A DNA stretch of 64,000 bases. It comes from an uncultured Chlorobiota bacterium (GTDB lineage Bacteria; Bacteroidota; Ignavibacteria; UBA10030; UBA6906). Below, one piece after another: positions 1 to 64,000 of this stretch. The position numbers and the translations under genes were made by a program. The stretch spans positions 128,912 through 192,911 of the forward strand of contig CAADGV010000024.1 in assembly GCA_900696645.1 (NCBI GenBank). Direction: 5' to 3'. The notes under the pieces were generated by a model. It did not search any database. It was given only the letters and a program-made list of their open reading frames with translations, and was not told the DNA's origin. Within the stretch, counting starts at the first letter, position 1; every line of letters starts with the position of its first letter.

Positions 1-273
1 GTTTTCATTACACAACGCGGCAAGCGGCTTTCTCCCAAAGCAGTAAATGTTCTGATGAACAGGTACATTGGCCGTGTTTCCGAGATCAGGAAGAAGAGTC
101 CGCATGTGTTACGGCACAGCTTTGCCACACATTTGCTGGATCACGGGGCCGACCTGCGGGCGGTGAAGGAACTGCTCGGACACGAAAGTCTCGCAACAAC
201 GCAGATATACACACATGTAAGTGTCGAGCGTCTCAAGAAAGTGTACGCACAGGCACATCCGAAAGCATCCTAA
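1..273 (+). CDS. Tyrosine recombinase XerC/XerD, C-terminal part
   Basis: This is the 3' end of a phage-integrase-type tyrosine recombinase; the reading frame is open from base 1, so the start lies outside the window. The visible part holds the C-terminal catalytic core: the [12 protein letters not shown] box with the second catalytic Arg, then [14 protein letters not shown] with the nucleophilic Tyr. This spacing and wording is typical of XerC/XerD, which resolve chromosome dimers at dif, rather than of phage integrases. HPF follows 35 bases later, an order also known from Bacteroidota-type genomes. XerC and XerD cannot be separated from this fragment. Confidence 0.9.
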
Positions 274-308
274 TTCCACAACTCATTGGCAAGTGAAAGG
301 AACCCGAC

Positions 309-641
309 ATGGATATCAATTTCACGGCACGGCGGTTCAGAGCTCATTCCGAAATCAAGGAATATGCAATTGACGAAGTGAAGAAATTGCAGAAACTGTA
401 CGACGGCATAGTGCGGGCGGATATTATCCTGTTTTACGAGCGGGGGGTCAATAGCATTAAAACTGCCGAGATAGGCCTTCATGTGTACGGAACAAAATTG
501 CTTGCTCATCACGGCTCCAACGATTACATCAAATCGATTGACAACGCAATCGAGAAACTGGGAAGGCAATTGAGCAAATACAAGTCAAAACTGCGCGGGA
601 AAGACAAGACGAAAGTACGCCGTATCCAAGAAAAAGTGTGA
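309..641 (+). CDS. hpf: Ribosome hibernation-promoting factor, short HPF/RaiA type
   Basis: A 110-residue protein of the HPF/RaiA family, which binds the small ribosomal subunit and stalls or dimerises ribosomes in stationary phase. It starts MDINFTARRF, the first strand of the S30AE domain, and continues through a typical beta-alpha-beta-beta-beta-alpha pattern to a basic C-terminus (KSKLRGKDKTKVRR). It lacks the extra C-terminal dimerisation domain of long HPF. A Shine-Dalgarno-like GAAAGGAA precedes the ATG. It lies between the recombinase and HPr kinase on the same strand and is probably co-transcribed with them. Confidence 0.88.
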   Translation: MDINFTARRFRAHSEIKEYAIDEVKKLQKLYDGIVRADIILFYERGVNSIKTAEIGLHVYGTKLLAHHGSNDYIKSIDNAIEKLGRQLSKYKSKLRGKDKTKVRRIQEKV

Positions 642-662
642 GAGCCTTTCGGGAGTACACCG

Positions 663-1673
663 GTGAAAGCAGATAAGAACAGGGAAACACGCAAGAAGTA
701 TATTACGGTACGCTCATTTTTTGAAGCAAACCGGGAGCGGTTCAAACTCCGGCTGCTGAACGGAGACCACGGCTTTGACAATCAGATAAAGGATAGAAAC
801 CTTCATCGGCCCGGCCTGGCTCTTGCCGGTTACGTTGAATTGTTCACATTCGACCGCGTGCAGATCATCGGCAACACGGAGGTGAACTATCTCAAATCGC
901 TATCGCAGGAGAAGCGCCGGTCGGCATTCTCGAAATTGCTGGAATTCAAAATTCCGTGCATCGTGTTAACTGATAGCAATGTGTTGGAACCAGAAATGCT
1001 GGAGGAGGCCGACAGGAAACATGTTCCGATATTCGGGACATCGTTCGAGACAACAAAGATCTCATACTTCATTGCTGATTTTCTGGACGATCAATTCGCT
1101 CCGCAGATTGTCTTGCACGGCTCGTTTGTAGATGTGTATGGAATAGGCGTTCTGCTCATCGGTCGGTCGGGTATCGGGAAGAGTGAAATAGCGCTCGATC
1201 TGATTGAACGGGGTCATCGCCTCGTTGCTGATGACGTTGTCAACGTCACGCGTAAAGGCGAAGGTATCCTCATGGGATCGGGAACCGAGCTTGTAAAACA
1301 CTTCATGGAGATCCGCGGTTTGGGACTCATCGATGTTCGCAGCATGTTCGGGATTCGAGCCATTCGTTTTCAGAAGCGTGTTGAAATTATTGTTGAGTTG
1401 GAGGATTGGAAGCCCGGACAGGAGTACACACGAACGGGGCTCGACGATGAAACCGTTCCTGTTCTTGATGTGGACATTCCACACGTACGTTTGCCCATTT
1501 TCCCCGGTAAAAACGTCACCGTCATTACCGAAGTGATCGCCTTGAACTATCTGTTGCGACACTATGGATACGATGCGGCGAAGGAGCTTGCCAAGAGATT
1601 GGAGGGGACGATCGCGGAAAAGAAGAAAAGGGGGGACAGGGCCATCAACTACTTTGAGCACGATTTCGAGTAG
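663..1673 (+). CDS. hprK: HPr kinase/phosphorylase
   Basis: A 336-residue bifunctional kinase/phosphorylase acting on a regulatory serine of HPr or an HPr-like protein. The N-terminal domain (about 1-130) precedes a P-loop, GRSGIGKS at 167-174, and the family signature EIRGLGLIDV at 216-225. The length matches the family. The GTG start at 663 gives the expected N-terminus. No HPr or sugar PTS gene is visible in the window; in many non-Firmicute bacteria hprK works with an incomplete PTS as a regulator, so its role here is inferred to be regulatory. Confidence 0.95.
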   Translation: MKADKNRETRKKYITVRSFFEANRERFKLRLLNGDHGFDNQIKDRNLHRPGLALAGYVELFTFDRVQIIGNTEVNYLKSLSQEKRRSAFSKLLEFKIPCIVLTDSNVLEPEMLEEADRKHVPIFGTSFETTKISYFIADFLDDQFAPQIVLHGSFVDVYGIGVLLIGRSGIGKSEIALDLIERGHRLVADDVVNVTRKGEGILMGSGTELVKHFMEIRGLGLIDVRSMFGIRAIRFQKRVEIIVELEDWKPGQEYTRTGLDDETVPVLDVDIPHVRLPIFPGKNVTVITEVIALNYLLRHYGYDAAKELAKRLEGTIAEKKKRGDRAINYFEHDFE

Positions 1674-1759
1674 AAGAGGCATATTCGCGTACGTGGTAGA
1701 GCGTACGAGTTTCTCCTGGAAGAAAATTCGTTAAAAAACTCTAATACCGAAAAAACACC

Positions 1760-1788
1760 TTGACAAATCATTAGGGTTTTTTTATAAT
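1760..1788 (+). promoter_or_regulatory. Consensus sigma70-type promoter
   Basis: TTGACA (1760-1765), a 17-base spacer, then TATAAT (1783-1788): both hexamers are perfect and the spacing is optimal. Transcription would start near 1795, leaving a leader of about 130 bases before the M23 peptidase gene. It is the strongest promoter seen in the window. Confidence 0.85.
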
Positions 1789-1896
1789 TCCACAGCCCGT
1801 AAAGAGTTGCACGCCCCAACACCTTGTTTTTCAGTTCTTCTTTTTTTCTGATTCCAAGGACCAAACGCCAACGTAGGCATCCAATTTGTACCAACT

Positions 1897-1930
1897 ATGC
1901 TTCGGGGAGAGACACAATTCACTGAAGCAT
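1897..1930 (+). promoter_or_regulatory. Hairpin spanning the M23 gene translation start
   Basis: ATGCTTC (1897-1903) and GAAGCAT (1924-1930) form a perfect 7-base inverted repeat. The right arm includes the first two bases of the ATG at 1929, and the 20-base loop contains the purine-rich GGGGAGAG that could act as ribosome binding site. In the mRNA this could hide the start codon. The repeat is seen directly; a regulatory role is inference. Confidence 0.4.
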
Positions 1931-2903
1931 GAAGCAAACACGAGAGGTGTCAGTGCTACGGAAGATAAAGATTTTCTATTTCTCGGATTCGACGCTCGGC
2001 TATCACGAAGTCAAGTATTTCAAAACCAAGGCTCTGGTTTCTGTCGTTGTACTTGGATGTGCACTCTTCGGTGCATTCTATGGAATCAACTACCTTCTTG
2101 GCGATCCGCTGAACGTTACAAATCAAAACAACCTTGCCACCGAGAACACCGTCCTTAAAGATCAACTCCGCCAATTGACAGCAAAAGCAACATTCGTTCA
2201 AAAAAATCTAGACGAGCTTGCAAACCACAGCAATCAACTTCGATTGATGGTTGACCTCAAAACAATCGACTCGGAAACACGGAAAGCCTCGGTTGGCGGC
2301 TCGTTGAATACCGCCGAGTTCGGGTTCCTTGGTCGAGAAGCCGGAACCCTTCTTGCAGGTTCGTACGACATCCTCTCGAAGTTGGAGCGTGAAGTAAGCC
2401 TTCAAAAGAAAAGCTACGAAGAAATCAACAAGCAGTACGTTGCAAACCAGACCAAGTTCAAACATCTTCCCGCCATCAAGCCTGCGCAAGGACCCTATTC
2501 GATAAATGGCTTCGGTATGAGAGTTCACCCGGTGCTTGGAGTGTGGAGAATGCACGAGGGGGTTGATATCATAGCAGACATTGGCGCCCCGGTTTATGCA
2601 GCAGGAGACGGTGTGGTTCGCTTTGCGGGAAGGACCCTGGGTGGGTACGGCTCTGTTGTTGAGATTGACCACGGTTACGGGTACACGACGCTGTATGCCC
2701 ATCTTTCGAAAGTTCAGACAAGGCAGGGTACCCGCGTGAAACGGGGGGAACTTATCGGGCTGGTCGGTCGTTCGGGTTTGGTGAGCGGGCCGCACCTGCA
2801 TTATGAAGTCCGCTTGAACGGAAGGCAGCAAAACCCGGTTGATTATTTCTTCGATGACGTGGATGCGACCCGTTACCGTGCGCAACTGGCAAATGCAAAG
2901 TGA
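1929..2903 (+). CDS. M23 (LytM-type) peptidoglycan endopeptidase, membrane anchored
   Basis: A 324-residue protein with a short cytoplasmic N-terminus, one membrane segment (about 35-57), a coiled-coil stretch (about 65-175) and a C-terminal LytM/M23 domain. The zinc-site residues are present: H209 and D213 in the HEGVD motif, H258 in YAHLS, and the HLH triad at 289-291. Such proteins cut peptide cross-links in murein or, with a coiled coil, activate amidases (NlpD/EnvC-like). Intact ligands suggest an active enzyme. It is transcribed from the consensus promoter at 1760, and its start may be controlled by the hairpin at 1897-1930. Confidence 0.9.
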   Translation: MKQTREVSVLRKIKIFYFSDSTLGYHEVKYFKTKALVSVVVLGCALFGAFYGINYLLGDPLNVTNQNNLATENTVLKDQLRQLTAKATFVQKNLDELANHSNQLRLMVDLKTIDSETRKASVGGSLNTAEFGFLGREAGTLLAGSYDILSKLEREVSLQKKSYEEINKQYVANQTKFKHLPAIKPAQGPYSINGFGMRVHPVLGVWRMHEGVDIIADIGAPVYAAGDGVVRFAGRTLGGYGSVVEIDHGYGYTTLYAHLSKVQTRQGTRVKRGELIGLVGRSGLVSGPHLHYEVRLNGRQQNPVDYFFDDVDATRYRAQLANAK

Positions 2904-2942
2904 ACGTAGTGTAAATTGCTTTAGAAAGGTAGTGGTACACCG

Positions 2943-3167
2943 TTGATTTGGACGATGGAACTTGCTTCGTATTTGGATGATGCTCCATGGCCTGCGACGA
3001 AGGAAGAGTTGATTGATTATGCTGTCCGGACCGGCGCCCCGGTTGAAGTTGTCGAGAATCTTCAGGAATTGGAAGATAGTGAAGAGCCGTACGAAAGTAT
3101 GGAGGAAATCTGGCCCGATTATCCGACGGACGAGGACTTTTTCTTCGAGGATGAGGGAGAATACTAA
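2943..3167 (+). CDS. Small acidic DUF2795-like protein
   Basis: A 74-residue acidic protein. Its middle part (PATKEELIDYAVRTGAP, then EVVENLQEL) resembles the helix-turn-helix-like DUF2795 family of small bacterial proteins of unknown role. The C-terminus is very acidic and rich in Phe (EDFFFEDEGEY). The start is uncertain: TTG at 2943 gives MIWTMELASYL, ATG at 2955 begins at MELASYL; I kept the longer form because residues before ELASYL look family-like. It follows the M23 gene by 39 bases and is closed by a terminator, so the two form a unit. Confidence 0.7.
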   Translation: MIWTMELASYLDDAPWPATKEELIDYAVRTGAPVEVVENLQELEDSEEPYESMEEIWPDYPTDEDFFFEDEGEY

Positions 3168-3214
3168 CCTACGCTGTCTCCCTTGATACACTTAGAGCAA
3201 TCCTCCATTGTTGC

Positions 3215-3250
3215 AACCCATTCCGAGTGGTCGGGATGGGTTTTGTGTTT
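3215..3250 (+). terminator. Rho-independent terminator
   Basis: AACCCATTCC (3215-3224) pairs with GGGATGGGTT (3233-3242), giving a 10-base stem with one G-U pair and an 8-base loop, followed by TTGTGTTT. It ends the M23/DUF2795-like unit and lies upstream of the Omp85 start at 3268, which argues against a longer N-terminus for that gene. Confidence 0.7.
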
Positions 3251-3267
3251 CTTTGCCCTACTGTGCC

Positions 3268-5424
3268 ATGAAGGCTGAACGCGCCAGAACATATCGAAAC
3301 CTGAACCGCTCCGGATACCTTCCTGTTGCAGTTCTGTGCTTGAGCGCACTCGTCATGCTTTCATTGCACTTGCCCTCACGCGCCGTGGCGCAAATCAATC
3401 CTGCTGATTACGAAATAGCTTCCATCCGGTTCGAAGGGAACGAAAGCTTCAGCAATAACGAGTTGATACAACAAATTCAAACGCGGGAAACGCCCGGTTT
3501 CATCAACAAGTTTCTTCACAATAGCATCAGCGAACGACTGGGAAGGAAAAGCGAATTTCTCGATGAGCGGATGCTTGCCGAAGATCTCGATCGCCTCCGG
3601 CAATTCTACAAAGATCACGGATTTCAAGATGTGAAGATTGACAGCCTGCTCTTGTTCTCGGAGCCTGAACGTATTGTTGACGTCAGTATCCGCGTTGATG
3701 AGGGATATCGTTCTGTAATCGATACTCTTGTCTACAAAGGAATTGTTGGTGTTCCGCCGGCTGTGCTCGAAGAAATCATGTCGGACAGCAAGATTGCCGT
3801 CGGCGATCCATTCAACAAGAATCTCATTGAGGAGGATGTCCGCCACGTTCTCCAGGTTCTCAAGAACAACGGCCACGGGCAGGCAGCGTTTGCGCGTCAA
3901 AATTCTTCGATCACATACTACACGAGTACACGCAATTTTAGTGTGGTTCTACAGTTCGAACTCGGCAAGTTCCATCGGTTTGGGGAGATTACTGTTCAGC
4001 AGGAATTAGATCCAATCAGGGAAGATATCCGGGAAGAAGATATTCTGCGCCAACTCGACTACGCAACAGGTGAGGACTACAGCCTCGACAAAATAAAAAC
4101 CAGCGAGCGCAATCTCAACCGGATCGGCATATTTGACCGCGCGTGGATTGAGACCGAGTTTCCCGACGCCGCCAATCCTGAATCAATCCATGTGAAGACG
4201 CATGTCAAAATTCGCCCCCGCGACAAACACGAGCTTGCTCCGGAGGTGCTGTTCGGCAGTGACGACAATAATAACTTCACGCTTGGAACCGGTATTGGCT
4301 ACACGAACAGGAATTTTCTCAGCGGTGCACGGACGTTCACAACACATCTTCGCTTCCGCACACGGAATTTCAGGGATTTTCCTGATGTGTTCAATGCAAA
4401 CAACAATGCCATCGCCAATGCCGACCTGACCTTCGAAATCATTCAGCCGTACATTTTTTCGAACAAGATCAGAGGCTCATGGTCGCTTTCGGCAATTGTG
4501 GACAAGCAGACCTTCTACATCAACCGTATTCTTCAAAACAAGTTCGGCTTTGTAAGCCGCTTCGCGGAATTCACAACGGGATATCTCGATTGGACAACAC
4601 AGCTTGTCAGCCTGGAGAAGAAAAGCTCGATAGTGATTGACTCGACAAATCTTGAGGTGTTGCGCGGCCTGCGCGATCTGGAATTACAGGATTCGCTTCA
4701 GCAATTCAACTCCATTCTCTCATTTACTATTCAACGGGATATGACGGATGATATTTTTTCGCCATCCCGCGGGTTCTTCCATTCTCTCACCGTGGAAGAA
4801 TCAGGTTTGCTTCCTCTCATTCTCCAGCGGTGGCGGCCTGATTTACCGTTCACGCAGTTTTATCGAACTAGCTTCCTCCTCCGTTGGTATCTTGATCTCA
4901 CCGGAAGTCGCCGGTTCTCGATTCTTGCACTCAAACTGAAGGGCGGGTACGAAGGCAAGTACGGCATGAGTTACTCGGATTCCACGAGAATCATTCCGCA
5001 AACCCATCGATTCTATGCCGGAGGTGGCGGCAGCGTTCGCGGGTGGCGCTCCCGTGATTTGGGGATTGGGGGAAACCCGCAGTTGGGGGGCAATGTTCTC
5101 GCCGAGGGAAGTCTGGAGCTTCGAACGAATGTGTTGCAAAGCCTGAGGGACGATTTCTGGGATAAACTGTGGACTGTTCTGTTTATCGATGTCGGAAATG
5201 TCTGGGCGGAAGCCAGAAACCTGCAAGTACGAACAACCGCCATTGCCGCCGGATTCGGAATCCGGTACGACACATTTTTCGGCCCGTTCCGGATTGACTA
5301 CGGGATTCAAATACACGACCCGCGTGGCAGCGTCAGCGGAAAGAATTGGGTAACGCAACGGAAGTTCTGGAGCGAGACCCTCCGGCTCGGCGTTCTCCAT
5401 TTCGGCATCGGTCACGCCTTTTGA
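3268..5424 (+). CDS. Omp85/BamA-TamA family outer-membrane assembly protein
   Basis: A 718-residue outer-membrane protein. A signal peptide (about 1-38, ending near RAVAQ) is followed by POTRA repeats; the first reads IRFEGNESFS, the classic POTRA opening. The C-terminal half is a 16-stranded barrel domain containing the VRGW motif of the conserved L6 loop and ending in a terminal Phe (GIGHAF), the usual barrel signal. BamA inserts barrel proteins, TamA assists translocation. The POTRA part (about 300 residues) is shorter than the five repeats of proteobacterial BamA, so a TamA-like paralogue is possible. ATG 3268 was chosen over an upstream in-frame start at 3208 that lies before the terminator hairpin. 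Confidence 0.85.
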   Translation: MKAERARTYRNLNRSGYLPVAVLCLSALVMLSLHLPSRAVAQINPADYEIASIRFEGNESFSNNELIQQIQTRETPGFINKFLHNSISERLGRKSEFLDERMLAEDLDRLRQFYKDHGFQDVKIDSLLLFSEPERIVDVSIRVDEGYRSVIDTLVYKGIVGVPPAVLEEIMSDSKIAVGDPFNKNLIEEDVRHVLQVLKNNGHGQAAFARQNSSITYYTSTRNFSVVLQFELGKFHRFGEITVQQELDPIREDIREEDILRQLDYATGEDYSLDKIKTSERNLNRIGIFDRAWIETEFPDAANPESIHVKTHVKIRPRDKHELAPEVLFGSDDNNNFTLGTGIGYTNRNFLSGARTFTTHLRFRTRNFRDFPDVFNANNNAIANADLTFEIIQPYIFSNKIRGSWSLSAIVDKQTFYINRILQNKFGFVSRFAEFTTGYLDWTTQLVSLEKKSSIVIDSTNLEVLRGLRDLELQDSLQQFNSILSFTIQRDMTDDIFSPSRGFFHSLTVEESGLLPLILQRWRPDLPFTQFYRTSFLLRWYLDLTGSRRFSILALKLKGGYEGKYGMSYSDSTRIIPQTHRFYAGGGGSVRGWRSRDLGIGGNPQLGGNVLAEGSLELRTNVLQSLRDDFWDKLWTVLFIDVGNVWAEARNLQVRTTAIAAGFGIRYDTFFGPFRIDYGIQIHDPRGSVSGKNWVTQRKFWSETLRLGVLHFGIGHAF

Positions 5425-5437
5425 GATTGGACTGACT

Positions 5438-6565
5438 ATGTGGCATCGCGTTATCGGACAACAACGAGTCAAGAACATCCTTCTCAGCGCATTGCGCACG
5501 AATCGGTTGCCGCACGCCTATTTGTTTGCAGGAAACGAAGGTGTAGGCAAAGATGCGATGGCTCTCGAGCTTGCGCGTGTGCTACATTGTGAGAAGAAGA
5601 ATGAAGAAGCCTGCGGTGAGTGCGCTTCATGCCTGAAACTGAACACGCTCCAGCATCCCGATGTCAAGTTCATCACGGCATTGCCCTTGGGGAAAAGCGA
5701 GAAAAGCGACGATCCGCCGATGGAAAAACTGGCTGCGGCGGATGTTGAATCCGTCCAGGAGCAATACAGACTCAAAGGCGAAAATCCCTATCACCGCATT
5801 GCGATTGCGAGAGCCAACATCATCAAGATCAACAGTATCCGGGACGTTCGCCGCGAGTCGGCAATGAGCTCGTTGTACGGCGGGAAAAAAGTATTCATCA
5901 TCTCCAACGCCGACGAGATGGGCGATGAGGCGTCCAATACGTTGCTTAAGACTCTTGAAGAGCCGCCCGGTGATACTCTTCTCATTCTCACAACGTCCCG
6001 CCCCGAAACGTTGCTGCAAACGATTATCTCACGGTGTCAGCTTGTCCGGTTTGACCCGTTGACGGAAGGTGACATCCGGGCGGCGCTGATCGAACGCGAG
6101 CAGGTTGAGGATAGCAAGGCGACTCTTGTAGCGCGACTCGCAAACGGCAGCTACGTTCGTGCATTGGAATTATTGAAGGATGATGTAGATGGCTTGCGGC
6201 AGGATGTTGTGAATTTTGTCCGCACAACGCTTACGGGCAATGCCGTTGCTATCTCGGAGCAGGTTGAGCAGTTGGCATCATCGAAGGATCGGGAGTTTGT
6301 TGTTCGCTTTCTGACCCTTATGCTTATCTGGTTTCGTGATGCGTTTGTGCTGCTCCAGGGCGGCAGCATCATCAATCTCGACCAACAAGAAGATTTGAAA
6401 AGATTTACAGCAAAATTTCCGGACGCAAACCTCAATGACGTGATGAATGCCGTTGAGCAGTCTATTTCTCTTATCTACAAAAATGGCTACATTCCTCTCA
6501 CGCTGCTTCAGCTTACAGTGAGGCTGCGGCGTGCAATCCTTGAACACTCACTGCAACGGATATAG
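5438..6565 (+). CDS. holB: DNA polymerase III subunit delta'
   Basis: A 375-residue clamp-loader subunit. The P-loop-like GNEGVGKD (32-39) is degenerate, as expected for the non-hydrolysing delta' subunit. A Cys4 zinc site follows (C51, C59, C62, C65). The central LLKTLEEPP stretch and the later SRCQ sensor motif match the DnaX/HolB AAA+ family. It starts 13 bases after the Omp85 stop and leads closely into metG, so the three are probably one transcript. Confidence 0.92.
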   Translation: MWHRVIGQQRVKNILLSALRTNRLPHAYLFAGNEGVGKDAMALELARVLHCEKKNEEACGECASCLKLNTLQHPDVKFITALPLGKSEKSDDPPMEKLAAADVESVQEQYRLKGENPYHRIAIARANIIKINSIRDVRRESAMSSLYGGKKVFIISNADEMGDEASNTLLKTLEEPPGDTLLILTTSRPETLLQTIISRCQLVRFDPLTEGDIRAALIEREQVEDSKATLVARLANGSYVRALELLKDDVDGLRQDVVNFVRTTLTGNAVAISEQVEQLASSKDREFVVRFLTLMLIWFRDAFVLLQGGSIINLDQQEDLKRFTAKFPDANLNDVMNAVEQSISLIYKNGYIPLTLLQLTVRLRRAILEHSLQRI

Positions 6566-6582
6566 AAACGGCATCAGGTTCC

Positions 6583-8652
6583 ATGGCTGAACGCATTCTG
6601 GTTACTGCTGCATTACCATACGCTAACGGGCAGATCCATCTCGGCCATCTGGCGGGAGCGTACCTGCCGTCAGATATCTACGTCCGGTTTCAGCGGTTGA
6701 AGGGACGTGAGGTCGTCTTCATCTGCGGCTCCGACGAACACGGCGTTCCCATCACGCTTACCGCGGATAAAGAAGGCATCACTCCGCAGGCGGTTGTCGA
6801 TCGGTATCACGCGATGAACAAAGCAGCGTTCGAGAAGTTCGGTATGAGCTTCGATAACTACTCGCGGACTTCGTTACCCTTGCATCACCGGACTGCGCTG
6901 GAGTTCTTCCTTGATTTTCATAAAAGGGGGATTCTGAAAGAGAAGAAGGAACAGCAGTTCTTCGATCCGAAAGCAAACATGTTCCTTCCTGACCGTTACG
7001 TGGAAGGAACGTGCCCCGTGTGCAGCAACCCTGAAGCCCGCGGCGATCAATGCGAGCGATGCGGATCGTATCTGAATCCGACTGAACTGATCAATCCGAA
7101 AAGCAAAATCTCGGGCGAAGTTCCCGTGTTGCGCGAGACGTCGCATCTCTACTTTCCGCTAGGAGAGTACCAGAAGAAACTTGAATCATACATTGACATC
7201 CGCAACAAGCGCGACAGATGGAAAGACAATGTGCTGAAGTACTGTCAATCATGGTTCAAGGATGGCTTGCAGGATCGTGCCGTTACGCGGGATTTGGATT
7301 GGGGCGTCAAGATTCCGTTGCCCGGCTACGAAAGCAAAGTTCTGTACGTTTGGTTTGATGCCGTGCTGGGGTATATCTCATCAACAAAGGAATGGTCGGA
7401 AAGAACCGGCAAGCCGGATGAATGGAAGAAATTCTGGCAGGATGAATCGACGAAGTATGTGGCGTTCATCGGGAAGGATAATGTTGTGTTCCATTGCATC
7501 GTTTTTCCCGCAATGCTTATGGCATGGAACGAAACGCATCAGCAGAAATATGTTTTGCCTGAGAATGTGCCCGCCAACGAATTTTTGAATTTTGAAGGAC
7601 AGAAGTTCTCGAAAAGTCGCGGGATTGGGATTGACGTACAGGATTTCCTTGAGCGGTTTCCTGCCGATCCGCTCAGGTACTATCTCGCTTCGTCGTTGCC
7701 CGAATATCGAGATTCGGATTTTTATTGGAGGGATTTTCAAGCGAAGAATAACAATGAGCTTGCCGATATTCTTGGGAATTTTGTGAATCGCACGCTGGCG
7801 TTTGCAGGCAAAACATTCAACGGTGTTGTGCCCGAGCGAGGAGACATCACTTCGCTCGACCGAACGATCCTTGATGCGCTGAATGCGACACCGACTGCGG
7901 CTCAAAAGTGCTTCGAAGAATATCGTTTTCGTGATGCATTGCTGGAAATTATGAACCTTGCCCGTGCCGCGAACAAGTATTTCAATGACAGCGAGCCCTG
8001 GAAAACCGCAAAGTCCGACGCGTCGCGTTGTGCAACGACTATCAACGTCAGCATTCAAGTTGCCCGCTCCCTTGCTGTGCTGATGTTTCCGTTTGTTCCT
8101 TCTTCATGCGAGAAAATCTGGCGTATGCTTGCTCTTGAAGGAAAGGCGGCAGAACAGTCGTGGGACTCTGCCGGATCGGCAGTAATTCCCCCCGGCCACA
8201 AATTAGGCACAACGGAAATTCTCTTCACCAAAATCGAGGATGATGTGATTGAACAGGCAATACGCGAGACTACAAATCAACAACCGGCACCATCTGCAAC
8301 CCCAAAACAGGTTGAAGAAAAGCCGTCGATAACCATTGATGACTTCAAGAAAGTGGAATTACGTGTCGCGAAGATACTTGAATGTGAACCGGTGCCAAAA
8401 TCTGAGAAGCTGTTGAAATTGCAAGTAGAGGTCGGCACGGAGCGGCGTCAAATTGTAGCAGGCATTGCGAAACATTACAAGCCGGAGGATCTCATCGGTA
8501 AAAGTGTTGTGGTGGTGTACAACTTACAGCCTGCAAAGCTGATGGGGCAGGAGTCGAAAGGGATGATTCTTGCTGCTTCGTCGGACGACGACGGAAAGTT
8601 GTTCGTCGTGTCCCCGTTGGGTGAAATAGCCAGCGGTAGTGTGGTTCGCTGA
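6583..8652 (+). CDS. metG: Methionyl-tRNA synthetase
   Basis: A 689-residue class I synthetase that charges tRNA-Met. The HIGH-type motif is HLGH (19-22), the KMSKS-type motif is KFSKS (about 341-345), and a zinc knuckle CPVC...CERC lies near 144-160. A C-terminal EMAP/Arc1-type tRNA-binding domain begins near 585 (DDFKKVELRVAKIL), giving the long dimeric form of MetRS. A low-complexity linker rich in Gln, Pro and Thr joins the two parts. Confidence 0.97.
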   Translation: MAERILVTAALPYANGQIHLGHLAGAYLPSDIYVRFQRLKGREVVFICGSDEHGVPITLTADKEGITPQAVVDRYHAMNKAAFEKFGMSFDNYSRTSLPLHHRTALEFFLDFHKRGILKEKKEQQFFDPKANMFLPDRYVEGTCPVCSNPEARGDQCERCGSYLNPTELINPKSKISGEVPVLRETSHLYFPLGEYQKKLESYIDIRNKRDRWKDNVLKYCQSWFKDGLQDRAVTRDLDWGVKIPLPGYESKVLYVWFDAVLGYISSTKEWSERTGKPDEWKKFWQDESTKYVAFIGKDNVVFHCIVFPAMLMAWNETHQQKYVLPENVPANEFLNFEGQKFSKSRGIGIDVQDFLERFPADPLRYYLASSLPEYRDSDFYWRDFQAKNNNELADILGNFVNRTLAFAGKTFNGVVPERGDITSLDRTILDALNATPTAAQKCFEEYRFRDALLEIMNLARAANKYFNDSEPWKTAKSDASRCATTINVSIQVARSLAVLMFPFVPSSCEKIWRMLALEGKAAEQSWDSAGSAVIPPGHKLGTTEILFTKIEDDVIEQAIRETTNQQPAPSATPKQVEEKPSITIDDFKKVELRVAKILECEPVPKSEKLLKLQVEVGTERRQIVAGIAKHYKPEDLIGKSVVVVYNLQPAKLMGQESKGMILAASSDDDGKLFVVSPLGEIASGSVVR

Positions 8653-8665
8653 TACGAACGTCACG

Positions 8666-8890
8666 CTATTGTGCGTAGTGAAAGAGAATCGGAAGCAAAA
8701 TATAGGCTGCGCTCATACCCGAAACAATCAGTGCAGCCATTGAGCCTACTGCCCAGAAGAACATCTTGATATCGCCGTCCCGCTCGCCCGACACGTTGAG
8801 GGCTTTACGAAAGCAGAAAATGGCGACGGCGAGTCCGATGATCGCCAGCGTTCCGAAAAAGATGGAAAGTGTAATGTCGAGAGTTGCCAT
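8666..8890 (-). CDS. Small two-TM membrane protein, unknown function
   Basis: A 74-residue protein with two hydrophobic segments (about 5-29 and 43-70) joined by a polar loop containing SGERDGD. The start is set at MATLDITLS; an in-frame upstream ATG at 8914 would overlap the divergent lipoprotein gene. It is convergent with metG and divergent from the M49-like gene, with only 32 bases between the two starts. I do not recognise a family. Two clean membrane helices support a real protein. Confidence 0.6.
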   Translation of the reverse strand: MATLDITLSIFFGTLAIIGLAVAIFCFRKALNVSGERDGDIKMFFWAVGSMAALIVSGMSAAYILLPILFHYAQ

Positions 8891-8922
8891 AACAAATTGT
8901 AGAGATCGTGACATCTGAATAT

Positions 8923-10590
8923 ATGAAAAAAATGAACCGGTATCGGCTGAGTTTAGGTGCAGCGTTTGTTGCTGTTTCTTTGTTGGGATGTTCCGGGGAA
9001 CCAGATCCCCGTATGATAGATGTTAACGCACGACTCGCCCGTCTGGAGAGAGTCCCAATGAAGTTCGATGCCCGTGGCCTTTCGCAGCAAACGAACGAAA
9101 TGCTCAAGGCCCTCACGGAAGCCGGGCAGTTGTTGCATGAAGCATACCTGTACCAATACGCACCGGAAGGCATTGCAATACGCGATAGCCTTGGCAGACA
9201 AGATGGTGATCTGAGCAACAAGCTGCTTCGTCTCGTCGAGCGGAACGGCGGCCCTTACGACAAGATGGATGACTTCACGAATTTTGTCAACAACAACCCC
9301 AAGCCTCCCGGCTCTGGCTTCTATCCTGCAGACCTGACGAAAGAAGAGTTCGAAGGCTACCTCGCCCGCTACATGCACCGATCGAAGGCCTTGATGAGTC
9401 CGTACACGGTTGTCAGGCGTGACAACGGCGGATTGAAGGCAATTCCTTTCCACGAGGAATACGCGCGATACGTAGTCCCCGCTGCCGAGCTGCTGAAGAA
9501 AGCAAGCAGACTGACGGATAATGTCAGCTTCAAGAAGTTTCTTGAACTGAGAGCCGAGGCATTGCTTACCGACGACTACACTGAAAGTCACCTGGCTTGG
9601 CTTGAGGTAGTCGATTCGGACATCGACTTGCTTATGGCTCCTGATGAAGTGTACGACGACGGGTTGATGGGGTTGAAGGCATCGTATGAAGTTTCTGTTA
9701 TGCTGAAGGATTCTGCCGCAAGCGCAAAAGTGGATTTCTTCGGCAGCTATCTGAACGAACTCGAAATGAATCTGCCGATTGATGAGAAGTACAAGCGTCC
9801 ATCTGCAATCCTCAAGTCGCCCATGTACGTTGTCAATGACATTTTCCGGGGCGGTGATATTGCTACAGGGTATCAGGCGGTCGCCACAACATTGCCCAAC
9901 GATCCGATTGTCCGGAACACGAAAGGAACCAAGATCATCTTCTGGAAGAATATGATGGTGGCGCGAGTCGAGAAGATCATTCTGCCGATTGCCTATGAAC
10001 TCATTTCTTCCGACCAGATCGGATTCGTAACGACGCAGGGCGTATTCAGCAACACTATCATGCACGAGTTGTGTCATTCCGTCGGCCCCATTTACGTGCA
10101 CGGTACGGGGGAAACGATTTCCGTGAACGAGGCGCTCAAGGAACACTACACAACCATCGAAGAAGCGAAAGCCGATGCCGCCGGCTTGCATTCAATGCGA
10201 TATTTCATCCGGAAGGGGATTCTCGGGAAGGAGATGGAGCAGATTCATGCAGTGTCGGCGCTCGCGTCGATTTTCCGTACTATTCGTTTCAGTACCACGG
10301 AGGCGCATGCAAAGGCATCACTCTGTGCGTTGAACTATTTGCGCAATGCTAACGCAATCCGGTTTGATCAGAACACTAAGAGATGGTCGGTGATATTCGA
10401 CAGGTTCGGACCCGCTGTTGCCGATTTGGCCGGCGAACTTCTGTTGCTTGAAGCCACGGGAGATTTCGAGGGAACGGAAAAGTTCCTGAATCGATGGTCG
10501 GTGATGTCCGTTGATGTGGAGCAATCGCTTCGGCGACTGAACCACGTGCCGGTTGATATTGAGCCGGTGTATGATGTGAAGTGGAAATAA
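8923..10590 (+). CDS. M49-like (dipeptidyl-peptidase III family) metallopeptidase lipoprotein
   Basis: A 555-residue protein with a lipoprotein signal (lipobox SLLGC near residue 20 of the ATG 8923 form). The zinc site appears as HELCH at about 381-385, with the downstream glutamates in EEAKAD (about 413) as the likely third ligand. These motifs resemble bacterial 'dipeptidyl-peptidase 3 family' proteins. Classical M49 enzymes have a longer HExxxH motif; the five-residue HExxH here sets this one apart. It is probably attached to a membrane facing the periplasm. The in-frame GTG at 8908 is rejected because the signal peptide begins at 8923. Confidence 0.75.
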   Translation: MKKMNRYRLSLGAAFVAVSLLGCSGEPDPRMIDVNARLARLERVPMKFDARGLSQQTNEMLKALTEAGQLLHEAYLYQYAPEGIAIRDSLGRQDGDLSNKLLRLVERNGGPYDKMDDFTNFVNNNPKPPGSGFYPADLTKEEFEGYLARYMHRSKALMSPYTVVRRDNGGLKAIPFHEEYARYVVPAAELLKKASRLTDNVSFKKFLELRAEALLTDDYTESHLAWLEVVDSDIDLLMAPDEVYDDGLMGLKASYEVSVMLKDSAASAKVDFFGSYLNELEMNLPIDEKYKRPSAILKSPMYVVNDIFRGGDIATGYQAVATTLPNDPIVRNTKGTKIIFWKNMMVARVEKIILPIAYELISSDQIGFVTTQGVFSNTIMHELCHSVGPIYVHGTGETISVNEALKEHYTTIEEAKADAAGLHSMRYFIRKGILGKEMEQIHAVSALASIFRTIRFSTTEAHAKASLCALNYLRNANAIRFDQNTKRWSVIFDRFGPAVADLAGELLLLEATGDFEGTEKFLNRWSVMSVDVEQSLRRLNHVPVDIEPVYDVKWK

Positions 10591-10591
10591 T

Positions 10592-11065
10592 ATGGCAAAG
10601 CGGCACCGAAGCCTCATACCGTTATCACAGGATCATCATCACGGACTTGCACTGGCGGTACGGCTTCAGCAGGGGAACAATGCGCTCTTGAATGACGGCT
10701 GGACACACGACAGGGTTGAACAGGCGAGGCGTGTCCGGCATTTCTATGAGAACGACCTTCGTCCGCATTTCAAGGCCGAAGAGGCAATTGTGTTCCCGAC
10801 GATGAGCCGTCATGTATCCGGTTCTTCATTGCTGATCGACGAGTTGATTCGTCAACATCGCGAAATGGAGCGGTTGATAGATATGCTGGACCATTCTGAG
10901 GGGGATCAGTTGGAGAAAACTCTTGCGGCTTTGGGCGACCTTCTTGAAAAACACATTCGCAGCGAAGAGCGTGAATTATTCGAGATGATGCAGCAACAAC
11001 TCCCTTCCGATCTTCTTGAGGAGATCGGAGACGGCGTCAAGAAGTTGTTGATGAGAGATGGTTGA
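10592..11065 (+). CDS. Hemerythrin-like (HHE) domain protein
   Basis: A 157-residue four-helix protein with the His/Glu pattern of hemerythrin-like cation-binding domains: QDHHHGLAL near the start, then HFKAEEAIVFP, RQHREME and EKHIRSEERELF. These residues bind a di-iron centre, used for oxygen or NO sensing or for iron storage. The start codon lies one base after the preceding stop, so translation is probably coupled. The substrate or signal cannot be told from sequence. Confidence 0.85.
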   Translation: MAKRHRSLIPLSQDHHHGLALAVRLQQGNNALLNDGWTHDRVEQARRVRHFYENDLRPHFKAEEAIVFPTMSRHVSGSSLLIDELIRQHREMERLIDMLDHSEGDQLEKTLAALGDLLEKHIRSEERELFEMMQQQLPSDLLEEIGDGVKKLLMRDG

Positions 11066-11110
11066 AGCTGTGCTGTCTAATATTACCTTCTAACATTCGA
11101 AATACTCCCG

Positions 11111-11491
11111 ATGGAAGATAAGCAACTGACCATCCTGATTTCTGAAGATGAGGTTGATATCAACAATCTTCTCACTCTTGTTCTTCAACTCGAGAACTTC
11201 ACCGTCCTTCAGGCATTCGACGGGCTCACGGCCTATGAAACATTCCTTGCCCACAAGGATGAAGTTGATCTGATGGTAACAGATCTCGGCCTGCCGAAAA
11301 TGGGCGGCGTGGAGTTGATAGAAAAAGTGCGGGGATTGAAGCCATCGGTGAAGATTATCGGCGCAAGTGGCTTCGGCAGAGTCAATGTTCGCGAAGAAGT
11401 GATGAATGCGGGAGCCGATGAATTCATGCCGAAGCCGTACATTACCGCAGACTTGGTCCTTCTTGCCAAGAAACTCCTTGGTCGTTCCTGA
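11111..11491 (+). CDS. Single-domain response regulator
   Basis: A 126-residue receiver domain with no output domain. The acidic pair E12/D13, the phosphoacceptor D58 (MVTDLGLP), S86 and K108 (PKP) are all in place, so it should be phosphorylatable. No histidine kinase is adjacent; the partner is encoded elsewhere. The stop overlaps the start of the following yjbQ-like gene (TGATG), indicating co-translation. Confidence 0.9.
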
Positions 11492-11904
11492 TGAAATCAC
11501 ACACTGAATACCTGTGGTTCAACACCAAAACGCAGCGCGCGTACATCAATATCACTGAAACGGTTGATGGAATTGTCCGTAAGAGCGGCGTGAAGGAAGG
11601 CATGGTGTTGGTGTCGGCAATGCACATTACTGCCGGCGTGTATGTCAACGATGCCGAAGACGGGCTGATTCAGGATATTGACGAATGGCTCGAACAGCTT
11701 GCCCCGTTCAAAGCTGGCTATCGCCACCATCGCACCGGAGAAACCAACGGCGATGCGCATCTGAAAAGTCTGATCATGCACCATGAAGTCATCGTTCCCA
11801 TCACAAACGGAAAACTCGATTTCGGACGGTGGCAGCAAATTTATTACGCCGAATTCGACGGGCAGCGCCGTAAAAGAGTCATTGTGAAGGTGATGGGAGA
11901 ATAG
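11491..11904 (+). CDS. YjbQ/UPF0047 family protein
   Basis: A 137-residue protein of the YjbQ (UPF0047) family. Family features visible are [14 protein letters not shown], the [17 protein letters not shown] segment with its conserved His residues, and the ending [13 protein letters not shown]. Members are often annotated as secondary thiamine-phosphate synthases from complementation data; the cellular role is unsettled. It overlaps the response regulator by one base. Confidence 0.88.
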
Positions 11905-11982
11905 ATTGCAATTCGTGCCGGCCTTCAGTAGATTTTCTGTAGCACACCATCGTCATTGAACTCAATATATTCAGGCATAGTC

Positions 11983-13341
11983 ATGAATTATCAGGCAAGA
12001 ATGTTTGCTGTTCTTTTGGCCGTTTGTCTTGGTTTATCGCCCGCCGATGCGCAAATGAACGGACAAGGTACCCTGGGAATCCAGGTGGACGTAGCCCGCT
12101 TTCGCGGGGATGATCTCCACAGTTACGTGGAGGTATACTACGCTTTTCCTCAACGGTCTCTGACATATGCTCAGAGCGCCGAAGGTTTCAAAGGTGGGGT
12201 CGAGCTGCTGGTGGTTGCACGATCGAAGGACTCGATTCACTTTGCGGATCGCTTCGTGATGCCGCATGTGACACAAGATACCGTGGCGGGCAGCATGAAT
12301 CTCGTCAGCTTGTCCGGGATGATGTTGCCCGATGGCAATTATACGTTGTCTGTGTCAGGAAAGGATGTCAATAACCCTTCACGCAGCGACAGCGTGGTGG
12401 TGCAGATTGCGACCAGAGTGCCCCCCGCGAGCAATGTCGTTCTCAGTGATATTGAGTTTGCATCCAATATCAAAAAAGGAGAAAAGGATTCGCCCTTCTT
12501 CAAAAATACTCTCGAGGTAATTCCCAATGTTGACGGAGTGTTCGGCAACGGAAAGAACTGCTTCTTCTATGCCGAGGCGTACAATTTGCTGGCGAACAAC
12601 GATATGTCCGACCTGACATTGAAGACGACGGTATTGAATGCAATCGGCAAGGAAGTGATTTCGCGCGAACGCCCCCGCAAGCGGAGCGGTGAATCGACAG
12701 TGCTTGTCGATAACATCGACGTCTCCAATCTCAAGAGCGGCACCTATACTCTGATGCTCGCCATCGACGATACAAGCAGGAAAACCCTGACAACGAGCTG
12801 GAAGAAATTCTTCGTGTTTAATGATGCAATGGGTATAGACTCAACACTGCTCGCACTGGACCCGACATTGGCTGTGACGGCCTATTCCACAATGCAGGAA
12901 ACTGAACTTGATAAGGAGTTCAGGCTTTCACGTTGGGAGGCTCGTGACATTGAGAAGGACCAGTATGCAAAGCTGAAGGGTGTTGAACCAAAGCGGAGGT
13001 TCCTGGCGGATTTCTGGTCAAAACGCCCGGTTGGTGCACGTGAGGTGTATTTTCAGCGTGTGAACGCTGCAAACTCGGCGTACGCGAGCATGGGAATCGA
13101 GGGCTATCGCAGCGATCGAGGCAGAGTTCACATTACGTACGGTCCGCCGGACGACGTTGATCGCCATCCGAATGAGGCAGGAACAAAGCCGTATGAGATT
13201 TGGACGTACAACAATATTCAAGGGGGAGTGATTTTCGTTTTCGTTCAACGTCAGAACAGCGGGGACTACGAGTTGATGCATTCGACTCACCGCAGCGAAT
13301 TGAACGATGAAAACTGGATGCGCTACGCCAGAACAAATTGA
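11983..13341 (+). CDS. GWxTD domain-containing protein
   Basis: A 452-residue exported protein with a signal peptide (about 1-24, ending ADAQ). The C-terminal third (about 340-450) is the GWxTD domain: RGRVHITYGPPDDVDRHP, followed by YEIWTYNN and VFVQRQNSGDYEL. This domain is common in FCB and Acidobacteria genomes; its role is unknown. The N-terminal part looks beta-rich. ATG 11983 is preferred over 11956 because it begins the signal peptide directly. A terminator follows at 13364. Confidence 0.85.
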   Translation: MNYQARMFAVLLAVCLGLSPADAQMNGQGTLGIQVDVARFRGDDLHSYVEVYYAFPQRSLTYAQSAEGFKGGVELLVVARSKDSIHFADRFVMPHVTQDTVAGSMNLVSLSGMMLPDGNYTLSVSGKDVNNPSRSDSVVVQIATRVPPASNVVLSDIEFASNIKKGEKDSPFFKNTLEVIPNVDGVFGNGKNCFFYAEAYNLLANNDMSDLTLKTTVLNAIGKEVISRERPRKRSGESTVLVDNIDVSNLKSGTYTLMLAIDDTSRKTLTTSWKKFFVFNDAMGIDSTLLALDPTLAVTAYSTMQETELDKEFRLSRWEARDIEKDQYAKLKGVEPKRRFLADFWSKRPVGAREVYFQRVNAANSAYASMGIEGYRSDRGRVHITYGPPDDVDRHPNEAGTKPYEIWTYNNIQGGVIFVFVQRQNSGDYELMHSTHRSELNDENWMRYARTN

Positions 13342-13363
13342 GTGTGAAGGGAGCGTGATGCCT

Positions 13364-13394
13364 GAAGCCGCCCGATGAAGGCGGCTTCTTTGTT
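13364..13394 (+). terminator. Rho-independent terminator
   Basis: GAAGCCGCC (13364-13372) and GGCGGCTTC (13380-13388) form a perfect 9-base stem with a 7-base loop, followed by TTTGTT. It separates the GWxTD gene from the downstream envelope operon. Confidence 0.85.
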
Positions 13395-13498
13395 ATGTTC
13401 ACATCGTCGGCGGTATCTTTTCTTGCCGGAGGTCAGCAACGGATCTGTCAGATTGTAACTTGGAATCGATTTATGTAAGTTAGCCCGAGCGTTTTCCC

Positions 13499-14410
13499 AT
13501 GAGAGAGTACATCGAATTTTTTCTGTTCAGCTGTGTTGACCGGCTTGCCCGGAGGTTGTCATTCCGTTGGGCAGGAAGAATCGGAGCCTGGCTTGGTGGC
13601 GCTGTGTTTTCGGTAGTCGGCTATCGCAAAGAAGTCACGCTCGACAATCTGAGCAAGGCATTCCCGGAAAAGGCGGAAGAGGAACTTCAGAACATTGCGC
13701 GCCGCGCATACAGGAACTACGGTATCGCGCTGGTTGAATCGATGTGGGCAAGCGGCCAGTCTGCCGACGCGTTGAAGAAGGTCGTCCACGCAACAAATCC
13801 CGAAATAGTGCATAATGCCAGGAAGGCTGGTAAGGGCGTTCTGTTTCTCTCAGCTCATTTCGGTTCGTGGGAGTTTCTCTCGACAAGTGTGCCGCTTGTC
13901 TTGGGTCTCCCGTTCGGCATGATCGCTCAGCGCCAGCGCAATAAACATATCGACGCGTTGTTTGAAGCAAACAGATCCCGATTTGGAAATTTCATCATCG
14001 GCATGGGAACATCGACTCGCAAAGTGATCAAGGCCCTGGCGGACAATCACGTTGTCTTGTTACTCGGCGATCAAAGCGGTCCGAAAGAAGCTGTATTTGT
14101 CGAGTTCTTCGGCCGTCCCTCGGCAACGCATCGTGGCGCTGCGGCGTTCAGCCTTAAAACAGGAGCTCCGATTGTGATGGGCGTTCTCCTCCGGCAACCG
14201 GACGGCACGTACACAATTACGTTCGAGGAAGTGGATCAAAGGGGATTGGATTCGTCGTCTGAAGAAGATGTTACAGAACTGACACGCCGCCATGTAGCTA
14301 TTCTGGAGCGGTGGATTCGCGCCAACCCGGACCATTGGCTGTGGATGCATAAACGTTGGAAACACACACCGTTCTTTCAGGCACAACAACAAGCAGAAGA
14401 GGTTCGTTAG
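13499..14410 (+). CDS. LpxL/HtrB-type acyltransferase
   Basis: A 303-residue protein of the lysophospholipid/Kdo2-lipid A acyltransferase family, acting at the inner membrane. The catalytic Hx4E motif is H120-x4-E125 (SAHFGSWE). The later GDQSGPKEAVFVEFFGRPS and RGAAAFSLKTGAP stretches are typical of LpxL-like enzymes. It opens a tightly packed run with a GT9 and so fits lipid A or lipopolysaccharide-like glycolipid assembly. The exact acyl acceptor is unknown. Confidence 0.87.
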   Translation: MREYIEFFLFSCVDRLARRLSFRWAGRIGAWLGGAVFSVVGYRKEVTLDNLSKAFPEKAEEELQNIARRAYRNYGIALVESMWASGQSADALKKVVHATNPEIVHNARKAGKGVLFLSAHFGSWEFLSTSVPLVLGLPFGMIAQRQRNKHIDALFEANRSRFGNFIIGMGTSTRKVIKALADNHVVLLLGDQSGPKEAVFVEFFGRPSATHRGAAAFSLKTGAPIVMGVLLRQPDGTYTITFEEVDQRGLDSSSEEDVTELTRRHVAILERWIRANPDHWLWMHKRWKHTPFFQAQQQAEEVR

Positions 14411-15465
14411 TGCAGTCTCCCGGACGGATTCTCATCTTTCAAACAGCATTTACGGGAGATGTGGTCCTGACATTGCCGCTCATCCAGCACTTGCATGAAG
14501 CATTGAGCGGAGTGTTAATCGATATTGTAGCCGTGCCCGCGGCTGCACGGGTTCTTCGCGGACATCCGGCAATTCATAGAATAGTCGAGTATGACAAAAA
14601 GGGGAAGCAGAAAGGCCCTGCTGCGGCCTACTCGCTTGTCCGAAGTTTGCAGGAATCGCAATACGGCGTTGCCATCGTACCGCATCGATCGATACGCAGT
14701 GCGGCGATATGTTATTTTGCCGGAATCCCCCGCCGAATCGGTTTCTCAAAAAGCTCGGGCAGATTCCTCTTCACCGATATTGTGTCGTATCAGAAGGATC
14801 AGCATGAAGTGTTGCGGAACCTGAGCCTGGCAGAACCGCTGGATATCTTTCCGAAGGGTGATCTTCTGCCGCGTCTGTATCCCTCCGACGATGATAAGCG
14901 GGTAGTTGAAGCGTTGCTAAGTGCGAATCCTTCCGCAAGAAACAGTTCGACAGTGGCAGTAGCTCCGGGATCAGTGTGGGCAACAAAACGCTGGTTGCCG
15001 GAGCGATACGCCGAATTAACCGGGCGACTCGTACGTGAAGGATTGTCTGTTGTGTTGATTGGCGGAGAAGATGACCTTCCAATCGGCAACATGATTGAGT
15101 CAAATGTTCAGAGTGATCGGATTCTGAATACGATGGGGAAGTTGACGCTTCTTCAGTCTGCAGAAATGATTGGTCGCTGCAAAGTTGCGGTCACGAATGA
15201 CAGTTCGCCAATGCACCTTGCCGTCGCTATGCGGACTCCGGTCGTTGCCATCTTCGGCGCGACAGTTCCCGAATTCGGGTTTGCGCCGCTGGGTTCACGT
15301 GACGAGATTGTTCAAACGTCCGGGCTGGATTGCCGGCCATGCGCGATCCATGGCGGGAACTCTTGTCCCATCAAGACGTTTGTGTGTATGAAGAACATTG
15401 CGGTTGAAACTGTTCTCGGCAAGGTTCATGCTCTCCTTTCCAAAAGCAGGGTGGAAGTCGCGTGA
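14410..15465 (+). CDS. Glycosyltransferase family 9 (heptosyltransferase-like)
   Basis: A 351-residue GT-B enzyme of the ADP-heptose:LPS heptosyltransferase family. It begins PGRILIFQTAFTGDVVLTLPL, the family N-terminus, and has the donor-site region WLPERYAEL and TNDSSPMHLAVAMRTPVVAIFG. The GTG at 14410 overlaps the preceding stop (TAGTG) and gives the canonical start; an earlier in-frame ATG inside the acyltransferase gene is unlikely. With the acyltransferase it suggests synthesis of an LPS core. Confidence 0.88.
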   Translation: MQSPGRILIFQTAFTGDVVLTLPLIQHLHEALSGVLIDIVAVPAAARVLRGHPAIHRIVEYDKKGKQKGPAAAYSLVRSLQESQYGVAIVPHRSIRSAAICYFAGIPRRIGFSKSSGRFLFTDIVSYQKDQHEVLRNLSLAEPLDIFPKGDLLPRLYPSDDDKRVVEALLSANPSARNSSTVAVAPGSVWATKRWLPERYAELTGRLVREGLSVVLIGGEDDLPIGNMIESNVQSDRILNTMGKLTLLQSAEMIGRCKVAVTNDSSPMHLAVAMRTPVVAIFGATVPEFGFAPLGSRDEIVQTSGLDCRPCAIHGGNSCPIKTFVCMKNIAVETVLGKVHALLSKSRVEVA

Positions 15466-16106
15466 GCCGGATTCTAAACGTGTCGTACGATGTTCCCGAA
15501 CATGAAGTATTGAATGATGCTGCAACGGTTGTGTTGAATGGCGGAGTAATTGTCTATCCGACCGAAACTCTCTACGGGATCGGCGCAGATGCTACAAACC
15601 CGGCCGCTGTTGCGAATGTCGTTAAGGCAAAAAGAAGAAGTGACGAAAAACCGATTCTCGTTATCATTCATACGCGTGACCTGCTGAAGAATCTTGTTGC
15701 CCGAATACCGGACTCCGCCGAGCAATTGATGCAACGTTTCTGGCCGGGGCCTCTCACGCTTGTCTTCGAGTCTGCTCCCGGCGTGCCATACGAACTCACT
15801 CGAGGAAGCGGAACAATAGGTGTTCGTATTCCGTCGAACACATTCTGCATGGAACTTCTGGCCCGGTGTAACCGCCCTCTTACTTCTACAAGTGCCAACA
15901 TATCAGGGGAACCTGTGCACCGGACTATTGACGAAATCCGCCTTGCTGTAACTGATGGAATTGATTTGTATATCGATGCCGGCACATTGCCTGAAAGCAA
16001 GCCATCGACAGTTGTCTCTGTTGTCGGAACAAAACCGAAACTCTTACGTGAAGGAGTCATTCCATTTGATGTACTTCAAGAAGTTCTTCCGATTGTTGAG
16101 ATGTAG
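15462..16106 (+). CDS. tsaC: Threonylcarbamoyl-AMP synthase (TsaC/Sua5/YrdC family)
   Basis: A 214-residue YrdC-fold enzyme making threonylcarbamoyl-AMP for the t6A modification of tRNA. Family features are the VYPTETLYGIGADA opening, the basic KAKRRSDEKP segment and the TSTSANISGEP motif. It has only the YrdC domain and no Sua5 C-terminal domain. The GTG start at 15462 overlaps the GT9 stop by four bases, so it is translated with the envelope genes despite an unrelated job. Confidence 0.92.
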   Translation: MSRILNVSYDVPEHEVLNDAATVVLNGGVIVYPTETLYGIGADATNPAAVANVVKAKRRSDEKPILVIIHTRDLLKNLVARIPDSAEQLMQRFWPGPLTLVFESAPGVPYELTRGSGTIGVRIPSNTFCMELLARCNRPLTSTSANISGEPVHRTIDEIRLAVTDGIDLYIDAGTLPESKPSTVVSVVGTKPKLLREGVIPFDVLQEVLPIVEM

Positions 16107-16107
16107 T

Positions 16108-18456
16108 ATGCCCGTCAGGTACGCCCTTCTCTGTTTCATGTTGTGTGGCAGAGTGATCTTTGCCCAACAACCCGTCGAGCTTCAGCAGGCATTTCTTGAT
16201 CTGACGAACGACGCCGTTGTGATGAATATCTCCGCTCATCCTGACGATGAAGACGGTTCCACGCTCGCATATTACCGGATGAAGTACGGTGTAAAGACAT
16301 ATTCTATTCTGTTCACACGCGGCGAGGGAGGGCAAAATGAAATAGGGCCTGAGTTGTACGAAGAGCTCGGCGTTTTGCGGACGGACGAGACTCATGAAGC
16401 AGGGACCATACTCGGCGCGGAAGTTCATTTCCTGAACCTGAACGATTTCGGATACTCCAAAACAGCGACTGAAACATTTCAGAAATGGGGGGGCGCGAAG
16501 GAGGTGTTGCGCAGGCTGGTGTATGTGATTCGCAAGTACCAGCCCGATGTTCTCTTTACAAATCACAACACAATCGGCGGACACGGCCACCATCAGGCTG
16601 TAGCGATTACCGCCATCGCAGCGTTCGATGCCGCAGCAGATTCAACGATGTTTCCTGAGCAACTTCAGCTTCCGGGAATGGCATGCTGGCAGCCGAAGAA
16701 ATTGTTCTTCAGAAATTTCGGCGGGGCCGACCAGACTGCCGACGTCGTGAATCAGATTGGCGAAATAAATCCGGCAAGGGGAATTTCGTATCTCGACATT
16801 GCATCGGAGGCTCTTACCCGGCATAAAACGCAGGGAATGGACAGGGCCGATCTGCGACGCTTCACGAGAGGACTGAGCTTGTACAGGCTGATGCGGGCCA
16901 ATAGTATGTATGGCAGGGACACAACGACATTTCTTGGAGGGATAGATGTGTGGCGTGATCCCCGATTGGCTTCCTTGCAGAATAGTAAGGCGTTATTATC
17001 ACGGCTGCATCCCGAAATGAGTCGGGATTCGGTGCTGGAAATCGCTTCCCAGATCATGCGATTGAGTGCCCGGAAAATGCAATTGAGTTTTATTGCGCAG
17101 CGTGTCCTTTCCCACTGGCAGGAGAACCTCGAAGCACTTGTCACTCGACTTTGCGGTATTCATGCAGCATGGGAGTTTGCCGACACGGTTGTCGTTCCGA
17201 CACAGAAAGTGAACAGCACACTTATTCTGCGCGCAACAGAATGTAAATTGAGCGAGTTTCGTTACTCGGTCACTGTTCCCCAAGGATGGGCAGTCAATGA
17301 AAATGCTGAAGCTGTTCCTGTTCCCTACAAAGGAGTATTGACGAAGGGGTTCGACGTTATTGTGGGCGATAACGCAACTCTCACACTCCCCAAACCGGTA
17401 GCCCAGTACAATTCGCTTGAATCGGAACAGACTGTGGCGTTGCACGCCCATGTTCTCGCAAACGGAAAACCGATAACACTGACACTGCGGCCTCGATTTG
17501 ACGTTGCGCCATTTCAGGTGATGACGGTGACTCCGAAGGTTGCCCGCTTTTCATCCGATGAAGCAAAAAGGGGGAAAAAGTTTTCGTTTTTGCTTACCAA
17601 CCATGCGCCACGAAAATCTGCCGGCAGAATTTCGGTGCAGATGCCTCCGGGTTGGCTTTCAGAACGGGCTTCGTACGAGATTCAGGGGGAAGACGGTTCG
17701 GCAACCGGTCAGTTGACGATTCAACCGCCGAAGGATGTGAAGCCGGGCGAGTACCGGTTGCGGGTAAAATCAGAATATGCATGGGATGATATAACGGCGA
17801 GAGTTTTTGACGTGAACGTAGAGAAGGGCATCACGGTTGGCATTATCAAAAGCTACGATACGACATTGGAGACTGCTGTCGAAGAGCTCGGCCTGAACTA
17901 CAAACTTCTCGGCCCGGCTGATCTTGAAAAAGACCTTTCATCCTTTACAACAATTGTGGTTGATATTCGTGCGTACCTTGTCCGTGATGATCTGAAGAAG
18001 AACAATCATCGTCTTCTTGACTACGTTTACAAAGGCGGGCATCTCGTGGTGATGTATCACAAGGATCAGGAGTGGAAGCCGGAGTACGCTCCTGTTCCGA
18101 TCAAGTTGAGCCGCAGACGTGTTACGGTGGAAGAGGCTCCTGTCCGGGTTCTGCAACCGGAGCATCCGCTCTTCAATCATCCCAATAAAATAACGGAGCA
18201 AGATTGGGAGGGTTGGATTCAAGAACGCGGAGTGTATTTCCCCGGCGAACTCGCGAAAGAATATGTTCACCTCCTTTCTTCAAGCGATCCTGACGAGCCG
18301 CCGCTCACGACGGGATATTTGCTTGCACACCACGGTGCAGGCTCATATATCTATACGTCGTATGTTTGGTATCGTCAACTTAAAGAGTTCAACGCCGGCG
18401 CCTTCCGGTGTTATGTGAATATGATTTCCTACCCCAAATACCGTTCAGCACCGTGA
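16108..18456 (+). CDS. PIG-L family deacetylase with large C-terminal extension
   Basis: A 782-residue exported protein. After a signal peptide (about 1-20) comes a PIG-L/LmbE deacetylase domain with the metal-binding HPDDE motif at 44-48 and the second site HGHHQA near 160. The middle part (about 420-600) is beta-rich and resembles NEW3-like domains. The last 170 residues look like a glutamine-amidotransferase-like fold (VGIIKSYDTT ... GGHLVVMYH). PIG-L enzymes remove N-acetyl groups from amino sugars; the substrate here is unknown. ATG 16108 follows the tsaC stop by one base and starts the signal peptide. Confidence 0.85.
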   Translation: MPVRYALLCFMLCGRVIFAQQPVELQQAFLDLTNDAVVMNISAHPDDEDGSTLAYYRMKYGVKTYSILFTRGEGGQNEIGPELYEELGVLRTDETHEAGTILGAEVHFLNLNDFGYSKTATETFQKWGGAKEVLRRLVYVIRKYQPDVLFTNHNTIGGHGHHQAVAITAIAAFDAAADSTMFPEQLQLPGMACWQPKKLFFRNFGGADQTADVVNQIGEINPARGISYLDIASEALTRHKTQGMDRADLRRFTRGLSLYRLMRANSMYGRDTTTFLGGIDVWRDPRLASLQNSKALLSRLHPEMSRDSVLEIASQIMRLSARKMQLSFIAQRVLSHWQENLEALVTRLCGIHAAWEFADTVVVPTQKVNSTLILRATECKLSEFRYSVTVPQGWAVNENAEAVPVPYKGVLTKGFDVIVGDNATLTLPKPVAQYNSLESEQTVALHAHVLANGKPITLTLRPRFDVAPFQVMTVTPKVARFSSDEAKRGKKFSFLLTNHAPRKSAGRISVQMPPGWLSERASYEIQGEDGSATGQLTIQPPKDVKPGEYRLRVKSEYAWDDITARVFDVNVEKGITVGIIKSYDTTLETAVEELGLNYKLLGPADLEKDLSSFTTIVVDIRAYLVRDDLKKNNHRLLDYVYKGGHLVVMYHKDQEWKPEYAPVPIKLSRRRVTVEEAPVRVLQPEHPLFNHPNKITEQDWEGWIQERGVYFPGELAKEYVHLLSSSDPDEPPLTTGYLLAHHGAGSYIYTSYVWYRQLKEFNAGAFRCYVNMISYPKYRSAP

Positions 18457-18473
18457 GAGCCCAGGCCCCCAGA

Positions 18474-19529
18474 ATGAGCGAATTCCGATTGTCGGTGAGA
18501 ATGGTTGCATGCATACTCTGTAGCGCCGGTGTTCTTCTGGTCACCGGCTGTTCAACGGATGCCGGAAAGCGGAAACTTGTCGTGTACTCTCCTCACGGCA
18601 AGGAAATGCTATCGGCTTTCGAGAAGCAGTTTGAAGCCGGTTATCCTGATGTTGACGTGCAGTGGCTCGACATGGGATCGCAAGATGTCTATGATCGGAT
18701 TCGGACGGAAAGGGTGAATCCGCAGGCCGATATCTGGTGGGGCGCGCCGCTCACAACGTTTGCGAAAGCCGAGGCCGAGAGTCTTCTCGAACAATACACG
18801 CCGAGGTGGGCAGAGTTTGTCGAGGCGGAAATGAAAAGTCCGGACGATTTCTGGTACGGAACGTTTGCAACTCCCGAAGTGATCATGTACAACAATCGTC
18901 TCGTGCGTGATGAGGACGCTCCCCGTGATTGGGACGACTTGCTCGATCCAAAATGGCGGAATAAAATCATCATCCGGAATCCTGTAGCATCAGGAACCAT
19001 GCGGGTCATCTTCTCGGCAATTATTCAGAAGGAAACAGCCCGAACAGGGAATCCAGAGGCAGGGTTCGAATGGCTGCGCAGGCTCGATGCAAACACGAAG
19101 ACATACGCGGCTGACCCGACACAGTTGTATCTGAAGATTGCACGGGAGGAGGGACTTGTATCCCTTTGGAACCTGCCTGATGTTGTGCTGCAGAAGGAAA
19201 CCAACGGCTATCCGTTCGGCTGGAATATTCCCGCGAGCGGCACTCCGCTCATTACGGATTGCATAGCAATTGTGCGCGGCACCAAGAACCGTGCTGATGC
19301 TGAACGGTTCTATGAATTTGTGACTTCGAGGGACGCGATGATTCAGCAAGCGTCCGAATTCTTCCGCATTCCCGCACGTACCGACATTCCGCGCAATGAC
19401 TTGCCCGATTGGATCAGTAATCTGACTTTCGTCACGATGAAGCTCAACTGGCAGGAAATCGAAGCGAATGAAAGAGCCTGGATGAGGAAATGGGATGAAG
19501 AAGTGAAGGGCAAGGGAATATCACGCTGA
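18474..19529 (+). CDS. ABC transporter substrate-binding lipoprotein (Fe3+/AfuA type)
   Basis: A 351-residue periplasmic binding protein with a lipobox at LVTGC (C26). The mature part begins KLVVYSPHGKEMLSAFEKQFE, typical of the family that includes FbpA/AfuA iron-binding proteins and phosphonate-type relatives. It is followed by matching ATPase and permease genes, so the importer is complete. Iron as substrate is inferred from family and from the fused permease; other ions or small organics are possible. ATG 18474 is preferred to 18408, which lies inside the deacetylase gene. Confidence 0.85.
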   Translation: MSEFRLSVRMVACILCSAGVLLVTGCSTDAGKRKLVVYSPHGKEMLSAFEKQFEAGYPDVDVQWLDMGSQDVYDRIRTERVNPQADIWWGAPLTTFAKAEAESLLEQYTPRWAEFVEAEMKSPDDFWYGTFATPEVIMYNNRLVRDEDAPRDWDDLLDPKWRNKIIIRNPVASGTMRVIFSAIIQKETARTGNPEAGFEWLRRLDANTKTYAADPTQLYLKIAREEGLVSLWNLPDVVLQKETNGYPFGWNIPASGTPLITDCIAIVRGTKNRADAERFYEFVTSRDAMIQQASEFFRIPARTDIPRNDLPDWISNLTFVTMKLNWQEIEANERAWMRKWDEEVKGKGISR

Positions 19530-19566
19530 ACACGAAACACATCATGCATCTCCACAGGTCAACTCC

Positions 19567-20625
19567 GTGTCCCGAATAGCTCTTCATAACATCTCCCGGC
19601 AATTTGACGACACTCTTGCAGTTCACGAGGTGAGTCTTGAGATTGCATCGGGCGAGTTCTTTTCGATTCTGGGACCAAGCGGATGCGGCAAGACAACACT
19701 CCTGCGCATAGTTGCCGGCTTCGAACGGCCGACTTCCGGTACCATCTCCATCGACTCAAGAGATGTGACACAAGTTCCGACGCAACACCGCGGGATAGGG
19801 ATGGTGTTTCAGAACTATGCGTTATTTCCTCACATGTCGGTGTTCGAGAATATCGCTTTCGGACTTGAAACAAAGAAGATGGAGAAAATGGCCATCAGAA
19901 GACGGGTTGAAGATATTCTTGATTCGGTACATTTGCTGGAGAAGATCGATGTTCCCGTCCCTCTGTTAAGCGGAGGAGAACAGCAGCGTGTTGCGGTTGC
20001 GCGTGCACTTGTCGTTGAGCCAGCCGTGCTGCTGATGGACGAGCCGCTGAGTAATCTTGATGTTGCACTCCGGTTGAAGACGCGGGAAGAAATCCGGCTG
20101 CTGCAGAAGAAAACCGGCATCACGACCGTGTATGTGACGCACGATCAATCGGAGGCGATGAGTCTTTCCGACAGGATTGCGGTAATGCGCTCGGGAAGGA
20201 TTGAACAGGTCGGGACGCCTGCACAAATGTATGAAGCCCCGGCGTCTTCTTTCGTGGCGGAATTTTTGGGTGGGGCGAATGTTCTTCCTGCACGAGTATC
20301 TCGCTCCGAACAAAAAATCATTGCAGGCAAACTTGTGCTGTCGGCTCCCGCGACGTTTCTGGACGGATTTGGAGATGAGGATGCGACGCTGGTGGTGAAG
20401 CCTGAGGCAATCGTGCTATCTCCATCGGTTGACGATGGAGACGTTACAGCCGTGATTGTACACAAAGAGTATCTTGGATTTACGACGAACTTTCTTGCCC
20501 AGGTTGGCGACGTAACACTGCGTATCGCGTCGATGAGTTCCGAGCGTACGAAACACCTTCGTTCCGGTGATGCGGCCGGTATCCGGTTCGACTGGTCTCG
20601 CTGCACATTGCTTCCTCATGCCTGA
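19567..20625 (+). CDS. ABC transporter ATP-binding protein (FbpC/PotA type)
   Basis: A 352-residue ATPase. Walker A is GPSGCGKT (36-43), the signature is LSGGEQQRVAVARAL, Walker B is LLMDEPLSNLD, and the H-loop lies in TVYVTHDQSEA. A TOBE-like regulatory domain fills the last 110 residues. This layout is that of iron(III), polyamine and sulfate importers. It uses a GTG start 37 bases after the binding-protein gene. Confidence 0.93.
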   Translation: MSRIALHNISRQFDDTLAVHEVSLEIASGEFFSILGPSGCGKTTLLRIVAGFERPTSGTISIDSRDVTQVPTQHRGIGMVFQNYALFPHMSVFENIAFGLETKKMEKMAIRRRVEDILDSVHLLEKIDVPVPLLSGGEQQRVAVARALVVEPAVLLMDEPLSNLDVALRLKTREEIRLLQKKTGITTVYVTHDQSEAMSLSDRIAVMRSGRIEQVGTPAQMYEAPASSFVAEFLGGANVLPARVSRSEQKIIAGKLVLSAPATFLDGFGDEDATLVVKPEAIVLSPSVDDGDVTAVIVHKEYLGFTTNFLAQVGDVTLRIASMSSERTKHLRSGDAAGIRFDWSRCTLLPHA

Positions 20626-20631
20626 CACCGC

Positions 20632-22329
20632 ATGAATAGGTTCACTATCAAACGATTGATTCCTGTTCTGTTGCTTGGAACCGTGTACGCGGGTTACGTC
20701 ATCTACCCCCTTACAGAAACCCTCCGTGAAAGTGTGAATATCGGCGGTGCCTTCAGTGTGGCGAACTATGTCGATATTCTCAGGCCCGGAAATTCGGCTA
20801 ACTTTGAAGCATTGTGGAATTCTGTTCTTGTTTCGATTCTCTCGGTGTTGTTCAGCGGAATTCTGGGGACCTTTCTTGCCTTCGTCCTGACGCAATTCAC
20901 ATTCCCGTTTCAAGGGTTGTTAAGCCGGCTTGCCGTTGTACCCATTGCTTTGCCGCCGCTCGTCGGGGTGATCGCATTTCTTTTTGCGTTCGGAGAAAGC
21001 GGAATCATCCCGCGCATAGTGCAGGAAGTATCCGGCTTGAGTGGAAGCGTAATTGCATTGGAGGGGTTCAGCGCAATTGTTGCCGTTCACACATATTCAT
21101 TCTATGTGTACTTCTATCTGTTTGTTTCAACATCTCTTCGTCAACTTGAGGCGGCCCAGCTTGAGGCTGCGCAAACGCTCGGAAGTACAGCGCTGCGAAC
21201 TCTCAGAGTGATTGTTCTGCCTGAGTTGAAACCGGCGTTGTTGGGTGCGGCGATCCTGACGTTTATGGCCAGCATGGCTTCATTCTCGGCTCCCCTGCTG
21301 TTTGGCGGCGATATGCGATTCATGACGTTGCAAATCTACAATGCCAAACTCAATGGTGAGCTTGATGTTGCAGCATCCCATTCAATAGTTCTTACCGCCG
21401 TCTCAATCTTCTTCTACATTGTCCTCAAGATTGTCACTCCACGTGGATCGGGCGTTCGACGAAGCAAGGGAACGGGAAGGAGCGGGTTGGTATCATTGTC
21501 AGCTCCTGTGCGTCGAATGTTGATAGCCTGTTGCGTCGCATTGCTTGCGTTGGAACTGCTGCCTATAGCTATAATCATCCTGATATCATTTGCCAAAGAA
21601 GGCTCGTGGACGTGGCAAATTCTGCCTGCCGCGTACACACCGGAAAACTATCAGAAGCTCTTTGCCGATCCCTATGTGTTCGACCCTATCATCAACAGTT
21701 CGTTGATGAGTCTTGTCGCCGTTGCTGCCTGTATCCTTGTTGGTGTCGGCATCTCCTATGTGTTGGTGAAAGGGAGCCTTCGTCGCTTCCGGGATATCGG
21801 TGACGTTGCTGCAACTCTGTCGTTTGCGATTCCGGGAACCGTCATAGCCATCAGTCTCATTCTCGCATTCAATACGCCCGGTATTTTCACCGCTCAGAAT
21901 GTTCTGGTCGGAACGTTCTGGATATTGCCGTTGGCATATTTCATCCGTATGTTTCCGTTTGTTGTCCGATCGACTTCGGCTTCGTTGGATCAATTGGACG
22001 ATTCCTTGATCGAAGCAGGAGAATCGTTCGGTGCCGGGAGCTTCCGGCGGTTCCGGAAAATTGTCCTTCCCGGCATCTTGCCCGGTATTATTGCAGGGGC
22101 ACTTCTTGTGATCATTACCGCGATCGGCGAGTTTGTTTCATCAGTCCTGCTTTATACCTATTCCAATCGACCTATTTCGGTCGAAATTCTTGCCCAAATG
22201 CGGACCTATAATTTCGGAGCGGCTGCCGCTTATTCTGTGTTCCTTCTGATGCTGGTTATGTTGCTTTCGGTGCTGGCAGGTTATATTGGCAAAGAGGGAA
22301 AAACTCATCCATCAAGTGTCAATATTTAG
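20632..22329 (+). CDS. ABC transporter permease, two fused halves (FbpB type)
   Basis: A 565-residue permease with about 12 membrane segments and two BPD_transp_1 domains. The coupling-helix EAA motifs are visible in both halves (EAAQTLGSTALRTLRVIVLP and EAGESFGAGSFRRFRKIVLP). The fused two-domain architecture is typical of FbpB/AfuB iron transporters. It starts six bases after the ATPase stop and completes the import operon. Confidence 0.92.
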   Translation: MNRFTIKRLIPVLLLGTVYAGYVIYPLTETLRESVNIGGAFSVANYVDILRPGNSANFEALWNSVLVSILSVLFSGILGTFLAFVLTQFTFPFQGLLSRLAVVPIALPPLVGVIAFLFAFGESGIIPRIVQEVSGLSGSVIALEGFSAIVAVHTYSFYVYFYLFVSTSLRQLEAAQLEAAQTLGSTALRTLRVIVLPELKPALLGAAILTFMASMASFSAPLLFGGDMRFMTLQIYNAKLNGELDVAASHSIVLTAVSIFFYIVLKIVTPRGSGVRRSKGTGRSGLVSLSAPVRRMLIACCVALLALELLPIAIIILISFAKEGSWTWQILPAAYTPENYQKLFADPYVFDPIINSSLMSLVAVAACILVGVGISYVLVKGSLRRFRDIGDVAATLSFAIPGTVIAISLILAFNTPGIFTAQNVLVGTFWILPLAYFIRMFPFVVRSTSASLDQLDDSLIEAGESFGAGSFRRFRKIVLPGILPGIIAGALLVIITAIGEFVSSVLLYTYSNRPISVEILAQMRTYNFGAAAAYSVFLLMLVMLLSVLAGYIGKEGKTHPSSVNI

Positions 22330-22375
22330 GTTGAACACAATCCCGTTTTTCGATACCTTTAGTGGCGCTCTTCAC

Positions 22376-22426
22376 GCACTTGCAGTTCAATTGGATACTT
22401 GTCCGCCTCCGGCGGAGAGCGTTGGC
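22376..22426 (+). pseudogene. Decayed tRNA-Arg-like sequence
   Basis: Bases 22376-22397 match the first 22 bases of the tRNA-Arg gene at 22492 at 19 of 22 positions, through the D-arm (CAATTGGATA). After a diverged stretch a GCCTCCGG block, equivalent to the anticodon region, reappears one base out of register. The 3' half is absent. A short hairpin, TCCGCC-TCC-GGCGGA, lies inside. It looks like a truncated tRNA duplicate lying 65 bases upstream of the intact gene. Confidence 0.5.
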
Positions 22427-22491
22427 GAAAATGAGAAGAAGAGCATCAACAAAGCAATAAACAAGTTAAAGAGAAAAAATAGCTCAACCTT

Positions 22492-22565
<74 letters not shown>

Positions 22566-22614
22566 CAAACGATCACCATCTCATCCATATTTCAGGAGGC
22601 AGTTCGTTTTCGCC

Positions 22615-23304
22615 ATGCTCAAAGCGCAAAAGAAGATTTCGAAGAAGCAACTCAAGCAGGATGCACTGCTGACAAATGTCGCCAAGATAACTTCGTTCTA
22701 CGAAGATAATAAGCGAACGCTTGGCATTATTCTCGTCGCATTGGTGGTAGTGGTAGCCGGTACTCTTATCTATGCCAGAAATCAGGCAGCGAATAATGAA
22801 AAAGCCACGACGGCTTTGGGCAAAGTGCTTGAGTTTTATGATACGAACCAACTTCAACTGGCGATTGATGGGTCCGCCGAGCGGGGTATTGTTGGCTTGA
22901 AGTCCATTGTCGACAATTACGGCAGCACCGACGCCGGCAACCTTGCCAGGTTCTATCTGGCCGACGCCTATTTTCAGTTGCGCAAGTATGATGAGGCGCT
23001 CGAACAGTTTGACAAATTCAGCGGCAGCGAACAATTGGTCTCCGTATCACGTCTCACCGGAATGGCTGGTTGCTACGAGGCGAAAGGTGAGTATGAGAAG
23101 GCCGCAGAGCATTATGAAAAGGCGGCCACGAAGTATCCCAAAGATGTTGATGCAGCAGGAAACCTGAATCACGCGGCAGATAACTATGCGCGTGCCGGGA
23201 AGAAGGATCGTGCGCTGGATATCTACAAGAAACTCAAGAAAGAATACCCGACCACGCAATTCGGTCGTGATGCCGACCGCGGCATTGCGCGGCTTTCCGT
23301 GTGA
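22615..23304 (+). CDS. Membrane-anchored TPR protein (YfgM-like)
   Basis: A 229-residue protein: basic N-terminus, one membrane segment (about 35-53), then tetratricopeptide repeats (for example RKYDEALEQFDKF, GEYEKAAEHYEKA, GKKDRALDIYKKL). The layout matches YfgM-like periplasmic TPR proteins that assist envelope protein assembly. ATG 22615 was chosen; AGGAGG lies about 15 bases upstream, which is far but the only candidate. An upstream in-frame ORF start falls inside the tRNA gene and is rejected. Confidence 0.8.
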   Translation: MLKAQKKISKKQLKQDALLTNVAKITSFYEDNKRTLGIILVALVVVVAGTLIYARNQAANNEKATTALGKVLEFYDTNQLQLAIDGSAERGIVGLKSIVDNYGSTDAGNLARFYLADAYFQLRKYDEALEQFDKFSGSEQLVSVSRLTGMAGCYEAKGEYEKAAEHYEKAATKYPKDVDAAGNLNHAADNYARAGKKDRALDIYKKLKKEYPTTQFGRDADRGIARLSV

Positions 23305-23509
23305 CTTTCTCTGCAAAGAACAATCCCGGCGACGGAACATGACACGCGGCCATCTGGTCGTCTGCGCTAAAGTTCTGTCGCCTTGTTATTTTGGGCGGGA
23401 GTGCCAACATTGTACCGGGCAGTGCAACTTTTCCCGTTATTTGCCGAACAATCACGTGGCAAACCTTGCGCCGACCGCTGAGCAGGCACAGAACCATCAT
23501 TAATGCCCG

Positions 23510-25663
23510 ATGAAACTTCGCCGTATTTTATATCTCGCCGTTTCAGCTTCGCTTCTTCTCTTTGTATTTGTGATTGATATGATGAGAAAGAACGTGGAGT
23601 TGAACGTCATCGGGCTCCCTCTCGTTCGGGATCTTCTCATCATTGCATCGTTTGTTCTGATTTACCTGTACCTCGAAGCGAGACAAGTTCATCGGGCGCT
23701 GACGCCGATCAAGCGCATCGGGTTGATGATGATCTATACGGTGATCACGGGATTTGTCTGCCTTGTCATTTCTTTCATATCCGAAGATAATTTCGATCAG
23801 AAGGATTTTGCCCTCATCCCGCTCACGTACGGTCAGCTTTTTATTGCTACGTTTCTCTCGGTTCTTCTCGGCATCTTCACAATTCTGATGTTCCGCCTTG
23901 CACGCGGATTGGTGTTGTTCAAGCGCAAGCGGGGTACTGAGCGCAATTTTACCATCTTCATCGGATTTGCGCTTGCAACTGCCGTCTCGACAATGACGCT
24001 TGAGCCTCTCGAGTACAGCTTATTCACAAACATTCTCTTCGGTTTTGCGATACTGTTCGCCGTGCTCAACTCGTTCCGGCTTCCGTGGATTGTCTATCTG
24101 ACAAAACGGGAGAAGATCTTCGGGTTGATTTACGGATTGATCCTGTTTGGTGTACTGATCGGGTTGAATGTGGCTGTCGGAATGGAACGAAGCCTGATCG
24201 GGAAATCGCTTCTGTATCATTCGTACCCGCTCAGCCGCTTCATTCTGCTGACGATGATCTTCTCAAACATCTACTTCGGAATGGCGTTCATCAGCACGCT
24301 GTTCCATTTGCCTACAGCGGAGGCGTTCGACAGAAAATCCACGGAGGTGACTTCGCTTCATAACCTGGGCAAACTCGTCACGCAGGTGTTCGACTTCAAT
24401 GAATTGGTTGAAACGGTTACATCAATGACGCTTCAAGTGTGCGAAGCCCAAAGTTGCTGGCTTGAAATCATCCATCATGAACATGACCAGGATCGCAACG
24501 CAATCGGAACGAACGAGCTTGTTGTACACAGCGATGCAGTCGGGACGTACCATGTACAGTTGGCAGGCAGGAAAAACATCTCGCAACTGGAAATCAATGC
24601 ACTGCTGCCGACCGGAGAGCGGACATTGCGCGACGAAGTCATTGAGGAACGAAAGGCCATTGTTGTTGACGACCTGGCGCGGGATACCCGGTTCCGGCGT
24701 CTTGAAAAATCAAAAGCGCCGATTGGTTCGATGGTTGTCGTGCCGCTTGTCTCACACGCCGGATTGATCGGTGTTTTGTATGCCACAAAGGGGAACGCCT
24801 ACGGTTTTTTCAAAGATGATGTTGACGTAATTTCGGCCTTTGCCGATCAAGCAACTGTCGCGATCGAGAACTCACGTCTCATCAAGAAATCCATCGAGCG
24901 AGAGCGCTTATTGCGTGAGATGACACTTGCCCAGGAGATTCAACGAAGGCTGTTGCCGCAACGCCTTCCCTCATACGCGGCAATGGACATTGACGCGAGT
25001 TCCATTCCCGCCTTTGAGGTGGGGGGTGATTATTACGATGTTGTCGAACTTGACGACAACAAGTTTGGCATTGTCGTCGGTGACGTTTCGGGAAAGGGAA
25101 TTTCAGCCGCCTTTTACATGTCTGAAGTAAAAGGCATTTTCCAGTCGCTCAGCCGTTTGTATCCTTCACCGCGGGAATTCATGATCAGGGCAAACGAAGC
25201 CCTCTCAAGCTCTATTGACAAACACTCTTTTGTTAGCTTAATTTATGCTGTTATCGACCTGGCCAGCGACACGCTGACGTTAGCGCGTGCCGGACATTGT
25301 CCGCTGTTGCACCTTTCGGGGGAGAACGCTGCCTACCTTCGTCCCGGCGGAATGGGACTCGGACTTTCTAACGGAACAGCATTTGCACAAAGTATCGAAG
25401 AGAGTATAATCCACCTCAACCCCGGCGATGTATGCGTGTTCTATACCGACGGCATCACCGAGGCGCGGCGGGGCGACGACGATGAGTACGGGTATGATCG
25501 GTTGATGCACACGGTGATAGGATCGAAACAAGAGAGTGCTTCGGCGCTCAAGGAGCATATCCTGCACACAGTGCGGTCGCACGCCGACAAGCCGGAGAAT
25601 GACGATGACATGACGGTGGTGGTACTCAAATGGCGGGGTGGGGGTTCACAGAAGTCTGCATGA
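23510..25663 (+). CDS. Membrane SpoIIE/RsbU-type PP2C phosphatase with GAF domain
   Basis: A 717-residue protein. The N-terminal 260 residues hold several hydrophobic segments (about eight), followed by a GAF-like sensor domain (about 290-450), a short coiled coil (ERERLLREMTLAQEIQRRLLP) and a PP2C domain (about 475-715). The metal motifs GGDYYD (about 504) and GDVSGKG (about 522) and the late FYTDGITEAR are present. These enzymes dephosphorylate STAS antagonists. A STAS protein and an RsbW-like kinase follow directly, so it is probably the input of that switch. Confidence 0.9.
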   Translation: MKLRRILYLAVSASLLLFVFVIDMMRKNVELNVIGLPLVRDLLIIASFVLIYLYLEARQVHRALTPIKRIGLMMIYTVITGFVCLVISFISEDNFDQKDFALIPLTYGQLFIATFLSVLLGIFTILMFRLARGLVLFKRKRGTERNFTIFIGFALATAVSTMTLEPLEYSLFTNILFGFAILFAVLNSFRLPWIVYLTKREKIFGLIYGLILFGVLIGLNVAVGMERSLIGKSLLYHSYPLSRFILLTMIFSNIYFGMAFISTLFHLPTAEAFDRKSTEVTSLHNLGKLVTQVFDFNELVETVTSMTLQVCEAQSCWLEIIHHEHDQDRNAIGTNELVVHSDAVGTYHVQLAGRKNISQLEINALLPTGERTLRDEVIEERKAIVVDDLARDTRFRRLEKSKAPIGSMVVVPLVSHAGLIGVLYATKGNAYGFFKDDVDVISAFADQATVAIENSRLIKKSIERERLLREMTLAQEIQRRLLPQRLPSYAAMDIDASSIPAFEVGGDYYDVVELDDNKFGIVVGDVSGKGISAAFYMSEVKGIFQSLSRLYPSPREFMIRANEALSSSIDKHSFVSLIYAVIDLASDTLTLARAGHCPLLHLSGENAAYLRPGGMGLGLSNGTAFAQSIEESIIHLNPGDVCVFYTDGITEARRGDDDEYGYDRLMHTVIGSKQESASALKEHILHTVRSHADKPENDDDMTVVVLKWRGGGSQKSA

Positions 25664-25684
25664 TTTTTTTCGGAGGAATCTCGA

Positions 25685-26038
25685 ATGAATGAATTCAAAA
25701 TCGCCCAGCGCGAGGCAAGCAATGTGAATGTGCTTGAGTTGAAAGGATATCTGGACGCGCACACCGCGCCGAAACTGGAGGAGGCGTTCCAGACTCTCCT
25801 GAAAACGAATCGCACGAACATTGTCGTCAACTGCAAAGATCTCTCGTATATAAGTAGTGCGGGGCTTGGTGTGTTTATGGCTTATATCGAGGATGTCCGC
25901 AACAAATCAGGGGACATCAAGCTGACGAATATGTCGAACAAGGTGTACAATGTGTTCGATCTGCTGGGCTTTCCGCTTCTGTACGAGATTTTCAAAGACG
26001 AGTCGGAAGCCGTGAAAAAATTCAACGACAAGAAATAA
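25685..26038 (+). CDS. STAS-domain anti-anti-sigma factor (RsbV/SpoIIAA type)
   Basis: A 117-residue single STAS domain. The phosphorylatable serine lies in YISSAGLG (S58). In partner switching, the unphosphorylated form binds the RsbW-like kinase and frees its target. The gene has a good ribosome site (CGGAGGAAT) and lies between a phosphatase and the kinase. Confidence 0.92.
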   Translation: MNEFKIAQREASNVNVLELKGYLDAHTAPKLEEAFQTLLKTNRTNIVVNCKDLSYISSAGLGVFMAYIEDVRNKSGDIKLTNMSNKVYNVFDLLGFPLLYEIFKDESEAVKKFNDKK

Positions 26039-26059
26039 GGGCTTTCTGACGGCATTGCT

Positions 26060-26479
26060 GTGAAGAAACAAACCCTGAAAATAGAGAGCAAAACCGAGCA
26101 GCTGATCACTGTGCGCAACTTCGTTTCACAGGCGGCGTATGCGTCCGGGTTCAACGACGAAGACGTGAGCAAAATCGCCCTCGCAGTTGATGAAGCCTGC
26201 ACGAACGTCATCAAGCATGCGTATCAGTATGACGCAAAGAAGAAGATCACAATAACCGTTGGCGATTCGAACGGCAACTTCGAGGTATCGATTGTTGACA
26301 GCGGCAAGCAATTCGATCCGAAGAGAATCAAACAGCCCGACATGAAGGAGTACCTCAGTTCGTACCGCCGCGGCGGGCTAGGCGTGTATCTGATGAAATC
26401 CTTGATGGACAAAGTAGAATACGATATCGAGCCGGGCAAACGCAATCAAGTCCGTCTTATTAAACAACTTCCCCGTTAA
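26060..26479 (+). CDS. RsbW/SpoIIAB-type anti-sigma serine kinase
   Basis: A 139-residue HATPase_c_2 kinase with a GTG start. The N-box is DEACTNVIKHAY (N49), the G1 box VDSGKQFDP, and the G2 box RGGLGVYLM. It should phosphorylate the STAS protein encoded just upstream. No sigma factor gene is adjacent, so its target could be a distant sigma factor or another response protein. Confidence 0.92.
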   Translation: MKKQTLKIESKTEQLITVRNFVSQAAYASGFNDEDVSKIALAVDEACTNVIKHAYQYDAKKKITITVGDSNGNFEVSIVDSGKQFDPKRIKQPDMKEYLSSYRRGGLGVYLMKSLMDKVEYDIEPGKRNQVRLIKQLPR

Positions 26480-26495
26480 CTCGTCTCCTCCGTGC

Positions 26496-28244
26496 ATGGC
26501 AACGGCACGTCGCACATCACGTTCTTCCGCCTCATCCTCGTATGAGAGCTACTTCGAACACACCGCGTTGTTCGAGTTCAGCAAAGTCATCAACTCGTCG
26601 CTCGATCCCCGCTTCATCTATAGTCATATTCTTCTCACCATTATGGGGAAGATTTTGTCATCGAAGGGGATGGTGATTGTCGAAAAGGAATCCCGGCACT
26701 TCACCGTCGTAATGGCGAAAGGATTTTCGCAAGACGTTGTTGGAACATCAATGCATATCCGGCAGATTCCACCCTCCATTTTTCTTGTTGACAAAGTGAA
26801 CGCAACAAAATATCCGTGGGTGAAATTCTTCAAGAGGCTTGGAGTGAAGATGCTGCTGCCGATGTACATGGCCGACACACCGATCGGGCTGTTGGCATTT
26901 GGCGAGAGATTTTCAAAGAAGAAGCTTCACTCAAGAGAGGTGACCTACCTTCGTTCGTTGGCGAACATTTCCGCCACCGCAATTGAAAAGAGCCGGACAT
27001 TCGATGAGTTGCAGCAAGTCAACCGGAAACTGGATCGGAAGATTCAGGAGTTGAATACACTGTTCGATCTGAGTAAGGAATTCGGTGCACTGCTTGACGC
27101 GGAGAAACTGATCCGCCTGCTCGAGTTTTCACTGCTCGGCCAGGTTGGCGTCAACCGCTACATTATTTGCCTGCGTCAGGGAAGTGATGTTCGGGTTGCC
27201 GCATCGCGGGTTGACGGCCCTGTGCCGCAGGCGGAATTGCTGCAGACGCTGTTCAAGTTGAAGGGGACGACGCCCGTCGCAAATCTCTCGGCAAGCGGAG
27301 TGCAGAACGCCCGCGATGTTCTGACCGGATTGAAAATGGCACTTGTTGTGCCGATGGGTTTGCAGGGCGAAAACAAAGGCTTGATGATTTTGGGAGAACG
27401 CCTTTCCGGCAATCCGTACGAGGAAATCGATTACGAATTCCTGACCTCGCTCGCTAATCTCGCCATTATATCTCTTGAGAATGCGAGACTTTTCAAAGAG
27501 GCGATTGAAAAGCAGAGGATGGAAGATGAGTTACTGATTGCACGGGATATCCAAAAGGGACTTCTGCCCAGTGTACTGCCTTCAATTCCGGGCTTCGATA
27601 TTGCAGCCGCGAATATTTCTTCGAAGCAGGTTGGCGGCGACTACTACGATGTCATTCCCGCCGACAACAACCGGCATGTCATTGCCATCGGCGATGTATC
27701 GGGAAAGGGAACGCCAGCCGCGCTGCTGATGGCAAGCATTCAAGCAAGTATCCGGGCGCTGGTGCCGTTGAATCTGTCGCTCAGCGAACTGACCGGCAGG
27801 GTTAACGACCTGATGTGTGAAAACACAGGCGGCAACAAATTCGTCACGTTCTTCTGGGGGTTCGTAGATCCTGTTGCGATGACGTTGAACTACGTGAACG
27901 CCGGACACAACTATCCGTACCTCATTCATGCCGACGGTTCCATCGACAGGCTTGATAAAGGGGGGATGATTCTCGGCGTGCTCAAGACAGTGATGCCGTA
28001 CGAAGAGGCGACCGTGAAACTCAAACACGGCGACCTGTTGTTGTTATTCACCGATGGCGTCAGTGAGGCGATGAGCCACGACTCGATGGAGTACGGCGAA
28101 GAACGCATCGAGGCTGTGCTGAAGAAACACGGCTGCGAACCGGCCCAACGCATCATCGACCTTCTGCATGAAGATATCATCCAGCATGCCGACGGGGCGC
28201 AGCAATCCGACGACATCACGATGATGGTGTTGAAGGTGGCATGA
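26496..28244 (+). CDS. Cytoplasmic GAF-GAF-PP2C (RsbU-type) phosphatase
   Basis: A 582-residue soluble protein without membrane segments. Two GAF-like domains (about 30-165 and 195-335) precede the PP2C domain (345-582), which has VGGDYYDVI (about 380), GDVSGKG and LFTDGVSEAM. It is the second phosphatase of the cluster and probably gives the STAS switch a cytoplasmic input beside the membrane-bound one at 23510. Confidence 0.9.
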   Translation: MATARRTSRSSASSSYESYFEHTALFEFSKVINSSLDPRFIYSHILLTIMGKILSSKGMVIVEKESRHFTVVMAKGFSQDVVGTSMHIRQIPPSIFLVDKVNATKYPWVKFFKRLGVKMLLPMYMADTPIGLLAFGERFSKKKLHSREVTYLRSLANISATAIEKSRTFDELQQVNRKLDRKIQELNTLFDLSKEFGALLDAEKLIRLLEFSLLGQVGVNRYIICLRQGSDVRVAASRVDGPVPQAELLQTLFKLKGTTPVANLSASGVQNARDVLTGLKMALVVPMGLQGENKGLMILGERLSGNPYEEIDYEFLTSLANLAIISLENARLFKEAIEKQRMEDELLIARDIQKGLLPSVLPSIPGFDIAAANISSKQVGGDYYDVIPADNNRHVIAIGDVSGKGTPAALLMASIQASIRALVPLNLSLSELTGRVNDLMCENTGGNKFVTFFWGFVDPVAMTLNYVNAGHNYPYLIHADGSIDRLDKGGMILGVLKTVMPYEEATVKLKHGDLLLLFTDGVSEAMSHDSMEYGEERIEAVLKKHGCEPAQRIIDLLHEDIIQHADGAQQSDDITMMVLKVA

Positions 28245-28321
28245 TCTCGAAAACGCCGTGCTGTTCCGGCACAGTGTAGAATTCCGTTCATTATTTCATT
28301 ACACAATATGGAAGGAATACT

Positions 28322-28645
28322 ATGGCACACACCTACGAACAACTCAGCAAAATGACCGTTACCCAGCTTCGGGAGATTGCCCAAGGAATCGAGCACGAGG
28401 CGGTCAAGGGTTTCAGTACAATGCACAAGGAGAAACTCCTGCCTGCACTCTGCACGGCGCTCGGCGTTGAAGCACACGTCCATCATGAAGTGAAAGGCAT
28501 CAACAAGGTGGCCGTGAAAGCCGAAATCAAGATGATGAAAGCAAAACGTGACGCGGCGTTGAAGGAAAAGAACTACGCGGAGCACAAGCAAGCGCTGCGG
28601 AGAATCCACGACCTGAAGCGTGCATTACGGAAGGCGATAGTATAA
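28322..28645 (+). CDS. Small protein with Rho-N/SAP-like N-terminus
   Basis: A 107-residue basic protein. The first half (MTVTQLREIAQGIEHEAVKG, then MHKEKLLPALCTAL) resembles the helix-extended-helix of Rho N-terminal/SAP-like domains, often nucleic-acid binding. The second half is helical and Lys/Arg-rich (EIKMMKAKRDAALKEK). A clear GGAAGG precedes the ATG. It sits alone between the Rsb cluster and an injection-system-like protein. Nucleic-acid binding is inference. Confidence 0.6.
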   Translation: MAHTYEQLSKMTVTQLREIAQGIEHEAVKGFSTMHKEKLLPALCTALGVEAHVHHEVKGINKVAVKAEIKMMKAKRDAALKEKNYAEHKQALRRIHDLKRALRKAIV

Positions 28646-28763
28646 AGTCGGCATCCGGCAGCTCCCTGACCGTGCAGCAAATGTTCTTTCACGCATCGTC
28701 CCGACAGTCTGTGCCGGTTCCGGCATTCCGGGAAGATTTACTCTTCACTAAGGAGAAGAAGCT

Positions 28764-29246
28764 ATGTCCGGTTTCAAGTCGAGCGGGTACAAACGGGTCC
28801 GGTATTTTGAAGGAAAGATGCTCACTGTCGATGATCTCGCGACGGAACAGAATTATCATCGTGAGAAGCAGAAGTTGCACAACAAAGCATTGCACGGGGC
28901 AGGCATTGTTTCGGGTTTGGAAATCAGCGTCAAAGGTACATCACTCAGCGTAAACCCGGGCCTCGCGCTTGATCCCTTTGGCAACGAAATCCTTGTGCCT
29001 GGTTCCGTTCGTCAGAATCTACCCTCCGGAAAGAAGACTGTGTACGTCTGCCTTGCGTATTCCGAGCGTGAAACCGATCCCGTCCCTTCCGGGCACAGAA
29101 CCCCCCAGTACAGCCGGACTGAGGAGGGGTTTACGTTGTTGATCGAAACAGCGCCGGGGCAGGACTGCATACCCATTGCACGACTCGCTAAAACAGGCAA
29201 CAGGTGGCGAACCGACAAGAAGTTCAAGCCCCCGCGAACAAGGTAG
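28764..29246 (+). CDS. Protein resembling a contractile-injection-locus component, orphan
   Basis: A 160-residue protein. The first 80 residues (RVRYFEGKMLTVDDLATEQ, YHREKQKLHNKALHGAGIV, GLEISVKG) resemble a conserved domain I associate with proteins of extracellular contractile injection (phage-tail-like) loci, which read like YFDGQ-L-DFxxEQxYH-RLHN-LHGxGIVxGLxV. The rest is beta-rich (VNPGLALDPFGNEIL). A strong AAGGAGAAG ribosome site precedes it. No sheath, tube or baseplate genes are present. Function unknown; the resemblance is from memory. Confidence 0.6.
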   Translation: MSGFKSSGYKRVRYFEGKMLTVDDLATEQNYHREKQKLHNKALHGAGIVSGLEISVKGTSLSVNPGLALDPFGNEILVPGSVRQNLPSGKKTVYVCLAYSERETDPVPSGHRTPQYSRTEEGFTLLIETAPGQDCIPIARLAKTGNRWRTDKKFKPPRTR

Positions 29247-29299
29247 TTGTCAATCGGCGTGAGTATATCTTCTCCATAACCATCCAAGAAAGAACGAAT

Positions 29300-30988
29300 A
29301 TGTTCATCAGGATACTGAGTGTCGTTGCCGGTCTGCTGTGTTACGCAACGCTCGGATTAGCACAGACAAGCCAGCCATCTTTCACACGCACCGACTCGCT
29401 GCGCGGCATGTTGACGCCCCTGCGTACCTGCTACGACGTAACGTATTATCATCTCTCGGTTAAGGTGGACACGGCAACACGCTCGATCGAGGGATTCACT
29501 ACAATCAAGTTCAATGTTGTGCAAGACTTTGATGTATTGCAGGTGGATTTGTTCGAGACTATGAAGATTGGCCGGATACTGTTTGAGGGGAATTCTGAAC
29601 TGCAATACGAGCGTGAGCATGCCGCCGTGTTTGTCCGCTTTCCGAGAAAGCTGAAGCGAAAAGGCGTGCATGAGATTACGATTCACTATTCCGGCACCCC
29701 TCAGGAAGCACAGAGGCCACCGTGGGGCGGAGGATTTACATGGGCACGCGACGGCGAGGGGAATACCTGGGTTGCCGTTACGTGCCAGGGTTTGGGTGCA
29801 AGCTCATGGTGGCCCAACAAGGATCATCAATCGGACGAGCCGGACAGCATGATGATCAGCGTGACGGTTCCTTCGAATCTCATGAATGTCTCCAACGGCC
29901 GCCTGCGGAAAATGGAAGATTTGCCGGACGGCTCGACCAGATACGATTGGTTCGTCAGTTATCCGATTAACAACTACAATGTTACGCTGAACATTGCCCG
30001 CTACGCCCGCTTCAGCGATGTGTATGTAAGCGGGAAGGATACGCTTACGCTCGACTACTACGTTCTTCCCGAAAATGTGGCCAAGGCCCGCAGGCAGTTC
30101 GAGCAGGTGAAGCCAATGATGAAATGCTTCGAACACTATTTCGGGCCGTATCCGTTTGTTCGAGACGGCTACAAACTTGTGGAGTCGCCGCATTTGGGAA
30201 TGGAGCATCAGAGCGCCGTTGCGTACGGCAACAACTACTTGCAGGGATACAGGGGCAGATCATCATCCGAGGTGGGACTGATGTTCGATTTCATCATCAT
30301 TCATGAAACGGCCCATGAGTGGTGGGGGAACAGCGTCACATCGAACGACATCGCCGATATGTGGATTCATGAGAGTTTTGGCGCGTACGCCGAAGCCGTG
30401 TACGTTGAGTGTCTGTTCGGGTATCATAAGGCGATGCAATACGTGAACGGCAAGAAATGGAATGTGCAGAACGACCGTCCCATCATCGGCACGTATGGCG
30501 TTCATCAACGCGGCTCCGGCGACATGTACGACAAGGGACAGCTTGTGCTGAACACGCTGCGGCACGCCATCAACAATGATTCCCAGTGGTGGGATATCGT
30601 GAAGAGCATTGCGCAGCGGTTCAGATACAGTTCTATCGATGCAGAGGATATTTTCAGGCTTGTCAACGAAAAGACGAAATCGGATTACACCTATTTCTTT
30701 GAACAATATTTCAAAAGTACAAAACCGCCCCGGCTTGAGGCAGCCTTGACCAAAAAGGGGGCTGCCGTTGAACTGCGCCACCGATGGGTTGCAGATGTAG
30801 AGGATTTCCGTATGCCCGTCAAAATCACCGCCGGAGCGGGTGAGTATGCCTTTATCCATCCGACGACATCGTGGCAAACGACCCGACTCGACAAGCTAAA
30901 TCCACTGGAATTCCGTGTTGCAGAAGAGCAGTTCTATGTGGATGTGAGAGTGACTGTTCAATACCTGGATCCGGCCGGAGGGCACTGA
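29300..30988 (+). CDS. M1 family aminopeptidase, secreted
   Basis: A 562-residue gluzincin. A signal peptide (about 1-21) is followed by the beta N-domain and the catalytic domain. The substrate-anchoring GAMEN-type motif reads GMEHQSAVAY (about 300), and the zinc site is HETAHEWWGN (H335, E336, H339) with the third ligand in HESFGAYAE (E358). M1 enzymes remove N-terminal residues from peptides. ATG 29300 starts the signal peptide; the upstream in-frame start at 29204 lies inside the previous gene. Confidence 0.93.
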   Translation: MFIRILSVVAGLLCYATLGLAQTSQPSFTRTDSLRGMLTPLRTCYDVTYYHLSVKVDTATRSIEGFTTIKFNVVQDFDVLQVDLFETMKIGRILFEGNSELQYEREHAAVFVRFPRKLKRKGVHEITIHYSGTPQEAQRPPWGGGFTWARDGEGNTWVAVTCQGLGASSWWPNKDHQSDEPDSMMISVTVPSNLMNVSNGRLRKMEDLPDGSTRYDWFVSYPINNYNVTLNIARYARFSDVYVSGKDTLTLDYYVLPENVAKARRQFEQVKPMMKCFEHYFGPYPFVRDGYKLVESPHLGMEHQSAVAYGNNYLQGYRGRSSSEVGLMFDFIIIHETAHEWWGNSVTSNDIADMWIHESFGAYAEAVYVECLFGYHKAMQYVNGKKWNVQNDRPIIGTYGVHQRGSGDMYDKGQLVLNTLRHAINNDSQWWDIVKSIAQRFRYSSIDAEDIFRLVNEKTKSDYTYFFEQYFKSTKPPRLEAALTKKGAAVELRHRWVADVEDFRMPVKITAGAGEYAFIHPTTSWQTTRLDKLNPLEFRVAEEQFYVDVRVTVQYLDPAGGH

Positions 30989-31019
30989 TTCTCCTAAATG
31001 CCTGAGCAATGCAAAGGAG

Positions 31020-31181
31020 CTGAATCACAGACGCCCTGCGCAAGCCGCCGCCAATCTCCCCCACGAAAAAACCGCAATCGAGCGTCAAATCGCCGCTACC
31101 GACAAGCAGATCGACGCTCTCGTCTATGAACTCTACGGCCTGACGGACGAAGAAATCAAAATCGTAGAAAGTACCCCGTAG
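31020..31181 (+). pseudogene. C-terminal remnant of a type II restriction-modification enzyme
   Basis: The frame ending at the TAG of 31179-31181 reads LPHEKTAIERQIAATDKQID followed by ALVYELYGLTDEEIKIVE. This is the characteristic C-terminus of Eco57I/TaqI-type (class IIG or methyltransferase) restriction-modification proteins. No start codon or catalytic region is present; directly upstream lies the intact M1 gene stop (30988). The rest of the gap, to 31411, holds a near-palindrome ACGTTCA-GT-TGAACGT at 31184-31199 and nothing else I can interpret. The large body of the gene has been deleted. Confidence 0.72.
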
Positions 31182-31411
31182 GAACGTTCAGTTGAACGTC
31201 CCCCACCAAGTGAAGAGGAGACTGGGAAGAGAGAATGGGGTTTAGGGCAGGCCGTGGGTTTCTTGTCAGATTTCCCTCCTCTTTGTAGAAGATTCAATCG
31301 ACATTTTGCCAGAGCATCCCGATTCCCGCAGCCGTTCGGCTTTTGGTCTGCTTGGCATGTGTGTTGCTTATTTTCACACAGTTCGGATAGCCTTCAACAA
31401 AGCGTAGTACT

Positions 31412-31939
31412 ATGTCAAGCTTTCATGCTATGATGTCAATAGGCGCCCTTGTATTGCTCACGACAATACTCATGGGTTACAATCAGCGCACCGCAATGTC
31501 TGCTCTTGATATCACCCGGGCAAAGGAAGCTCAGGCCATGACTGCGCTGGGTTCATCATACATCGAGTTTGCCCAGGGGTTGGCGTACGACAGGTATTCC
31601 GACACTGCATCAGTTGCCCCGGGCAACGCATCTCTTTTTACTCCCTCAGCTTCCCTCGGGCCCGACGGCGGTGCCGAGGATACTCTTACCTCGTTCAACG
31701 ACTTTGATGATTTGAACGGATATCAACTCGACAGAACAGGGCCTGACGCTAAAGGGTATCGGGCATTGTTCAATGTTCGCTATGTGTTGCCGGGCGATGT
31801 GAATGCCTACACAAGCAATAAGACCTTTTCGAAACGACTTGATATCAAGCTCTGGAGAATCAATCCCCCGTTTCACGGTGCTGACAAGGCAGATACTGTC
31901 CGCCTTCACTATGTCATGGGATATTTCCTCTTTGAATGA
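31412..31939 (+). CDS. Pseudopilin-like membrane protein 1
   Basis: A 175-residue protein with a short N-terminus and one hydrophobic segment (about 7-24), then an extended mostly polar domain starting ITRAKEAQAMTALGSSYIEFAQ. It lies directly before two proteins of similar build (stops and starts about 9 bases apart), which suggests a pilus-like minor pilin set. I do not recognise it by name. The canonical prepilin cleavage motif (G-F/M-T-L-x-E) is not obvious. Confidence 0.6.
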   Translation: MSSFHAMMSIGALVLLTTILMGYNQRTAMSALDITRAKEAQAMTALGSSYIEFAQGLAYDRYSDTASVAPGNASLFTPSASLGPDGGAEDTLTSFNDFDDLNGYQLDRTGPDAKGYRALFNVRYVLPGDVNAYTSNKTFSKRLDIKLWRINPPFHGADKADTVRLHYVMGYFLFE

Positions 31940-31948
31940 AAAGGTAAA

Positions 31949-32554
31949 ATGGCAACTGCATTAGATTTGCTCATTTCGATGTTCATCGGCATTGCCATTT
32001 TCGGAATCATCATTGCCGGAACCCGGAATGCTGCGGATGACTCCTCCTTTCAGCGTTATGAAACGCAAACCATGGAATCGCTGCTTTCGACAATGGAAGT
32101 ACTGGAATCGGACATGCGGAATGCAGGGGCGGGAGTAGCGGATACGTTGCCGATGATCAGCCGCGCCGAGTTTTCTGAGGTGATACTGCATCAGGTTATC
32201 AAACGAGGTTCGGCAAAGGTGGATACCATCCACTACTCATTGGGTTCGACGGGCGAGTTATCGAAAACAGAAAATCCCAACGACAGATACCTGTACAGAA
32301 AGGTGAACAAGGAACCGGCTCTGCGTGTCGGGGTTGTAACGGAATTTGGGCTCCGCTATCTAACGGCGGCCAATGTCGTATTACCCGTACCCGTTCCAAC
32401 TGATCGCCTGTCGGAAATCAATGCGGTTGAACTGACTATCGAAGTCCAGAGCATGAATGCACTTGAAAATGCCGCAGGAATAGAAGGCCCAAAACGCTAT
32501 TCTGCTTCCCGTTTTGATAACCGAAGGTTTGAATCTAAAAATCTGAAACGTTAG
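31949..32554 (+). CDS. Pseudopilin-like membrane protein 2 (PilW-like)
   Basis: A 201-residue protein beginning MATALDLLISMFIGIAIFGI, then an amphipathic helix and a segment reading ESLLSTMEVLESDMRNAGAG. The MxxDMRxAG-type phrase recalls PilW and other minor pilins. The rest is beta-rich. It is the middle member of a three-gene cassette. The leading Gly-x-Thr/Phe cleavage site is absent, so processing by a prepilin peptidase is uncertain. Confidence 0.62.
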   Translation: MATALDLLISMFIGIAIFGIIIAGTRNAADDSSFQRYETQTMESLLSTMEVLESDMRNAGAGVADTLPMISRAEFSEVILHQVIKRGSAKVDTIHYSLGSTGELSKTENPNDRYLYRKVNKEPALRVGVVTEFGLRYLTAANVVLPVPVPTDRLSEINAVELTIEVQSMNALENAAGIEGPKRYSASRFDNRRFESKNLKR

Positions 32555-32563
32555 GAGATTTCA

Positions 32564-33823
32564 ATGCTCAGCAAAGCTTCGTTAATCATGGTAATGGGAT
32601 TTGGCGCAATTATCGGCTACGTCGGGCTGAATATGGCCCGGAATGCGGGCACAGCCAACGACGGTAGCTCGATATACGCCGAGAAGGCAACATTGCAGAA
32701 TCTCGCATTCACCGGAGCAAACATAGGCCTGGCAAACCTCTACCAGGATTCGCTATGGCGCGGGCCAGTAACACAGCAGGTTAATGTGAATGGAATAGCG
32801 GGAAGCTTCACGGTTCTTGCGGAGAAGGGAGCCTCAGGGGCACTCGTCCGCAGTATTTCCTCTTTGAGATCAATTGCAGGGCCTATGAGGCACGATACTG
32901 TCGAAATATCCTTCACGGAATTCGAGGAAAACAGCTTCTCGCTGTACGCATGGATGAGCAACAATGAAGGGAAGGTTTACTGGTTTACGGGAGACACAGT
33001 GCGGGGTGCCCTGCATTCGAACTCAAGCCTGAATGTTTCCGGCTATCCGGTGTTCATGGAAAAAGTGACGACTGCAGGTGACATTAAAGGGGATAAGACG
33101 AATGCACAGTTCAAAAAGGGATACAAGACCGGTGCTTCGCGCATTACATTCCCGAGTGATCTCTCGAGACTGGTGACAGCGGCAAACACGGGGGGGCGAT
33201 ACTACACACAGGCGGTTGAAGTAACGTTGCAACCAGGGTCAAGTGCTGCGGGTGACGGAAGGGCTATTGTGCGTTCGCTTTCAGGTACCGCGATCAATGA
33301 CACCATCCGTGTTTCTGCTTCAGGCTTCAATGGGGTTATCGGAAGTTCCCAAAAAGTGAACGTAAAGGGAACACTCGACGGGAAATTGACGGTGTTTTCT
33401 CAACAAGATATCTGGATCCAGGACGATGTGATCTACGCAAGCGGATCCAATTACTCAACAGGAAACGACTTGCTGGGACTGGTTGCTGAAAGGAATGTTA
33501 TCATCGCAAACAATCAAGCCAATGCCCAATTGGTTAAGGTACAGGCCAGCATCTTCTGCAGAAGCGGCTCCTTCTATGCCGAAAACTACCAGAACCGGCC
33601 AAAAGGTGTTCTGCATGTCCAGGGCTCCATCGTCCAAAATGATCGAGGGGCCGTTGGTACTTTCTCCGGCTCATCTCACTTATCCGGATTCTTGAAACGG
33701 TATACGTATGACCAACGGCTTGCCAACAACCAAGTCCGGCCGCCATTCTATCCGGGGTTCTTCGATCTGCGCCGGAGAATAGCAGGTTGGTGGATTGGGG
33801 GTGGAGGGGTAGAAGCCGGATGA
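32564..33823 (+). CDS. PilX-like / DUF4900-like surface protein
   Basis: A 419-residue protein with an N-terminal hydrophobic helix (about 5-24), then [19 protein letters not shown], similar to PilX-type minor pilins. The long C-terminal region carries [17 protein letters not shown] and repeated beta-rich stretches ([20 protein letters not shown]), resembling DUF4900-type extracellular domains. It ends the cassette and is followed by a terminator. A surface or pilus-tip role is inferred from this context. Confidence 0.6.
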
Positions 33824-33880
33824 AGTTCCATCCGGCAAAACTCACCTTGTGAGAGCAACGGGCGTTCAACTCGAGCAGAG

Positions 33881-33913
33881 GGCCGATAATAAGTGTATCG
33901 GCCTTTTCCTTTT
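33881..33913 (+). terminator. Rho-independent terminator
   Basis: GGCCGATA (33881-33888) and TATCGGCC (33896-33903) form a perfect 8-base stem with a 7-base loop, followed by TTTTCCTTTTT. It ends the pseudopilin cassette and argues that the YyaL gene starts at ATG 34014 and not at the in-frame 33849. Confidence 0.85.
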
Positions 33914-34013
33914 TGCAGGGGAAAGGAAAGTTTGTACCTTTCAAGTGTGCCGAACTTGGCAATTGTGGCGATTGCTTCCTATCAAGGACAGAATTCACAA
34001 CGCAATTATACCC

Positions 34014-36140
34014 ATGCATTTCCCAAAGAGACAAAACCGCCTCGCCCGCGAAAAAAGTCCGTATCTCCTTCAGCATGCAAACAACCCCGTTGATTGGTAT
34101 CCGTGGGGGGAAGAGGCATTCGCTAAAGCCCGGTCAGAGGGTAAGCCGATTTTCCTTTCCGTCGGCTATTCAACGTGCCATTGGTGCCACGTGATGGAGC
34201 GTGAATCATTCGAAGTCGAATCCATCGCCGGGATCATGAACGAACATTTTGTCAACATCAAAGTCGATCGCGAGGAACGTCCTGACGTTGACAAGGTGTA
34301 CATGACGTCACTCCAGGCGATGGGTGAGAACGGCGGCTGGCCGATGTCGATGTTTCTTACTCCCGAGCTTAAACCATTTTTTGGCGGAACGTACTTCCCT
34401 CCCGAGAACAGATACGGCAGAATTGGATTTCCCGAATTACTGCAACGCATCACCCACGCTTGGAAGAACGAACGCGAACGGGTAGCGGAATCTGCCAAGA
34501 GTATTGCACAGTTTCTGCACGATTTGCCGACGGCAATGAAAGGAACAGAATCGCTTGACATCGCGTTGTTGCAGACTTGTTTCACCCAGGCAACAAGGAA
34601 CTACGACACGCAGTTCGGCGGGTTCGGAGGCGGACCGAAATTTCCCCGGCCGGCGGTGTTCAACTTTCTGCTTCGTTACTTCAACCGCACGGGCGAACTG
34701 AAAGCTATTGACATGACCTGCCATACGTTGCGTCAGATGTCCAACGGGGGCATGTACGACCACATCGGCGGCGGTTATCATCGCTACTCCGTGGATGGCC
34801 AATGGCGGGTTCCGCATTTCGAGAAGATGTTGTACGACCAGGCACAGATTTGCATTTCACTGACGGACGCATACCTAATAACCCGAGACCCCTTTTTTGC
34901 GCGCCGATTACGTGAAACCCTCGCGTACGTGTTGCGAGACTTAACGGACAAGAAGGGTGGATTTTATTCTGCTGAAGATGCAGACAGCAGACTTCCGGAT
35001 GCTATCGATGAAACAGGTGAGGGGGCATTTTATGTGTGGTCGAAAAAGGAAATAAACGATGCGCTCGGTCAGGAAGCAAAGATGTTCAGCTTCTACTACG
35101 GCGTGGAGGAAAGCGGAAACGCATTGAACGATCCGCAGCATGAATTCACGGGAAAGAACATTCTGTATGTTGCCAACACAGTTGCTGAAACTGCGGCCTT
35201 TGCCCGCGTGAGCGAAGCAGAGGTTGAGGCACGGCTTGAGCGTGCACGGAAGCAGTTGTTCGATATCCGGTCGAAGCGATCGCGGCCTCATCTTGATGAC
35301 AAAATCATTACTGCCTGGAACGGCCTCATGGTCTCCGCATTTGCGCGTGCAGCGCAGGCGCTGAATGAGACGGCGTATGTGCAGGCAGCTGAACGAGCCG
35401 CAGCGTTTATTGCGGACACTCTCTACAACAAACAATCAAACACTCTCCTTCGCCGGTTTCGTGAGGGAGAAGCAAAGTTCGAAGCATATCTTGATGACTA
35501 CGCATTCCTCATTCAGGGGCTGATTGATTTGTATGAAACATCGTTCGAGCCCCGGTGGCTTCAACAAGCAATGCAGTTGACGGAAAAGAAGATTGAGTTG
35601 TTTTGGGATGAAGGAGGGGGAGGGTTCTTTGATACAACAGGAAGGGATATCTCAATTCTGGTTCGTATGAAAGAACAGTATGATGGTGCCGAGCCAACGG
35701 GGAATTCTGTAGCAGCAATGAACCTGCTCCGCTTGTCCGCAATGACGGATAATCGTGATTGGCGTGAGAAAGCCGAACGAACGTTGAGGGCATTCGGCGA
35801 TGTGCTGCAGAAGGCGCCGCTCGCAATGCCCCAGATGGCTGCGGCGTTTGATTTTTCAATTGATGGCGTAAAGCAGATTGTGCTTGCAGGAAAGCGGCAT
35901 GATGAGACAACACGCAAGATGATAAGGGAAATCCACTCCCGCTATCTCCCGAACAAAGTCCTCATCCTTATTGATGAGGAAGCACAACAGATGGATTTCG
36001 GAAGTGCGGGCACGTTTCTGAAATCCGTTTCGATGATTGATGAGAAGCCGACTGCATACGTGTGTGAGGACTTTGTCTGCCAACTTCCGACAACCAGCAT
36101 CTCAGAAATGATCAAGTTACTTGAAAGAAGATCGAAGTAG
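34014..36140 (+). CDS. YyaL/SSP411-type thioredoxin-domain protein
   Basis: A 708-residue protein of the YyaL (spermatogenesis-associated 20-like) family. The N-terminal thioredoxin-like part reads [21 protein letters not shown] and has a C55-HW-C58 motif, while the later part forms an (alpha/alpha)6 barrel of the glycosidase/epimerase fold ([30 protein letters not shown]). The biochemical role of the family is unsettled. It stands alone between two terminators. Confidence 0.93.
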
Positions 36141-36177
36141 AACGAACGAGCTTCACAAAGGAATTGCGGTGAACAGC

Positions 36178-36210
36178 AAAGCCGGAACGGCGTGTTCCGG
36201 CTTTCATTTT
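36178..36210 (+). terminator. Terminator between convergent genes
   Basis: AAAGCCGGAAC (36178-36188) and GTTCCGGCTTT (36194-36204) form a perfect 11-base stem with a 5-base loop, followed by CATTTT. It lies between the yyaL stop and the end of the reverse-strand gene at 36209, and may serve both. Confidence 0.85.
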
Positions 36211-36457
36211 AGTGGATTGGGCGGTTGAGGGTCCACCCGGGTTTGCGTTTCTTCATCTTCTCTTCAGCAGGATTTGTTTTGAGTTGCTCTGCAAGTTGCC
36301 GGGCGAACGTGTCTGCCTGATTCTTGTCCAAGAACCAATCGGTGCTGATGCTCTTCTTAAACAGCAGTCTCTTTCGTTGAAGGCGAACAATCCAGGGCAT
36401 TCCCTTCTCGTTTGCCTGCCTTGTTTCAATGATATAGTCGCCGATGGTTGTGTTCAT
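36209..36457 (-). CDS. Small conserved-looking hypothetical protein
   Basis: An 82-residue protein starting MNTTIGDYIIETRQ, basic, with a compact pattern (PWIVRLQRKRLLFKKSISTDWFLDKNQADTFARQLAEQL). The WFLDKNQADTFARQL section looks like one conserved helix. It points against its neighbours and overlaps only a long forward-frame extension of the arfB ORF. I do not recognise a family. The upstream in-frame start at 36496 adds a segment that looks non-coding. Confidence 0.55.
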   Translation of the reverse strand: MNTTIGDYIIETRQANEKGMPWIVRLQRKRLLFKKSISTDWFLDKNQADTFARQLAEQLKTNPAEEKMKKRKPGWTLNRPIH

Positions 36458-36541
36458 GGGAGAAATCCGCGGGAATGTTATGTATATTGTGAACACAAAG
36501 TACGCAGAAGCACAGCCAAGTTCAACATCGGCTCTCTTTCG

Positions 36542-36970
36542 ATGACGATTCAGATTACATCGGTGTTGTCCATTCCCGAACGTGAGGTAACATTCCGGTT
36601 TGCCCGGAGCAGCGGTCCGGGCGGACAGAATGTCAATAAAGTGGCAACGCGTGTCGAGTTGGTGTTCAACGTCAGGGATTCAGGGTCACTGACGAACGAG
36701 CAGAAAGAACGGGTCTTCGCCCGACTGGGTTCGCGCATCGATTCAGGCGGGAACCTTCACTGTGCATCACAAGAATCGCGGAGTCAATGGAGAAACCGCG
36801 AGGTTGTCGTTGAGAAGTTCGCGTCATTGTTGCGAAAAGCCCTCGCTGTTCAGAAGAAAAGAAAACCAACCAAACCCTCAGCAGCATCGCGGCATTCTCG
36901 CATCTGCAACAAGAAATCACACAGCGTGAAGAAGAAACTGCGGGGAAGAGTGAGCCCCGCCGGTGAGTGA
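36542..36970 (+). CDS. arfB: Peptidyl-tRNA hydrolase ArfB (ribosome rescue)
   Basis: A 142-residue protein related to class I release factors but without a codon-recognition domain. The GGQ motif is at 27-29 (SSGPGGQNVNKV), and the tail is basic and helical (KKRKPTKPS ... KKSHSVKKKLRGR), the element that enters the empty mRNA channel of stalled ribosomes. Length and layout match ArfB/YaeJ. ATG 36542 begins the conserved core; the longer frame to 36212 overlaps a reverse gene. Confidence 0.92.
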   Translation: MTIQITSVLSIPEREVTFRFARSSGPGGQNVNKVATRVELVFNVRDSGSLTNEQKERVFARLGSRIDSGGNLHCASQESRSQWRNREVVVEKFASLLRKALAVQKKRKPTKPSAASRHSRICNKKSHSVKKKLRGRVSPAGE

Positions 36971-36984
36971 TGGCCATACTGCTC

Positions 36985-37016
36985 TTCTTTAACACGGAAC
37001 TTCTTTAACACGGAAC
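36985..37016 (+). repeat. Tandem 16-base duplication
   Basis: TTCTTTAACACGGAAC occurs twice head to tail (36985-37000 and 37001-37016), followed by a third TTC. It lies in the short gap before the TonB receptor gene and looks like a replication slip. No function is evident. Confidence 0.85.
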
Positions 37017-37076
37017 TTCGTCCGCTGCTTCAGTGTTCTTAGCGTGCACTGCTCTTTCAATTAAGACATCCATACG

Positions 37077-39353
37077 ATGAAGAGGCTTCTCGGAACATTA
37101 TTGCTGCTGTTTGCGGGTTCAATTGTGCGGATTCATGCACAAACAGGAACCATCACCGGAACAGTTGTCAACCAGATTACACAGGAACCCTTGCCGTTTG
37201 CAAACGTCAGAGTTCTCGGAACACAACTCGGCGCTGCGACTTCAGTTGACGGCACGTTCTCGATCGCAGAGGTTCCGGTCGGGACGTATCAGGTTCAGGC
37301 ATCGCTTGTCGGGTTCGCGCCGTTCATTCTGAGCGATGTGGTGGCAAGAGTGGGGAAACCCGCCGATCTGAAATTCCAATTGCAACCTACCGATATTGCT
37401 TTCGAAGAAGTTGAAGTGAGTGGGAGGTACTTTCAGAAATCGCCTGATGCAGCCGTCAGTGTTCAGCGGCTTTCCTATGAAGAAATTCGACGGTCGCCGG
37501 GTGGATTTGAAGATGTGGTGCGGGCCATTTCCGTCCTGCCGGGTGTTGCGCAAGTGTCGCCGGGACGAAATGATCTCGTTGTCCGCGGCGGAGCTCCGTC
37601 TGAGAATCTCTTTGTGGTGGACAATATTGAAATTCCCAACATCAATCACTTCGGCACGCAAGGCGCGAGCGGAGGCCCGCTCAGCTACATCAACCTGGAT
37701 TTTGTACGAGAGACGGCCTTCTCCACCGGCGGGTTCGGTGCAAAATACGGAGACCGCATGTCATCGGTACTCACAATTGATTTGCGAGACGGGAGAAATG
37801 ACAAGCTGGGAGGCAAAGCTACCATCTCTGCAAGCCAATTCGGCCTCAATGCTGAAGGGCCGCTTGACGACAACGGCACGTTCGTTTTTTCAGCGAGGCG
37901 AAGTTATCTGGATTTGATTTTCAAAGCAGCGGGCTTTGCGTTTGTTCCCGAGTATTGGGACTTCCTTGGAAGAGTCTCGTACAGAATCGACAACACCAAT
38001 CGATTGACGTTTCTGGGTGTCGGGGCTATCGACGACGTGAGTTTCTTCAATGATGATGCAACCAAAAGATTCGACAACTCACGCGTACTCGGCACGGCGC
38101 AGCGGCAATATGCGAGCGGAGTGAGTTGGATTCGCCTTTTTGGCAACGGCTTTTCAACTGTGACGCTTGGCCGCAGTTATGTGAACTACAACGGAGTTCA
38201 ACGCGATTCTCTTCTCGTCCCCTTCTTTACTAATCGCTCAAAAGAAGGGGAAACAAGTCTCCGCGGCGACGTTGTGTTGCAACTGCCGCATTCGGAACTA
38301 TCATTTGGTGCACAGGCGCGCTACATCAATTTCAAAGCAAACCTTGCAATACCGGCATACATATCAACTTTTGGAGATACGCTCGATGTTCTGGTGAATA
38401 ATTATGCAGAAACCGGTCATAAGATCGGAGTGTACGGACAGTACTCGCAACGGGTGACGAGAAATCTTCAACTGACCGCAGGTGGAAGATTTGACTATTT
38501 CAACATGATCAACAAAAAAACATATCTTTCACCTCGGGGCTCCATCACGTATGATTTTTCAGATCTTACATCAATCAGTGCCAGCGCCGGGATGTACTAT
38601 CAGAATCCGTCGTACATCTGGTTGGTGGCGAACCCTCTGAACAAGAATCTTGAAGCTACTCGTGCCGACCAATTTGTTCTGGGCGTGGAACATTTGCTGC
38701 GGGCCGATCTGAAGCTGCGCGTTGAAGGATTCTACAAGAACTACAGCAACTACCCTGCAAGCGTGACGCGGCCGTATCTTGTTCTGTCCAACACAGGCGG
38801 AGGGTTTGGCGGATCCGATGAGAACTTTGCTTCGTATGGACTTGACCATCTGGTGAGCGGCGGAAGGGGACGGTCATACGGCGTTGAGTTCCTTCTGCAG
38901 AAGAAGCTGTCGGAAATACCGATATACGGACTTGCAAGCCTGACACTAAGTTCAGCACAATTTAGCGCGCTTGATGGTGTTGAGCGGCCGGGTGCCTTTG
39001 ACCAACGCGTTATCTTCAATGTGAGCGGTGGCTATCAGTTCAATGAGCGGTGGGAAGCGAGCGTGAAATTCCGTTTTGCCTCCGGCAGCCCGTACACGCC
39101 GTTCAGGCAAGACGGAACGCAGAACGCTGCTGAGTACAACTCTTCCCGATTGAAGAATCTCCACAGCCTTGATATACGGGTAGATCGTCGCTGGAATTTT
39201 GCGAACTGGGACTTGATTGTGTATCTCGACATTCAGAATATCTATAACAACAAGGCAGTCAGCCAGATTCGCTGGAATGCGCGTGAGCAGCGCACAGAAG
39301 CGAATGAAAGCATTGGAATTCTCCCCTCCATCGGAATCAGTGCCGAGTTGTAG
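37077..39353 (+). CDS. TonB-dependent outer-membrane receptor
   Basis: A 758-residue receptor. A signal peptide (about 1-21) is followed by a carboxypeptidase-regulatory-like domain (about 23-110: GTITGTVVNQITQEPLPFANV), a plug domain (about 125-235: FEDVVRAISVLPGVAQVSPGR, LVVRGGAPSENLFVVDNIEI) and a 22-stranded barrel to the end. It imports a large ligand in a TonB-dependent way; the ligand cannot be inferred. No SusD partner is adjacent, so it is not a classical polysaccharide-utilisation pair. Confidence 0.93.
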   Translation: MKRLLGTLLLLFAGSIVRIHAQTGTITGTVVNQITQEPLPFANVRVLGTQLGAATSVDGTFSIAEVPVGTYQVQASLVGFAPFILSDVVARVGKPADLKFQLQPTDIAFEEVEVSGRYFQKSPDAAVSVQRLSYEEIRRSPGGFEDVVRAISVLPGVAQVSPGRNDLVVRGGAPSENLFVVDNIEIPNINHFGTQGASGGPLSYINLDFVRETAFSTGGFGAKYGDRMSSVLTIDLRDGRNDKLGGKATISASQFGLNAEGPLDDNGTFVFSARRSYLDLIFKAAGFAFVPEYWDFLGRVSYRIDNTNRLTFLGVGAIDDVSFFNDDATKRFDNSRVLGTAQRQYASGVSWIRLFGNGFSTVTLGRSYVNYNGVQRDSLLVPFFTNRSKEGETSLRGDVVLQLPHSELSFGAQARYINFKANLAIPAYISTFGDTLDVLVNNYAETGHKIGVYGQYSQRVTRNLQLTAGGRFDYFNMINKKTYLSPRGSITYDFSDLTSISASAGMYYQNPSYIWLVANPLNKNLEATRADQFVLGVEHLLRADLKLRVEGFYKNYSNYPASVTRPYLVLSNTGGGFGGSDENFASYGLDHLVSGGRGRSYGVEFLLQKKLSEIPIYGLASLTLSSAQFSALDGVERPGAFDQRVIFNVSGGYQFNERWEASVKFRFASGSPYTPFRQDGTQNAAEYNSSRLKNLHSLDIRVDRRWNFANWDLIVYLDIQNIYNNKAVSQIRWNAREQRTEANESIGILPSIGISAEL

Positions 39354-39601
39354 CAGCCTGCTCGGCAAAGAGAGGTGCCATGAGTTGAATCGTTGCACCC
39401 TCAAATCATTTCCCATATATTAACTGCGGGTACCAGCAGCCTACGGATACCTGTTCTTCTTACTTTCCCAAAAACACAAGCAGCGGTACATTGAATGTAA
39501 AGCGATGAACGATCAAGGACGTTTCAGCGCCTCCTGAATACATATGTACGCTCTGTTTCTGCTTTTGCATTCTCGCACACATTATAAGGGTCAGAACCTT
39601 C

Positions 39602-40252
39602 ATGAAACTTGACAGTTTTCTTCACGCACTTCTTCCGAAGGACGACAAGTTCTTCAGATATTTTGAGAAGGATGTTCAGAATCTCCACCAGGCGGCAAAG
39701 ATGTTCAGCGAACTGATGTCGAACTCAATGTCCAAAGAGGAACGCGCACAAAAGATCCGCCGCATCGAAGAGTTCGAGCACAAAGGAGATGAGATAACAC
39801 ATCAGATTTTTTCCGAACTCGGATCAACGTTCATCACGCCATTCGACAGGGAAGATATCCATGCCCTTACCTCAAAACTGGATGATATTCTCGATTACAT
39901 ACAAGGGGCGGCAAACCGGATTGTGTTGTACCGTGTTGATATCATTCTGCCGGAAATGGAGCGACTCGCCAGTTTGATCTATCAGGCTGTGCAAGAACTG
40001 AGCATGGCCATCCACCATCTGCGTGATTTTCAGAACGAACCGAGTATTCGCGAAAATCTTGTGAAGATCCACAGTATTGAAAATGAGGCGGACGATCTAT
40101 TCGAGCGAGCAATCGCTAACCTATTTGATACCTGCAAGGATCCGATCCTTCTCATCAAAAACAAAGAGTTGATCGTCAGTTTGGAAACGGCAACGGACAA
40201 GTGCGAGGATGCCGCAAACGCCATTGAATCCATTATAGTCAAGAACTCCTGA
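39602..40252 (+). CDS. DUF47/PhoU-like protein, phosphate-transport accessory
   Basis: A 216-residue helical protein of the DUF47 (TIGR00153, PhoU-like) family. The FDREDIHALTSKLDDILDYI segment is characteristic. The family usually pairs with PiT transporters and is thought to regulate them; the pit gene starts one base after this stop, supporting that role. Confidence 0.92.
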   Translation: MKLDSFLHALLPKDDKFFRYFEKDVQNLHQAAKMFSELMSNSMSKEERAQKIRRIEEFEHKGDEITHQIFSELGSTFITPFDREDIHALTSKLDDILDYIQGAANRIVLYRVDIILPEMERLASLIYQAVQELSMAIHHLRDFQNEPSIRENLVKIHSIENEADDLFERAIANLFDTCKDPILLIKNKELIVSLETATDKCEDAANAIESIIVKNS

Positions 40253-40253
40253 T

Positions 40254-41255
40254 ATGCTGACACTCGTCATTATCATCATCGGGTTGGCGTTACTGTTCGA
40301 TTTCCTGAACGGCATGAACGATGCCGCCAACTCCATTGCGACAATTGTTTCGACGCATGTTCTTTCTCCGCGCCTTGCGGTATTGTGGGCGGCATTCTTC
40401 AATGTGGTGGCCGCATTCGGGTTCGGTGTGCATGTTGCCAATACAATCGGCAAGGGGATTGTGGAACTTTCCGTTGTCAACGAGTATTTGATTCTCGGTG
40501 CCTTGATTGGCGCCATTGTGTGGACGCACGTATGTACTCGTTTCGGACTGCCCATCAGTGTGTCACATGCACTAATCGGAGGATTGGCCGGTGCAGGTCT
40601 TGCAAAAGGAGGCATTGGGGCACTCGTGATGGGAGGACTAATCAAGGTGTCGTTGTTCATTTTCCTTTCACCGCTTCTCGGACTTATCATTGCATACTTC
40701 TTCATGGTTGGCGTAACGTGGCTGTCCCGGAAATCATCCCCGCACAAGGTAGACCGGGTGTTTCGCGTTGGCCAGTTGATATCGTCCGCTGCGTACAGTC
40801 TTGGTCACGGCACGAACGATGCACAAAAGACCATGGGCATCATTGCTCTCGTTCTATACACTTCAGGTTACCTTGGCAATGAGTTTTATGTGCCTGTATG
40901 GGTCATCCTCTCTGCTCATGCTGCAATTGGGCTTGGCACGTATATGGGAGGGTGGAAAGTTGTCCGCACGATGGGCATGAAACTGACACATCTCAGGCCC
41001 ATTGGCGGGTTTTGTGCTGAAACTGCAGGTGCATCGGTCCTTCTGGGAACTGCGTTGGCTGGGATTCCTGTGAGTACGACACATACGATAGCCGGCGCGA
41101 TTATGGGTGTTGGATCTACAAGACGCTTGTCTGCTGTGCGATGGGGGATTGCGGGAAAAATAGTCTGGGCGTGGATTCTTACCATTCCGGCATCTGCAAC
41201 AGTTGCTGCCGGCGGATATTTAGTTGTTGAGGCGATTCATCAACTGCTCAGTTAG
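40254..41255 (+). CDS. pit: Low-affinity inorganic phosphate transporter, PiT family
   Basis: A 333-residue membrane protein with about ten helices and two copies of the PiT signature: NGMNDAANSIATIVSTHVL near the start and GHGTNDAQKTMGIIALVLY in the second half. These carry metal-phosphate/H+ symport. The start is one base after the DUF47 stop. A tRNA-Asn gene with its own promoter follows. Confidence 0.95.
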   Translation: MLTLVIIIIGLALLFDFLNGMNDAANSIATIVSTHVLSPRLAVLWAAFFNVVAAFGFGVHVANTIGKGIVELSVVNEYLILGALIGAIVWTHVCTRFGLPISVSHALIGGLAGAGLAKGGIGALVMGGLIKVSLFIFLSPLLGLIIAYFFMVGVTWLSRKSSPHKVDRVFRVGQLISSAAYSLGHGTNDAQKTMGIIALVLYTSGYLGNEFYVPVWVILSAHAAIGLGTYMGGWKVVRTMGMKLTHLRPIGGFCAETAGASVLLGTALAGIPVSTTHTIAGAIMGVGSTRRLSAVRWGIAGKIVWAWILTIPASATVAAGGYLVVEAIHQLLS

Positions 41256-41268
41256 GTAAAAAAACAGC

Positions 41269-41297
41269 TTGAACTTCTTTTCTCTTTTGCGTATCAT
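41269..41297 (+). promoter_or_regulatory. Promoter of the tRNA-Asn gene
   Basis: TTGAAC (41269-41274), a 17-base spacer, and TATCAT (41292-41297). It lies 22 bases before the tRNA 5' end, a fitting distance for a short leader. Confidence 0.7.
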
Positions 41298-41318
41298 GAA
41301 CACGAATTGCAAAACAAT

Positions 41319-41393
41319 TCCGCGATAGCTCAATGGTAGAGCATGCGGCTGTTAACCGCAGGGTTGCAGGTTCGAGTCCTGCTCGCGGAGCCA
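41319..41393 (+). tRNA. tRNA-Asn (anticodon GTT)
   Basis: A full cloverleaf: acceptor TCCGCGA/TCGCGGA, D-arm GCTCAATGGTAGAGC, anticodon stem TGCGG/CCGCA around loop CTGTTAA (anticodon GTT), T-arm GGTTCGAGTCC. Unlike the tRNA-Arg in this window, the 3' CCA is encoded (41391-41393). A strong hairpin follows at once. Confidence 0.95.
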
Positions 41394-41394
41394 G

Positions 41395-41431
41395 AAGCTC
41401 CGGTTCCCGACTTCGTCGGGACTGGAGCTTT
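41395..41431 (+). terminator. Terminator-like hairpin after tRNA-Asn
   Basis: An outer stem AAGCTCC/GGAGCTT (41395-41401 with 41424-41430) and an inner stem TCCCGAC/GTCGGGA (41405-41411 with 41415-41421) separated by a small unequal internal loop. Only a few T follow, so its efficiency as an intrinsic terminator is uncertain. It could also help 3' processing of the tRNA. Confidence 0.6.
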
Positions 41432-41667
41432 CGTATTCTATGGGCCAATCCTCGTTTTGTTTCACTTCTTCCCATTTCCTTTTTCTGTCCCGTCTCCTCT
41501 GAGTTTGTATGTGATTTCCACCGTCTTCTCGCCCTGCTTGACAGAACATCGAATCTCCTCGGCATATCACATTCAAGAGGTTGCGTTTGGTTTCGGCGGT
41601 GAGGCTGAGCAAATGAATGCGTCAATAAGTGACATTCTTCGAACGCCCGTAAGCCCTTTGCGAACCG

Positions 41668-41704
41668 GTCTGCCAGAACAATAGATGAAATTGTTGCGGC
41701 AGAC
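41668..41704 (+). promoter_or_regulatory. Two-step hairpin just upstream of the GH8 promoter
   Basis: Outer stem GTCTGCC (41668-41674)/GGCAGAC (41698-41704), a 2x2 internal loop, then inner stem AACAAT/ATTGTT (41677-41682, 41690-41695) around a 7-base loop; GATTTCATTT follows. It ends nine bases before the -35 box and could insulate the promoter as a terminator or be an operator. Structure seen directly; function inferred. Confidence 0.5.
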
Positions 41705-41712
41705 GATTTCAT

Positions 41713-41741
41713 TTGACTAACGACTCCCCCCGAAGTATATT
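41713..41741 (+). promoter_or_regulatory. Promoter of the first GH8 gene
   Basis: TTGACT (41713-41718), a 17-base spacer and TATATT (41736-41741), followed by TAGACG. The same design, with a GGCAG just upstream, recurs before the second GH8 gene. Confidence 0.7.
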
Positions 41742-41848
41742 TAGACGGAATTTTGAAAGCATCGATTTGCCGATAGTATGCCGGTCATGAATCGGCCACT
41801 CTGGGCGTCTCTTCTGTAGTATTTTCATAGTCACATTTCACGAGATGT

Positions 41849-43636
41849 ATGCGTGCAACGGTAATTTGTATCGCTTTATGGAGTGCTACGGCTCTGGTGC
41901 CGGAGATGTTAGGCGGACTGAAGGACAATCTCACCGGAGGAACCTCTGTGGATACTCTGGGCAGCGGATGCTTGAATTTTCCGTTCCCTCAAAACACCAC
42001 CTTTCCGTTCGGTATCATGCCGAACGGCAGCGATCATGCTGTGGCCCATCAATCTTACCTCGCATGGAAGAACAACTACGTAACAACCGATGGGGCCTGC
42101 GGTTTCCGCAGGGTAGTGTTCAACGACATGCATACAACTTACTCCGAGGGAATAGGATACGGGATGCTGCTTGCTGTAAATGCCGGGGATCGGGAATTGT
42201 TTGATGATCTGTTCGGATACTACAACAATTTCCTCGATCATAACGGACTAATGCACTGGTGGATTGGCAGCAACTGTCAGGTTATCGGGATTACGGCGGC
42301 AACCGATGCGGATCAAGATGTGGCGTTTGCACTGCTCCAAGCTCACCAGCAATGGTGCAGCGAAGGGGCAATAAATTATCTGCTGAGCGCACAAACCATC
42401 ATCGATCGGCTGTACGCCTACACTGTTGAAGCAGGCACGTATGTTCTCAAGCCGGGAGATAATTGGGGGGGCTCGCATGTGACGAATCCTTCGTATTTTG
42501 CTCCGGCATACTACAGGGCATTTCGTGAGGCCACCGGCAATGCAGGCTGGGATTCGGTTATCACCAAATGCTACGAGATTCTGAGCAACGCAGCGCATCA
42601 CACAACAGGTTTGGTACCCGATTGGTGCCAGGCAAATGGTCAACCGGCAAACGGCTTTGCGTATTACTACTACTACGATGCAACACGAACACCGTGGCGG
42701 ATTGCACTTGATTACCTCTGGTATGGAGATCAACGAGCCTACGACTTTTGCACAAAGATCTCCGATTTTGTACGAGGGATTGGCGCCCCGAATATACTTG
42801 AAGGATATCATCTCAACGGAAGCCCGCTCAACTGGTCGCACATAAATGTGTTTATCGGTCCGTTCGGTGCGGGCGTAATGGCTACGAATCAAAGTTACCA
42901 GTCGTTTTGTGATTCAATGTACAACGAGAACGTAACTACTGTCCCATGGTTCATTCCCGGCAATTATTACAACTACAGTCTAAGAACGCTAACGCTGTTT
43001 TTACAGACCGGAAATTTTCTCAACCCGAACGAAATGCCGTTGCCGGTACAGCTCGCATATTTCAGAGGGCGCGTTACTCTGCCCGGTAACCACGCATTGC
43101 TTGAATGGGGAACACTCTCAGAGCTGAACAACTATGGATTTGAGATTCAAAAAAGGCTTCAGTCGGACCCGGCGTTTGCAACGCTACCCAATAGTTTCAT
43201 CCCGGGTCACGGGACGACGCTTGAGCCTCAATTTTATTCATTCATGGATTCTGAAGCCATAAATCGCCCGACATATTACAGGTTGAAACAAATCGATCTT
43301 GACGGGAGAGTTCATTTCACCGATGCAATATTCGTTGAGGCCTCAACATCGGTGTATGAAGAATCCGTCCCGCCGGCTTTTTCACTTCATCAGAACTATC
43401 CAAATCCTTTCAATCCATCGACACGGATTCGGTTTGCCATTCCGAAAGACGCCAACGTTAAGGTGAGTGTTTACAACTCCCTCGGGCAACTCGTGGCTCA
43501 CCTTATTAATGAAGAGAAGCATCGCGGGTATCACGAAGTCGTATTCCACGCAGATGGGTTGTCGAGCGGTGTATACTATTACACTCTTAGAGCCGATGGC
43601 TTCGTAGCATCCAGGAAACTCATTCTCATCAAATAG
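41849..43636 (+). CDS. Glycoside hydrolase family 8 with T9SS sorting domain
   Basis: A 595-residue secreted GH8 (endoglucanase/xylanase/chitosanase family). After a signal-like N-terminus the catalytic domain spans about 40-390 (FPFPQN, YLAWKNNYVTTDGACGFRR). The proton-donor Glu lies in SEGIGYGM (E100), and DATRTPWRIALDY (D277) matches the region holding the catalytic base in GH8a. An Ig-like linker (about 395-505) precedes a C-terminal T9SS sorting domain starting QNYPNPFNPSTRI and ending KLILIK, so the enzyme is exported and cell-attached or released. It has its own promoter. Confidence 0.92.
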   Translation: MRATVICIALWSATALVPEMLGGLKDNLTGGTSVDTLGSGCLNFPFPQNTTFPFGIMPNGSDHAVAHQSYLAWKNNYVTTDGACGFRRVVFNDMHTTYSEGIGYGMLLAVNAGDRELFDDLFGYYNNFLDHNGLMHWWIGSNCQVIGITAATDADQDVAFALLQAHQQWCSEGAINYLLSAQTIIDRLYAYTVEAGTYVLKPGDNWGGSHVTNPSYFAPAYYRAFREATGNAGWDSVITKCYEILSNAAHHTTGLVPDWCQANGQPANGFAYYYYYDATRTPWRIALDYLWYGDQRAYDFCTKISDFVRGIGAPNILEGYHLNGSPLNWSHINVFIGPFGAGVMATNQSYQSFCDSMYNENVTTVPWFIPGNYYNYSLRTLTLFLQTGNFLNPNEMPLPVQLAYFRGRVTLPGNHALLEWGTLSELNNYGFEIQKRLQSDPAFATLPNSFIPGHGTTLEPQFYSFMDSEAINRPTYYRLKQIDLDGRVHFTDAIFVEASTSVYEESVPPAFSLHQNYPNPFNPSTRIRFAIPKDANVKVSVYNSLGQLVAHLINEEKHRGYHEVVFHADGLSSGVYYYTLRADGFVASRKLILIK

Positions 43637-43708
43637 TCTTCCGAACTCTGGTTTGTAAGACGAAATCGTCACAATCTGCTGCCCTCCCCGCATAATTCTT
43701 GGCAGTTC

Positions 43709-43737
43709 TTGACAACCCTCCTATCTACGTGTATATT
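43709..43737 (+). promoter_or_regulatory. Promoter of the second GH8 gene
   Basis: TTGACA (43709-43714), a 17-base spacer and TATATT (43732-43737), followed by TTAGCGCG. A GGCAG lies just upstream, as at the first GH8 promoter. Confidence 0.75.
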
Positions 43738-43806
43738 TTAGCGCGAGACAAACCTGTATTTACAAACACACATCATTCCTTTCGCAAAAAGTAGAATAGG
43801 GGGAGC

Positions 43807-46416
43807 GTGAACCTGCTTCGATTTGTAGAGAGAATCATTCTTCTTACCGTTATAGGTGTCGGGTCGTTATGGGCACAGCAATCCGGCATTTCCGACACGC
43901 CGGAATGCCACAACTATCCGTTCCCGCAAAATGCCATCTATCCGTATGGTCTAATGCCGGCGGATCGTAATCACCTTCACGCTCAACAATCATATCTTAG
44001 CTGGAAGAACAACTATGTCACAGCCGACGGAGCATGCGGATTTCGGCGGGTGCTGTTCAACGACATGAGTTCGACCTATTCTGAGGGTATTGGGTACGGA
44101 ATGTTGCTCGCCGCCAACTTTGATGATCAATTACTATTCGATGATCTTTGGCGTTACTATGTTGCCAATCTTGATCAATACGGATTGATGCACTGGTGGA
44201 TTGGCAACAACTGCCAGGTGTTGGGCATCAATGCCGCAACCGATGCCGACGAGGATGTTGCATTTGCGCTTTTGCTTGCAGACAAGCAGTGGTGCAGCAC
44301 CGGCCCTCTCAACTACAGGCAACTCGCAATCACACAAATCAATCGCATCTATCAACGCCAAGTTGAACGCAACACGTATGTGCTGAAGCCCGGCGATACG
44401 TGGGGAGGTTCGAACGTGACAAATCCTTCGTACTTTGCTCCCGCATACTACCGCGCATTTCGCGAAGCAACAGGGAACGCGGCGTGGGATTCGGTGATTA
44501 CGAAATGTTATCAGATTCTGAACAACGCCGCACACCCGACAACCGGACTGGTGCCCGACTGGTGTCAGGCGAATGGTCTGCCTGCAAGCGGTTTTGCCTA
44601 TTATTACTACTACGACGCAACAAGAACCCCGTGGCGGATTGCACTGGATTATTTGTGGTTCGGTGATCAGAGGGCAAAGGCATTTTGCGAAAAAATCTCC
44701 TCATTTGCCCGCAACATCGGGTCCATCAATATCGGTGAGGGATACCAGTTAGATGGAAGTCCTATGGGATCGGCGCATATCAATGTGTTTGTCGGTCCGT
44801 TCGGGGCCGGTGCAATGGGAACGGGTTCGACATTTCAGGCTTTCTGTGACTCGGCCTATCAGGACAATGTTGCGACTGTGCCGCCGTTCGTGAATGGCAA
44901 CTACTACAACTACAGTCTGCGAACCCTCACGCTTTTTCTTCAGACGGGGAATTTCTTCAACCCGTTGGCGGACCCGGTTCAGATACCGGCAACCCCGTCA
45001 TTGGTAAGTCCGCTCAACGGTTCAACTGCTAACCCAACTTCTCCTGTACTGACGTGGCATGTGGCCGCCCGGGCGACGAGCTACAGAATACAGGTTGCGG
45101 AAGATTCAATGTTCACGTCAATAGTGCTGGATGATTCGACTCTTGTTGATACAATCCGGGTTGTTCCGGGATTGTCGAATGCATCCGTGTACTATTGGCG
45201 CGTTAGGGCAAAGAATCATGTTGGATGGAGTGAATTTGGGGCCTCGTGGAAGTTCACAACAATCCCTCTGCCGCCGGGTACTCCAGCATTGAACTTACCC
45301 GCCAACGGAGCAACAGGAGTAACGACATCCCCTATTCTTTCATGGGACAGCTCGCTGACGGCAACGTGGTACCGCGTTCAAGTTTCAAGCGATTCGTTGT
45401 TCTCAAGTCTTGTCGTTGATGACTCCACGGTCTCAGCAACCTTCTTGCACATCGGGCCACTGGAGTATCTGACAACATACTATTGGCGTGCAAGCGCCCG
45501 CAACGAAGGGGGCTCGAGTTCGTTCTCGGAGGCATGGCGTTTCACGACTACGCTCTCACCGCCTTCACTCATACTGCCGCCCGACAGTGCCGCAGGAGTC
45601 TCGACAAATCCTCTGCTATCATGGGCTTCAGTGCCGGGCGCGCTTCTGTATCATGTGCAGGTTTCGCTGGACTCGTCATTCAGTGCGGTAGTTTTTGATA
45701 GTGTGGTGGTCGGCGAAACAGAATGTTATGCAGTCGGACTTGAGAATTCACTCAAATATTTCTGGAGAGTGAGAGCAAGCAACACGGAAGCTGTTGGAGT
45801 TTGGTCGGATGTATGGAAATTCACAACGATCCCTCGTTTGCCGGACCAGGTCGTGCTTGTCGCTCCGCCGAATGCAGCGATTATAACATCCGACAGTGTG
45901 CAATTTCTATGGCGTGCAAGTCAACCGGAAGTTGAATTCTATTGGTTTGAAATAGCAAACGATTCAACGTTTGAAGGATCGAAAATCGACTCAACACTGA
46001 CCGATACAATCCGCGTGACCCGCGGTCTTCTGAATCATTCCTCGTTTTGGTGGAAGGTACGATCGAAAAACGCGGCTGGGTGGGGAGAATTCAGCGATGT
46101 TCGGAAGTTCAACGTCGTGACCACGGGCTTGAGCACGGCGTATTCCGTTCCGGAGGAGTTCGAGCTTGCGCAGAATTATCCGAACCCGTTCAACCCTGCA
46201 ACAACAATCAAGTACGGTTTACCGCGGAACTCGCACGTATTCCTGTTTGTGTTCAATACGCTTGGTCAGGTTGTGGAAGAGATGGTAAATGATTATCAGC
46301 AAGCGGGTTATCACGAAATCACCTTCCGAAATACTCACCTGGCAAGTGGTGTCTACTACTATCAATTGCGTGCCGAAGGAGTGATTCTGACAAAGAAATT
46401 CGTTCTGATCAAGTAG
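43807..46416 (+). CDS. GH8 with four FN3-like repeats and T9SS sorting domain
   Basis: An 869-residue secreted enzyme with a GTG start and a signal peptide (about 1-24). The GH8 domain (about 35-390) closely resembles the preceding one and keeps E93 in SEGIGYGM and the DATRTPWRIALDY motif. Four fibronectin-III-like repeats follow (about 395-790), each with an SYRIQVAEDSMF- or WYRVQVSSDSLF-like strand and ending in WKFTT. The T9SS sorting domain begins QNYPNPFNPATTIK. The spacer of repeats probably extends the enzyme from the cell surface. The close similarity to the first GH8 points to a recent duplication. Confidence 0.92.
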   Translation: MNLLRFVERIILLTVIGVGSLWAQQSGISDTPECHNYPFPQNAIYPYGLMPADRNHLHAQQSYLSWKNNYVTADGACGFRRVLFNDMSSTYSEGIGYGMLLAANFDDQLLFDDLWRYYVANLDQYGLMHWWIGNNCQVLGINAATDADEDVAFALLLADKQWCSTGPLNYRQLAITQINRIYQRQVERNTYVLKPGDTWGGSNVTNPSYFAPAYYRAFREATGNAAWDSVITKCYQILNNAAHPTTGLVPDWCQANGLPASGFAYYYYYDATRTPWRIALDYLWFGDQRAKAFCEKISSFARNIGSINIGEGYQLDGSPMGSAHINVFVGPFGAGAMGTGSTFQAFCDSAYQDNVATVPPFVNGNYYNYSLRTLTLFLQTGNFFNPLADPVQIPATPSLVSPLNGSTANPTSPVLTWHVAARATSYRIQVAEDSMFTSIVLDDSTLVDTIRVVPGLSNASVYYWRVRAKNHVGWSEFGASWKFTTIPLPPGTPALNLPANGATGVTTSPILSWDSSLTATWYRVQVSSDSLFSSLVVDDSTVSATFLHIGPLEYLTTYYWRASARNEGGSSSFSEAWRFTTTLSPPSLILPPDSAAGVSTNPLLSWASVPGALLYHVQVSLDSSFSAVVFDSVVVGETECYAVGLENSLKYFWRVRASNTEAVGVWSDVWKFTTIPRLPDQVVLVAPPNAAIITSDSVQFLWRASQPEVEFYWFEIANDSTFEGSKIDSTLTDTIRVTRGLLNHSSFWWKVRSKNAAGWGEFSDVRKFNVVTTGLSTAYSVPEEFELAQNYPNPFNPATTIKYGLPRNSHVFLFVFNTLGQVVEEMVNDYQQAGYHEITFRNTHLASGVYYYQLRAEGVILTKKFVLIK

Positions 46417-46539
46417 CCGAACAATACCCTTCTCTGTGTACCGGAAACTCTGTGACATGAAACAAATGCCGGGCACTGACTTTTGCACACAATACTGCTG
46501 TTCGGCATTTAATAGTTTCGTACGCACGACAACATCGAG

Positions 46540-47676
46540 ATGACCACGTCAAATACGCCGCTTGTTTCAGTTGTTATTCCAGCCTACAACGCAGAGAGAT
46601 TTATCGGCAAAACTCTTGAATCGATTTTGTTACAGACCTACCCTCACTTCGAAGTTCTTGTTGTTGACGATGGTTCAACCGATGGTACTGCCGATATAAT
46701 CAAATCATTTGCCGTTCATGATTCCCGTTTTCAACTTCTCCAAAAAACAAACGGAGGGGTGGCGACAGCACGCAACATGGCGATCCGCAACGCATCAGGC
46801 GAGTTTATTGCCCCATGCGATTCCGACGACGTATGGTATCCGGACAGATTGAAGGCGCAGGTTGAGTGTATGATGCAGTCGGATGAGTCTGTCGGACTCG
46901 TTTATTGTTGGTCAAAAATCATTGACGAAGATGACCAGCCCATTGTTGACATTACGCACTCTTACGAAGGGAGAGTATTTGCCGATCTTGTCTATTCAAA
47001 CTTTCTTGGAAACGGCAGTTGCGCTCTCATCCGGCGGAGTTGTTTTGATGCAGTGGGGGAGTATAACGGTGCTACGACACCGTGTGAGGAATGGGACTTG
47101 TATATCAGGGTTGCCGAACGGTATGAGGTTCGGCTCATTCCGACTATTCTTGTTGGATACAGGGAAGTGCTGACGAGCCTGTCCGCAAACCACTACCGGA
47201 TGGAGGGCGCTTTTGCATCGCTGCTGAGGGAGATTAGAAATCGCCACCCGCAAATTCCGAGTTCGATACTCCGGGTGGCGAAAGGTTCATATTATCTGTA
47301 TCTCACAGGCAAGAGCAATCGTCGCAGCCGGTACGGCACATCGCTCAGGTATTTAGGGGTATGTCTCTTTTCGGATCCATTGCGATTGCTTTCATCCGAA
47401 TTCCATTCTACCCTTGCAAAGGCAATCGTCCGGTTTCTTGCTCATCCCGTAACATCCAGGATCTGGAAGGACGATCGCATGTGGCGCACGATGAGGCGGA
47501 AACTTCATGTGCCTGTTGCAACGCAAGAGAGTAATGAAGCAGAGAAGGAAAAAACGTCCGCCACAGAAACTCCTTTGCGCCTGTTTGACCGCTTGCATAA
47601 CTCACGCATGAAACGATTCAGAGATGAAGCAAATGCCGTTTTGACCGCTGACAGGCAGCAGGCACACGGGAAGTAA
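46540..47676 (+). CDS. Glycosyltransferase family 2
   Basis: A 378-residue GT-A enzyme. The family opening VSVVIPAYNAERFIGKTL and VVDDGSTDGT, and the DxD-type CDSDDVW (94-97), are clear. No membrane segments are evident; the C-terminal 90 residues are basic and variable. It sits between the second and third GH8 genes, which may mean that the cluster also builds a glycan. Donor and acceptor are unknown. Confidence 0.9.
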   Translation: MTTSNTPLVSVVIPAYNAERFIGKTLESILLQTYPHFEVLVVDDGSTDGTADIIKSFAVHDSRFQLLQKTNGGVATARNMAIRNASGEFIAPCDSDDVWYPDRLKAQVECMMQSDESVGLVYCWSKIIDEDDQPIVDITHSYEGRVFADLVYSNFLGNGSCALIRRSCFDAVGEYNGATTPCEEWDLYIRVAERYEVRLIPTILVGYREVLTSLSANHYRMEGAFASLLREIRNRHPQIPSSILRVAKGSYYLYLTGKSNRRSRYGTSLRYLGVCLFSDPLRLLSSEFHSTLAKAIVRFLAHPVTSRIWKDDRMWRTMRRKLHVPVATQESNEAEKEKTSATETPLRLFDRLHNSRMKRFRDEANAVLTADRQQAHGK

Positions 47677-47723
47677 GAACGGCTCCAACGTGCAGAAGAA
47701 TCCAAATTCCTTTTGATAATCTG

Positions 47724-49895
47724 ATGACATTCAAACGCTTTCCATTTCCGAACTCAAGAATTCAACGGGTAGTCTTCCTCATTGTGTGGATGGTGTTCAT
47801 TTTTGTGAGTTCCACCTACTCTCAATGGATGAGCAGAACGAGCGGAAGTACAGATCCGTTCTCAGCCGTGACAAACGCCGTTGAGGGCCGTTGGTATGCA
47901 GTAGGGGCACGAGGGCTCATCGTCTGCTCGGAAGACGGCGGTGTTACATGGAGCAAGCAATCAAGTGGCACAAACAATTGGCTCAGTTCGGTCAGTTTCG
48001 TTGATGAGAATACTGGTTGGATTGCGGGATGGAATGGAACAATCCTCTCCACCTCCAATGCCGGCGGGAGTTGGCTCAGCCATAAAGGAGTGATATCAAA
48101 ATCGCTGTACGGCGTCACCTTCTCTGACAAGAGAAACGGTACAGTAGCAGGTTTTGAGGGAACGATTCTTCGAACCAAGGATGGTGGCGTAACCTGGGTG
48201 GAGCAGTCAAGCGGAACAACGGCAAACCTGCGCGACATATTCTTTTCCGATAGCGTCACGGGTGTTGCCGTCGGATCAGAAGGAACGATTCTTCGCACAA
48301 CCGATGCGGGAGAGACATGGACCCCGCAGTCATCCGGGAAAACGACGCTGCTACACAAAGTTCGTTATGTCAACACGAGCTTTGGAACTGCGGTCGGCGA
48401 AGCGGGGACAATTCTGATCACGACAAACGGGGGAGTTGATTGGCAAGAGCGTTCTGCCAACACTACGTCGGATCTTTGGGATGTGTACTTTACAGACGAA
48501 AAAACCGGCTTCATCGTAGGCTCTAAAGGAACACTGTTGAAGTCGACTGACGGCTGTACTACTTGGGCAAATCAGTCAGCCGGAACGGAAAGTGACCTAC
48601 GTGGTGTATCGTTTGCAACTGCTGCGATTGGTGTTGCCGTGGGCGTTCAGGGAACCATCCTCCAGACACTGAACGGAGGGGGTTGCGAGAATTTTCCGTT
48701 TCCTCAGAATCTTTCATACGAATACGGCATTATGCCGCTGCAGCGCAATCACGCGGTTGCTGAAGCATCGTACATAAGTTGGAAAACCAACTATGTGACA
48801 TCGCAGGGTGCATGCGGTTATCGGAGAGTCTTGTTCGACGATATGCGTTCAACAACGTCCGAAGGAATCGGATACGGCATGTTGTTGGCTGTTACGTTCG
48901 GCGATCAGGCACTCTTTGATGATCTGTGGTCGTACTACCAGAGATTCCTGAACAAGAGCGGATTCATGGATTGGCATATTAGTGACAGTTGCACAATTTT
49001 GGGTTACGGCGGCGCAACCGACGCTGACGAAGATGCAGCGTTTGCATTGTTGCTTGCAGACAAGCAGTGGTGCAGCGATGGCAGAATCAACTATCGGGAG
49101 GATGCGCGTATTCTGATTGAGCGGATTTTCAAGCATCAGGTTGAACCGGAGACGTTTGTTCTCAAGCCGGGAAACGGTGCGTGGGGTGGATCGCATCTCC
49201 TTAACCCATCGTATTTTGCCCCCGCATATTACCGGGCGTTCGAGGCTGCAACGGGCAATTCAGGTTGGTCGAAGGTCATCGAGAAATGCTATGAAGTCTT
49301 GAGAAACGCTGCCCATCCCCAAACCGGCCTTGTGCCGGACTGGTGCAAGGCAGACGGATCGCCGGGACAAGGACGCGAGAACAATCATTACTATTTCTGG
49401 GATGCAACAAGAACGCCGTGGCGTATAGCCCTCGATTATCTCTGGTATGGGAACGATGAAGCGCGGCAGTTCTGCTTGAAGATTGCCGGATTTGCGCGAA
49501 CAATCGGCGCAGCAAATATCGCGAACGGGTATTTGCTTGATGGCAAGCCGATGGGGCCGGAGCGCAACAGCATATTTGTCGGCCCGTTCGGGGCGGTTGC
49601 AATGGCAGCGGGCGAAACGTATCAAGCATTGTGTGATTCACTGTATCGCGAGAACGTTCTCCGTGAACCTCCGGCTGCGGGGAATTACTACAACTGGAGT
49701 CTGCGCACGCTGACCTTGCTTCTCCAAACGGGTAATTTCCGCCCTCCTGACCTGTTCCGACGTCCATTGCGGAGTTGCTTGCTGTGTAAAAAATTGCTAC
49801 AATGTCTGTGGCAATACGCCGTTATATATATCTCTCTGCAACAAAAACCTCCGTTCTTTCACACCCTGCATCGGATTGCAGGTACCGACCTGTGA
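47724..49895 (+). CDS. YCF48-like repeat protein fused to GH8
   Basis: A 723-residue protein with a signal peptide (about 1-34, ending STYSQ). Residues 40-310 form about six YCF48/BNR-like repeats (GTILRTKDGGVTW, AVGSEGTILRTTDAGETW), a beta-propeller-type module. A GH8 domain follows (about 320-675) with SEGIGYGM (E379) and DATRTPWRIALDY. Unlike its two paralogues it has no T9SS sorting domain: after LLLQTGNFRPP the last 50 residues look like random translation. The propeller plus hydrolase combination is unusual, and the missing sorting signal suggests 3' truncation. Confidence 0.85.
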   Translation: MTFKRFPFPNSRIQRVVFLIVWMVFIFVSSTYSQWMSRTSGSTDPFSAVTNAVEGRWYAVGARGLIVCSEDGGVTWSKQSSGTNNWLSSVSFVDENTGWIAGWNGTILSTSNAGGSWLSHKGVISKSLYGVTFSDKRNGTVAGFEGTILRTKDGGVTWVEQSSGTTANLRDIFFSDSVTGVAVGSEGTILRTTDAGETWTPQSSGKTTLLHKVRYVNTSFGTAVGEAGTILITTNGGVDWQERSANTTSDLWDVYFTDEKTGFIVGSKGTLLKSTDGCTTWANQSAGTESDLRGVSFATAAIGVAVGVQGTILQTLNGGGCENFPFPQNLSYEYGIMPLQRNHAVAEASYISWKTNYVTSQGACGYRRVLFDDMRSTTSEGIGYGMLLAVTFGDQALFDDLWSYYQRFLNKSGFMDWHISDSCTILGYGGATDADEDAAFALLLADKQWCSDGRINYREDARILIERIFKHQVEPETFVLKPGNGAWGGSHLLNPSYFAPAYYRAFEAATGNSGWSKVIEKCYEVLRNAAHPQTGLVPDWCKADGSPGQGRENNHYYFWDATRTPWRIALDYLWYGNDEARQFCLKIAGFARTIGAANIANGYLLDGKPMGPERNSIFVGPFGAVAMAAGETYQALCDSLYRENVLREPPAAGNYYNWSLRTLTLLLQTGNFRPPDLFRRPLRSCLLCKKLLQCLWQYAVIYISLQQKPPFFHTLHRIAGTDL

Positions 49896-50037
49896 GTGAA
49901 GAGATTTTCAACGTTTCCTCATCTCCATTTTCTTTCTCCGTCCTGTATCCACAACCACCCGGCTGATGTAAAGCCCTTGGTACGCCTTTCCCATGCGGGG
50001 CATAACGGAAACATGCTTAGCCGAGGAATGATCTTTC

Positions 50038-50925
50038 ATGTACAACTCGATTGTCCTTGTAAAACAGGTACCGGATACGACTAACATCTCCGGTCAGGTG
50101 ATGAAGGAAGACGGAACAGTGAACCGTTCCAAGCTTCCGGCAATCTTCAATTTTGAAGACAGGGTTGCCCTCGAATTCGCCCTTCAAGTCAAAGACCGGT
50201 GCGGCGGCAAAGTAATTGCCGTTACGATGGGCCCGCCCCGAGCATCCGATGTTCTCCGGGAATGCCTGTACATGGGAGCCGACGAAGCGTATCTCATAAC
50301 GGACAGGAAGTTCGCCGGAGCCGATACATTGGCAACGTCGTATGTTCTCAGTGAAGCCATCAAGAAGATCGGTAGCGCCGACCTCATCTTCGCGGGCAGA
50401 CAAGCCATTGACGGCGACACGGCACAGGTCGGGCCGCAGACAGCCGAGAAACTCGGCATTCCGCAAATCACGTACGTCGAAGAAATTCTCGACATCAGCG
50501 AAAGAACTGTTCGGGTGAAGAAGAAGATTGATGGGGGCTATGAGATTCTGGAAAGCCAGCTTCCCGTTCTGCTTACTGTACTCAAGGATGCAGCGGAGCC
50601 GCGGCCGTTCAGCGCCAAACGCTTGATGGCATACAAGGGGGCAAAATCACTCCTCGAGTTGGAAAAGCTTGCGGAAGGGAACTCACTGCTCTACACTGAC
50701 AAGCTTGTCTACGAATACAAAAACCGCTCTCTCTTCATTCCGACTCTCACAGCGGAAGACCTGCATATTGATGTTGCACGATGCGGCATCAAAGGCTCGC
50801 CGACAAAGGTGTATGAAGTTGAATCCGTTGTGCTCACCGGGAGCAAGCCGATGCGTTTTGAGAATTCCAAGGCCGGTATGCTGTCGCTTGTCGATATGTT
50901 GATGGAAGATAGAATCCTCGGATGA
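50038..50925 (+). CDS. etfB: Electron transfer flavoprotein beta subunit
   Basis: A 295-residue ETF beta subunit. The family signature lies in ADLIFAGRQAIDGDTAQVGP, and the start YNSIVLVKQVPDTTNI is typical. ETF carries electrons from acyl-CoA dehydrogenase to the respiratory chain. The stop overlaps the alpha-subunit start by four bases (ATGA), and an acyl-CoA dehydrogenase follows. Confidence 0.95.
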   Translation: MYNSIVLVKQVPDTTNISGQVMKEDGTVNRSKLPAIFNFEDRVALEFALQVKDRCGGKVIAVTMGPPRASDVLRECLYMGADEAYLITDRKFAGADTLATSYVLSEAIKKIGSADLIFAGRQAIDGDTAQVGPQTAEKLGIPQITYVEEILDISERTVRVKKKIDGGYEILESQLPVLLTVLKDAAEPRPFSAKRLMAYKGAKSLLELEKLAEGNSLLYTDKLVYEYKNRSLFIPTLTAEDLHIDVARCGIKGSPTKVYEVESVVLTGSKPMRFENSKAGMLSLVDMLMEDRILG

Positions 50926-51950
50926 TGACTATGGAAAACTGCACAAATGACGTTTGGGTGTTTGTCGAGCAACGCGACGGAAAACCCGCCGAAGTGAGTT
51001 TCGAGCTTCTGAGCAAAGGACGCAAACTCGCCGATAGCATGGGAGGGAAGCTGAAGTCGATTGTTCTCGGTGATGATGTGGAAGCAATTGCCGTTGATTC
51101 ATTCCGGTTTGGTGCCGACGAAGCATATCTTGTTTCGCATCCCGAACTCGGACGCTACAAAACGCTGCCCTACGCGAGAGTGTTGAATGAGCTTGTTGGC
51201 ACACACAATCCGCGCATCGTTCTTTTCGGGGCTACGATCATAGGGAGGGACCTTGCTCCGCGGATTGCCTCGCATACCCGCAGCGGGCTTACGGCGGATT
51301 GTACCGATCTGAGAATTGCCGATGTTACATATCTTGGCAAGGAACACAAAAACCTTCTGCTGCAAATCAGGCCGGCGTTCGGCGGAAATATCATTGCCAC
51401 CATTATCACTCCCGATACACCGACGCAGATGGCGACTGTCCGTGAAGGAGTAATGGAACTTCACCCGCTTTCGCATCCTCACAAAGTGAAAATAACCCGC
51501 ATTCCGTATGAGCCGGACGGATTGGATCACCTCATCACCATTATCGAACAGCATCGAACGGAGAACAAGGTGAACCTGAAGGGCGCCCCGATTATTGTTG
51601 CGGGAGGATACGGGCTTGGAACAAGAGAGAACTTCCGGCTTGTGCATGAGCTTGCGCATACGATCGGCGGCGAGGTTGCAGGCAGCCGTGCAGCGGTGGA
51701 TGCCGGTTTCATACCGCATGAACGGCAGGTCGGGCAAACAGGTGTCACGGTCCGCCCGAAACTGTACATCGCAATCGGTATTTCGGGGGCTATTCAACAC
51801 AGAGCCGGAATGCAGGAAGCCAAGAAGATCATTGCCATCAATACCGACCCCGATGCACCGATTTTCGATGTATCGCATTACGGCATCGTCGGGGATGCGA
51901 CCGATGTTATCCCGAAATTCATTGAAGCATTCAAAAGCAGACTGAAGTGA
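50922..51950 (+). CDS. etfA: Electron transfer flavoprotein alpha subunit
   Basis: A 342-residue ETF alpha subunit. The FAD-binding C-terminal domain contains VAGGYGLGTRENFRLVHELA, VAGSRAAVDAGFIPHERQVGQTG and VRPKLYIAIGISGAIQHRAGM, all typical. It is translationally coupled to etfB and followed six bases later by an acyl-CoA dehydrogenase, so the three form a beta-oxidation or fatty-acid-degradation unit. Confidence 0.95.
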   Translation: MMTMENCTNDVWVFVEQRDGKPAEVSFELLSKGRKLADSMGGKLKSIVLGDDVEAIAVDSFRFGADEAYLVSHPELGRYKTLPYARVLNELVGTHNPRIVLFGATIIGRDLAPRIASHTRSGLTADCTDLRIADVTYLGKEHKNLLLQIRPAFGGNIIATIITPDTPTQMATVREGVMELHPLSHPHKVKITRIPYEPDGLDHLITIIEQHRTENKVNLKGAPIIVAGGYGLGTRENFRLVHELAHTIGGEVAGSRAAVDAGFIPHERQVGQTGVTVRPKLYIAIGISGAIQHRAGMQEAKKIIAINTDPDAPIFDVSHYGIVGDATDVIPKFIEAFKSRLK

Positions 51951-51956
51951 GTTACA

Positions 51957-53678
51957 ATGCCGAATTATTTCCTTGACAATCCTGACATCCTTTTTCATTT
52001 CAACACGTTTGATCTAAAGGAAGTTGTTGCCATCACGGAAGACGACTACACGCAGTCGAGAGAGTTTTCGTATGCTCCGACGCAGTATGAAGATGCAATG
52101 GGGAACTACAGGAAAGTGCTTGAAGTAGTGGGCGATCTTGCCGGAAACTTCATTGCTCCGAGAGCAGCCGGGGTTGATCATGAGGGAGCAACATTTGCCA
52201 ACGGCCGGGTCACATACGCCGAAGGCACGCGCAAGAACCTCCGGCAACTCTCGCAAGCGGATTTGATGGGAATGATTCTTCCCCGCAAGTACGGCGGATT
52301 GAACTTTCCTTTCACCATTTACATGATGACGGTTGAAATGCTTTCACGAGCCGATGCATCGTTGATGAACATCTTCGGATTGCAGGATATCGGCGATACG
52401 ATTCGCAAGTTCGGGAACGAAGGCCAGCGGATGGAATTTCTTCCCAAAATCAGCTCGGGAGAACATACCGGCGCAATGGCGCTGACGGAGCCGGATGCAG
52501 GTTCCGACTTGCAGGCGGTTAAACTTCACGCATATCAGAATGAACAAGGCGCCTGGTTTCTTCGCGGCATGAAGCGTTTCATCACCAACGGCAATGCGCA
52601 GGTACTGCTTGTTCTTGCCCGTTCGGAACCCGGAACCAAGGACGGCCGGGGCCTGAGCCTGTTCGTGTGCCATCATGACAAAACAGTCAAGATCCGCCGC
52701 ATTGAGAACAAGTTAGGCATTCACGGCTCTCCCACATGCGAGTTGCAGTTTAACGACACGCCAGCTCAACTTGTCGGTTCACGACGGTTCGGACTGATTA
52801 AGTACGTGCTGGATCTGATGTACCGGGCGCGCATGGGCGTGTCGGCACAAGCCCTGGGAATTTCACAGGCAGCGTACGAAGAGGCGCTGAAGTATGCTCG
52901 TGAACGCAGACAATTCGGGAAAGCGATTGCCGATATTCCCGTTATCTCCAACATGCTGATTGATATGCGGGTGACGCTGGAAAGTAATCGTTCGCTGTTC
53001 TACAGCACGACACAATGTGTTGATGTAAAGGAGAAGTTGGAAGACAAGATCGAGAAAATGAAAGGAGAAGGGAAGTCCGTCGCCGAGGAAACCGCAAGGC
53101 TCAAACACATCACGAAAGTGGCCAATCTGCTCACGCCCTTGTCGAAATACATGCTCGCTGAATGCAGCAACAGGATAACGTACGACGCGCTGCAAATTCA
53201 CGGTGGCACAGGGTACATGAAGGAGTTTCACGTCGAGCAACTTGCCCGCGATGCGCGCATCACGAATATTTATGAAGGGACTTCGCAACTGCAGATTGTC
53301 GCGGCGTCCGGCGGAGTTATCAATGATGTGTTAGGGGAGATGTTCGAGGCGAAAGAGAAACGCGAGTATAAGGGGGGGCTTACACGGCTTGCCAACCATC
53401 TGAAGGAAATCCGGCGGCTGTTTCTTGACAGCTTGAAGTATGTGGTTGACAAGAAGGACACGGGATTCCAGGATGTTGCTGCGAAAGATCTTGTAGAGAT
53501 GTACGGCTCTCTCTACACCGGCTATCTGTTGCTGGATGAGGCGGAGATTGAGCCGCGCAAGGTGTTCATCGCAAACCGCTACATCGTCACCGCGCTGGCG
53601 CAGGCACGAAGGAACGCCGAGGCAATCAGGGGAGAGTTGTTCGGAGATTTGCTGCACGCAAGCAAGATTCTGCAATAA
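51957..53678 (+). CDS. Acyl-CoA dehydrogenase, long form
   Basis: A 573-residue flavoenzyme oxidising acyl-CoA to enoyl-CoA and passing electrons to ETF. Features are MALTEPDAGSDLQAVKLHA (FAD site), QIHGGTGYMKEFHVEQLARDA and IYEGTSQLQ with the likely catalytic Glu (about 440). It is longer than the usual 380 residues through N- and C-terminal extensions, like the long acyl-CoA dehydrogenases of the C-terminal-domain subfamily. The chain-length preference is unknown. Confidence 0.93.
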   Translation: MPNYFLDNPDILFHFNTFDLKEVVAITEDDYTQSREFSYAPTQYEDAMGNYRKVLEVVGDLAGNFIAPRAAGVDHEGATFANGRVTYAEGTRKNLRQLSQADLMGMILPRKYGGLNFPFTIYMMTVEMLSRADASLMNIFGLQDIGDTIRKFGNEGQRMEFLPKISSGEHTGAMALTEPDAGSDLQAVKLHAYQNEQGAWFLRGMKRFITNGNAQVLLVLARSEPGTKDGRGLSLFVCHHDKTVKIRRIENKLGIHGSPTCELQFNDTPAQLVGSRRFGLIKYVLDLMYRARMGVSAQALGISQAAYEEALKYARERRQFGKAIADIPVISNMLIDMRVTLESNRSLFYSTTQCVDVKEKLEDKIEKMKGEGKSVAEETARLKHITKVANLLTPLSKYMLAECSNRITYDALQIHGGTGYMKEFHVEQLARDARITNIYEGTSQLQIVAASGGVINDVLGEMFEAKEKREYKGGLTRLANHLKEIRRLFLDSLKYVVDKKDTGFQDVAAKDLVEMYGSLYTGYLLLDEAEIEPRKVFIANRYIVTALAQARRNAEAIRGELFGDLLHASKILQ

Positions 53679-53714
53679 TCAGAAACAATCAGATCATAAC
53701 GAGGAAACAACATC

Positions 53715-53930
53715 ATGGCAAAGAGGACGGCGTACTACTACTATCGCATTTACGATGACAAAGAGCAGTTCAACTACATCCGGAGTACTTTTCAGGAGAA
53801 GAAGATCAGGAGTCTTTTGAAGAAATTCGAAAAAACTCATCAGGAATACTACAACACGGAATTTATTGATTTTCTCAAGAAGCAGGACCCGAAGGCCGAA
53901 TTGATTGATGTAGCCCCGATTTCATACTGA
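53715..53930 (+). CDS. Small hypothetical protein
   Basis: A 71-residue protein beginning MAKRTAYYYYRIYDDKEQ, with a good ribosome site (GAGGAAACAAC). Charged and helical in the middle (RSLLKKFEKTHQEYYNTEF). It follows the dehydrogenase by 36 bases on the same strand. Function unknown; I cannot name a family, though the clean start, ribosome site and codon use suggest a real gene. Confidence 0.65.
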   Translation: MAKRTAYYYYRIYDDKEQFNYIRSTFQEKKIRSLLKKFEKTHQEYYNTEFIDFLKKQDPKAELIDVAPISY

Positions 53931-54009
53931 GGCGCGATTGGCCCGGCTCCGGGGCTTCTTGATGTGATGGCTTCGGGGGAGGTCTATGTTCGGGCCGTGC
54001 CCGCCAATA

Positions 54010-54261
54010 TCAGGATAGGAATATCCTGATCAACGCCCGCAGGAAGGGTTTGGCGAATTCGAGCAGAATGATTCCCAACCCTATTCCCAACAATACCACT
54101 TGTGTTACTCTCAGCGCTTTTCTTCTTACCCTCATTCCCCTCCAGTTGCACTCATGACACCTGAAGTAATGCACCGGCAAAACTGCCCGAATAGCCTTTT
54201 CTGATACGGTTTTGCTCCTTGAGCGGTACACGCGTGAGCTTTTGCAGGATGGGCATAGCAT
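54010..54261 (-). CDS. Zinc-ribbon membrane protein, small
   Basis: An 83-residue protein with an N-terminal Cys4 zinc ribbon (CPSC near the start, CHEC about 35) and a C-terminal hydrophobic helix (about 52-72, VTQVVLLGIGLGIILLEFA). A perfect hairpin, ATCAGGATA-GGAA-TATCCTGAT (54009-54030), overlaps its last codons. The family and role are unknown. Confidence 0.65.
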   Translation of the reverse strand: MLCPSCKSSRVYRSRSKTVSEKAIRAVLPVHYFRCHECNWRGMRVRRKALRVTQVVLLGIGLGIILLEFAKPFLRALIRIFLS

Positions 54262-54830
54262 ACAGTCTATTGAGTTTGTTCCCTATCACATGAACTAAAA
54301 CGGCAAAGAGTTACATACTTGAGTTGCATTGTATCACTTGAATGCACAAGATGCAAGAGACGATGCAAAAACGAGGATGCTGCAAACTGAAGTTTCCGAA
54401 TTCGTTCAGGGGGGACGAATCGGGAAAACAGGGAAGTCATCCCGTGTGCTGAGGACGGCAAGTTCGGAGAGATGTCGGTCGGTTGGCACGTTTCGCGTGT
54501 CACCTATGAGCACAGAACATAATTGACTTTCACGCATTATTCGGTTACACTAATGCGTTACTCGAACGGACTTTTCGGGCTCTAACTGCAAGTCCGGCAT
54601 AATCTTAGAGTCAACTGTGTGCTTGCACTGACGACACCGGCATCAGGTCGGGCGGGAACTGCCGATGGAGTCAAATGGGGAGAGCGCAATACCATTTCCT
54701 TTGTCATTGACGCGACGGTGCTGGAGTCACGGCGAAGGATGTCTCACAGTACCCCCTCCCACATTGCCCCATCGGATCAAGGCGGCAAAATTTTCCGAAT
54801 TTACGTTAGTAGGTTGTGACTTCCCCGGCT
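54262..54830 (+). other. Gene-free region with a sigma70-like promoter
   Basis: About 570 bases without a credible gene. Frames of 65-101 codons on both strands have no ribosome site or family-like composition. The only signal is a promoter-like TTGACT-17-TACACT at 54523-54551. Downstream lie about 280 bases that could be a non-coding RNA, but they match no RNA family I can name. Confidence 0.55.
54523..54551 (+). promoter_or_regulatory. Orphan sigma70-like promoter
   Basis: TTGACT (54523-54528), a 17-base spacer and TACACT (54546-54551), in a region with no gene downstream on this strand until 55640. Confidence 0.5.
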
Positions 54831-55532
54831 TTATTGACCGAGGGAGAGTCGTTTGGCAAGTACGGTTGGCAGGCCTTGGCCCAGAATTGCCTTTGCCGCT
54901 CCTTCGACATCATATTCTGACCGGATATTCTGATATGTCCACTGTTCCGAGTCGAATATGCCGAAGCTGAGTTGCGGATTGCCATCGCGCGGTTGTCCAA
55001 CGCTGCCGACATTGACAAGAAAGCGCATGTCCTTCTTGAGTGAGAAGGTCTTCAGATTTTCACCGCATACAAAAGGGATGTGTGTGTGGCCGATGAAACA
55101 CAAAGGCGTTGAAAACGCAGGAAACTGGTCCCGGGCAAGAGCAAGAGATGAAACGTAGGTCCATTGCCCGGGTTCGAGCGGAGAAGCGTGCGCAAGTGTT
55201 GCAGGTTCTTTGGCCGTGGAATAGGGGAGCGAACTCAGAAAGCTGAGATTATCCGGCGTGAGTACCGAATGAGTCCACTCGGCGGCAATACGGCCGGGCT
55301 TCGTGAAGTAGTGGGCAACGGAAGTGTCGATGGCGGCAAGGTCGTGGTTTCCCAGAACGGTCAGGGTACAACGCTCACGGACAAGCCCGATGCATTCGTT
55401 AGGATTGGCACCATACCCGACAATATCGCCGAGACAATAGACTTCATCAATGCGGGAACGGTCAATAATCGATAACGCCTTGGCAAGTGCCTGAAGATTG
55501 GAATGAATATCAGCAACAATAGCGACGCGCAT
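54831..55532 (-). CDS. Metallophosphoesterase (YfcE-like)
   Basis: A 233-residue calcineurin-fold phosphoesterase. All metal motifs are present: VADIHSN (D8, H10), GDIVGYG, GNHD and GHTH. Such enzymes hydrolyse phosphodiesters or phosphoprotein/nucleotide substrates; the substrate is unknown. Start at ATG 55532 (MRVAIVADIHSN); the earlier in-frame start at 55664 would overlap the divergent kinase gene. It diverges from the exopolysaccharide operon with about 107 bases between the starts. Confidence 0.9.
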   Translation of the reverse strand: MRVAIVADIHSNLQALAKALSIIDRSRIDEVYCLGDIVGYGANPNECIGLVRERCTLTVLGNHDLAAIDTSVAHYFTKPGRIAAEWTHSVLTPDNLSFLSSLPYSTAKEPATLAHASPLEPGQWTYVSSLALARDQFPAFSTPLCFIGHTHIPFVCGENLKTFSLKKDMRFLVNVGSVGQPRDGNPQLSFGIFDSEQWTYQNIRSEYDVEGAAKAILGQGLPTVLAKRLSLGQ

Positions 55533-55639
55533 ATTCGGTAAGTTACTTGTTGGAACGACAAAAGCAAGTGAGGCGTGACTGTACAGAAAAGAATTGTGAA
55601 CAGAGAAGTATTCGAACGTAATATCAAGCAAGGTGCAGC

Positions 55640-57991
55640 GTGGAAACAATAAACTTTGGAACAAACGGTGATATGCACGGAGGACTGCCGCGTGAATCCC
55701 ATGTGCAGGAGTATGTCTCCATTATTCTTCGGGGAAAGTGGGTCATTCTTGCCTCGATGCTGCTTGCCACTGCCATCAGCGCATTCGTCACATTGCGCAC
55801 CGATCCGGTGTACGAATCCGCGGCTCTTGTTCTTGTGGATATGAAAGGAAAAGGTGGCCAGCTTCCGTTCTTTGATTTTGCAGGGACGAGCTTCAACAAG
55901 ATGACGAATGAGCTTGAAATCCTCAAATCACGAACGATGGCGGAGGCGGTTGCTCAGGATCTGCTGAAGGACGCGGAACATGCCAGCCCGATCACAGAGG
56001 TAACCCCGATACTTCAGGTGATTGTTGATGGCGTTCCCCAACAGAAACTCGCCAGCGTGAGGGAGGTTGCAGGGCGACTGCTCGGGTCGGTGTCGTTTGT
56101 TCCCATTCGTGACTCGGATATCATCCGGATCACGGCACGCAGCAATCACCGGGCGGAGGCGGCATTGCTTGCCAACACCTACATGAAGGTCTATGCCGAG
56201 CGTAACATGGATGCCAGCCGTACACGTTCCCGTGCTGTGCGCGAGTTCCTGCAGAGCCAGTTGGAAACCCGCAGAAGTGCCCTGGATACAGCCGAGGCAT
56301 CCCTTCAGGCATACATGAAGTCTGCCGGCATGGTCTCGCTCGACGGTGAGTCCAACAAGGTTGTAGCCCAGTTATCTCAACTCGAGGCAAACCGCGACGC
56401 CATCGAGGTGGAAATTCGCTCGAAGGAAACCGCACTCGCTTCCTACCGTGAAGAGATTACCAAGCAGGAACCCAGCGTTGCACGAACGCTCGGCGAATCG
56501 AGCGATGCGTATATCCGCTTGCTGCAGGACAAGCTTGCCGCACTTGAGGTACAGCGTGATGTTGTCATTGCCCAGAATCCCGCGCTTGCCGGACAGTCTA
56601 TTTACTCCGAGAAATTGAAGGAAATTGATTCTCAAATCTCAGCCCTGAAGAAGAATCTCAAATCACGAACAGAAGCATTCCTTAAAACCATCGGCTCCGG
56701 CGACGACGGCATTGGAAGCGCTGCATTTGTCGGGCAGATGAGGCAGAAGATTGTGGAGCAACAGATTGAGTTGGAAGCTCTTGATTCTCGCAAGCGGGCT
56801 CTGCAGTCTGTTATTTCACAATACGAGCGGCAGTTCAACCAGATCCCGGAGAAAAGTATTGAACTGGCGAAACTCCAACGGGCTAGGCTCAGTAACGAGA
56901 AACTCTACCTCCTCGTCGAGGAAAAGTACAACGAAGCCGCCATTACCGAAAAATCCGAATTCGGGTACGTTGACATCATCGATCCGGCAATTGTGCCGGG
57001 CGGGCCCGTCAGTCCGAACATGCGCAAGAACCTCATTCTTGGCCTGTTAGTCGGCCTCGGACTTGGTGTAGCGTACGTCCTCCTGCGTTCCTATCTCGAT
57101 GTTCGGGTGAGAACTCCCGAGGATCTGAAGCGATTCGGGTTCATTCCGCTTTCCGCCGTGCATCAAATGGACAATGTGCCCAGACAGGAGGGATCCACAG
57201 GAAACGGGCATTCCCATCACGAAAGTACCGATTTCGACCCGCATCTGGTTGCGTACCACAATCCGCTGTCGCCTCTCGCCGAGGCGTACCGCCGTTTGCG
57301 TACGAACGTTCTGTACGCACAACTTGACACGCCGCTGAAGAGTTTTCTGGTTACGAGCGCAAACCCGTCGGAAGGGAAATCCACCACTATCTCCAATCTT
57401 GCTGTTGCATTTGCACAAGCCGAAAAGAGGGTGTTATTAGTTGATGCGGATATGCGTCGGTCGACAATTCACAACTACTTCAGGATCAACAAGAACCCGG
57501 GGCTCACGGATGTCTTTGTAGGGAGTGTCACCATTGATGAGGCACTGAACAAGAATGTTGTGGAGAATCTGGACGTGCTGTGTTGCGGTACAACGCCTCC
57601 CAATCCGGCGGAACTTCTCGGCTCGCGCAGAATGCGTGAATTCATCGAACAGATGAGCGGGAAGTACGACATCCTGATGTTCGATTCGCCGCCGCTGCTT
57701 GCCGTCACGGATGCGGCCGTTCTCTCGACTGTTGTCGATGGGGCAATTCTTGTAGCTTCCGCTGGGAAGACCCGTGCCACGGCAATCTACCGTGCAACAG
57801 AATCTCTGGCCAGTGTCGGGGGAAAAGTACTCGGCGTGCTGCTCAACAATTTTGATGTCAAGAAAGCATACGGCGGCTACTACGGCAGCTACGGCTACAG
57901 TTACTACGCGCACAACTACGGCTACTACCATTCCAACGGAAACGGTGAAAGCCCCAAGAAGCGAAAGAAGTCCCTGCGAAGAAGTGCATGA
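55640..57991 (+). CDS. Polysaccharide co-polymerase/tyrosine autokinase (Wzc type)
   Basis: A 783-residue inner-membrane protein. The Wzz-type chain-length domain has two membrane segments (about 30-50 and 460-480) flanking coiled coils; the C-terminal BY-kinase domain carries Walker A SANPSEGKSTT, Walker A' LLVDADMRRS and ILMFDSPPLLAVTDA. The Tyr-rich tail (GGYYGSYGYSYYAHNYGYY) is the autophosphorylation cluster. It controls the polymerisation and export of capsule or exopolysaccharide. Start at GTG 55640; ATG 55673 is an alternative. The stop overlaps the next gene (ATGA). Confidence 0.93.
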   Translation: METINFGTNGDMHGGLPRESHVQEYVSIILRGKWVILASMLLATAISAFVTLRTDPVYESAALVLVDMKGKGGQLPFFDFAGTSFNKMTNELEILKSRTMAEAVAQDLLKDAEHASPITEVTPILQVIVDGVPQQKLASVREVAGRLLGSVSFVPIRDSDIIRITARSNHRAEAALLANTYMKVYAERNMDASRTRSRAVREFLQSQLETRRSALDTAEASLQAYMKSAGMVSLDGESNKVVAQLSQLEANRDAIEVEIRSKETALASYREEITKQEPSVARTLGESSDAYIRLLQDKLAALEVQRDVVIAQNPALAGQSIYSEKLKEIDSQISALKKNLKSRTEAFLKTIGSGDDGIGSAAFVGQMRQKIVEQQIELEALDSRKRALQSVISQYERQFNQIPEKSIELAKLQRARLSNEKLYLLVEEKYNEAAITEKSEFGYVDIIDPAIVPGGPVSPNMRKNLILGLLVGLGLGVAYVLLRSYLDVRVRTPEDLKRFGFIPLSAVHQMDNVPRQEGSTGNGHSHHESTDFDPHLVAYHNPLSPLAEAYRRLRTNVLYAQLDTPLKSFLVTSANPSEGKSTTISNLAVAFAQAEKRVLLVDADMRRSTIHNYFRINKNPGLTDVFVGSVTIDEALNKNVVENLDVLCCGTTPPNPAELLGSRRMREFIEQMSGKYDILMFDSPPLLAVTDAAVLSTVVDGAILVASAGKTRATAIYRATESLASVGGKVLGVLLNNFDVKKAYGGYYGSYGYSYYAHNYGYYHSNGNGESPKKRKKSLRRSA

Positions 57992-58533
57992 CGTTTCATC
58001 CACCATCTGTCTGGAAGATCATGAAGAATTTCCTTCTGTTCGGTATTATCGGCGTTACGACGGTTCTGCTGTCTGCATCTGCACATGCGCAGCTCGATCA
58101 AACAGGGCTGCTTTCCGCCACATCGGTGGGAACCACGACGTCGAACTTCTATTTCGCGAAGCCTAATGAGCTGACCATCATCGTGAATGTTTTGGGGTTT
58201 GTGCAAAAACCCGGACGGTACGAAATCTCCAGCACCATCGATCTCATCAACCTGCTTGCACTTGCCGGCGGACCCTCTTCGGACGGAACACTGAAGGGGG
58301 TGAAAATCTCCCGACTCGTTCGAAACGAGGAACGCTTTGCCCGGCAGGAATTCACCATCGATCTAAATGATCTGACACGGGTTGGCGCGGAACAACTCGC
58401 TTTACAGCCCGGCGATGTTGTGGAGGTTGACAGATCCACGTGGTCGGTTGTACGTGATATCTTCGGTGTTGTGGGGTATGCTGCCGTGATTACAACAACC
58501 GCAGCCACGGTCATCAATCTGGCCCGGAGATAA
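57988..58533 (+). CDS. SLBB-domain polysaccharide export-like protein
   Basis: A 181-residue protein with a signal peptide (ending ASAHAQ) and one SLBB domain (about 60-150: LGFVQKPGRYEISSTIDLI). It ends in a hydrophobic stretch (GVVGYAAVITTTAATVINLA). SLBB modules occur in Wza-type export proteins; this one lacks the Poly_export domain, so it is a small accessory form. The start at 57988 overlaps the kinase stop (ATGA); ATG 58021 would shorten the n-region. Confidence 0.8.
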   Translation: MTFHPPSVWKIMKNFLLFGIIGVTTVLLSASAHAQLDQTGLLSATSVGTTTSNFYFAKPNELTIIVNVLGFVQKPGRYEISSTIDLINLLALAGGPSSDGTLKGVKISRLVRNEERFARQEFTIDLNDLTRVGAEQLALQPGDVVEVDRSTWSVVRDIFGVVGYAAVITTTAATVINLARR

Positions 58534-58567
58534 GTTGTCCCACACAACGGTCAGGGGGTATTTCGCG

Positions 58568-59131
58568 ATGAACCATCTCATATCTGCAACAGGGCACACC
58601 GCACGGTGGTACGCGCTGTACACTCGTTCACGGTTTGAAAAGAAGATCGATGATGATTTTCGGCGGCGGGGAATTGAATGCTTCCTTCCGCTCGTGGAAG
58701 AGGTGCGTCTGTGGAGCGACCGGAAAAAGAAAGTGCTTGAGCCCCTGTTCAGAGGGTACATCTTTGTGCGAACGGATTTGCGCAACAAGGTCTCCATCCT
58801 CCAAACCGACGGCATCGTCCGGTTTGTGGGTGTGCGCAACACGCCATCTCCTGTTCCGGAACAACAAATCAACTGGGTTCGCATTCTTGCAGGCTCGCCT
58901 GATGCGATTCGTCGCGAAGAGTATGTGAGCGTGGGCGAGGTTGTACGGATCACTGCGGGTCAGTTCAAAGGTGTAGAAGGATTTGTCATGAAAGTGAAGG
59001 ATACGGCTCGTGTTGCCGTGTCGCTGTCGTGCATTGCCCAATCGGTATCTGTGGAAGTGCCGCAGGAATTTTTGGAGAGAATCGATCAACCTGTCGCTGA
59101 ACCAAGTATCGGTTTCGTTCGCAGGCTGTAG
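58568..59131 (+). CDS. NusG/UpxY/RfaH-like antiterminator
   Basis: A 187-residue NusG-like protein. The N-terminal NGN domain reads RWYALYTRSRFEKKIDDDF and LFRGYIFVRTD, and the C-terminal KOW domain lies in GEVVRITAGQFKGVEGF. Proteins of this sort (RfaH, UpxY) prevent early termination in long polysaccharide operons, and the position inside such an operon supports that. ATG 58568 was chosen over TTG 58535 for the ribosome site GGGGG and the typical N-terminus. Confidence 0.88.
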   Translation: MNHLISATGHTARWYALYTRSRFEKKIDDDFRRRGIECFLPLVEEVRLWSDRKKKVLEPLFRGYIFVRTDLRNKVSILQTDGIVRFVGVRNTPSPVPEQQINWVRILAGSPDAIRREEYVSVGEVVRITAGQFKGVEGFVMKVKDTARVAVSLSCIAQSVSVEVPQEFLERIDQPVAEPSIGFVRRL

Positions 59132-59264
59132 TTCAAGAATCTCTTTCGACGTCGTTGACAGACTCGTCCGTGACGTCGCATTGTAAGACCATGTCCGAGT
59201 AGGCCGCATCGTGCAGCTCAAAAAGCACAATGTGACTGAAAGGGCGGAGCGTGCCTGAGAGGAC

Positions 59265-59294
59265 AAGTCCCAAATCCCAATTGCCAAATTCCAA
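59265..59294. repeat. Left inverted repeat of IVP cassette 1
   Basis: Low-complexity CCAA-rich stretch. CCAAATTCCAA (59284-59294) is the exact reverse complement of TTGGAATTTGG at 59702-59712, and pairing continues outward without gaps: across 30 positions (59265-59294 with 59702-59731) 23 Watson-Crick and 2 G-U pairs can form. It lies 36 bases before the IVP gene. Confidence 0.8.
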
Positions 59295-59330
59295 GTACCA
59301 AGCAGCGACCGCGGAGCCTATTGACGAAAC

Positions 59331-59690
59331 ATGATGAACACAGACCGTCCATATGACCTTGAGGAGCGGACGTTCCTGTTTGCAAAGGAAGTCGCACTCT
59401 TCTGCAAGCGTTTGCCGAAGAATGTCGAGAACATAGAATACATCAAACAGGTCATACGATCATCAGGCTCAGTCGGTGCGAATTACATTGAGGCCAATGA
59501 ATCGTTGGGAGAAAAAGACTTTTCACTGAGGTTAAAGATCAGCCGTAAGGAAGCCAAAGAGTCGATGTACTGGTTACGACTCATTTGTGAGACAAACAAT
59601 ACCCAATTCGCCGGGTCCGGGACAGTTCTCGTGAATGAGGCGAATGAATTGCGGAAAATCCTTTCCACCATCATAAACAAAGCGAAATAG
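59331..59690 (+). CDS. Four-helix-bundle protein, 23S rRNA IVP/S23 family
   Basis: A 119-residue helical protein of the family first found inside intervening sequences of 23S rRNA genes. The family phrase is QVIRSSGSVGANYIEANES, followed by KISRKEAKESMYWL. These proteins form small helical bundles, often pentameric; avd of diversity-generating retroelements is related. The molecular role is unknown. It interrupts a polysaccharide operon between a NusG-like factor and a sugar dehydrogenase, and is bracketed by inverted repeats (59265-59294, 59702-59731). Confidence 0.92.
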   Translation: MMNTDRPYDLEERTFLFAKEVALFCKRLPKNVENIEYIKQVIRSSGSVGANYIEANESLGEKDFSLRLKISRKEAKESMYWLRLICETNNTQFAGSGTVLVNEANELRKILSTIINKAK

Positions 59691-59701
59691 GCACTTCATC
59701 A

Positions 59702-59731
59702 TTGGAATTTGGAGTTTGGACTTTGGAATTT
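59702..59731. repeat. Right inverted repeat of IVP cassette 1
   Basis: TTGGAATTTGG (59702-59712) and the following GTTTGGACTTTGGAATTT pair with the left arm at 59265-59294. The motif TTGGAATTT occurs twice in it. It begins 12 bases after the IVP stop and ends 12 bases before the ATG of the sugar dehydrogenase, leaving little room for a normal ribosome site there. Confidence 0.8.
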
Positions 59732-59742
59732 CACATAGAATT

Positions 59743-61044
59743 ATGAGTATCAAACAGGAGTTTCTCAAGAGAATTGACTCAAGAGATGCCCGGATCGGCA
59801 TCATCGGCCTCGGCTACGTCGGATTGCCGCTCGGACTCTGCTTCGCGGAGAAGAAGTTTCGCTGCGTCGGCTTTGATATCGACCGGAAAAAGACCGACGC
59901 ATTGTCGAAAGGCGAATCGTATATCAAACACATTCCTTCCGAACGCATCAGGCAGGCTGTCTGTTCAGGGATGTTCAGCGCGACAACAGACTTTTCGAAG
60001 ATTGCGGAGTGTGACGCTGTTCTGATTGCCGTACCGACACCGTTGAACAAGAATCGCGAGCCTGACATGTCGTACATCGTCAGTACGTGCGAGACGGTTA
60101 CACCGTATGTGCGTGCAGGTCAGTTGTTCGTGCTGGAGTCAACTACCTATCCCGGCACAACGGACGAGGTGGTCGTTCCGATTCTCGAATCAACCGGATT
60201 GAAATGCGATGTTGACTTCTTCGCGGCCTTTTCTCCCGAGCGTGAGGATCCGAACAACAAGGAATACCGGACCGAGACGATCCCGAAAGTCGTCGGTGCA
60301 ACATCACCTGAAGGACTGGCCGTTGCGGACAGGCTCTACTCACAGATCGTCGTGCGAACCGTTCCTGTTTCTTCAACGCGTGTTGCCGAGGCGACAAAAC
60401 TGATGGAGAACATCTTCCGCTCTGTAAACATCGCCCTCGTGAATGAGTTGAAAGTCGCCTTCATGAAAATGGGAATTGATGTGTGGGAAGTGATCGAAGC
60501 AGCGAAGACAAAACCGTTCGGCTACATGCCGTTCTATCCGGGTCCGGGACTCGGCGGCCACTGCATTCCTATCGATCCGTTCTATCTCACGTGGAAAGCA
60601 CGAGAGTACGGAGTTGCTACGCGGTTCATCGAGCTTGCAGGGGAGATCAATACTGCCATGCCGGACTTTGTTGTGCAACGAGTGATGGAAACACTCAATG
60701 ACCATGGCAAGGCACTTAAAGGTTCGAAGATCCTGATCCTGGGTCTTGCATATAAAGCCAACGTTGACGACGACCGCGAATCTCCTTCTTATCATCTGAT
60801 CGAGAAGTTGGAAGAGAAAGGGGCAACCGTGAGCTACAACGATCCGTTCGTTCCCGTTATTCGTCCCTCCCGTGAATGGTCGAAGTATGCCGGCCGCGAG
60901 TCGGTGGAAGTAAGCAACAACTACGATCTCATCCTCATCGCCACACCGCATGACGAATACAGGAAAATGGATTTCAGTAGCTTCTCCGCGCCGATTGTGG
61001 ATACGAGAAATATTGTGTCCGGCGGTAGAGCATACAAGGCTTAG
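59743..61044 (+). CDS. Nucleotide-sugar dehydrogenase (WbpA/TviB type)
   Basis: A 433-residue NAD-dependent dehydrogenase oxidising C6 of a UDP-sugar to a uronic acid. The Rossmann motif is GIIGLGYVGLPLG near the start, the family phrase FSPEREDPNN occurs in the middle, and the catalytic Cys lies in GLGGHCIPIDPFY. These features resemble UDP-GlcNAc 6-dehydrogenases (WbpA/TviB) more than UDP-glucose dehydrogenases; the exact sugar is inferred. ATG 59743 begins the conserved core; there is no clear ribosome site because the cassette arm ends just upstream. Confidence 0.92.
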   Translation: MSIKQEFLKRIDSRDARIGIIGLGYVGLPLGLCFAEKKFRCVGFDIDRKKTDALSKGESYIKHIPSERIRQAVCSGMFSATTDFSKIAECDAVLIAVPTPLNKNREPDMSYIVSTCETVTPYVRAGQLFVLESTTYPGTTDEVVVPILESTGLKCDVDFFAAFSPEREDPNNKEYRTETIPKVVGATSPEGLAVADRLYSQIVVRTVPVSSTRVAEATKLMENIFRSVNIALVNELKVAFMKMGIDVWEVIEAAKTKPFGYMPFYPGPGLGGHCIPIDPFYLTWKAREYGVATRFIELAGEINTAMPDFVVQRVMETLNDHGKALKGSKILILGLAYKANVDDDRESPSYHLIEKLEEKGATVSYNDPFVPVIRPSREWSKYAGRESVEVSNNYDLILIATPHDEYRKMDFSSFSAPIVDTRNIVSGGRAYKA

Positions 61045-61046
61045 CT

Positions 61047-61067
61047 GATTGTTGTTTGTTGATGGTT
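61047..61067. repeat. Left inverted repeat of IVP cassette 2
   Basis: GATTGTTG followed by TTTGTTGATGGTT is the reverse complement of the right arm at 61569-61600 at 20 of 21 positions, with one 7-base insertion in the right arm. It begins three bases after the dehydrogenase stop. Confidence 0.8.
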
Positions 61068-61122
61068 GATTGTTGACAGTCGATGGTGTATCATGTGAAG
61101 TCACAAACACGTGTGGTGCATC

Positions 61123-61545
61123 ATGAACGAACAACAGCCATCAGCGAAGGAACCCCTCAGGTCAGCGATTCACAAGTTGGAAGATCTCGAGTGTTACGTG
61201 AGGGCCAGGGCATTTCGAAAGCGTGTCTCCGAGACTTGTAAGCTCCTGCCGAAAGAAGAACAGTTTCGTTTGAGAGATCAACTGCTCAGATCGTCGAGAT
61301 CCGTTGCGGCCAATATTGCAGAAGGCTATGGTCGTCACCATCATCAGGAAAATCTCCAGTTCTGTCGTCAGGCCCGCGGTTCACTAACGGAGACAATCGA
61401 ACATTTGAATTGTGCACTTGACGAGAGATTTGTCGACGATGCACTGTACACTTTGCTGCGAGAGGAAAGCGACACATTGCTGAAGATCCTCAACGGCTAC
61501 ATCTCATACCTTCGAAAAGCAGCGGCAGCGGCAAAATCACGATAA
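61123..61545 (+). CDS. Second four-helix-bundle IVP/S23-family protein
   Basis: A 140-residue helical protein of the 23S rRNA IVP family, from a different subfamily than the one at 59331: the key phrase is LLRSSRSVAANIAEGYGRHH, then QFCRQARGSLTET. It stands in the same operon, also between inverted repeats (61047-61067 and 61569-61600) unlike those of the first. Start at ATG 61123; the GTG at 61111 adds four residues. Function unknown. Confidence 0.92.
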   Translation: MNEQQPSAKEPLRSAIHKLEDLECYVRARAFRKRVSETCKLLPKEEQFRLRDQLLRSSRSVAANIAEGYGRHHHQENLQFCRQARGSLTETIEHLNCALDERFVDDALYTLLREESDTLLKILNGYISYLRKAAAAAKSR

Positions 61546-61568
61546 TCCCATCGCAGCACAGCCAAGGC

Positions 61569-61600
61569 GTTGAACCATCAACTAACAACTATCAACAATC
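61569..61600. repeat. Right inverted repeat of IVP cassette 2
   Basis: Its reverse complement begins GATTGTTG, then a 7-base insertion, then TTAGTTGATGGTT, matching the left arm at 61047-61067. It ends exactly where the epimerase reading frame begins (TTG at 61601). Confidence 0.8.
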
Positions 61601-62611
61601 TTGCCTGAATACCTCGTCACCGGTTCCGCCGGCTTCATCGGCTACCACCTTGCTGAGCGGCTGCTCAATGACGGCGTGCGGGTTGTCGGGCTAGACAACA
61701 TGAATGCGTACTACGATGTCAGTCTGAAGGAGGCGCGGCTCGAACGGCTTCGACGCCACAAGGGATTCAAGTTTGAGAAACTCGACCTTGCAGACCGGAG
61801 CGGGATGGAACGGCTGTTCGCTGAACACACCTTCGATGTGGTTGTCAATCTGGCGGCGCAGGCGGGCGTCCGTTACTCGCTTACCAATCCGCATGCGTAC
61901 ATCGATTCGAACATTGTCGGGTTTTTGAATATCCTTGAAGGATGCAGGCACGCGAAGGTGAAGCATCTCGTCTTCGCATCCAGCAGCTCGGTGTACGGTG
62001 CCAACACCCAAATGCCCTTTGCCGTGTCGGACAATGTCGATCATCCAGTATCGTTGTACGCGGCAAGCAAAAAGTCAAACGAGTTGATGGCGCATTCGTA
62101 TGCACATTTGTACAAGCTTCCGTGTACAGGACTTCGTTTCTTTTCCGTGTACGGCCCGTGGGGGAGACCGGACATGGCGATGTTCTTGTTCACGAAGGCG
62201 ATCCTGGAGGGGAAGCCAATCGACGTGTACAACAACGGCGACCTGCAACGCGACTTCACCTACATTGACGATATTGTCGAGGGAGTTGCGCGTGTCGCAG
62301 CACGAATCCCGTCCGCAGACCCGGCATGGAACGGCGATGCTCCGAATCCCGCAACAAGCAAAGCGCCGTACCGTCTCTACAACATCGGCAATCATAATCC
62401 GGTACACCTGATGCACTTCATTGAACTGATCGAGAAGGCAGCAGGGCGGACGGCGGAAAAGCGATTTCTTCCGATGCAGCCCGGAGATGTGCCCGCAACA
62501 TTTGCCGATGTGGACGATCTTGTGCAGGATGTCGGCTTTGCGCCGGCCACACCGATTGAAAAAGGAGTGAAGAAATTTGTGGAGTGGTACAGGGAGTATT
62601 ATGGGTGTTGA
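61601..62611 (+). CDS. UDP-glucuronate 4-epimerase-like SDR enzyme
   Basis: A 336-residue extended short-chain dehydrogenase. NAD-binding [14 protein letters not shown], the YAASKKSNE active-site Tyr/Lys and the segments [19 protein letters not shown] and [12 protein letters not shown] are typical of UDP-glucuronate 4-epimerases (LpsL/GAE), which make UDP-galacturonate. The only possible start is TTG at 61601 with no ribosome site; an inverted repeat of the IVP cassette ends immediately before it. The core enzyme looks complete. Confidence 0.92.
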
Positions 62612-62625
62612 GGATGAGGATGAGA

Positions 62626-62637
62626 TTGATGGTTGAT
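62626..62637. repeat. Lone copy of the cassette-2 repeat core
   Basis: TTGATGGTTGAT is identical to bases 61059-61070 in the left arm of cassette 2 and follows the epimerase stop by 14 bases, in a low-complexity GGATGAGGATGAGATT setting. A small palindrome ATCGAAAATCGAT overlaps it. No IVP gene is attached. Confidence 0.6.
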
Positions 62638-62656
62638 CGAAAATCGATTTGGAGAA

Positions 62657-63484
62657 ATGGAAACACAGGCAGTAGTGAATACTTCGCGTAGCAATCCCGG
62701 TTGGCAAGGGGTGGGAACACCCGGAATTGAGTATTTCTCAGGGCGTGTGAAGAGTATTCTTTCAGGGCTAACAACATTCAAACCGGGAACCGGAAACCTT
62801 CTTCTTGCCACACTTGCAGACTTCTGGAATAACTGGATTCTTCCGTATAAAAGGGCGAACTGTGTCTGTTGTGGATGGAATGGCAGTTCTTTTCTGGCTT
62901 CAGCCAATTGGCGCACCGTAACCTTTCAATCCCGATGTCCCCATTGTGATTCGAGATCTCGCCATCGCGGCCTTGTCCGGTATTTGGACCTCCACGCGTC
63001 GGAACTGAATCATCGGCGGACGCTTTTGTTTGCTCCAGAGGGCATCATTCTCAAGTCACTCAGAAGAATCGGCATAGATATATTGCAAACAACTGACTTC
63101 ATACTCGCTGACGTCGATTTTCCCGGCGAAGACATCCAGAAGCTTACGCTTGAAAACGCATCATTCGATCTGGTGCTGTGCAATCATGTGTTGGAGCACG
63201 TCGCTGATGACCAATCCGCTATCCGTGAATGCGCCAGGATTTTGAGCAGTGATGGTATTGCATTATTTACCATTCCCGGCGACTACGACAAGGCGGAAAC
63301 CTGGTACTTCACGAGCCCTGATAGCAACGGACATCATCGCCATTACGGGCTTGATGTTCTCACGAAATTCAAGAATGCGTTTCCGTTCGTTGAAGCAGTT
63401 GATATGTCAACATTTGGTTCGCGGGAGGACCATATTCGTTATCGTGATTTGTTGTTTGTTTGTAGAAAGAATAGCATTGCGTGA
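62657..63484 (+). CDS. Zinc-ribbon-containing class I SAM methyltransferase
   Basis: A 275-residue protein. An N-terminal Cys-rich part (CVCC ... CPHC) is followed by a Rossmann-type methyltransferase core ending in FDLVLCNHVLEHVADDQSAIREC, the post-motif I/HVLEH phrase of small-molecule methyltransferases. It probably modifies a sugar or glycan of the exopolysaccharide. Start at ATG 62657 (ribosome-like GGAG close by); TTG 62633 adds eight residues. Confidence 0.85.
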   Translation: METQAVVNTSRSNPGWQGVGTPGIEYFSGRVKSILSGLTTFKPGTGNLLLATLADFWNNWILPYKRANCVCCGWNGSSFLASANWRTVTFQSRCPHCDSRSRHRGLVRYLDLHASELNHRRTLLFAPEGIILKSLRRIGIDILQTTDFILADVDFPGEDIQKLTLENASFDLVLCNHVLEHVADDQSAIRECARILSSDGIALFTIPGDYDKAETWYFTSPDSNGHHRHYGLDVLTKFKNAFPFVEAVDMSTFGSREDHIRYRDLLFVCRKNSIA

Positions 63485-63529
63485 GGTACCGCGCGACACA
63501 TTTGTTCTCAGCAATATGTATCCAATAAC

Positions 63530-64000
63530 ATGACGACAGTGGACCCATCAATCCAAGCCACGATTCCAGTGATCCGCATTGAGCCTTCGCGCGGGTGGGT
63601 GTCGTTGAAACTAAAAGAACTGTGGGAGTACCGCGAGCTCTTGTATTTCCTGACGTGGCGTGATATCAAAGTGCGCTACAAGCAAACGGCGCTCGGAGCC
63701 GCGTGGGCAGTGTTGCAGCCGTTCATGACAATGGTGGTGTTCAGCCTCTTCTTCGGGAAGCTTGCCCAGATTCCTTCGGACGGGCTTCCGTACCCGATCT
63801 TCAGTTTTGCAGCGTTGGTTCCCTGGACGTTCTTCGCGTACGGACTGAGTCAATCGTCAAACAGTCTTGTGGGCAGCGCAAATCTAATCAAGAAAGTCTA
63901 CTTCCCGCGGCTCGTTGTTCCGATTTCCAGCATTCTCTCGGGCATTGTCGATTTCGCTTTGTCGTTTGTAATGTTGTTAGTGTTGATGGTTTACTTCGGC
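63530..64000 (+). CDS. ABC-2 type polysaccharide export permease (Wzm-like), 5' part
   Basis: The first 157 codons of a membrane protein that runs off the window. After a cytosolic N-terminus the segment YFLTWRDIKVRYKQTALGAAW and VLQPFMTMVVFSLFFG is characteristic of the ABC-2 permeases that export O-antigen and capsule. The ATPase partner should follow outside the window. This shows that the operon uses an ABC-dependent export route, possibly beside the Wzc-type co-polymerase. Confidence 0.92.
   Translation, partial: MTTVDPSIQATIPVIRIEPSRGWVSLKLKELWEYRELLYFLTWRDIKVRYKQTALGAAWAVLQPFMTMVVFSLFFGKLAQIPSDGLPYPIFSFAALVPWTFFAYGLSQSSNSLVGSANLIKKVYFPRLVVPISSILSGIVDFALSFVMLLVLMVYFG

Follow-up and report, generated by a model that had tools for sequence, protein, structure and literature searches.

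The IVP/S23 four-helix protein is known chiefly from inserts within ribosomal RNA, and the locus described here raises the question of what such a gene is doing between protein-coding genes. The window analyzed in this study, a stretch of 64,000 nucleotides from the genome of an uncultured Chlorobiota bacterium, was read in the original prediction as containing a four-helix-bundle IVP gene at 59331, framed by low-complexity arms on the plan of the intervening sequences (IVS) of 23S rRNA and perhaps representing either a mobile element or a processing site for polycistronic mRNA.

Two framed IVP genes in an exopolysaccharide operon

The 119-aa product of the gene at 59331-59690 was found to match PF05635 in a profile search (E 5.3e-15, 56 bits, curated cut-off 33.8), which confirms the gene assignment. 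A second IVP gene, overlooked by the earlier reader, was found 1.8 kb downstream of the first with a stronger match (100.9 bits, cut-off 33.8), and the ugd gene of the operon is flanked on each side by one IVP element. The operon neighbours are exopolysaccharide genes, namely those for Wzz/tyrosine-kinase, SLBB, NusG paralogue, UDP-glucose dehydrogenase, epimerase and methyltransferase proteins. PF05635 was the sole domain found in both window IVP proteins, neither of which shows an HUH tyrosine transposase, and an Rfam scan of positions 58000-62000 gave no rRNA match. The features are listed below.

58535-59131, plus strand: NusG-paralogue gene (PF02357), upstream of element 1
59264-59302, plus strand: left arm of element 1, degenerate heptad array with a consensus of about CCAAATT, starting directly 3' of the leader conserved in congeners
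59331-59690, plus strand: IVP/S23 gene 1, four-helix bundle (119 aa, PF05635)
59702-59731, plus strand: right arm of element 1, complementary heptad array TTTGGAA, ending 11 nt 5' of the ugd ATG (59743)
59743-61044, plus strand: UDP-glucose/GDP-mannose dehydrogenase gene (ugd), between elements 1 and 2
61046-61087, plus strand: left arm of element 2, heptad array TGATTGT
61111-61545, plus strand: IVP/S23 gene 2 (PF05635, E 5.9e-29), the likelier start being the ATG at 61123
About 61570-61601, plus strand: right arm of element 2, complementary to 61046-61067, immediately 5' of the epimerase gene
61601-62611, plus strand: NAD-dependent epimerase gene, downstream of element 2

The arms of element 1 (59265-59294 and 59702-59731) form 23 Watson-Crick and two G-U pairs over 30 positions without gaps, so that the pairing of about 25 of 30 positions given originally holds when G-U pairs are counted. 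They are the longest inverted repeat within 2 kb around the gene (30 nt, 77% complementary). What had been described as low complexity was resolved by Tandem Repeats Finder into degenerate tandem arrays with a period of 7 bp in both arms. Among 3757 placements drawn at random from the rest of the window with the same geometry, 21 matched or beat the arm score of element 1; taken alone (about 0.006), this is significant, short of overwhelming. The arms of element 2 are built from another heptad, and their score of 34 was equalled by none of the 3757 random placements. Chance pairing was rejected as an explanation, as element 2 and the surveys below remove the reading that element 1 alone might have left. 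The element 1 arms are predicted to form an RNA duplex of -27.7 kcal/mol (shuffled arms: mean -12.4, sd 3.1), and the element 2 arms one of -26.6 kcal/mol. The leader at 59220-59263, between the NusG paralogue and ugd, is conserved in both congeners (GTGACTGAAAGGGCGGAGCG...) and is reminiscent of the ops element of RfaH-type antiterminators.

Seven PF05635 matches, six of them above the cut-off, were found in the window's genome (4.2 Mb, 46 contigs). Flank complementarity exceeded the 95th percentile of swapped flanks at four of these seven loci, two further loci have short complementary stretches that are visible by eye and lie below the threshold, and the last, a 270-aa relative, is flanked by none. 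The arm sequences vary from gene to gene within this one genome and are therefore not shared transposon ends, a candidate that was ruled out. The TGATTGT heptad of element 2 is not dispersed in the genome, with six matches of which three lie in its own arm (control, two), and unpaired CCAAATT-type arrays occur at about ten other sites, several of them in loops of type IX secretion domains.

IVP genes and heptad arms across genomes

The plan of the 23S rRNA IVS in protein-coding operons, as originally proposed, recurs widely both in relatives and in a broad survey. IVPs are encoded by 47 of 60 related genomes, with up to 16 per genome. For 79 loci from these relatives (81 fetched, two dropped at contig edges), the mean complementarity was 27.5 between flanks of the same locus against 17.5 for swapped flanks (Mann-Whitney p 5e-33), and 52 of the 79 exceeded the 95th percentile of swapped flanks. 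As a control, PIN genes of the same genomes gave 17.4 against 17.1 with one of 30 above the threshold. A scan of named genomes yielded 80 IVP loci in many phyla, including Cyanobacteria, Chloroflexi, Nitrospirota, Planctomycetes, Poribacteria, Acidobacteria, Omnitrophica, Proteobacteria and Bacteroidota. Removal of three duplicates left 77 loci and of three at contig edges 74, for which the means were 28.7 (same locus) and 19.3 (swapped; p 2e-17) with 25 of 74 above the swapped 95th percentile, the swapped baseline being raised because many loci share a heptad (YAGCNNT or TAAGTNN).

A score of at least 24 was reached in inverted orientation at 52 of 79 relatives' loci and 41 of the 73 broad loci entering the near/distant-flank comparison, against 7/79 and 11/73 in direct orientation and 1/67 and 1/68 for flanks 600 nt further out. 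Complementary flanks were again found in three further sets: 21 of 27 loci from Pedobacter/Flavobacterium (27 of 42 IVP matches from six named genomes, four of the 27 being duplicates of L272, L232, L257 and L278), 12 of 17 spirochaete loci (from 30 listed) and three of eight plasmid loci (8 of 29 matching plasmid records sampled, with three near-identical pairs among the eight loci). The direct orientation gave 5/27, 6/17 and 1/8 respectively. In the plasmid set, arms were not detected for the IVP genes on Trichormus and Nostoc plasmids, and a tblastn search for IVP in phages gave no match. On a Pseudanabaena plasmid, cas6 and cas4 have an IVP with TTAGC arms between them (L411:1489-1848).

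The remaining loci, 27 of 79 in the relatives and 32 of 73 in the broad set, score below 24 and have no detectable arms, which counts against the mobile-element reading. The original prediction had asked whether both flanks always form an inverted repeat and had named IVP homologues without complementary flanks as evidence against it; the inverted repeat stands for 52 of the 79 relatives' loci and "always" does not, about a third being without it. A strict one-to-one rule between IVP gene and arms is thus refuted, and the data fit an element that has non-autonomous copies. Such pairs are rare elsewhere: in 464 kb, made up of the window and twenty 20-kb stretches (400 kb) picked regardless of IVP genes, only three inverted pairs with period 7 and a score of at least 27 were found, namely both window elements and one around trpS. 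The trpS-like gene in question (L199:5115-6327) lies between complementary TCAGTTG heptads.

Among arm periods, 7 alone fits (EM log-likelihood 216, against 60 for the second-ranked period). Period-7 arrays were found upstream of 65% and 85% of IVPs and downstream of 46% and 50% in the two surveys, compared with 4-14% of distant flanks and 0-7% around PIN genes. An AATCAGA heptad forms an 18-copy array at the start of one contig (L016:1-127), immediately 5' of an aminotransferase gene. Genes for PF13366 GxxExxY/PD-(D/E)XK nucleases (30 loci, L058-L087) were observed to be framed by CACAGAG-type repeats with a period of about 9-10. Identity of this system with that of the IVPs was rejected on account of this longer period and because its flanks are no more similar when inverted than when direct; these genes are possibly a second system of like style.

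An rRNA search of the broad IVP loci gave a match in none of 77, and one of the 20 spirochaete loci checked has an rRNA match, a broken IVP between 23S and 5S whose heptad arms are visible by eye and receive a low automatic score. In the Coxiella 23S IVS, two or three GACAGAT heptamers, variable between strains, precede the S23 gene (PMC4990558), and the tie between the window elements and the rRNA IVS is for this reason tighter than the original prediction knew.

Protein-specific heptads, site turnover and gene-less hairpins

The heptad sequence was found to depend on the protein that it frames. Of 153 loci, the 109 whose upstream array is clear were compared, and arm similarity among them tracks IVP identity (Mantel rho 0.29; maximum of 500 permutations 0.15), and after removal of pairs with similar outer DNA the mean arm similarity was about 11.2 at less than 45% IVP identity and 18.7 at 55-70%. 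At 29 loci sharing a YAGC core, a locus's own arms match each other beyond the core (33.1 against 24.8 permuted, 0/5000), and at 15 loci with a TAAGT core they are barely better than permuted arms (129/5000).

Orthologous operons were compared, as had been proposed, and the same spacers were found to hold the IVP, another IVP or a gene-less hairpin. The NusG-like/ugd spacer is occupied by IVP 1 and its CCAAATT arms in the window's genome, by a complementary pair without a gene in one congener and by a different IVP with CAATTAT-type arms in another. The ugd/epimerase spacer of a congener with a 93% identical Ugd likewise holds a different IVP, with AGGTTT-type arms. The arg operon of Pedobacter and relatives is orthologous across 5 kb; one of its spacers contains an IVP in two species, gene-less TAAGT hairpins in two and a single arm in one, and at another spacer one species has an IVP where others have hairpins without a gene. 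In the first spacer, about one difference was seen by eye between the arms of the two hairpin species, although the surrounding DNA is about 83% identical. Another palindromic repeat (CGTCATTGCGAGGCACGAAGCAATCT type) was observed in the same arg spacer (L257:4020-4082 and L272:4025-4110), where in L257 it replaces one heptad arm.

Gene-less copies are dispersed in Pedobacter genomes, which have 15 to 100 TAAGT array matches where the control pattern has 1 to 4. YAGC arrays are almost absent from them. The built-in control of the YAGC pattern proved to be another heptad and an unclean null. In one Pedobacter genome, 24 TAAGT clusters include nine gene-less hairpins, all with the motif inward, and one IVP-framing pair; the gene-less hairpins lie between co-directional genes such as atpF/atpH (names by eye). 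The array-pattern search did not find dispersed cognate hairpins in Flavobacterium. Arms without IVP genes, which had been named as evidence against the original prediction if they were equally common, are therefore present, and in that one genome outnumber framing pairs by nine clusters to one.

Heptad arrays were also found in one loop of type IX secretion C-terminal domains (L010, L012, L014, L015 and L289-L302). The encoded peptide is QIPNSN in the window's genome, another genome has QLSANS-like stretches, and since these loop peptides differ, each genome uses its own heptad there. Mobility of the CCAAATT and TCAGC arrays was not accepted from copy number alone, as many of them sit in these loops, whose domains are paralogues.

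A candidate minimal element and its rivals

IVP genes inside operons of many phyla, framed by mirrored seven-letter repeats, suggest a widespread, little-noticed and tiny element. The proposal starts from what was observed: the architecture and its recurrence, the period of seven, the sense orientation in operons, the link between heptad and IVP identity, and gene-less hairpins of the same heptad, also at orthologous sites. The reading that we give about an even chance is a minimal element of about 0.5 kb, an IVP/S23 gene within inverted arms of 7-bp repeats, in which the IVP would bind its own heptads, the element and its hairpins would spread, and the 23S IVS would be one case. The ring protein IVP could bind the heptads in DNA or in RNA. 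The element and the gene-less hairpins may be helped by enzymes of the host, or by one supplied in trans, to spread into gene gaps of operons, where they would be transcribed by the host operon. The hairpins that lack a gene would be to the element what REPs are to RAYT genes, non-autonomous copies, and the 23S rRNA IVS could be such an element that landed in an rRNA helix and whose stem is trimmed by RNase III.

Several known systems share parts of this plan. The 23S rRNA IVS of Leptospira and Coxiella have an IVP/S23 gene between complementary ends at a similar size, the Coxiella ORF being preceded by heptameric repeats (PMC4990558), whereas the window elements lie between exopolysaccharide protein genes, and have locus-specific heptads and gene-less copies. 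A mobile origin of the rRNA IVS was proposed by Burgin 1990 and by Ralph and McClelland 1993 (cited in PMC4990558), and neither the IVS nor the S23 protein was seen in the ribosome in a 2026 structure (PMC13392368). RAYT genes are mostly non-duplicated and lie inside inverted cognate palindromic repeats, which co-vary with the protein and of which gene-less palindromes are scattered between genes (PMC2817692); for IVP, such dispersal is clear in Pedobacter and absent in Flavobacterium, and in the window's genome CCAAATT arrays are dispersed but unpaired and TGATTGT arrays are not dispersed. In its plan, its matching of heptads to proteins, its gene-less copies and its turnover at sites the IVP system resembles RAYT-REP, with a four-helix bundle in the place of the transposase, although the IVP bundle has no known nuclease or transposase domain and its repeats are 7-bp tandem arrays and not a single REP. 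Avd of the diversity-generating retroelements belongs to the same protein superfamily as IVP, with 2GSC and 4DWL held to be homologous (PMC10053308), but a profile scan of ten window proteins detected no reverse transcriptase. Intergenic 7-mer arrays are further known as the GGGAATC-type heptamers of Xanthomonas/Nostoc and the TAACTGA heptamers of Beggiatoaceae, with about 70-75 inverted heptamer pairs reported for two Xanthomonas genomes; the available part of that paper makes no link to IVP genes (PMC4692102). Among open-licence PMC papers other than preprints, we found none tying non-rRNA IVP genes to heptad arms.

The suggestion of a mobile element in the original prediction gains from presence and absence at orthologous sites and from the gene-less copies; the binding of IVP to its own arms, its role in copying and mobility itself are what we infer. 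Several observations count against mobility. The IVPs inside one genome are almost all distinct, so recent self-copying is not visible, cognate hairpins are dispersed in Pedobacter but neither in Flavobacterium nor for element 2 in the window's genome, solo heptad arrays sit in type IX secretion domains, one IVP of the Pedobacter arg operon is vertically inherited, as for a useful gene, and the element genes encode no enzyme, with no target-site duplication or real-time movement seen. The wider claim, which we put forward tentatively and at somewhat less than an even chance, is that of minimal mobile elements throughout the bacteria, in which a ring-shaped and apparently non-enzymatic IVP would recognise its own arms and move itself and its hairpins into operon spacers, with the rRNA IVS as rare members and the PF13366 genes maybe a parallel system.

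An immobile regulatory module, in which the IVP would bind the adjoining heptads and control the expression of its own gene or operon and the other hairpins would be further operator sites, appears unlikely. It would account for the tracking of IVP identity by the heptads and for arms that adjoin start codons. It also agrees with the vertical inheritance in the arg operon and with a dN/dS of about 0.06-0.25 in an orthologous set of seven IVPs, purifying selection from which it follows that the IVP does something and which speaks for the minimal-element reading as well. Against it stand the mirror-oriented arms at both gene ends, the different IVPs and heptads held by the same site in congeners, and the broken reading frames, eight of the relatives' 79 having an internal stop or fewer than 60 aa.

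Still harder to credit is an RNA-processing device, in which the arms would pair in the polycistronic mRNA, an RNase III cut would separate the transcripts and selection would keep the pairing. The predicted duplexes of both elements favour it, as do the arms filling the spacer from stop to start codon and the cutting of the Coxiella IVS by RNase III at the first heptad (PMC4990558). With co-directional neighbours, 74 armed IVPs lie in sense and four in antisense (PIN genes, 11 and six), which can be read in its favour; this near-exclusive sense insertion, from which the IVP gene seemingly lacks a promoter of its own, also fits a promoterless element relying on host transcription. Were RNA pairing under selection, G-U mismatches should exceed A-C mismatches, yet they are not commoner, with ratios of 53:58 in the relatives, 14:21 in the broad set and 8:4 in a set of ten hairpins without a gene. 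The data therefore do not reveal selection for a stem at which mRNA is cut, RNA pairing was rejected as the main force, and the processing site of the original prediction gains no support. Moreover, the stem is missing at about a third of IVP loci, and the arms vary in sequence with the IVP protein, a dependence for which a generic RNase III stem would have no need.

Least probable of all is a mutational by-product, by which heptad slippage and fold-back copying would make palindromic 7-mer arrays in operon spacers where IVP genes merely persist: heptamers are over-represented among bacterial simple repeats, with polymerase slippage proposed as the cause (PMC4692102), and solo arrays, gene-less hairpins and the missing G-U excess agree with it, but PIN genes of the same genomes show no such flanks, such pairs are almost absent from unbiased sequence and the heptad depends on the IVP protein.

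The origin of the rRNA IVS and the function of the S23 protein have been an open question for over 25 years. Most members of the IVP family found here lie outside rRNA, their ends and repeat unit are defined, and a binding target can be predicted for every protein, so that the question of origin and function is directly testable. IVP elements could also account for part of the excess of heptameric repeats and hairpins that has been noted between bacterial genes.

Follow-up and report, generated by a model that had tools for sequence, protein, structure and literature searches.

The closest described relatives of the locus analysed here are the intervening sequences (IVSs) of 23S rRNA. The IVS of Coxiella, which RNase III excises, contains an S23p open reading frame, heptameric GACAGAT repeats upstream of it and a terminal stem of 28 bp (PMC4990558); the S23p protein of X. 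campestris is a homopentameric toroid (PMC4990558). Heptameric units are also known from intergenic DNA, as GGGAATC in Xanthomonas, GGGGA(T/C)T in Nostoc, TAACTGA in Beggiatoaceae and the “globally existing” heptamers of the SPADE survey (PMC6344855, PMC4692102), in which intergenic heptamers were the most abundant such repeats and offered no clear clue to their function (PMC6344855). In Xanthomonas, GGGAATC units on the sense strand closely follow stop codons, those on the antisense strand closely precede start codons, and many of them form inverted pairs (PMC4692102). IVP/S23 genes are not mentioned under the searched terms in these heptamer-repeat papers (PMC6344855, PMC4692102), and searches of the open-access literature gave nothing relevant on IVP/S23 associated with repeats outside rRNA.

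The window, i.e. the whole stretch of 64,000 nucleotides that was analysed, harbours two cassettes in which an IVP gene is enclosed by inverted heptamer arrays (Table 1). Cassette 2 exactly fills, with ca. 0.55 kb, the junction between ugd and the epimerase gene; its left array begins 1 nt behind the ugd stop codon and its right array is directly followed by the start codon of the epimerase gene. The left array is composed of the units TGATTGT, TGTTTGT, TGATGGT, TGATTGT, TGACAGT and CGA and reaches a period-7 score of 15.6, values of at least 12 being about absent in Markov shuffles of the 443 kb (ca. 10% of the own genome) on which array density was measured. The reverse complement of the right array is GATTGTTGATAGTTGTTAGTTGATGGTT. 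With 34, the arm score exceeds the 99.9th percentile of 5000 shuffled flank pairs (25) as well as the 99% null values of mismatched IVP flanks (30) and control ORFs (27.6), and the two-unit motif of the arms occurs six times in the 64 kb, compared to an expectation of 0.06, with all occurrences lying within the two arms. The sequence-only reading, which had attributed own arms to the IVP gene at 61123 in the form of inverted repeats at 61047-61067 and 61569-61600 with a 7-base insertion, was right about their existence and inverted orientation. However, its bounds were slightly displaced, the arms consist of 7-9-mers in tandem and are not simple inverted repeats, and the length difference taken for an insertion corresponds to one repeat unit of a period-7 array.

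Table 1. Cassettes 1 and 2 and adjoining genes (positions in the window)
Feature	Position	Strand	Remarks
Left array, cassette 1	59264..59302	+	CAAGTCC/CAAATTC heptamers
IVP1 gene, IVP subfamily different from IVP2	59331..59690	+	PF05635 E 5e-15
Right array, cassette 1	59702..59731	-	CAAGTCC/CAAATTC-type heptamers, inverted
ugd, UDP-glucose/GDP-mannose dehydrogenase, upstream of cassette 2	59743..61044	+	stop codon abuts left array
Left array, cassette 2	61046..61083	+	five and a half tandem heptamers
IVP2 gene, S23/23S_rRNA_IVP four-helix-bundle protein, 140 aa	61123..61545	+	PF05635 E 5e-29
Right array, cassette 2	61573..61600	-	four heptamers of the left-array type, inverted
NAD-dependent sugar epimerase, downstream of cassette 2	61601..62611	+	TTG start abuts right array

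The terminal inverted repeats enclose IVP2 as the sole gene, which matches PF05635 alone and, with 101 bits against a curated cut-off of 33.8, thereby belongs to the family; an alternative GTG start is present at 61111. No transposase or recombinase is encoded between the arrays, and a reverse transcriptase is absent among the immediate neighbours of IVP2. These neighbours are ugd and the epimerase gene, the locus not being inside a 23S rRNA gene, and a conserved 23S rRNA motif was not found in the IVP loci examined. Rfam yielded one sub-threshold match elsewhere and otherwise nothing. The epimerase stop codon is immediately followed by a degenerate stretch (62612-62640), GATTGATGGTTGATCG, which looks like a solitary arm of the IVP2 type and is a member of an inverted-repeat pair. 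The AlphaFold model of IVP2 (pLDDT 91) consists of four helices and superimposes onto the S23 pentamer chain 2gsc with a TM-score of 0.95 and onto 2rld with 0.89 (by target length); it also matches the Avd fold (4dwl, 8ub7). IVP genes show dN/dS values of 0.04–0.09 and are under strong purifying selection.

Cassette 1, whose gene lies 1.3 kb upstream of IVP2, has the same layout and unrelated heptamers of the CAAATTC type, so that the earlier statement of a difference in both protein and arms holds for subfamily and units alike. Just downstream of a NusG-like gene (59241-59268) an ops-like stretch, AAAGGGCGGAGCGTGCCTGAGAGG, was noticed which resembles the ops element GGCGGTAGCGTG used by NusG paralogues; it is conserved in G001, a genome of the same genus, and comparable stretches are present at G002:C296 and at G016:C48. 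The genome of the window (G000) provides seven PF05635 matches, of which six are ordinary IVPs, all with inverted arms ca. 400–500 nt apart and all with different units, and the seventh, a variant protein of greater length, has no arms. The longer IVP-like protein L007 (G000:C13:11941-12153), armless and equipped with an extra C-terminal part, is possibly a domesticated form.

IVP-less arrays and mini-hairpins are also found at other gene junctions of this genome (G000:C30:103699-103764 and 160472-160551; C30:101142; C42:64791), several of them in the class of a resident IVP, such as the 9-mer class of L001 or the class of IVP1. At G000:C24:222912-223038 the contig end lies within ca. 18 perfect AAATCAG copies preceded by GGTTGAGGTTAAGG units; arrays of this kind probably break assemblies. 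Repeats scattered independently of IVP genes had been named in advance as the finding that would speak against a link between both. IVP-less repeats do exist, but as solo arrays or mini-hairpins, some of which match the class of a resident IVP, and they therefore fit derivatives and do not refute the link.

IVPs are present in 47 of 60 related genomes, many of the compared genomes being draft assemblies. For 100 IVP loci of the window's order the median arm score is 28, compared to 17 for mismatched flanks and likewise 17 for control ORFs (n=86), and a significant array was detected in 76 left and 63 right flanks. The best array period is mostly 7 (or its multiple 14), followed by 8 and 9, and is equal in both arms in 88 of the 96 cases with an array on each side. 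The arms comprise a median of 5.0 and 4.3 units, the detection threshold favouring arrays of at least three, and the sense strand of the left arm is poor in C (8% vs 23%). A hold-out set of 27 Gammaproteobacteria gave a median arm score of 34 vs 16 and exclusively the periods 7, 14 and 9. Roughly a quarter to a third of the IVPs lack detectable arms, and L324 has arms in an unexpected orientation. In L162, L171 and L197 the arms are doubled; the left end is itself a hairpin of an array and an inverted array in front of the IVP gene, which results in three arrays. The general cassette architecture proposed by the sequence-only reading is thus confirmed, and with inverted 7-9-mer arrays at most of the 100 same-order IVPs and in Gammaproteobacteria it extends further than that reading had suggested.

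The unit of the arms follows the subfamily of the protein. Between loci, the similarity of the arms is correlated with the identity of the IVPs (Mantel-type r = 0.31), a value reached in none of 2000 permutations, which did not rise above 0.086 and correct incompletely for the kinship of related, non-independent sequences; on the opposite strand r is -0.01. For those IVP pairs with at least 60% identity whose outer flanks have no gene in common, the arms match in 66% compared to a background of 22%. In one subfamily AGC recurs three times at 7-nt spacing in 57% of the members vs 6% in other subfamilies (p 7e-14), although this group spans Chloroflexi, Acidobacteria, Methylomirabilota, Planctomycetes, Cyanobacteria and Bacteroidetes. 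In the IVP2 subfamily, of which the other genomes of the window's family contain no close member, the motif GTTRA is found in 31% vs 3% (p 1e-4). Many of its members carry GGTTAATT/GGTGAGT-type units, of which the GTTGATT of IVP2 is a 7-nt version. The co-variation of end repeats with IVP clusters, which had been suggested as a check, is accordingly found, also across phyla.

The cassettes occupy tight gene junctions and turn over there. In 83 two-array cassettes, with genes taken from simple ORF calls, the left array begins at the upstream stop codon (median distance 0.5 nt, n=60), the next start codon follows the right array at a median distance of 12 nt, and the downstream gene is co-directional in 75. 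Named junctions are cas6-cas4 and nrdB-nrdA on cyanobacterial plasmids and, as read from the sequence, accB-accC. In G001 the flanks of the IVP2 locus are 88% identical, and the alignment breaks off exactly where ugd reaches its stop codon and is taken up again 10 nt inside the epimerase gene; the junction contains another IVP with only 31% identity and GTTTAGG arms. The IVP1 junction of G001 is devoid of an IVP and contains a short inverted array pair (ca. 67 nt), a mini-hairpin of a class of G001 itself. At the site of an IVP2-subfamily cassette in the genus g66, stop and start codon are 2–3 nt apart in a sister species (G200), separated by 55–56 nt spacers in G091 and G251, and separated by a different IVP with other arms in G082, G177 and G206, while G100 and G155 retain remnants with mixed arms. 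In Flavobacterium G393 a 0.56-kb cassette takes the place of the short groES-groEL spacer (54–88 nt in the closest congeners); it is present in a few and lacking in most of 61 congeners, and at other sites Flavobacterium genomes have matches to the arms alone. The order groES-[IVP cassette]-groEL was also noted at L214, L217 and L254 in Flavobacterium and Chryseobacterium, and where congeners lack the cassette, the spacer often carries a lone heptad array that belongs to a different class. Presence/absence polymorphism at orthologous sites is hence documented in G001, among the sister species of g66 and in Flavobacterium. Of the two things that the sequence-only reading wanted to see, empty sites were found in two other genera, but a target-site duplication was visible at neither of the two empty/filled junctions (g66 and groES-groEL), where the spacers are diverged or replaced. 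Simple insertion with target duplication, which was considered as well, was not seen at these junctions.

We regard the arrangement of a heptad array, an IVP gene and an inverted heptad array as, very probably, a mobile cassette with protein-matched ends, and 61046-61600 is probably one copy of it, situated at a tight junction of a sugar/EPS operon. Both mobility and binding are what we infer from comparison; the missing catalytic domain and the lack of a visible target-site duplication argue against this assignment. A competing explanation treats the cassette as an intervening sequence at the RNA level: the transcribed arms would pair, RNase III would cut the stem and the IVP piece would be released from the mRNA of the operon, in the manner of 23S rRNA IVSs, and pairing would be what keeps the arms conserved. 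The co-directionality of most cassettes in operons is compatible with it, as is the composition of the Coxiella IVS, and as the stem of the latter is RNase III-processed (PMC4990558), the arms may have a role as RNA. However, the arm-arm mismatches show no bias towards G·U wobbles (125 vs 142, p 0.33), register shuffles reveal no in-register complementarity beyond the common unit (39/81), and the RNA of the IVP2 cassette is not unusually stable (fold z -1.26), with only about 10 terminal bases pairing arm to arm. An RNA stem as selected feature was rejected on these three results. Because both the G·U bias and the in-register pairing are lacking, the arms look like inverted binding-site arrays and not like a conserved RNA stem. 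The RNA explanation also leaves the protein-specific unit and the 7-nt period unaccounted for and is, in our view, unlikely.

Still less likely is a stationary regulatory module in which the IVP ring would bind the heptads in mRNA, as TRAP binds spaced triplets, and control translation of the IVP and the next gene, with spreading by ordinary operon transfer. The start of the heptads at stop codons and their end near start codons, the purifying selection and the single-strand bias of the units would suit such a control element. In the mRNA, however, the right arm is the complement of the unit, so that an RNA-binding ring would see one arm only; the presence of the cassettes is erratic even in groES-groEL, and different IVP classes replace one another at a single junction. 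Chance, i.e. arrays as neutral slippage products of intergenic DNA in which IVP genes are merely tolerated, can appeal to the abundance of intergenic heptamer repeats (PMC6344855) and to arrays without IVP genes, but is already refuted by the co-variation tests, unless a larger sample fails, and has next to no probability in view of protein-specific units across phyla, matched inverted arms that exceed the shuffled, mismatched and control-ORF nulls, and control ORFs without arms.

For the mobile cassette with protein-matched ends we propose the following scenario. The cassette would be carried on the transcription of the host operon. The homopentameric IVP ring, a toroid in a solved relative, might recognize one unit per subunit, on a single strand and in its own ends, which would require about five units per arm. 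That the arms are bound by their own IVP is quite likely; one ring per arm is a more tentative assumption. A difficulty is that 8- and 9-nt units must fit the same ring. Due to the inversion of the arms both ends would look alike to the protein, as with transposon ends. Host DNA functions might then copy the bound ends into new stop/start junctions or join them there; these functions are invoked for the transfer because the cassette encodes neither a transposase nor a reverse transcriptase. Mobility at the DNA level appears somewhat more plausible than at the RNA level. IVP-less arrays and mini-hairpins would be non-autonomous derivatives or scars.

Heptamers as matched ends of IVP/S23 cassettes would plausibly be the first explanation offered for intergenic 7-letter repeats, whose function has so far been called unknown, and the link to IVPs makes the question of their function directly testable. 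It also suggests a candidate role for a family of proteins whose structures have been solved but whose function is unknown, and it connects the intervening sequences of 23S rRNA with the Avd proteins of diversity-generating retroelements (DGRs) and with intergenic repeats. A heptad code that is readable and subfamily-specific would also make such a protein interesting as a sequence-specific binder.

Among the known systems, Avd of DGRs shares its fold with IVP2. In contrast to IVP2, which has no reverse transcriptase among its immediate neighbours, Avd is partnered with one and acts on RNA/cDNA. IS/MITE and RAYT/REP systems likewise have ends common to an autonomous, gene-bearing form and short non-autonomous forms, whereas the IVP cassette is devoid of a transposase domain, has 7-mer arrays instead of one fixed terminal repeat and shows no target duplication. 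It is conceivable, although we would not count on it, that the cassette represents a categorically distinct mobile element, whose sole gene would encode a ring-shaped, non-catalytic DNA/RNA-binding protein reading ca. five tandem heptads per inverted end; the element would rely on host functions to spread through tight operon junctions, and its solitary ends would form a large share of the bacterial intergenic heptamer repeats. The latter share the 7-nt period with the IVP arms but are published without an account of their origin, whereas the arrays described here form the ends of IVP cassettes. The Xanthomonas GGGAATC layout corresponds to the cassette geometry minus the gene; at L356 a frameshifted ORF for an IVP related to XCC0516 is flanked on either side by GGGAATC arrays and occupies the accB-accC junction. 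For the heptamer dimer of Beggiatoa and three cyanobacterial ones, the IVP loci gave two incidental matches only. L230, an IVP locus of Phycisphaerae, contains the Beggiatoaceae heptamer as TAACTGATAACTGA, and the Beggiatoaceae repeats may be solo IVP ends too. The 23S rRNA IVSs of Coxiella and Leptospira correspond to the cassettes in the S23 protein family, the inverted terminal repeats and a similar length; they differ from the cassettes, which are placed at junctions of protein-coding operons and have heptad arrays on both sides; in the cassettes base-by-base pairing of the arms is not conserved, and each IVP subfamily has units of its own. The IVP cassette is best explained as the protein-operon counterpart of the 23S rRNA intervening sequences.
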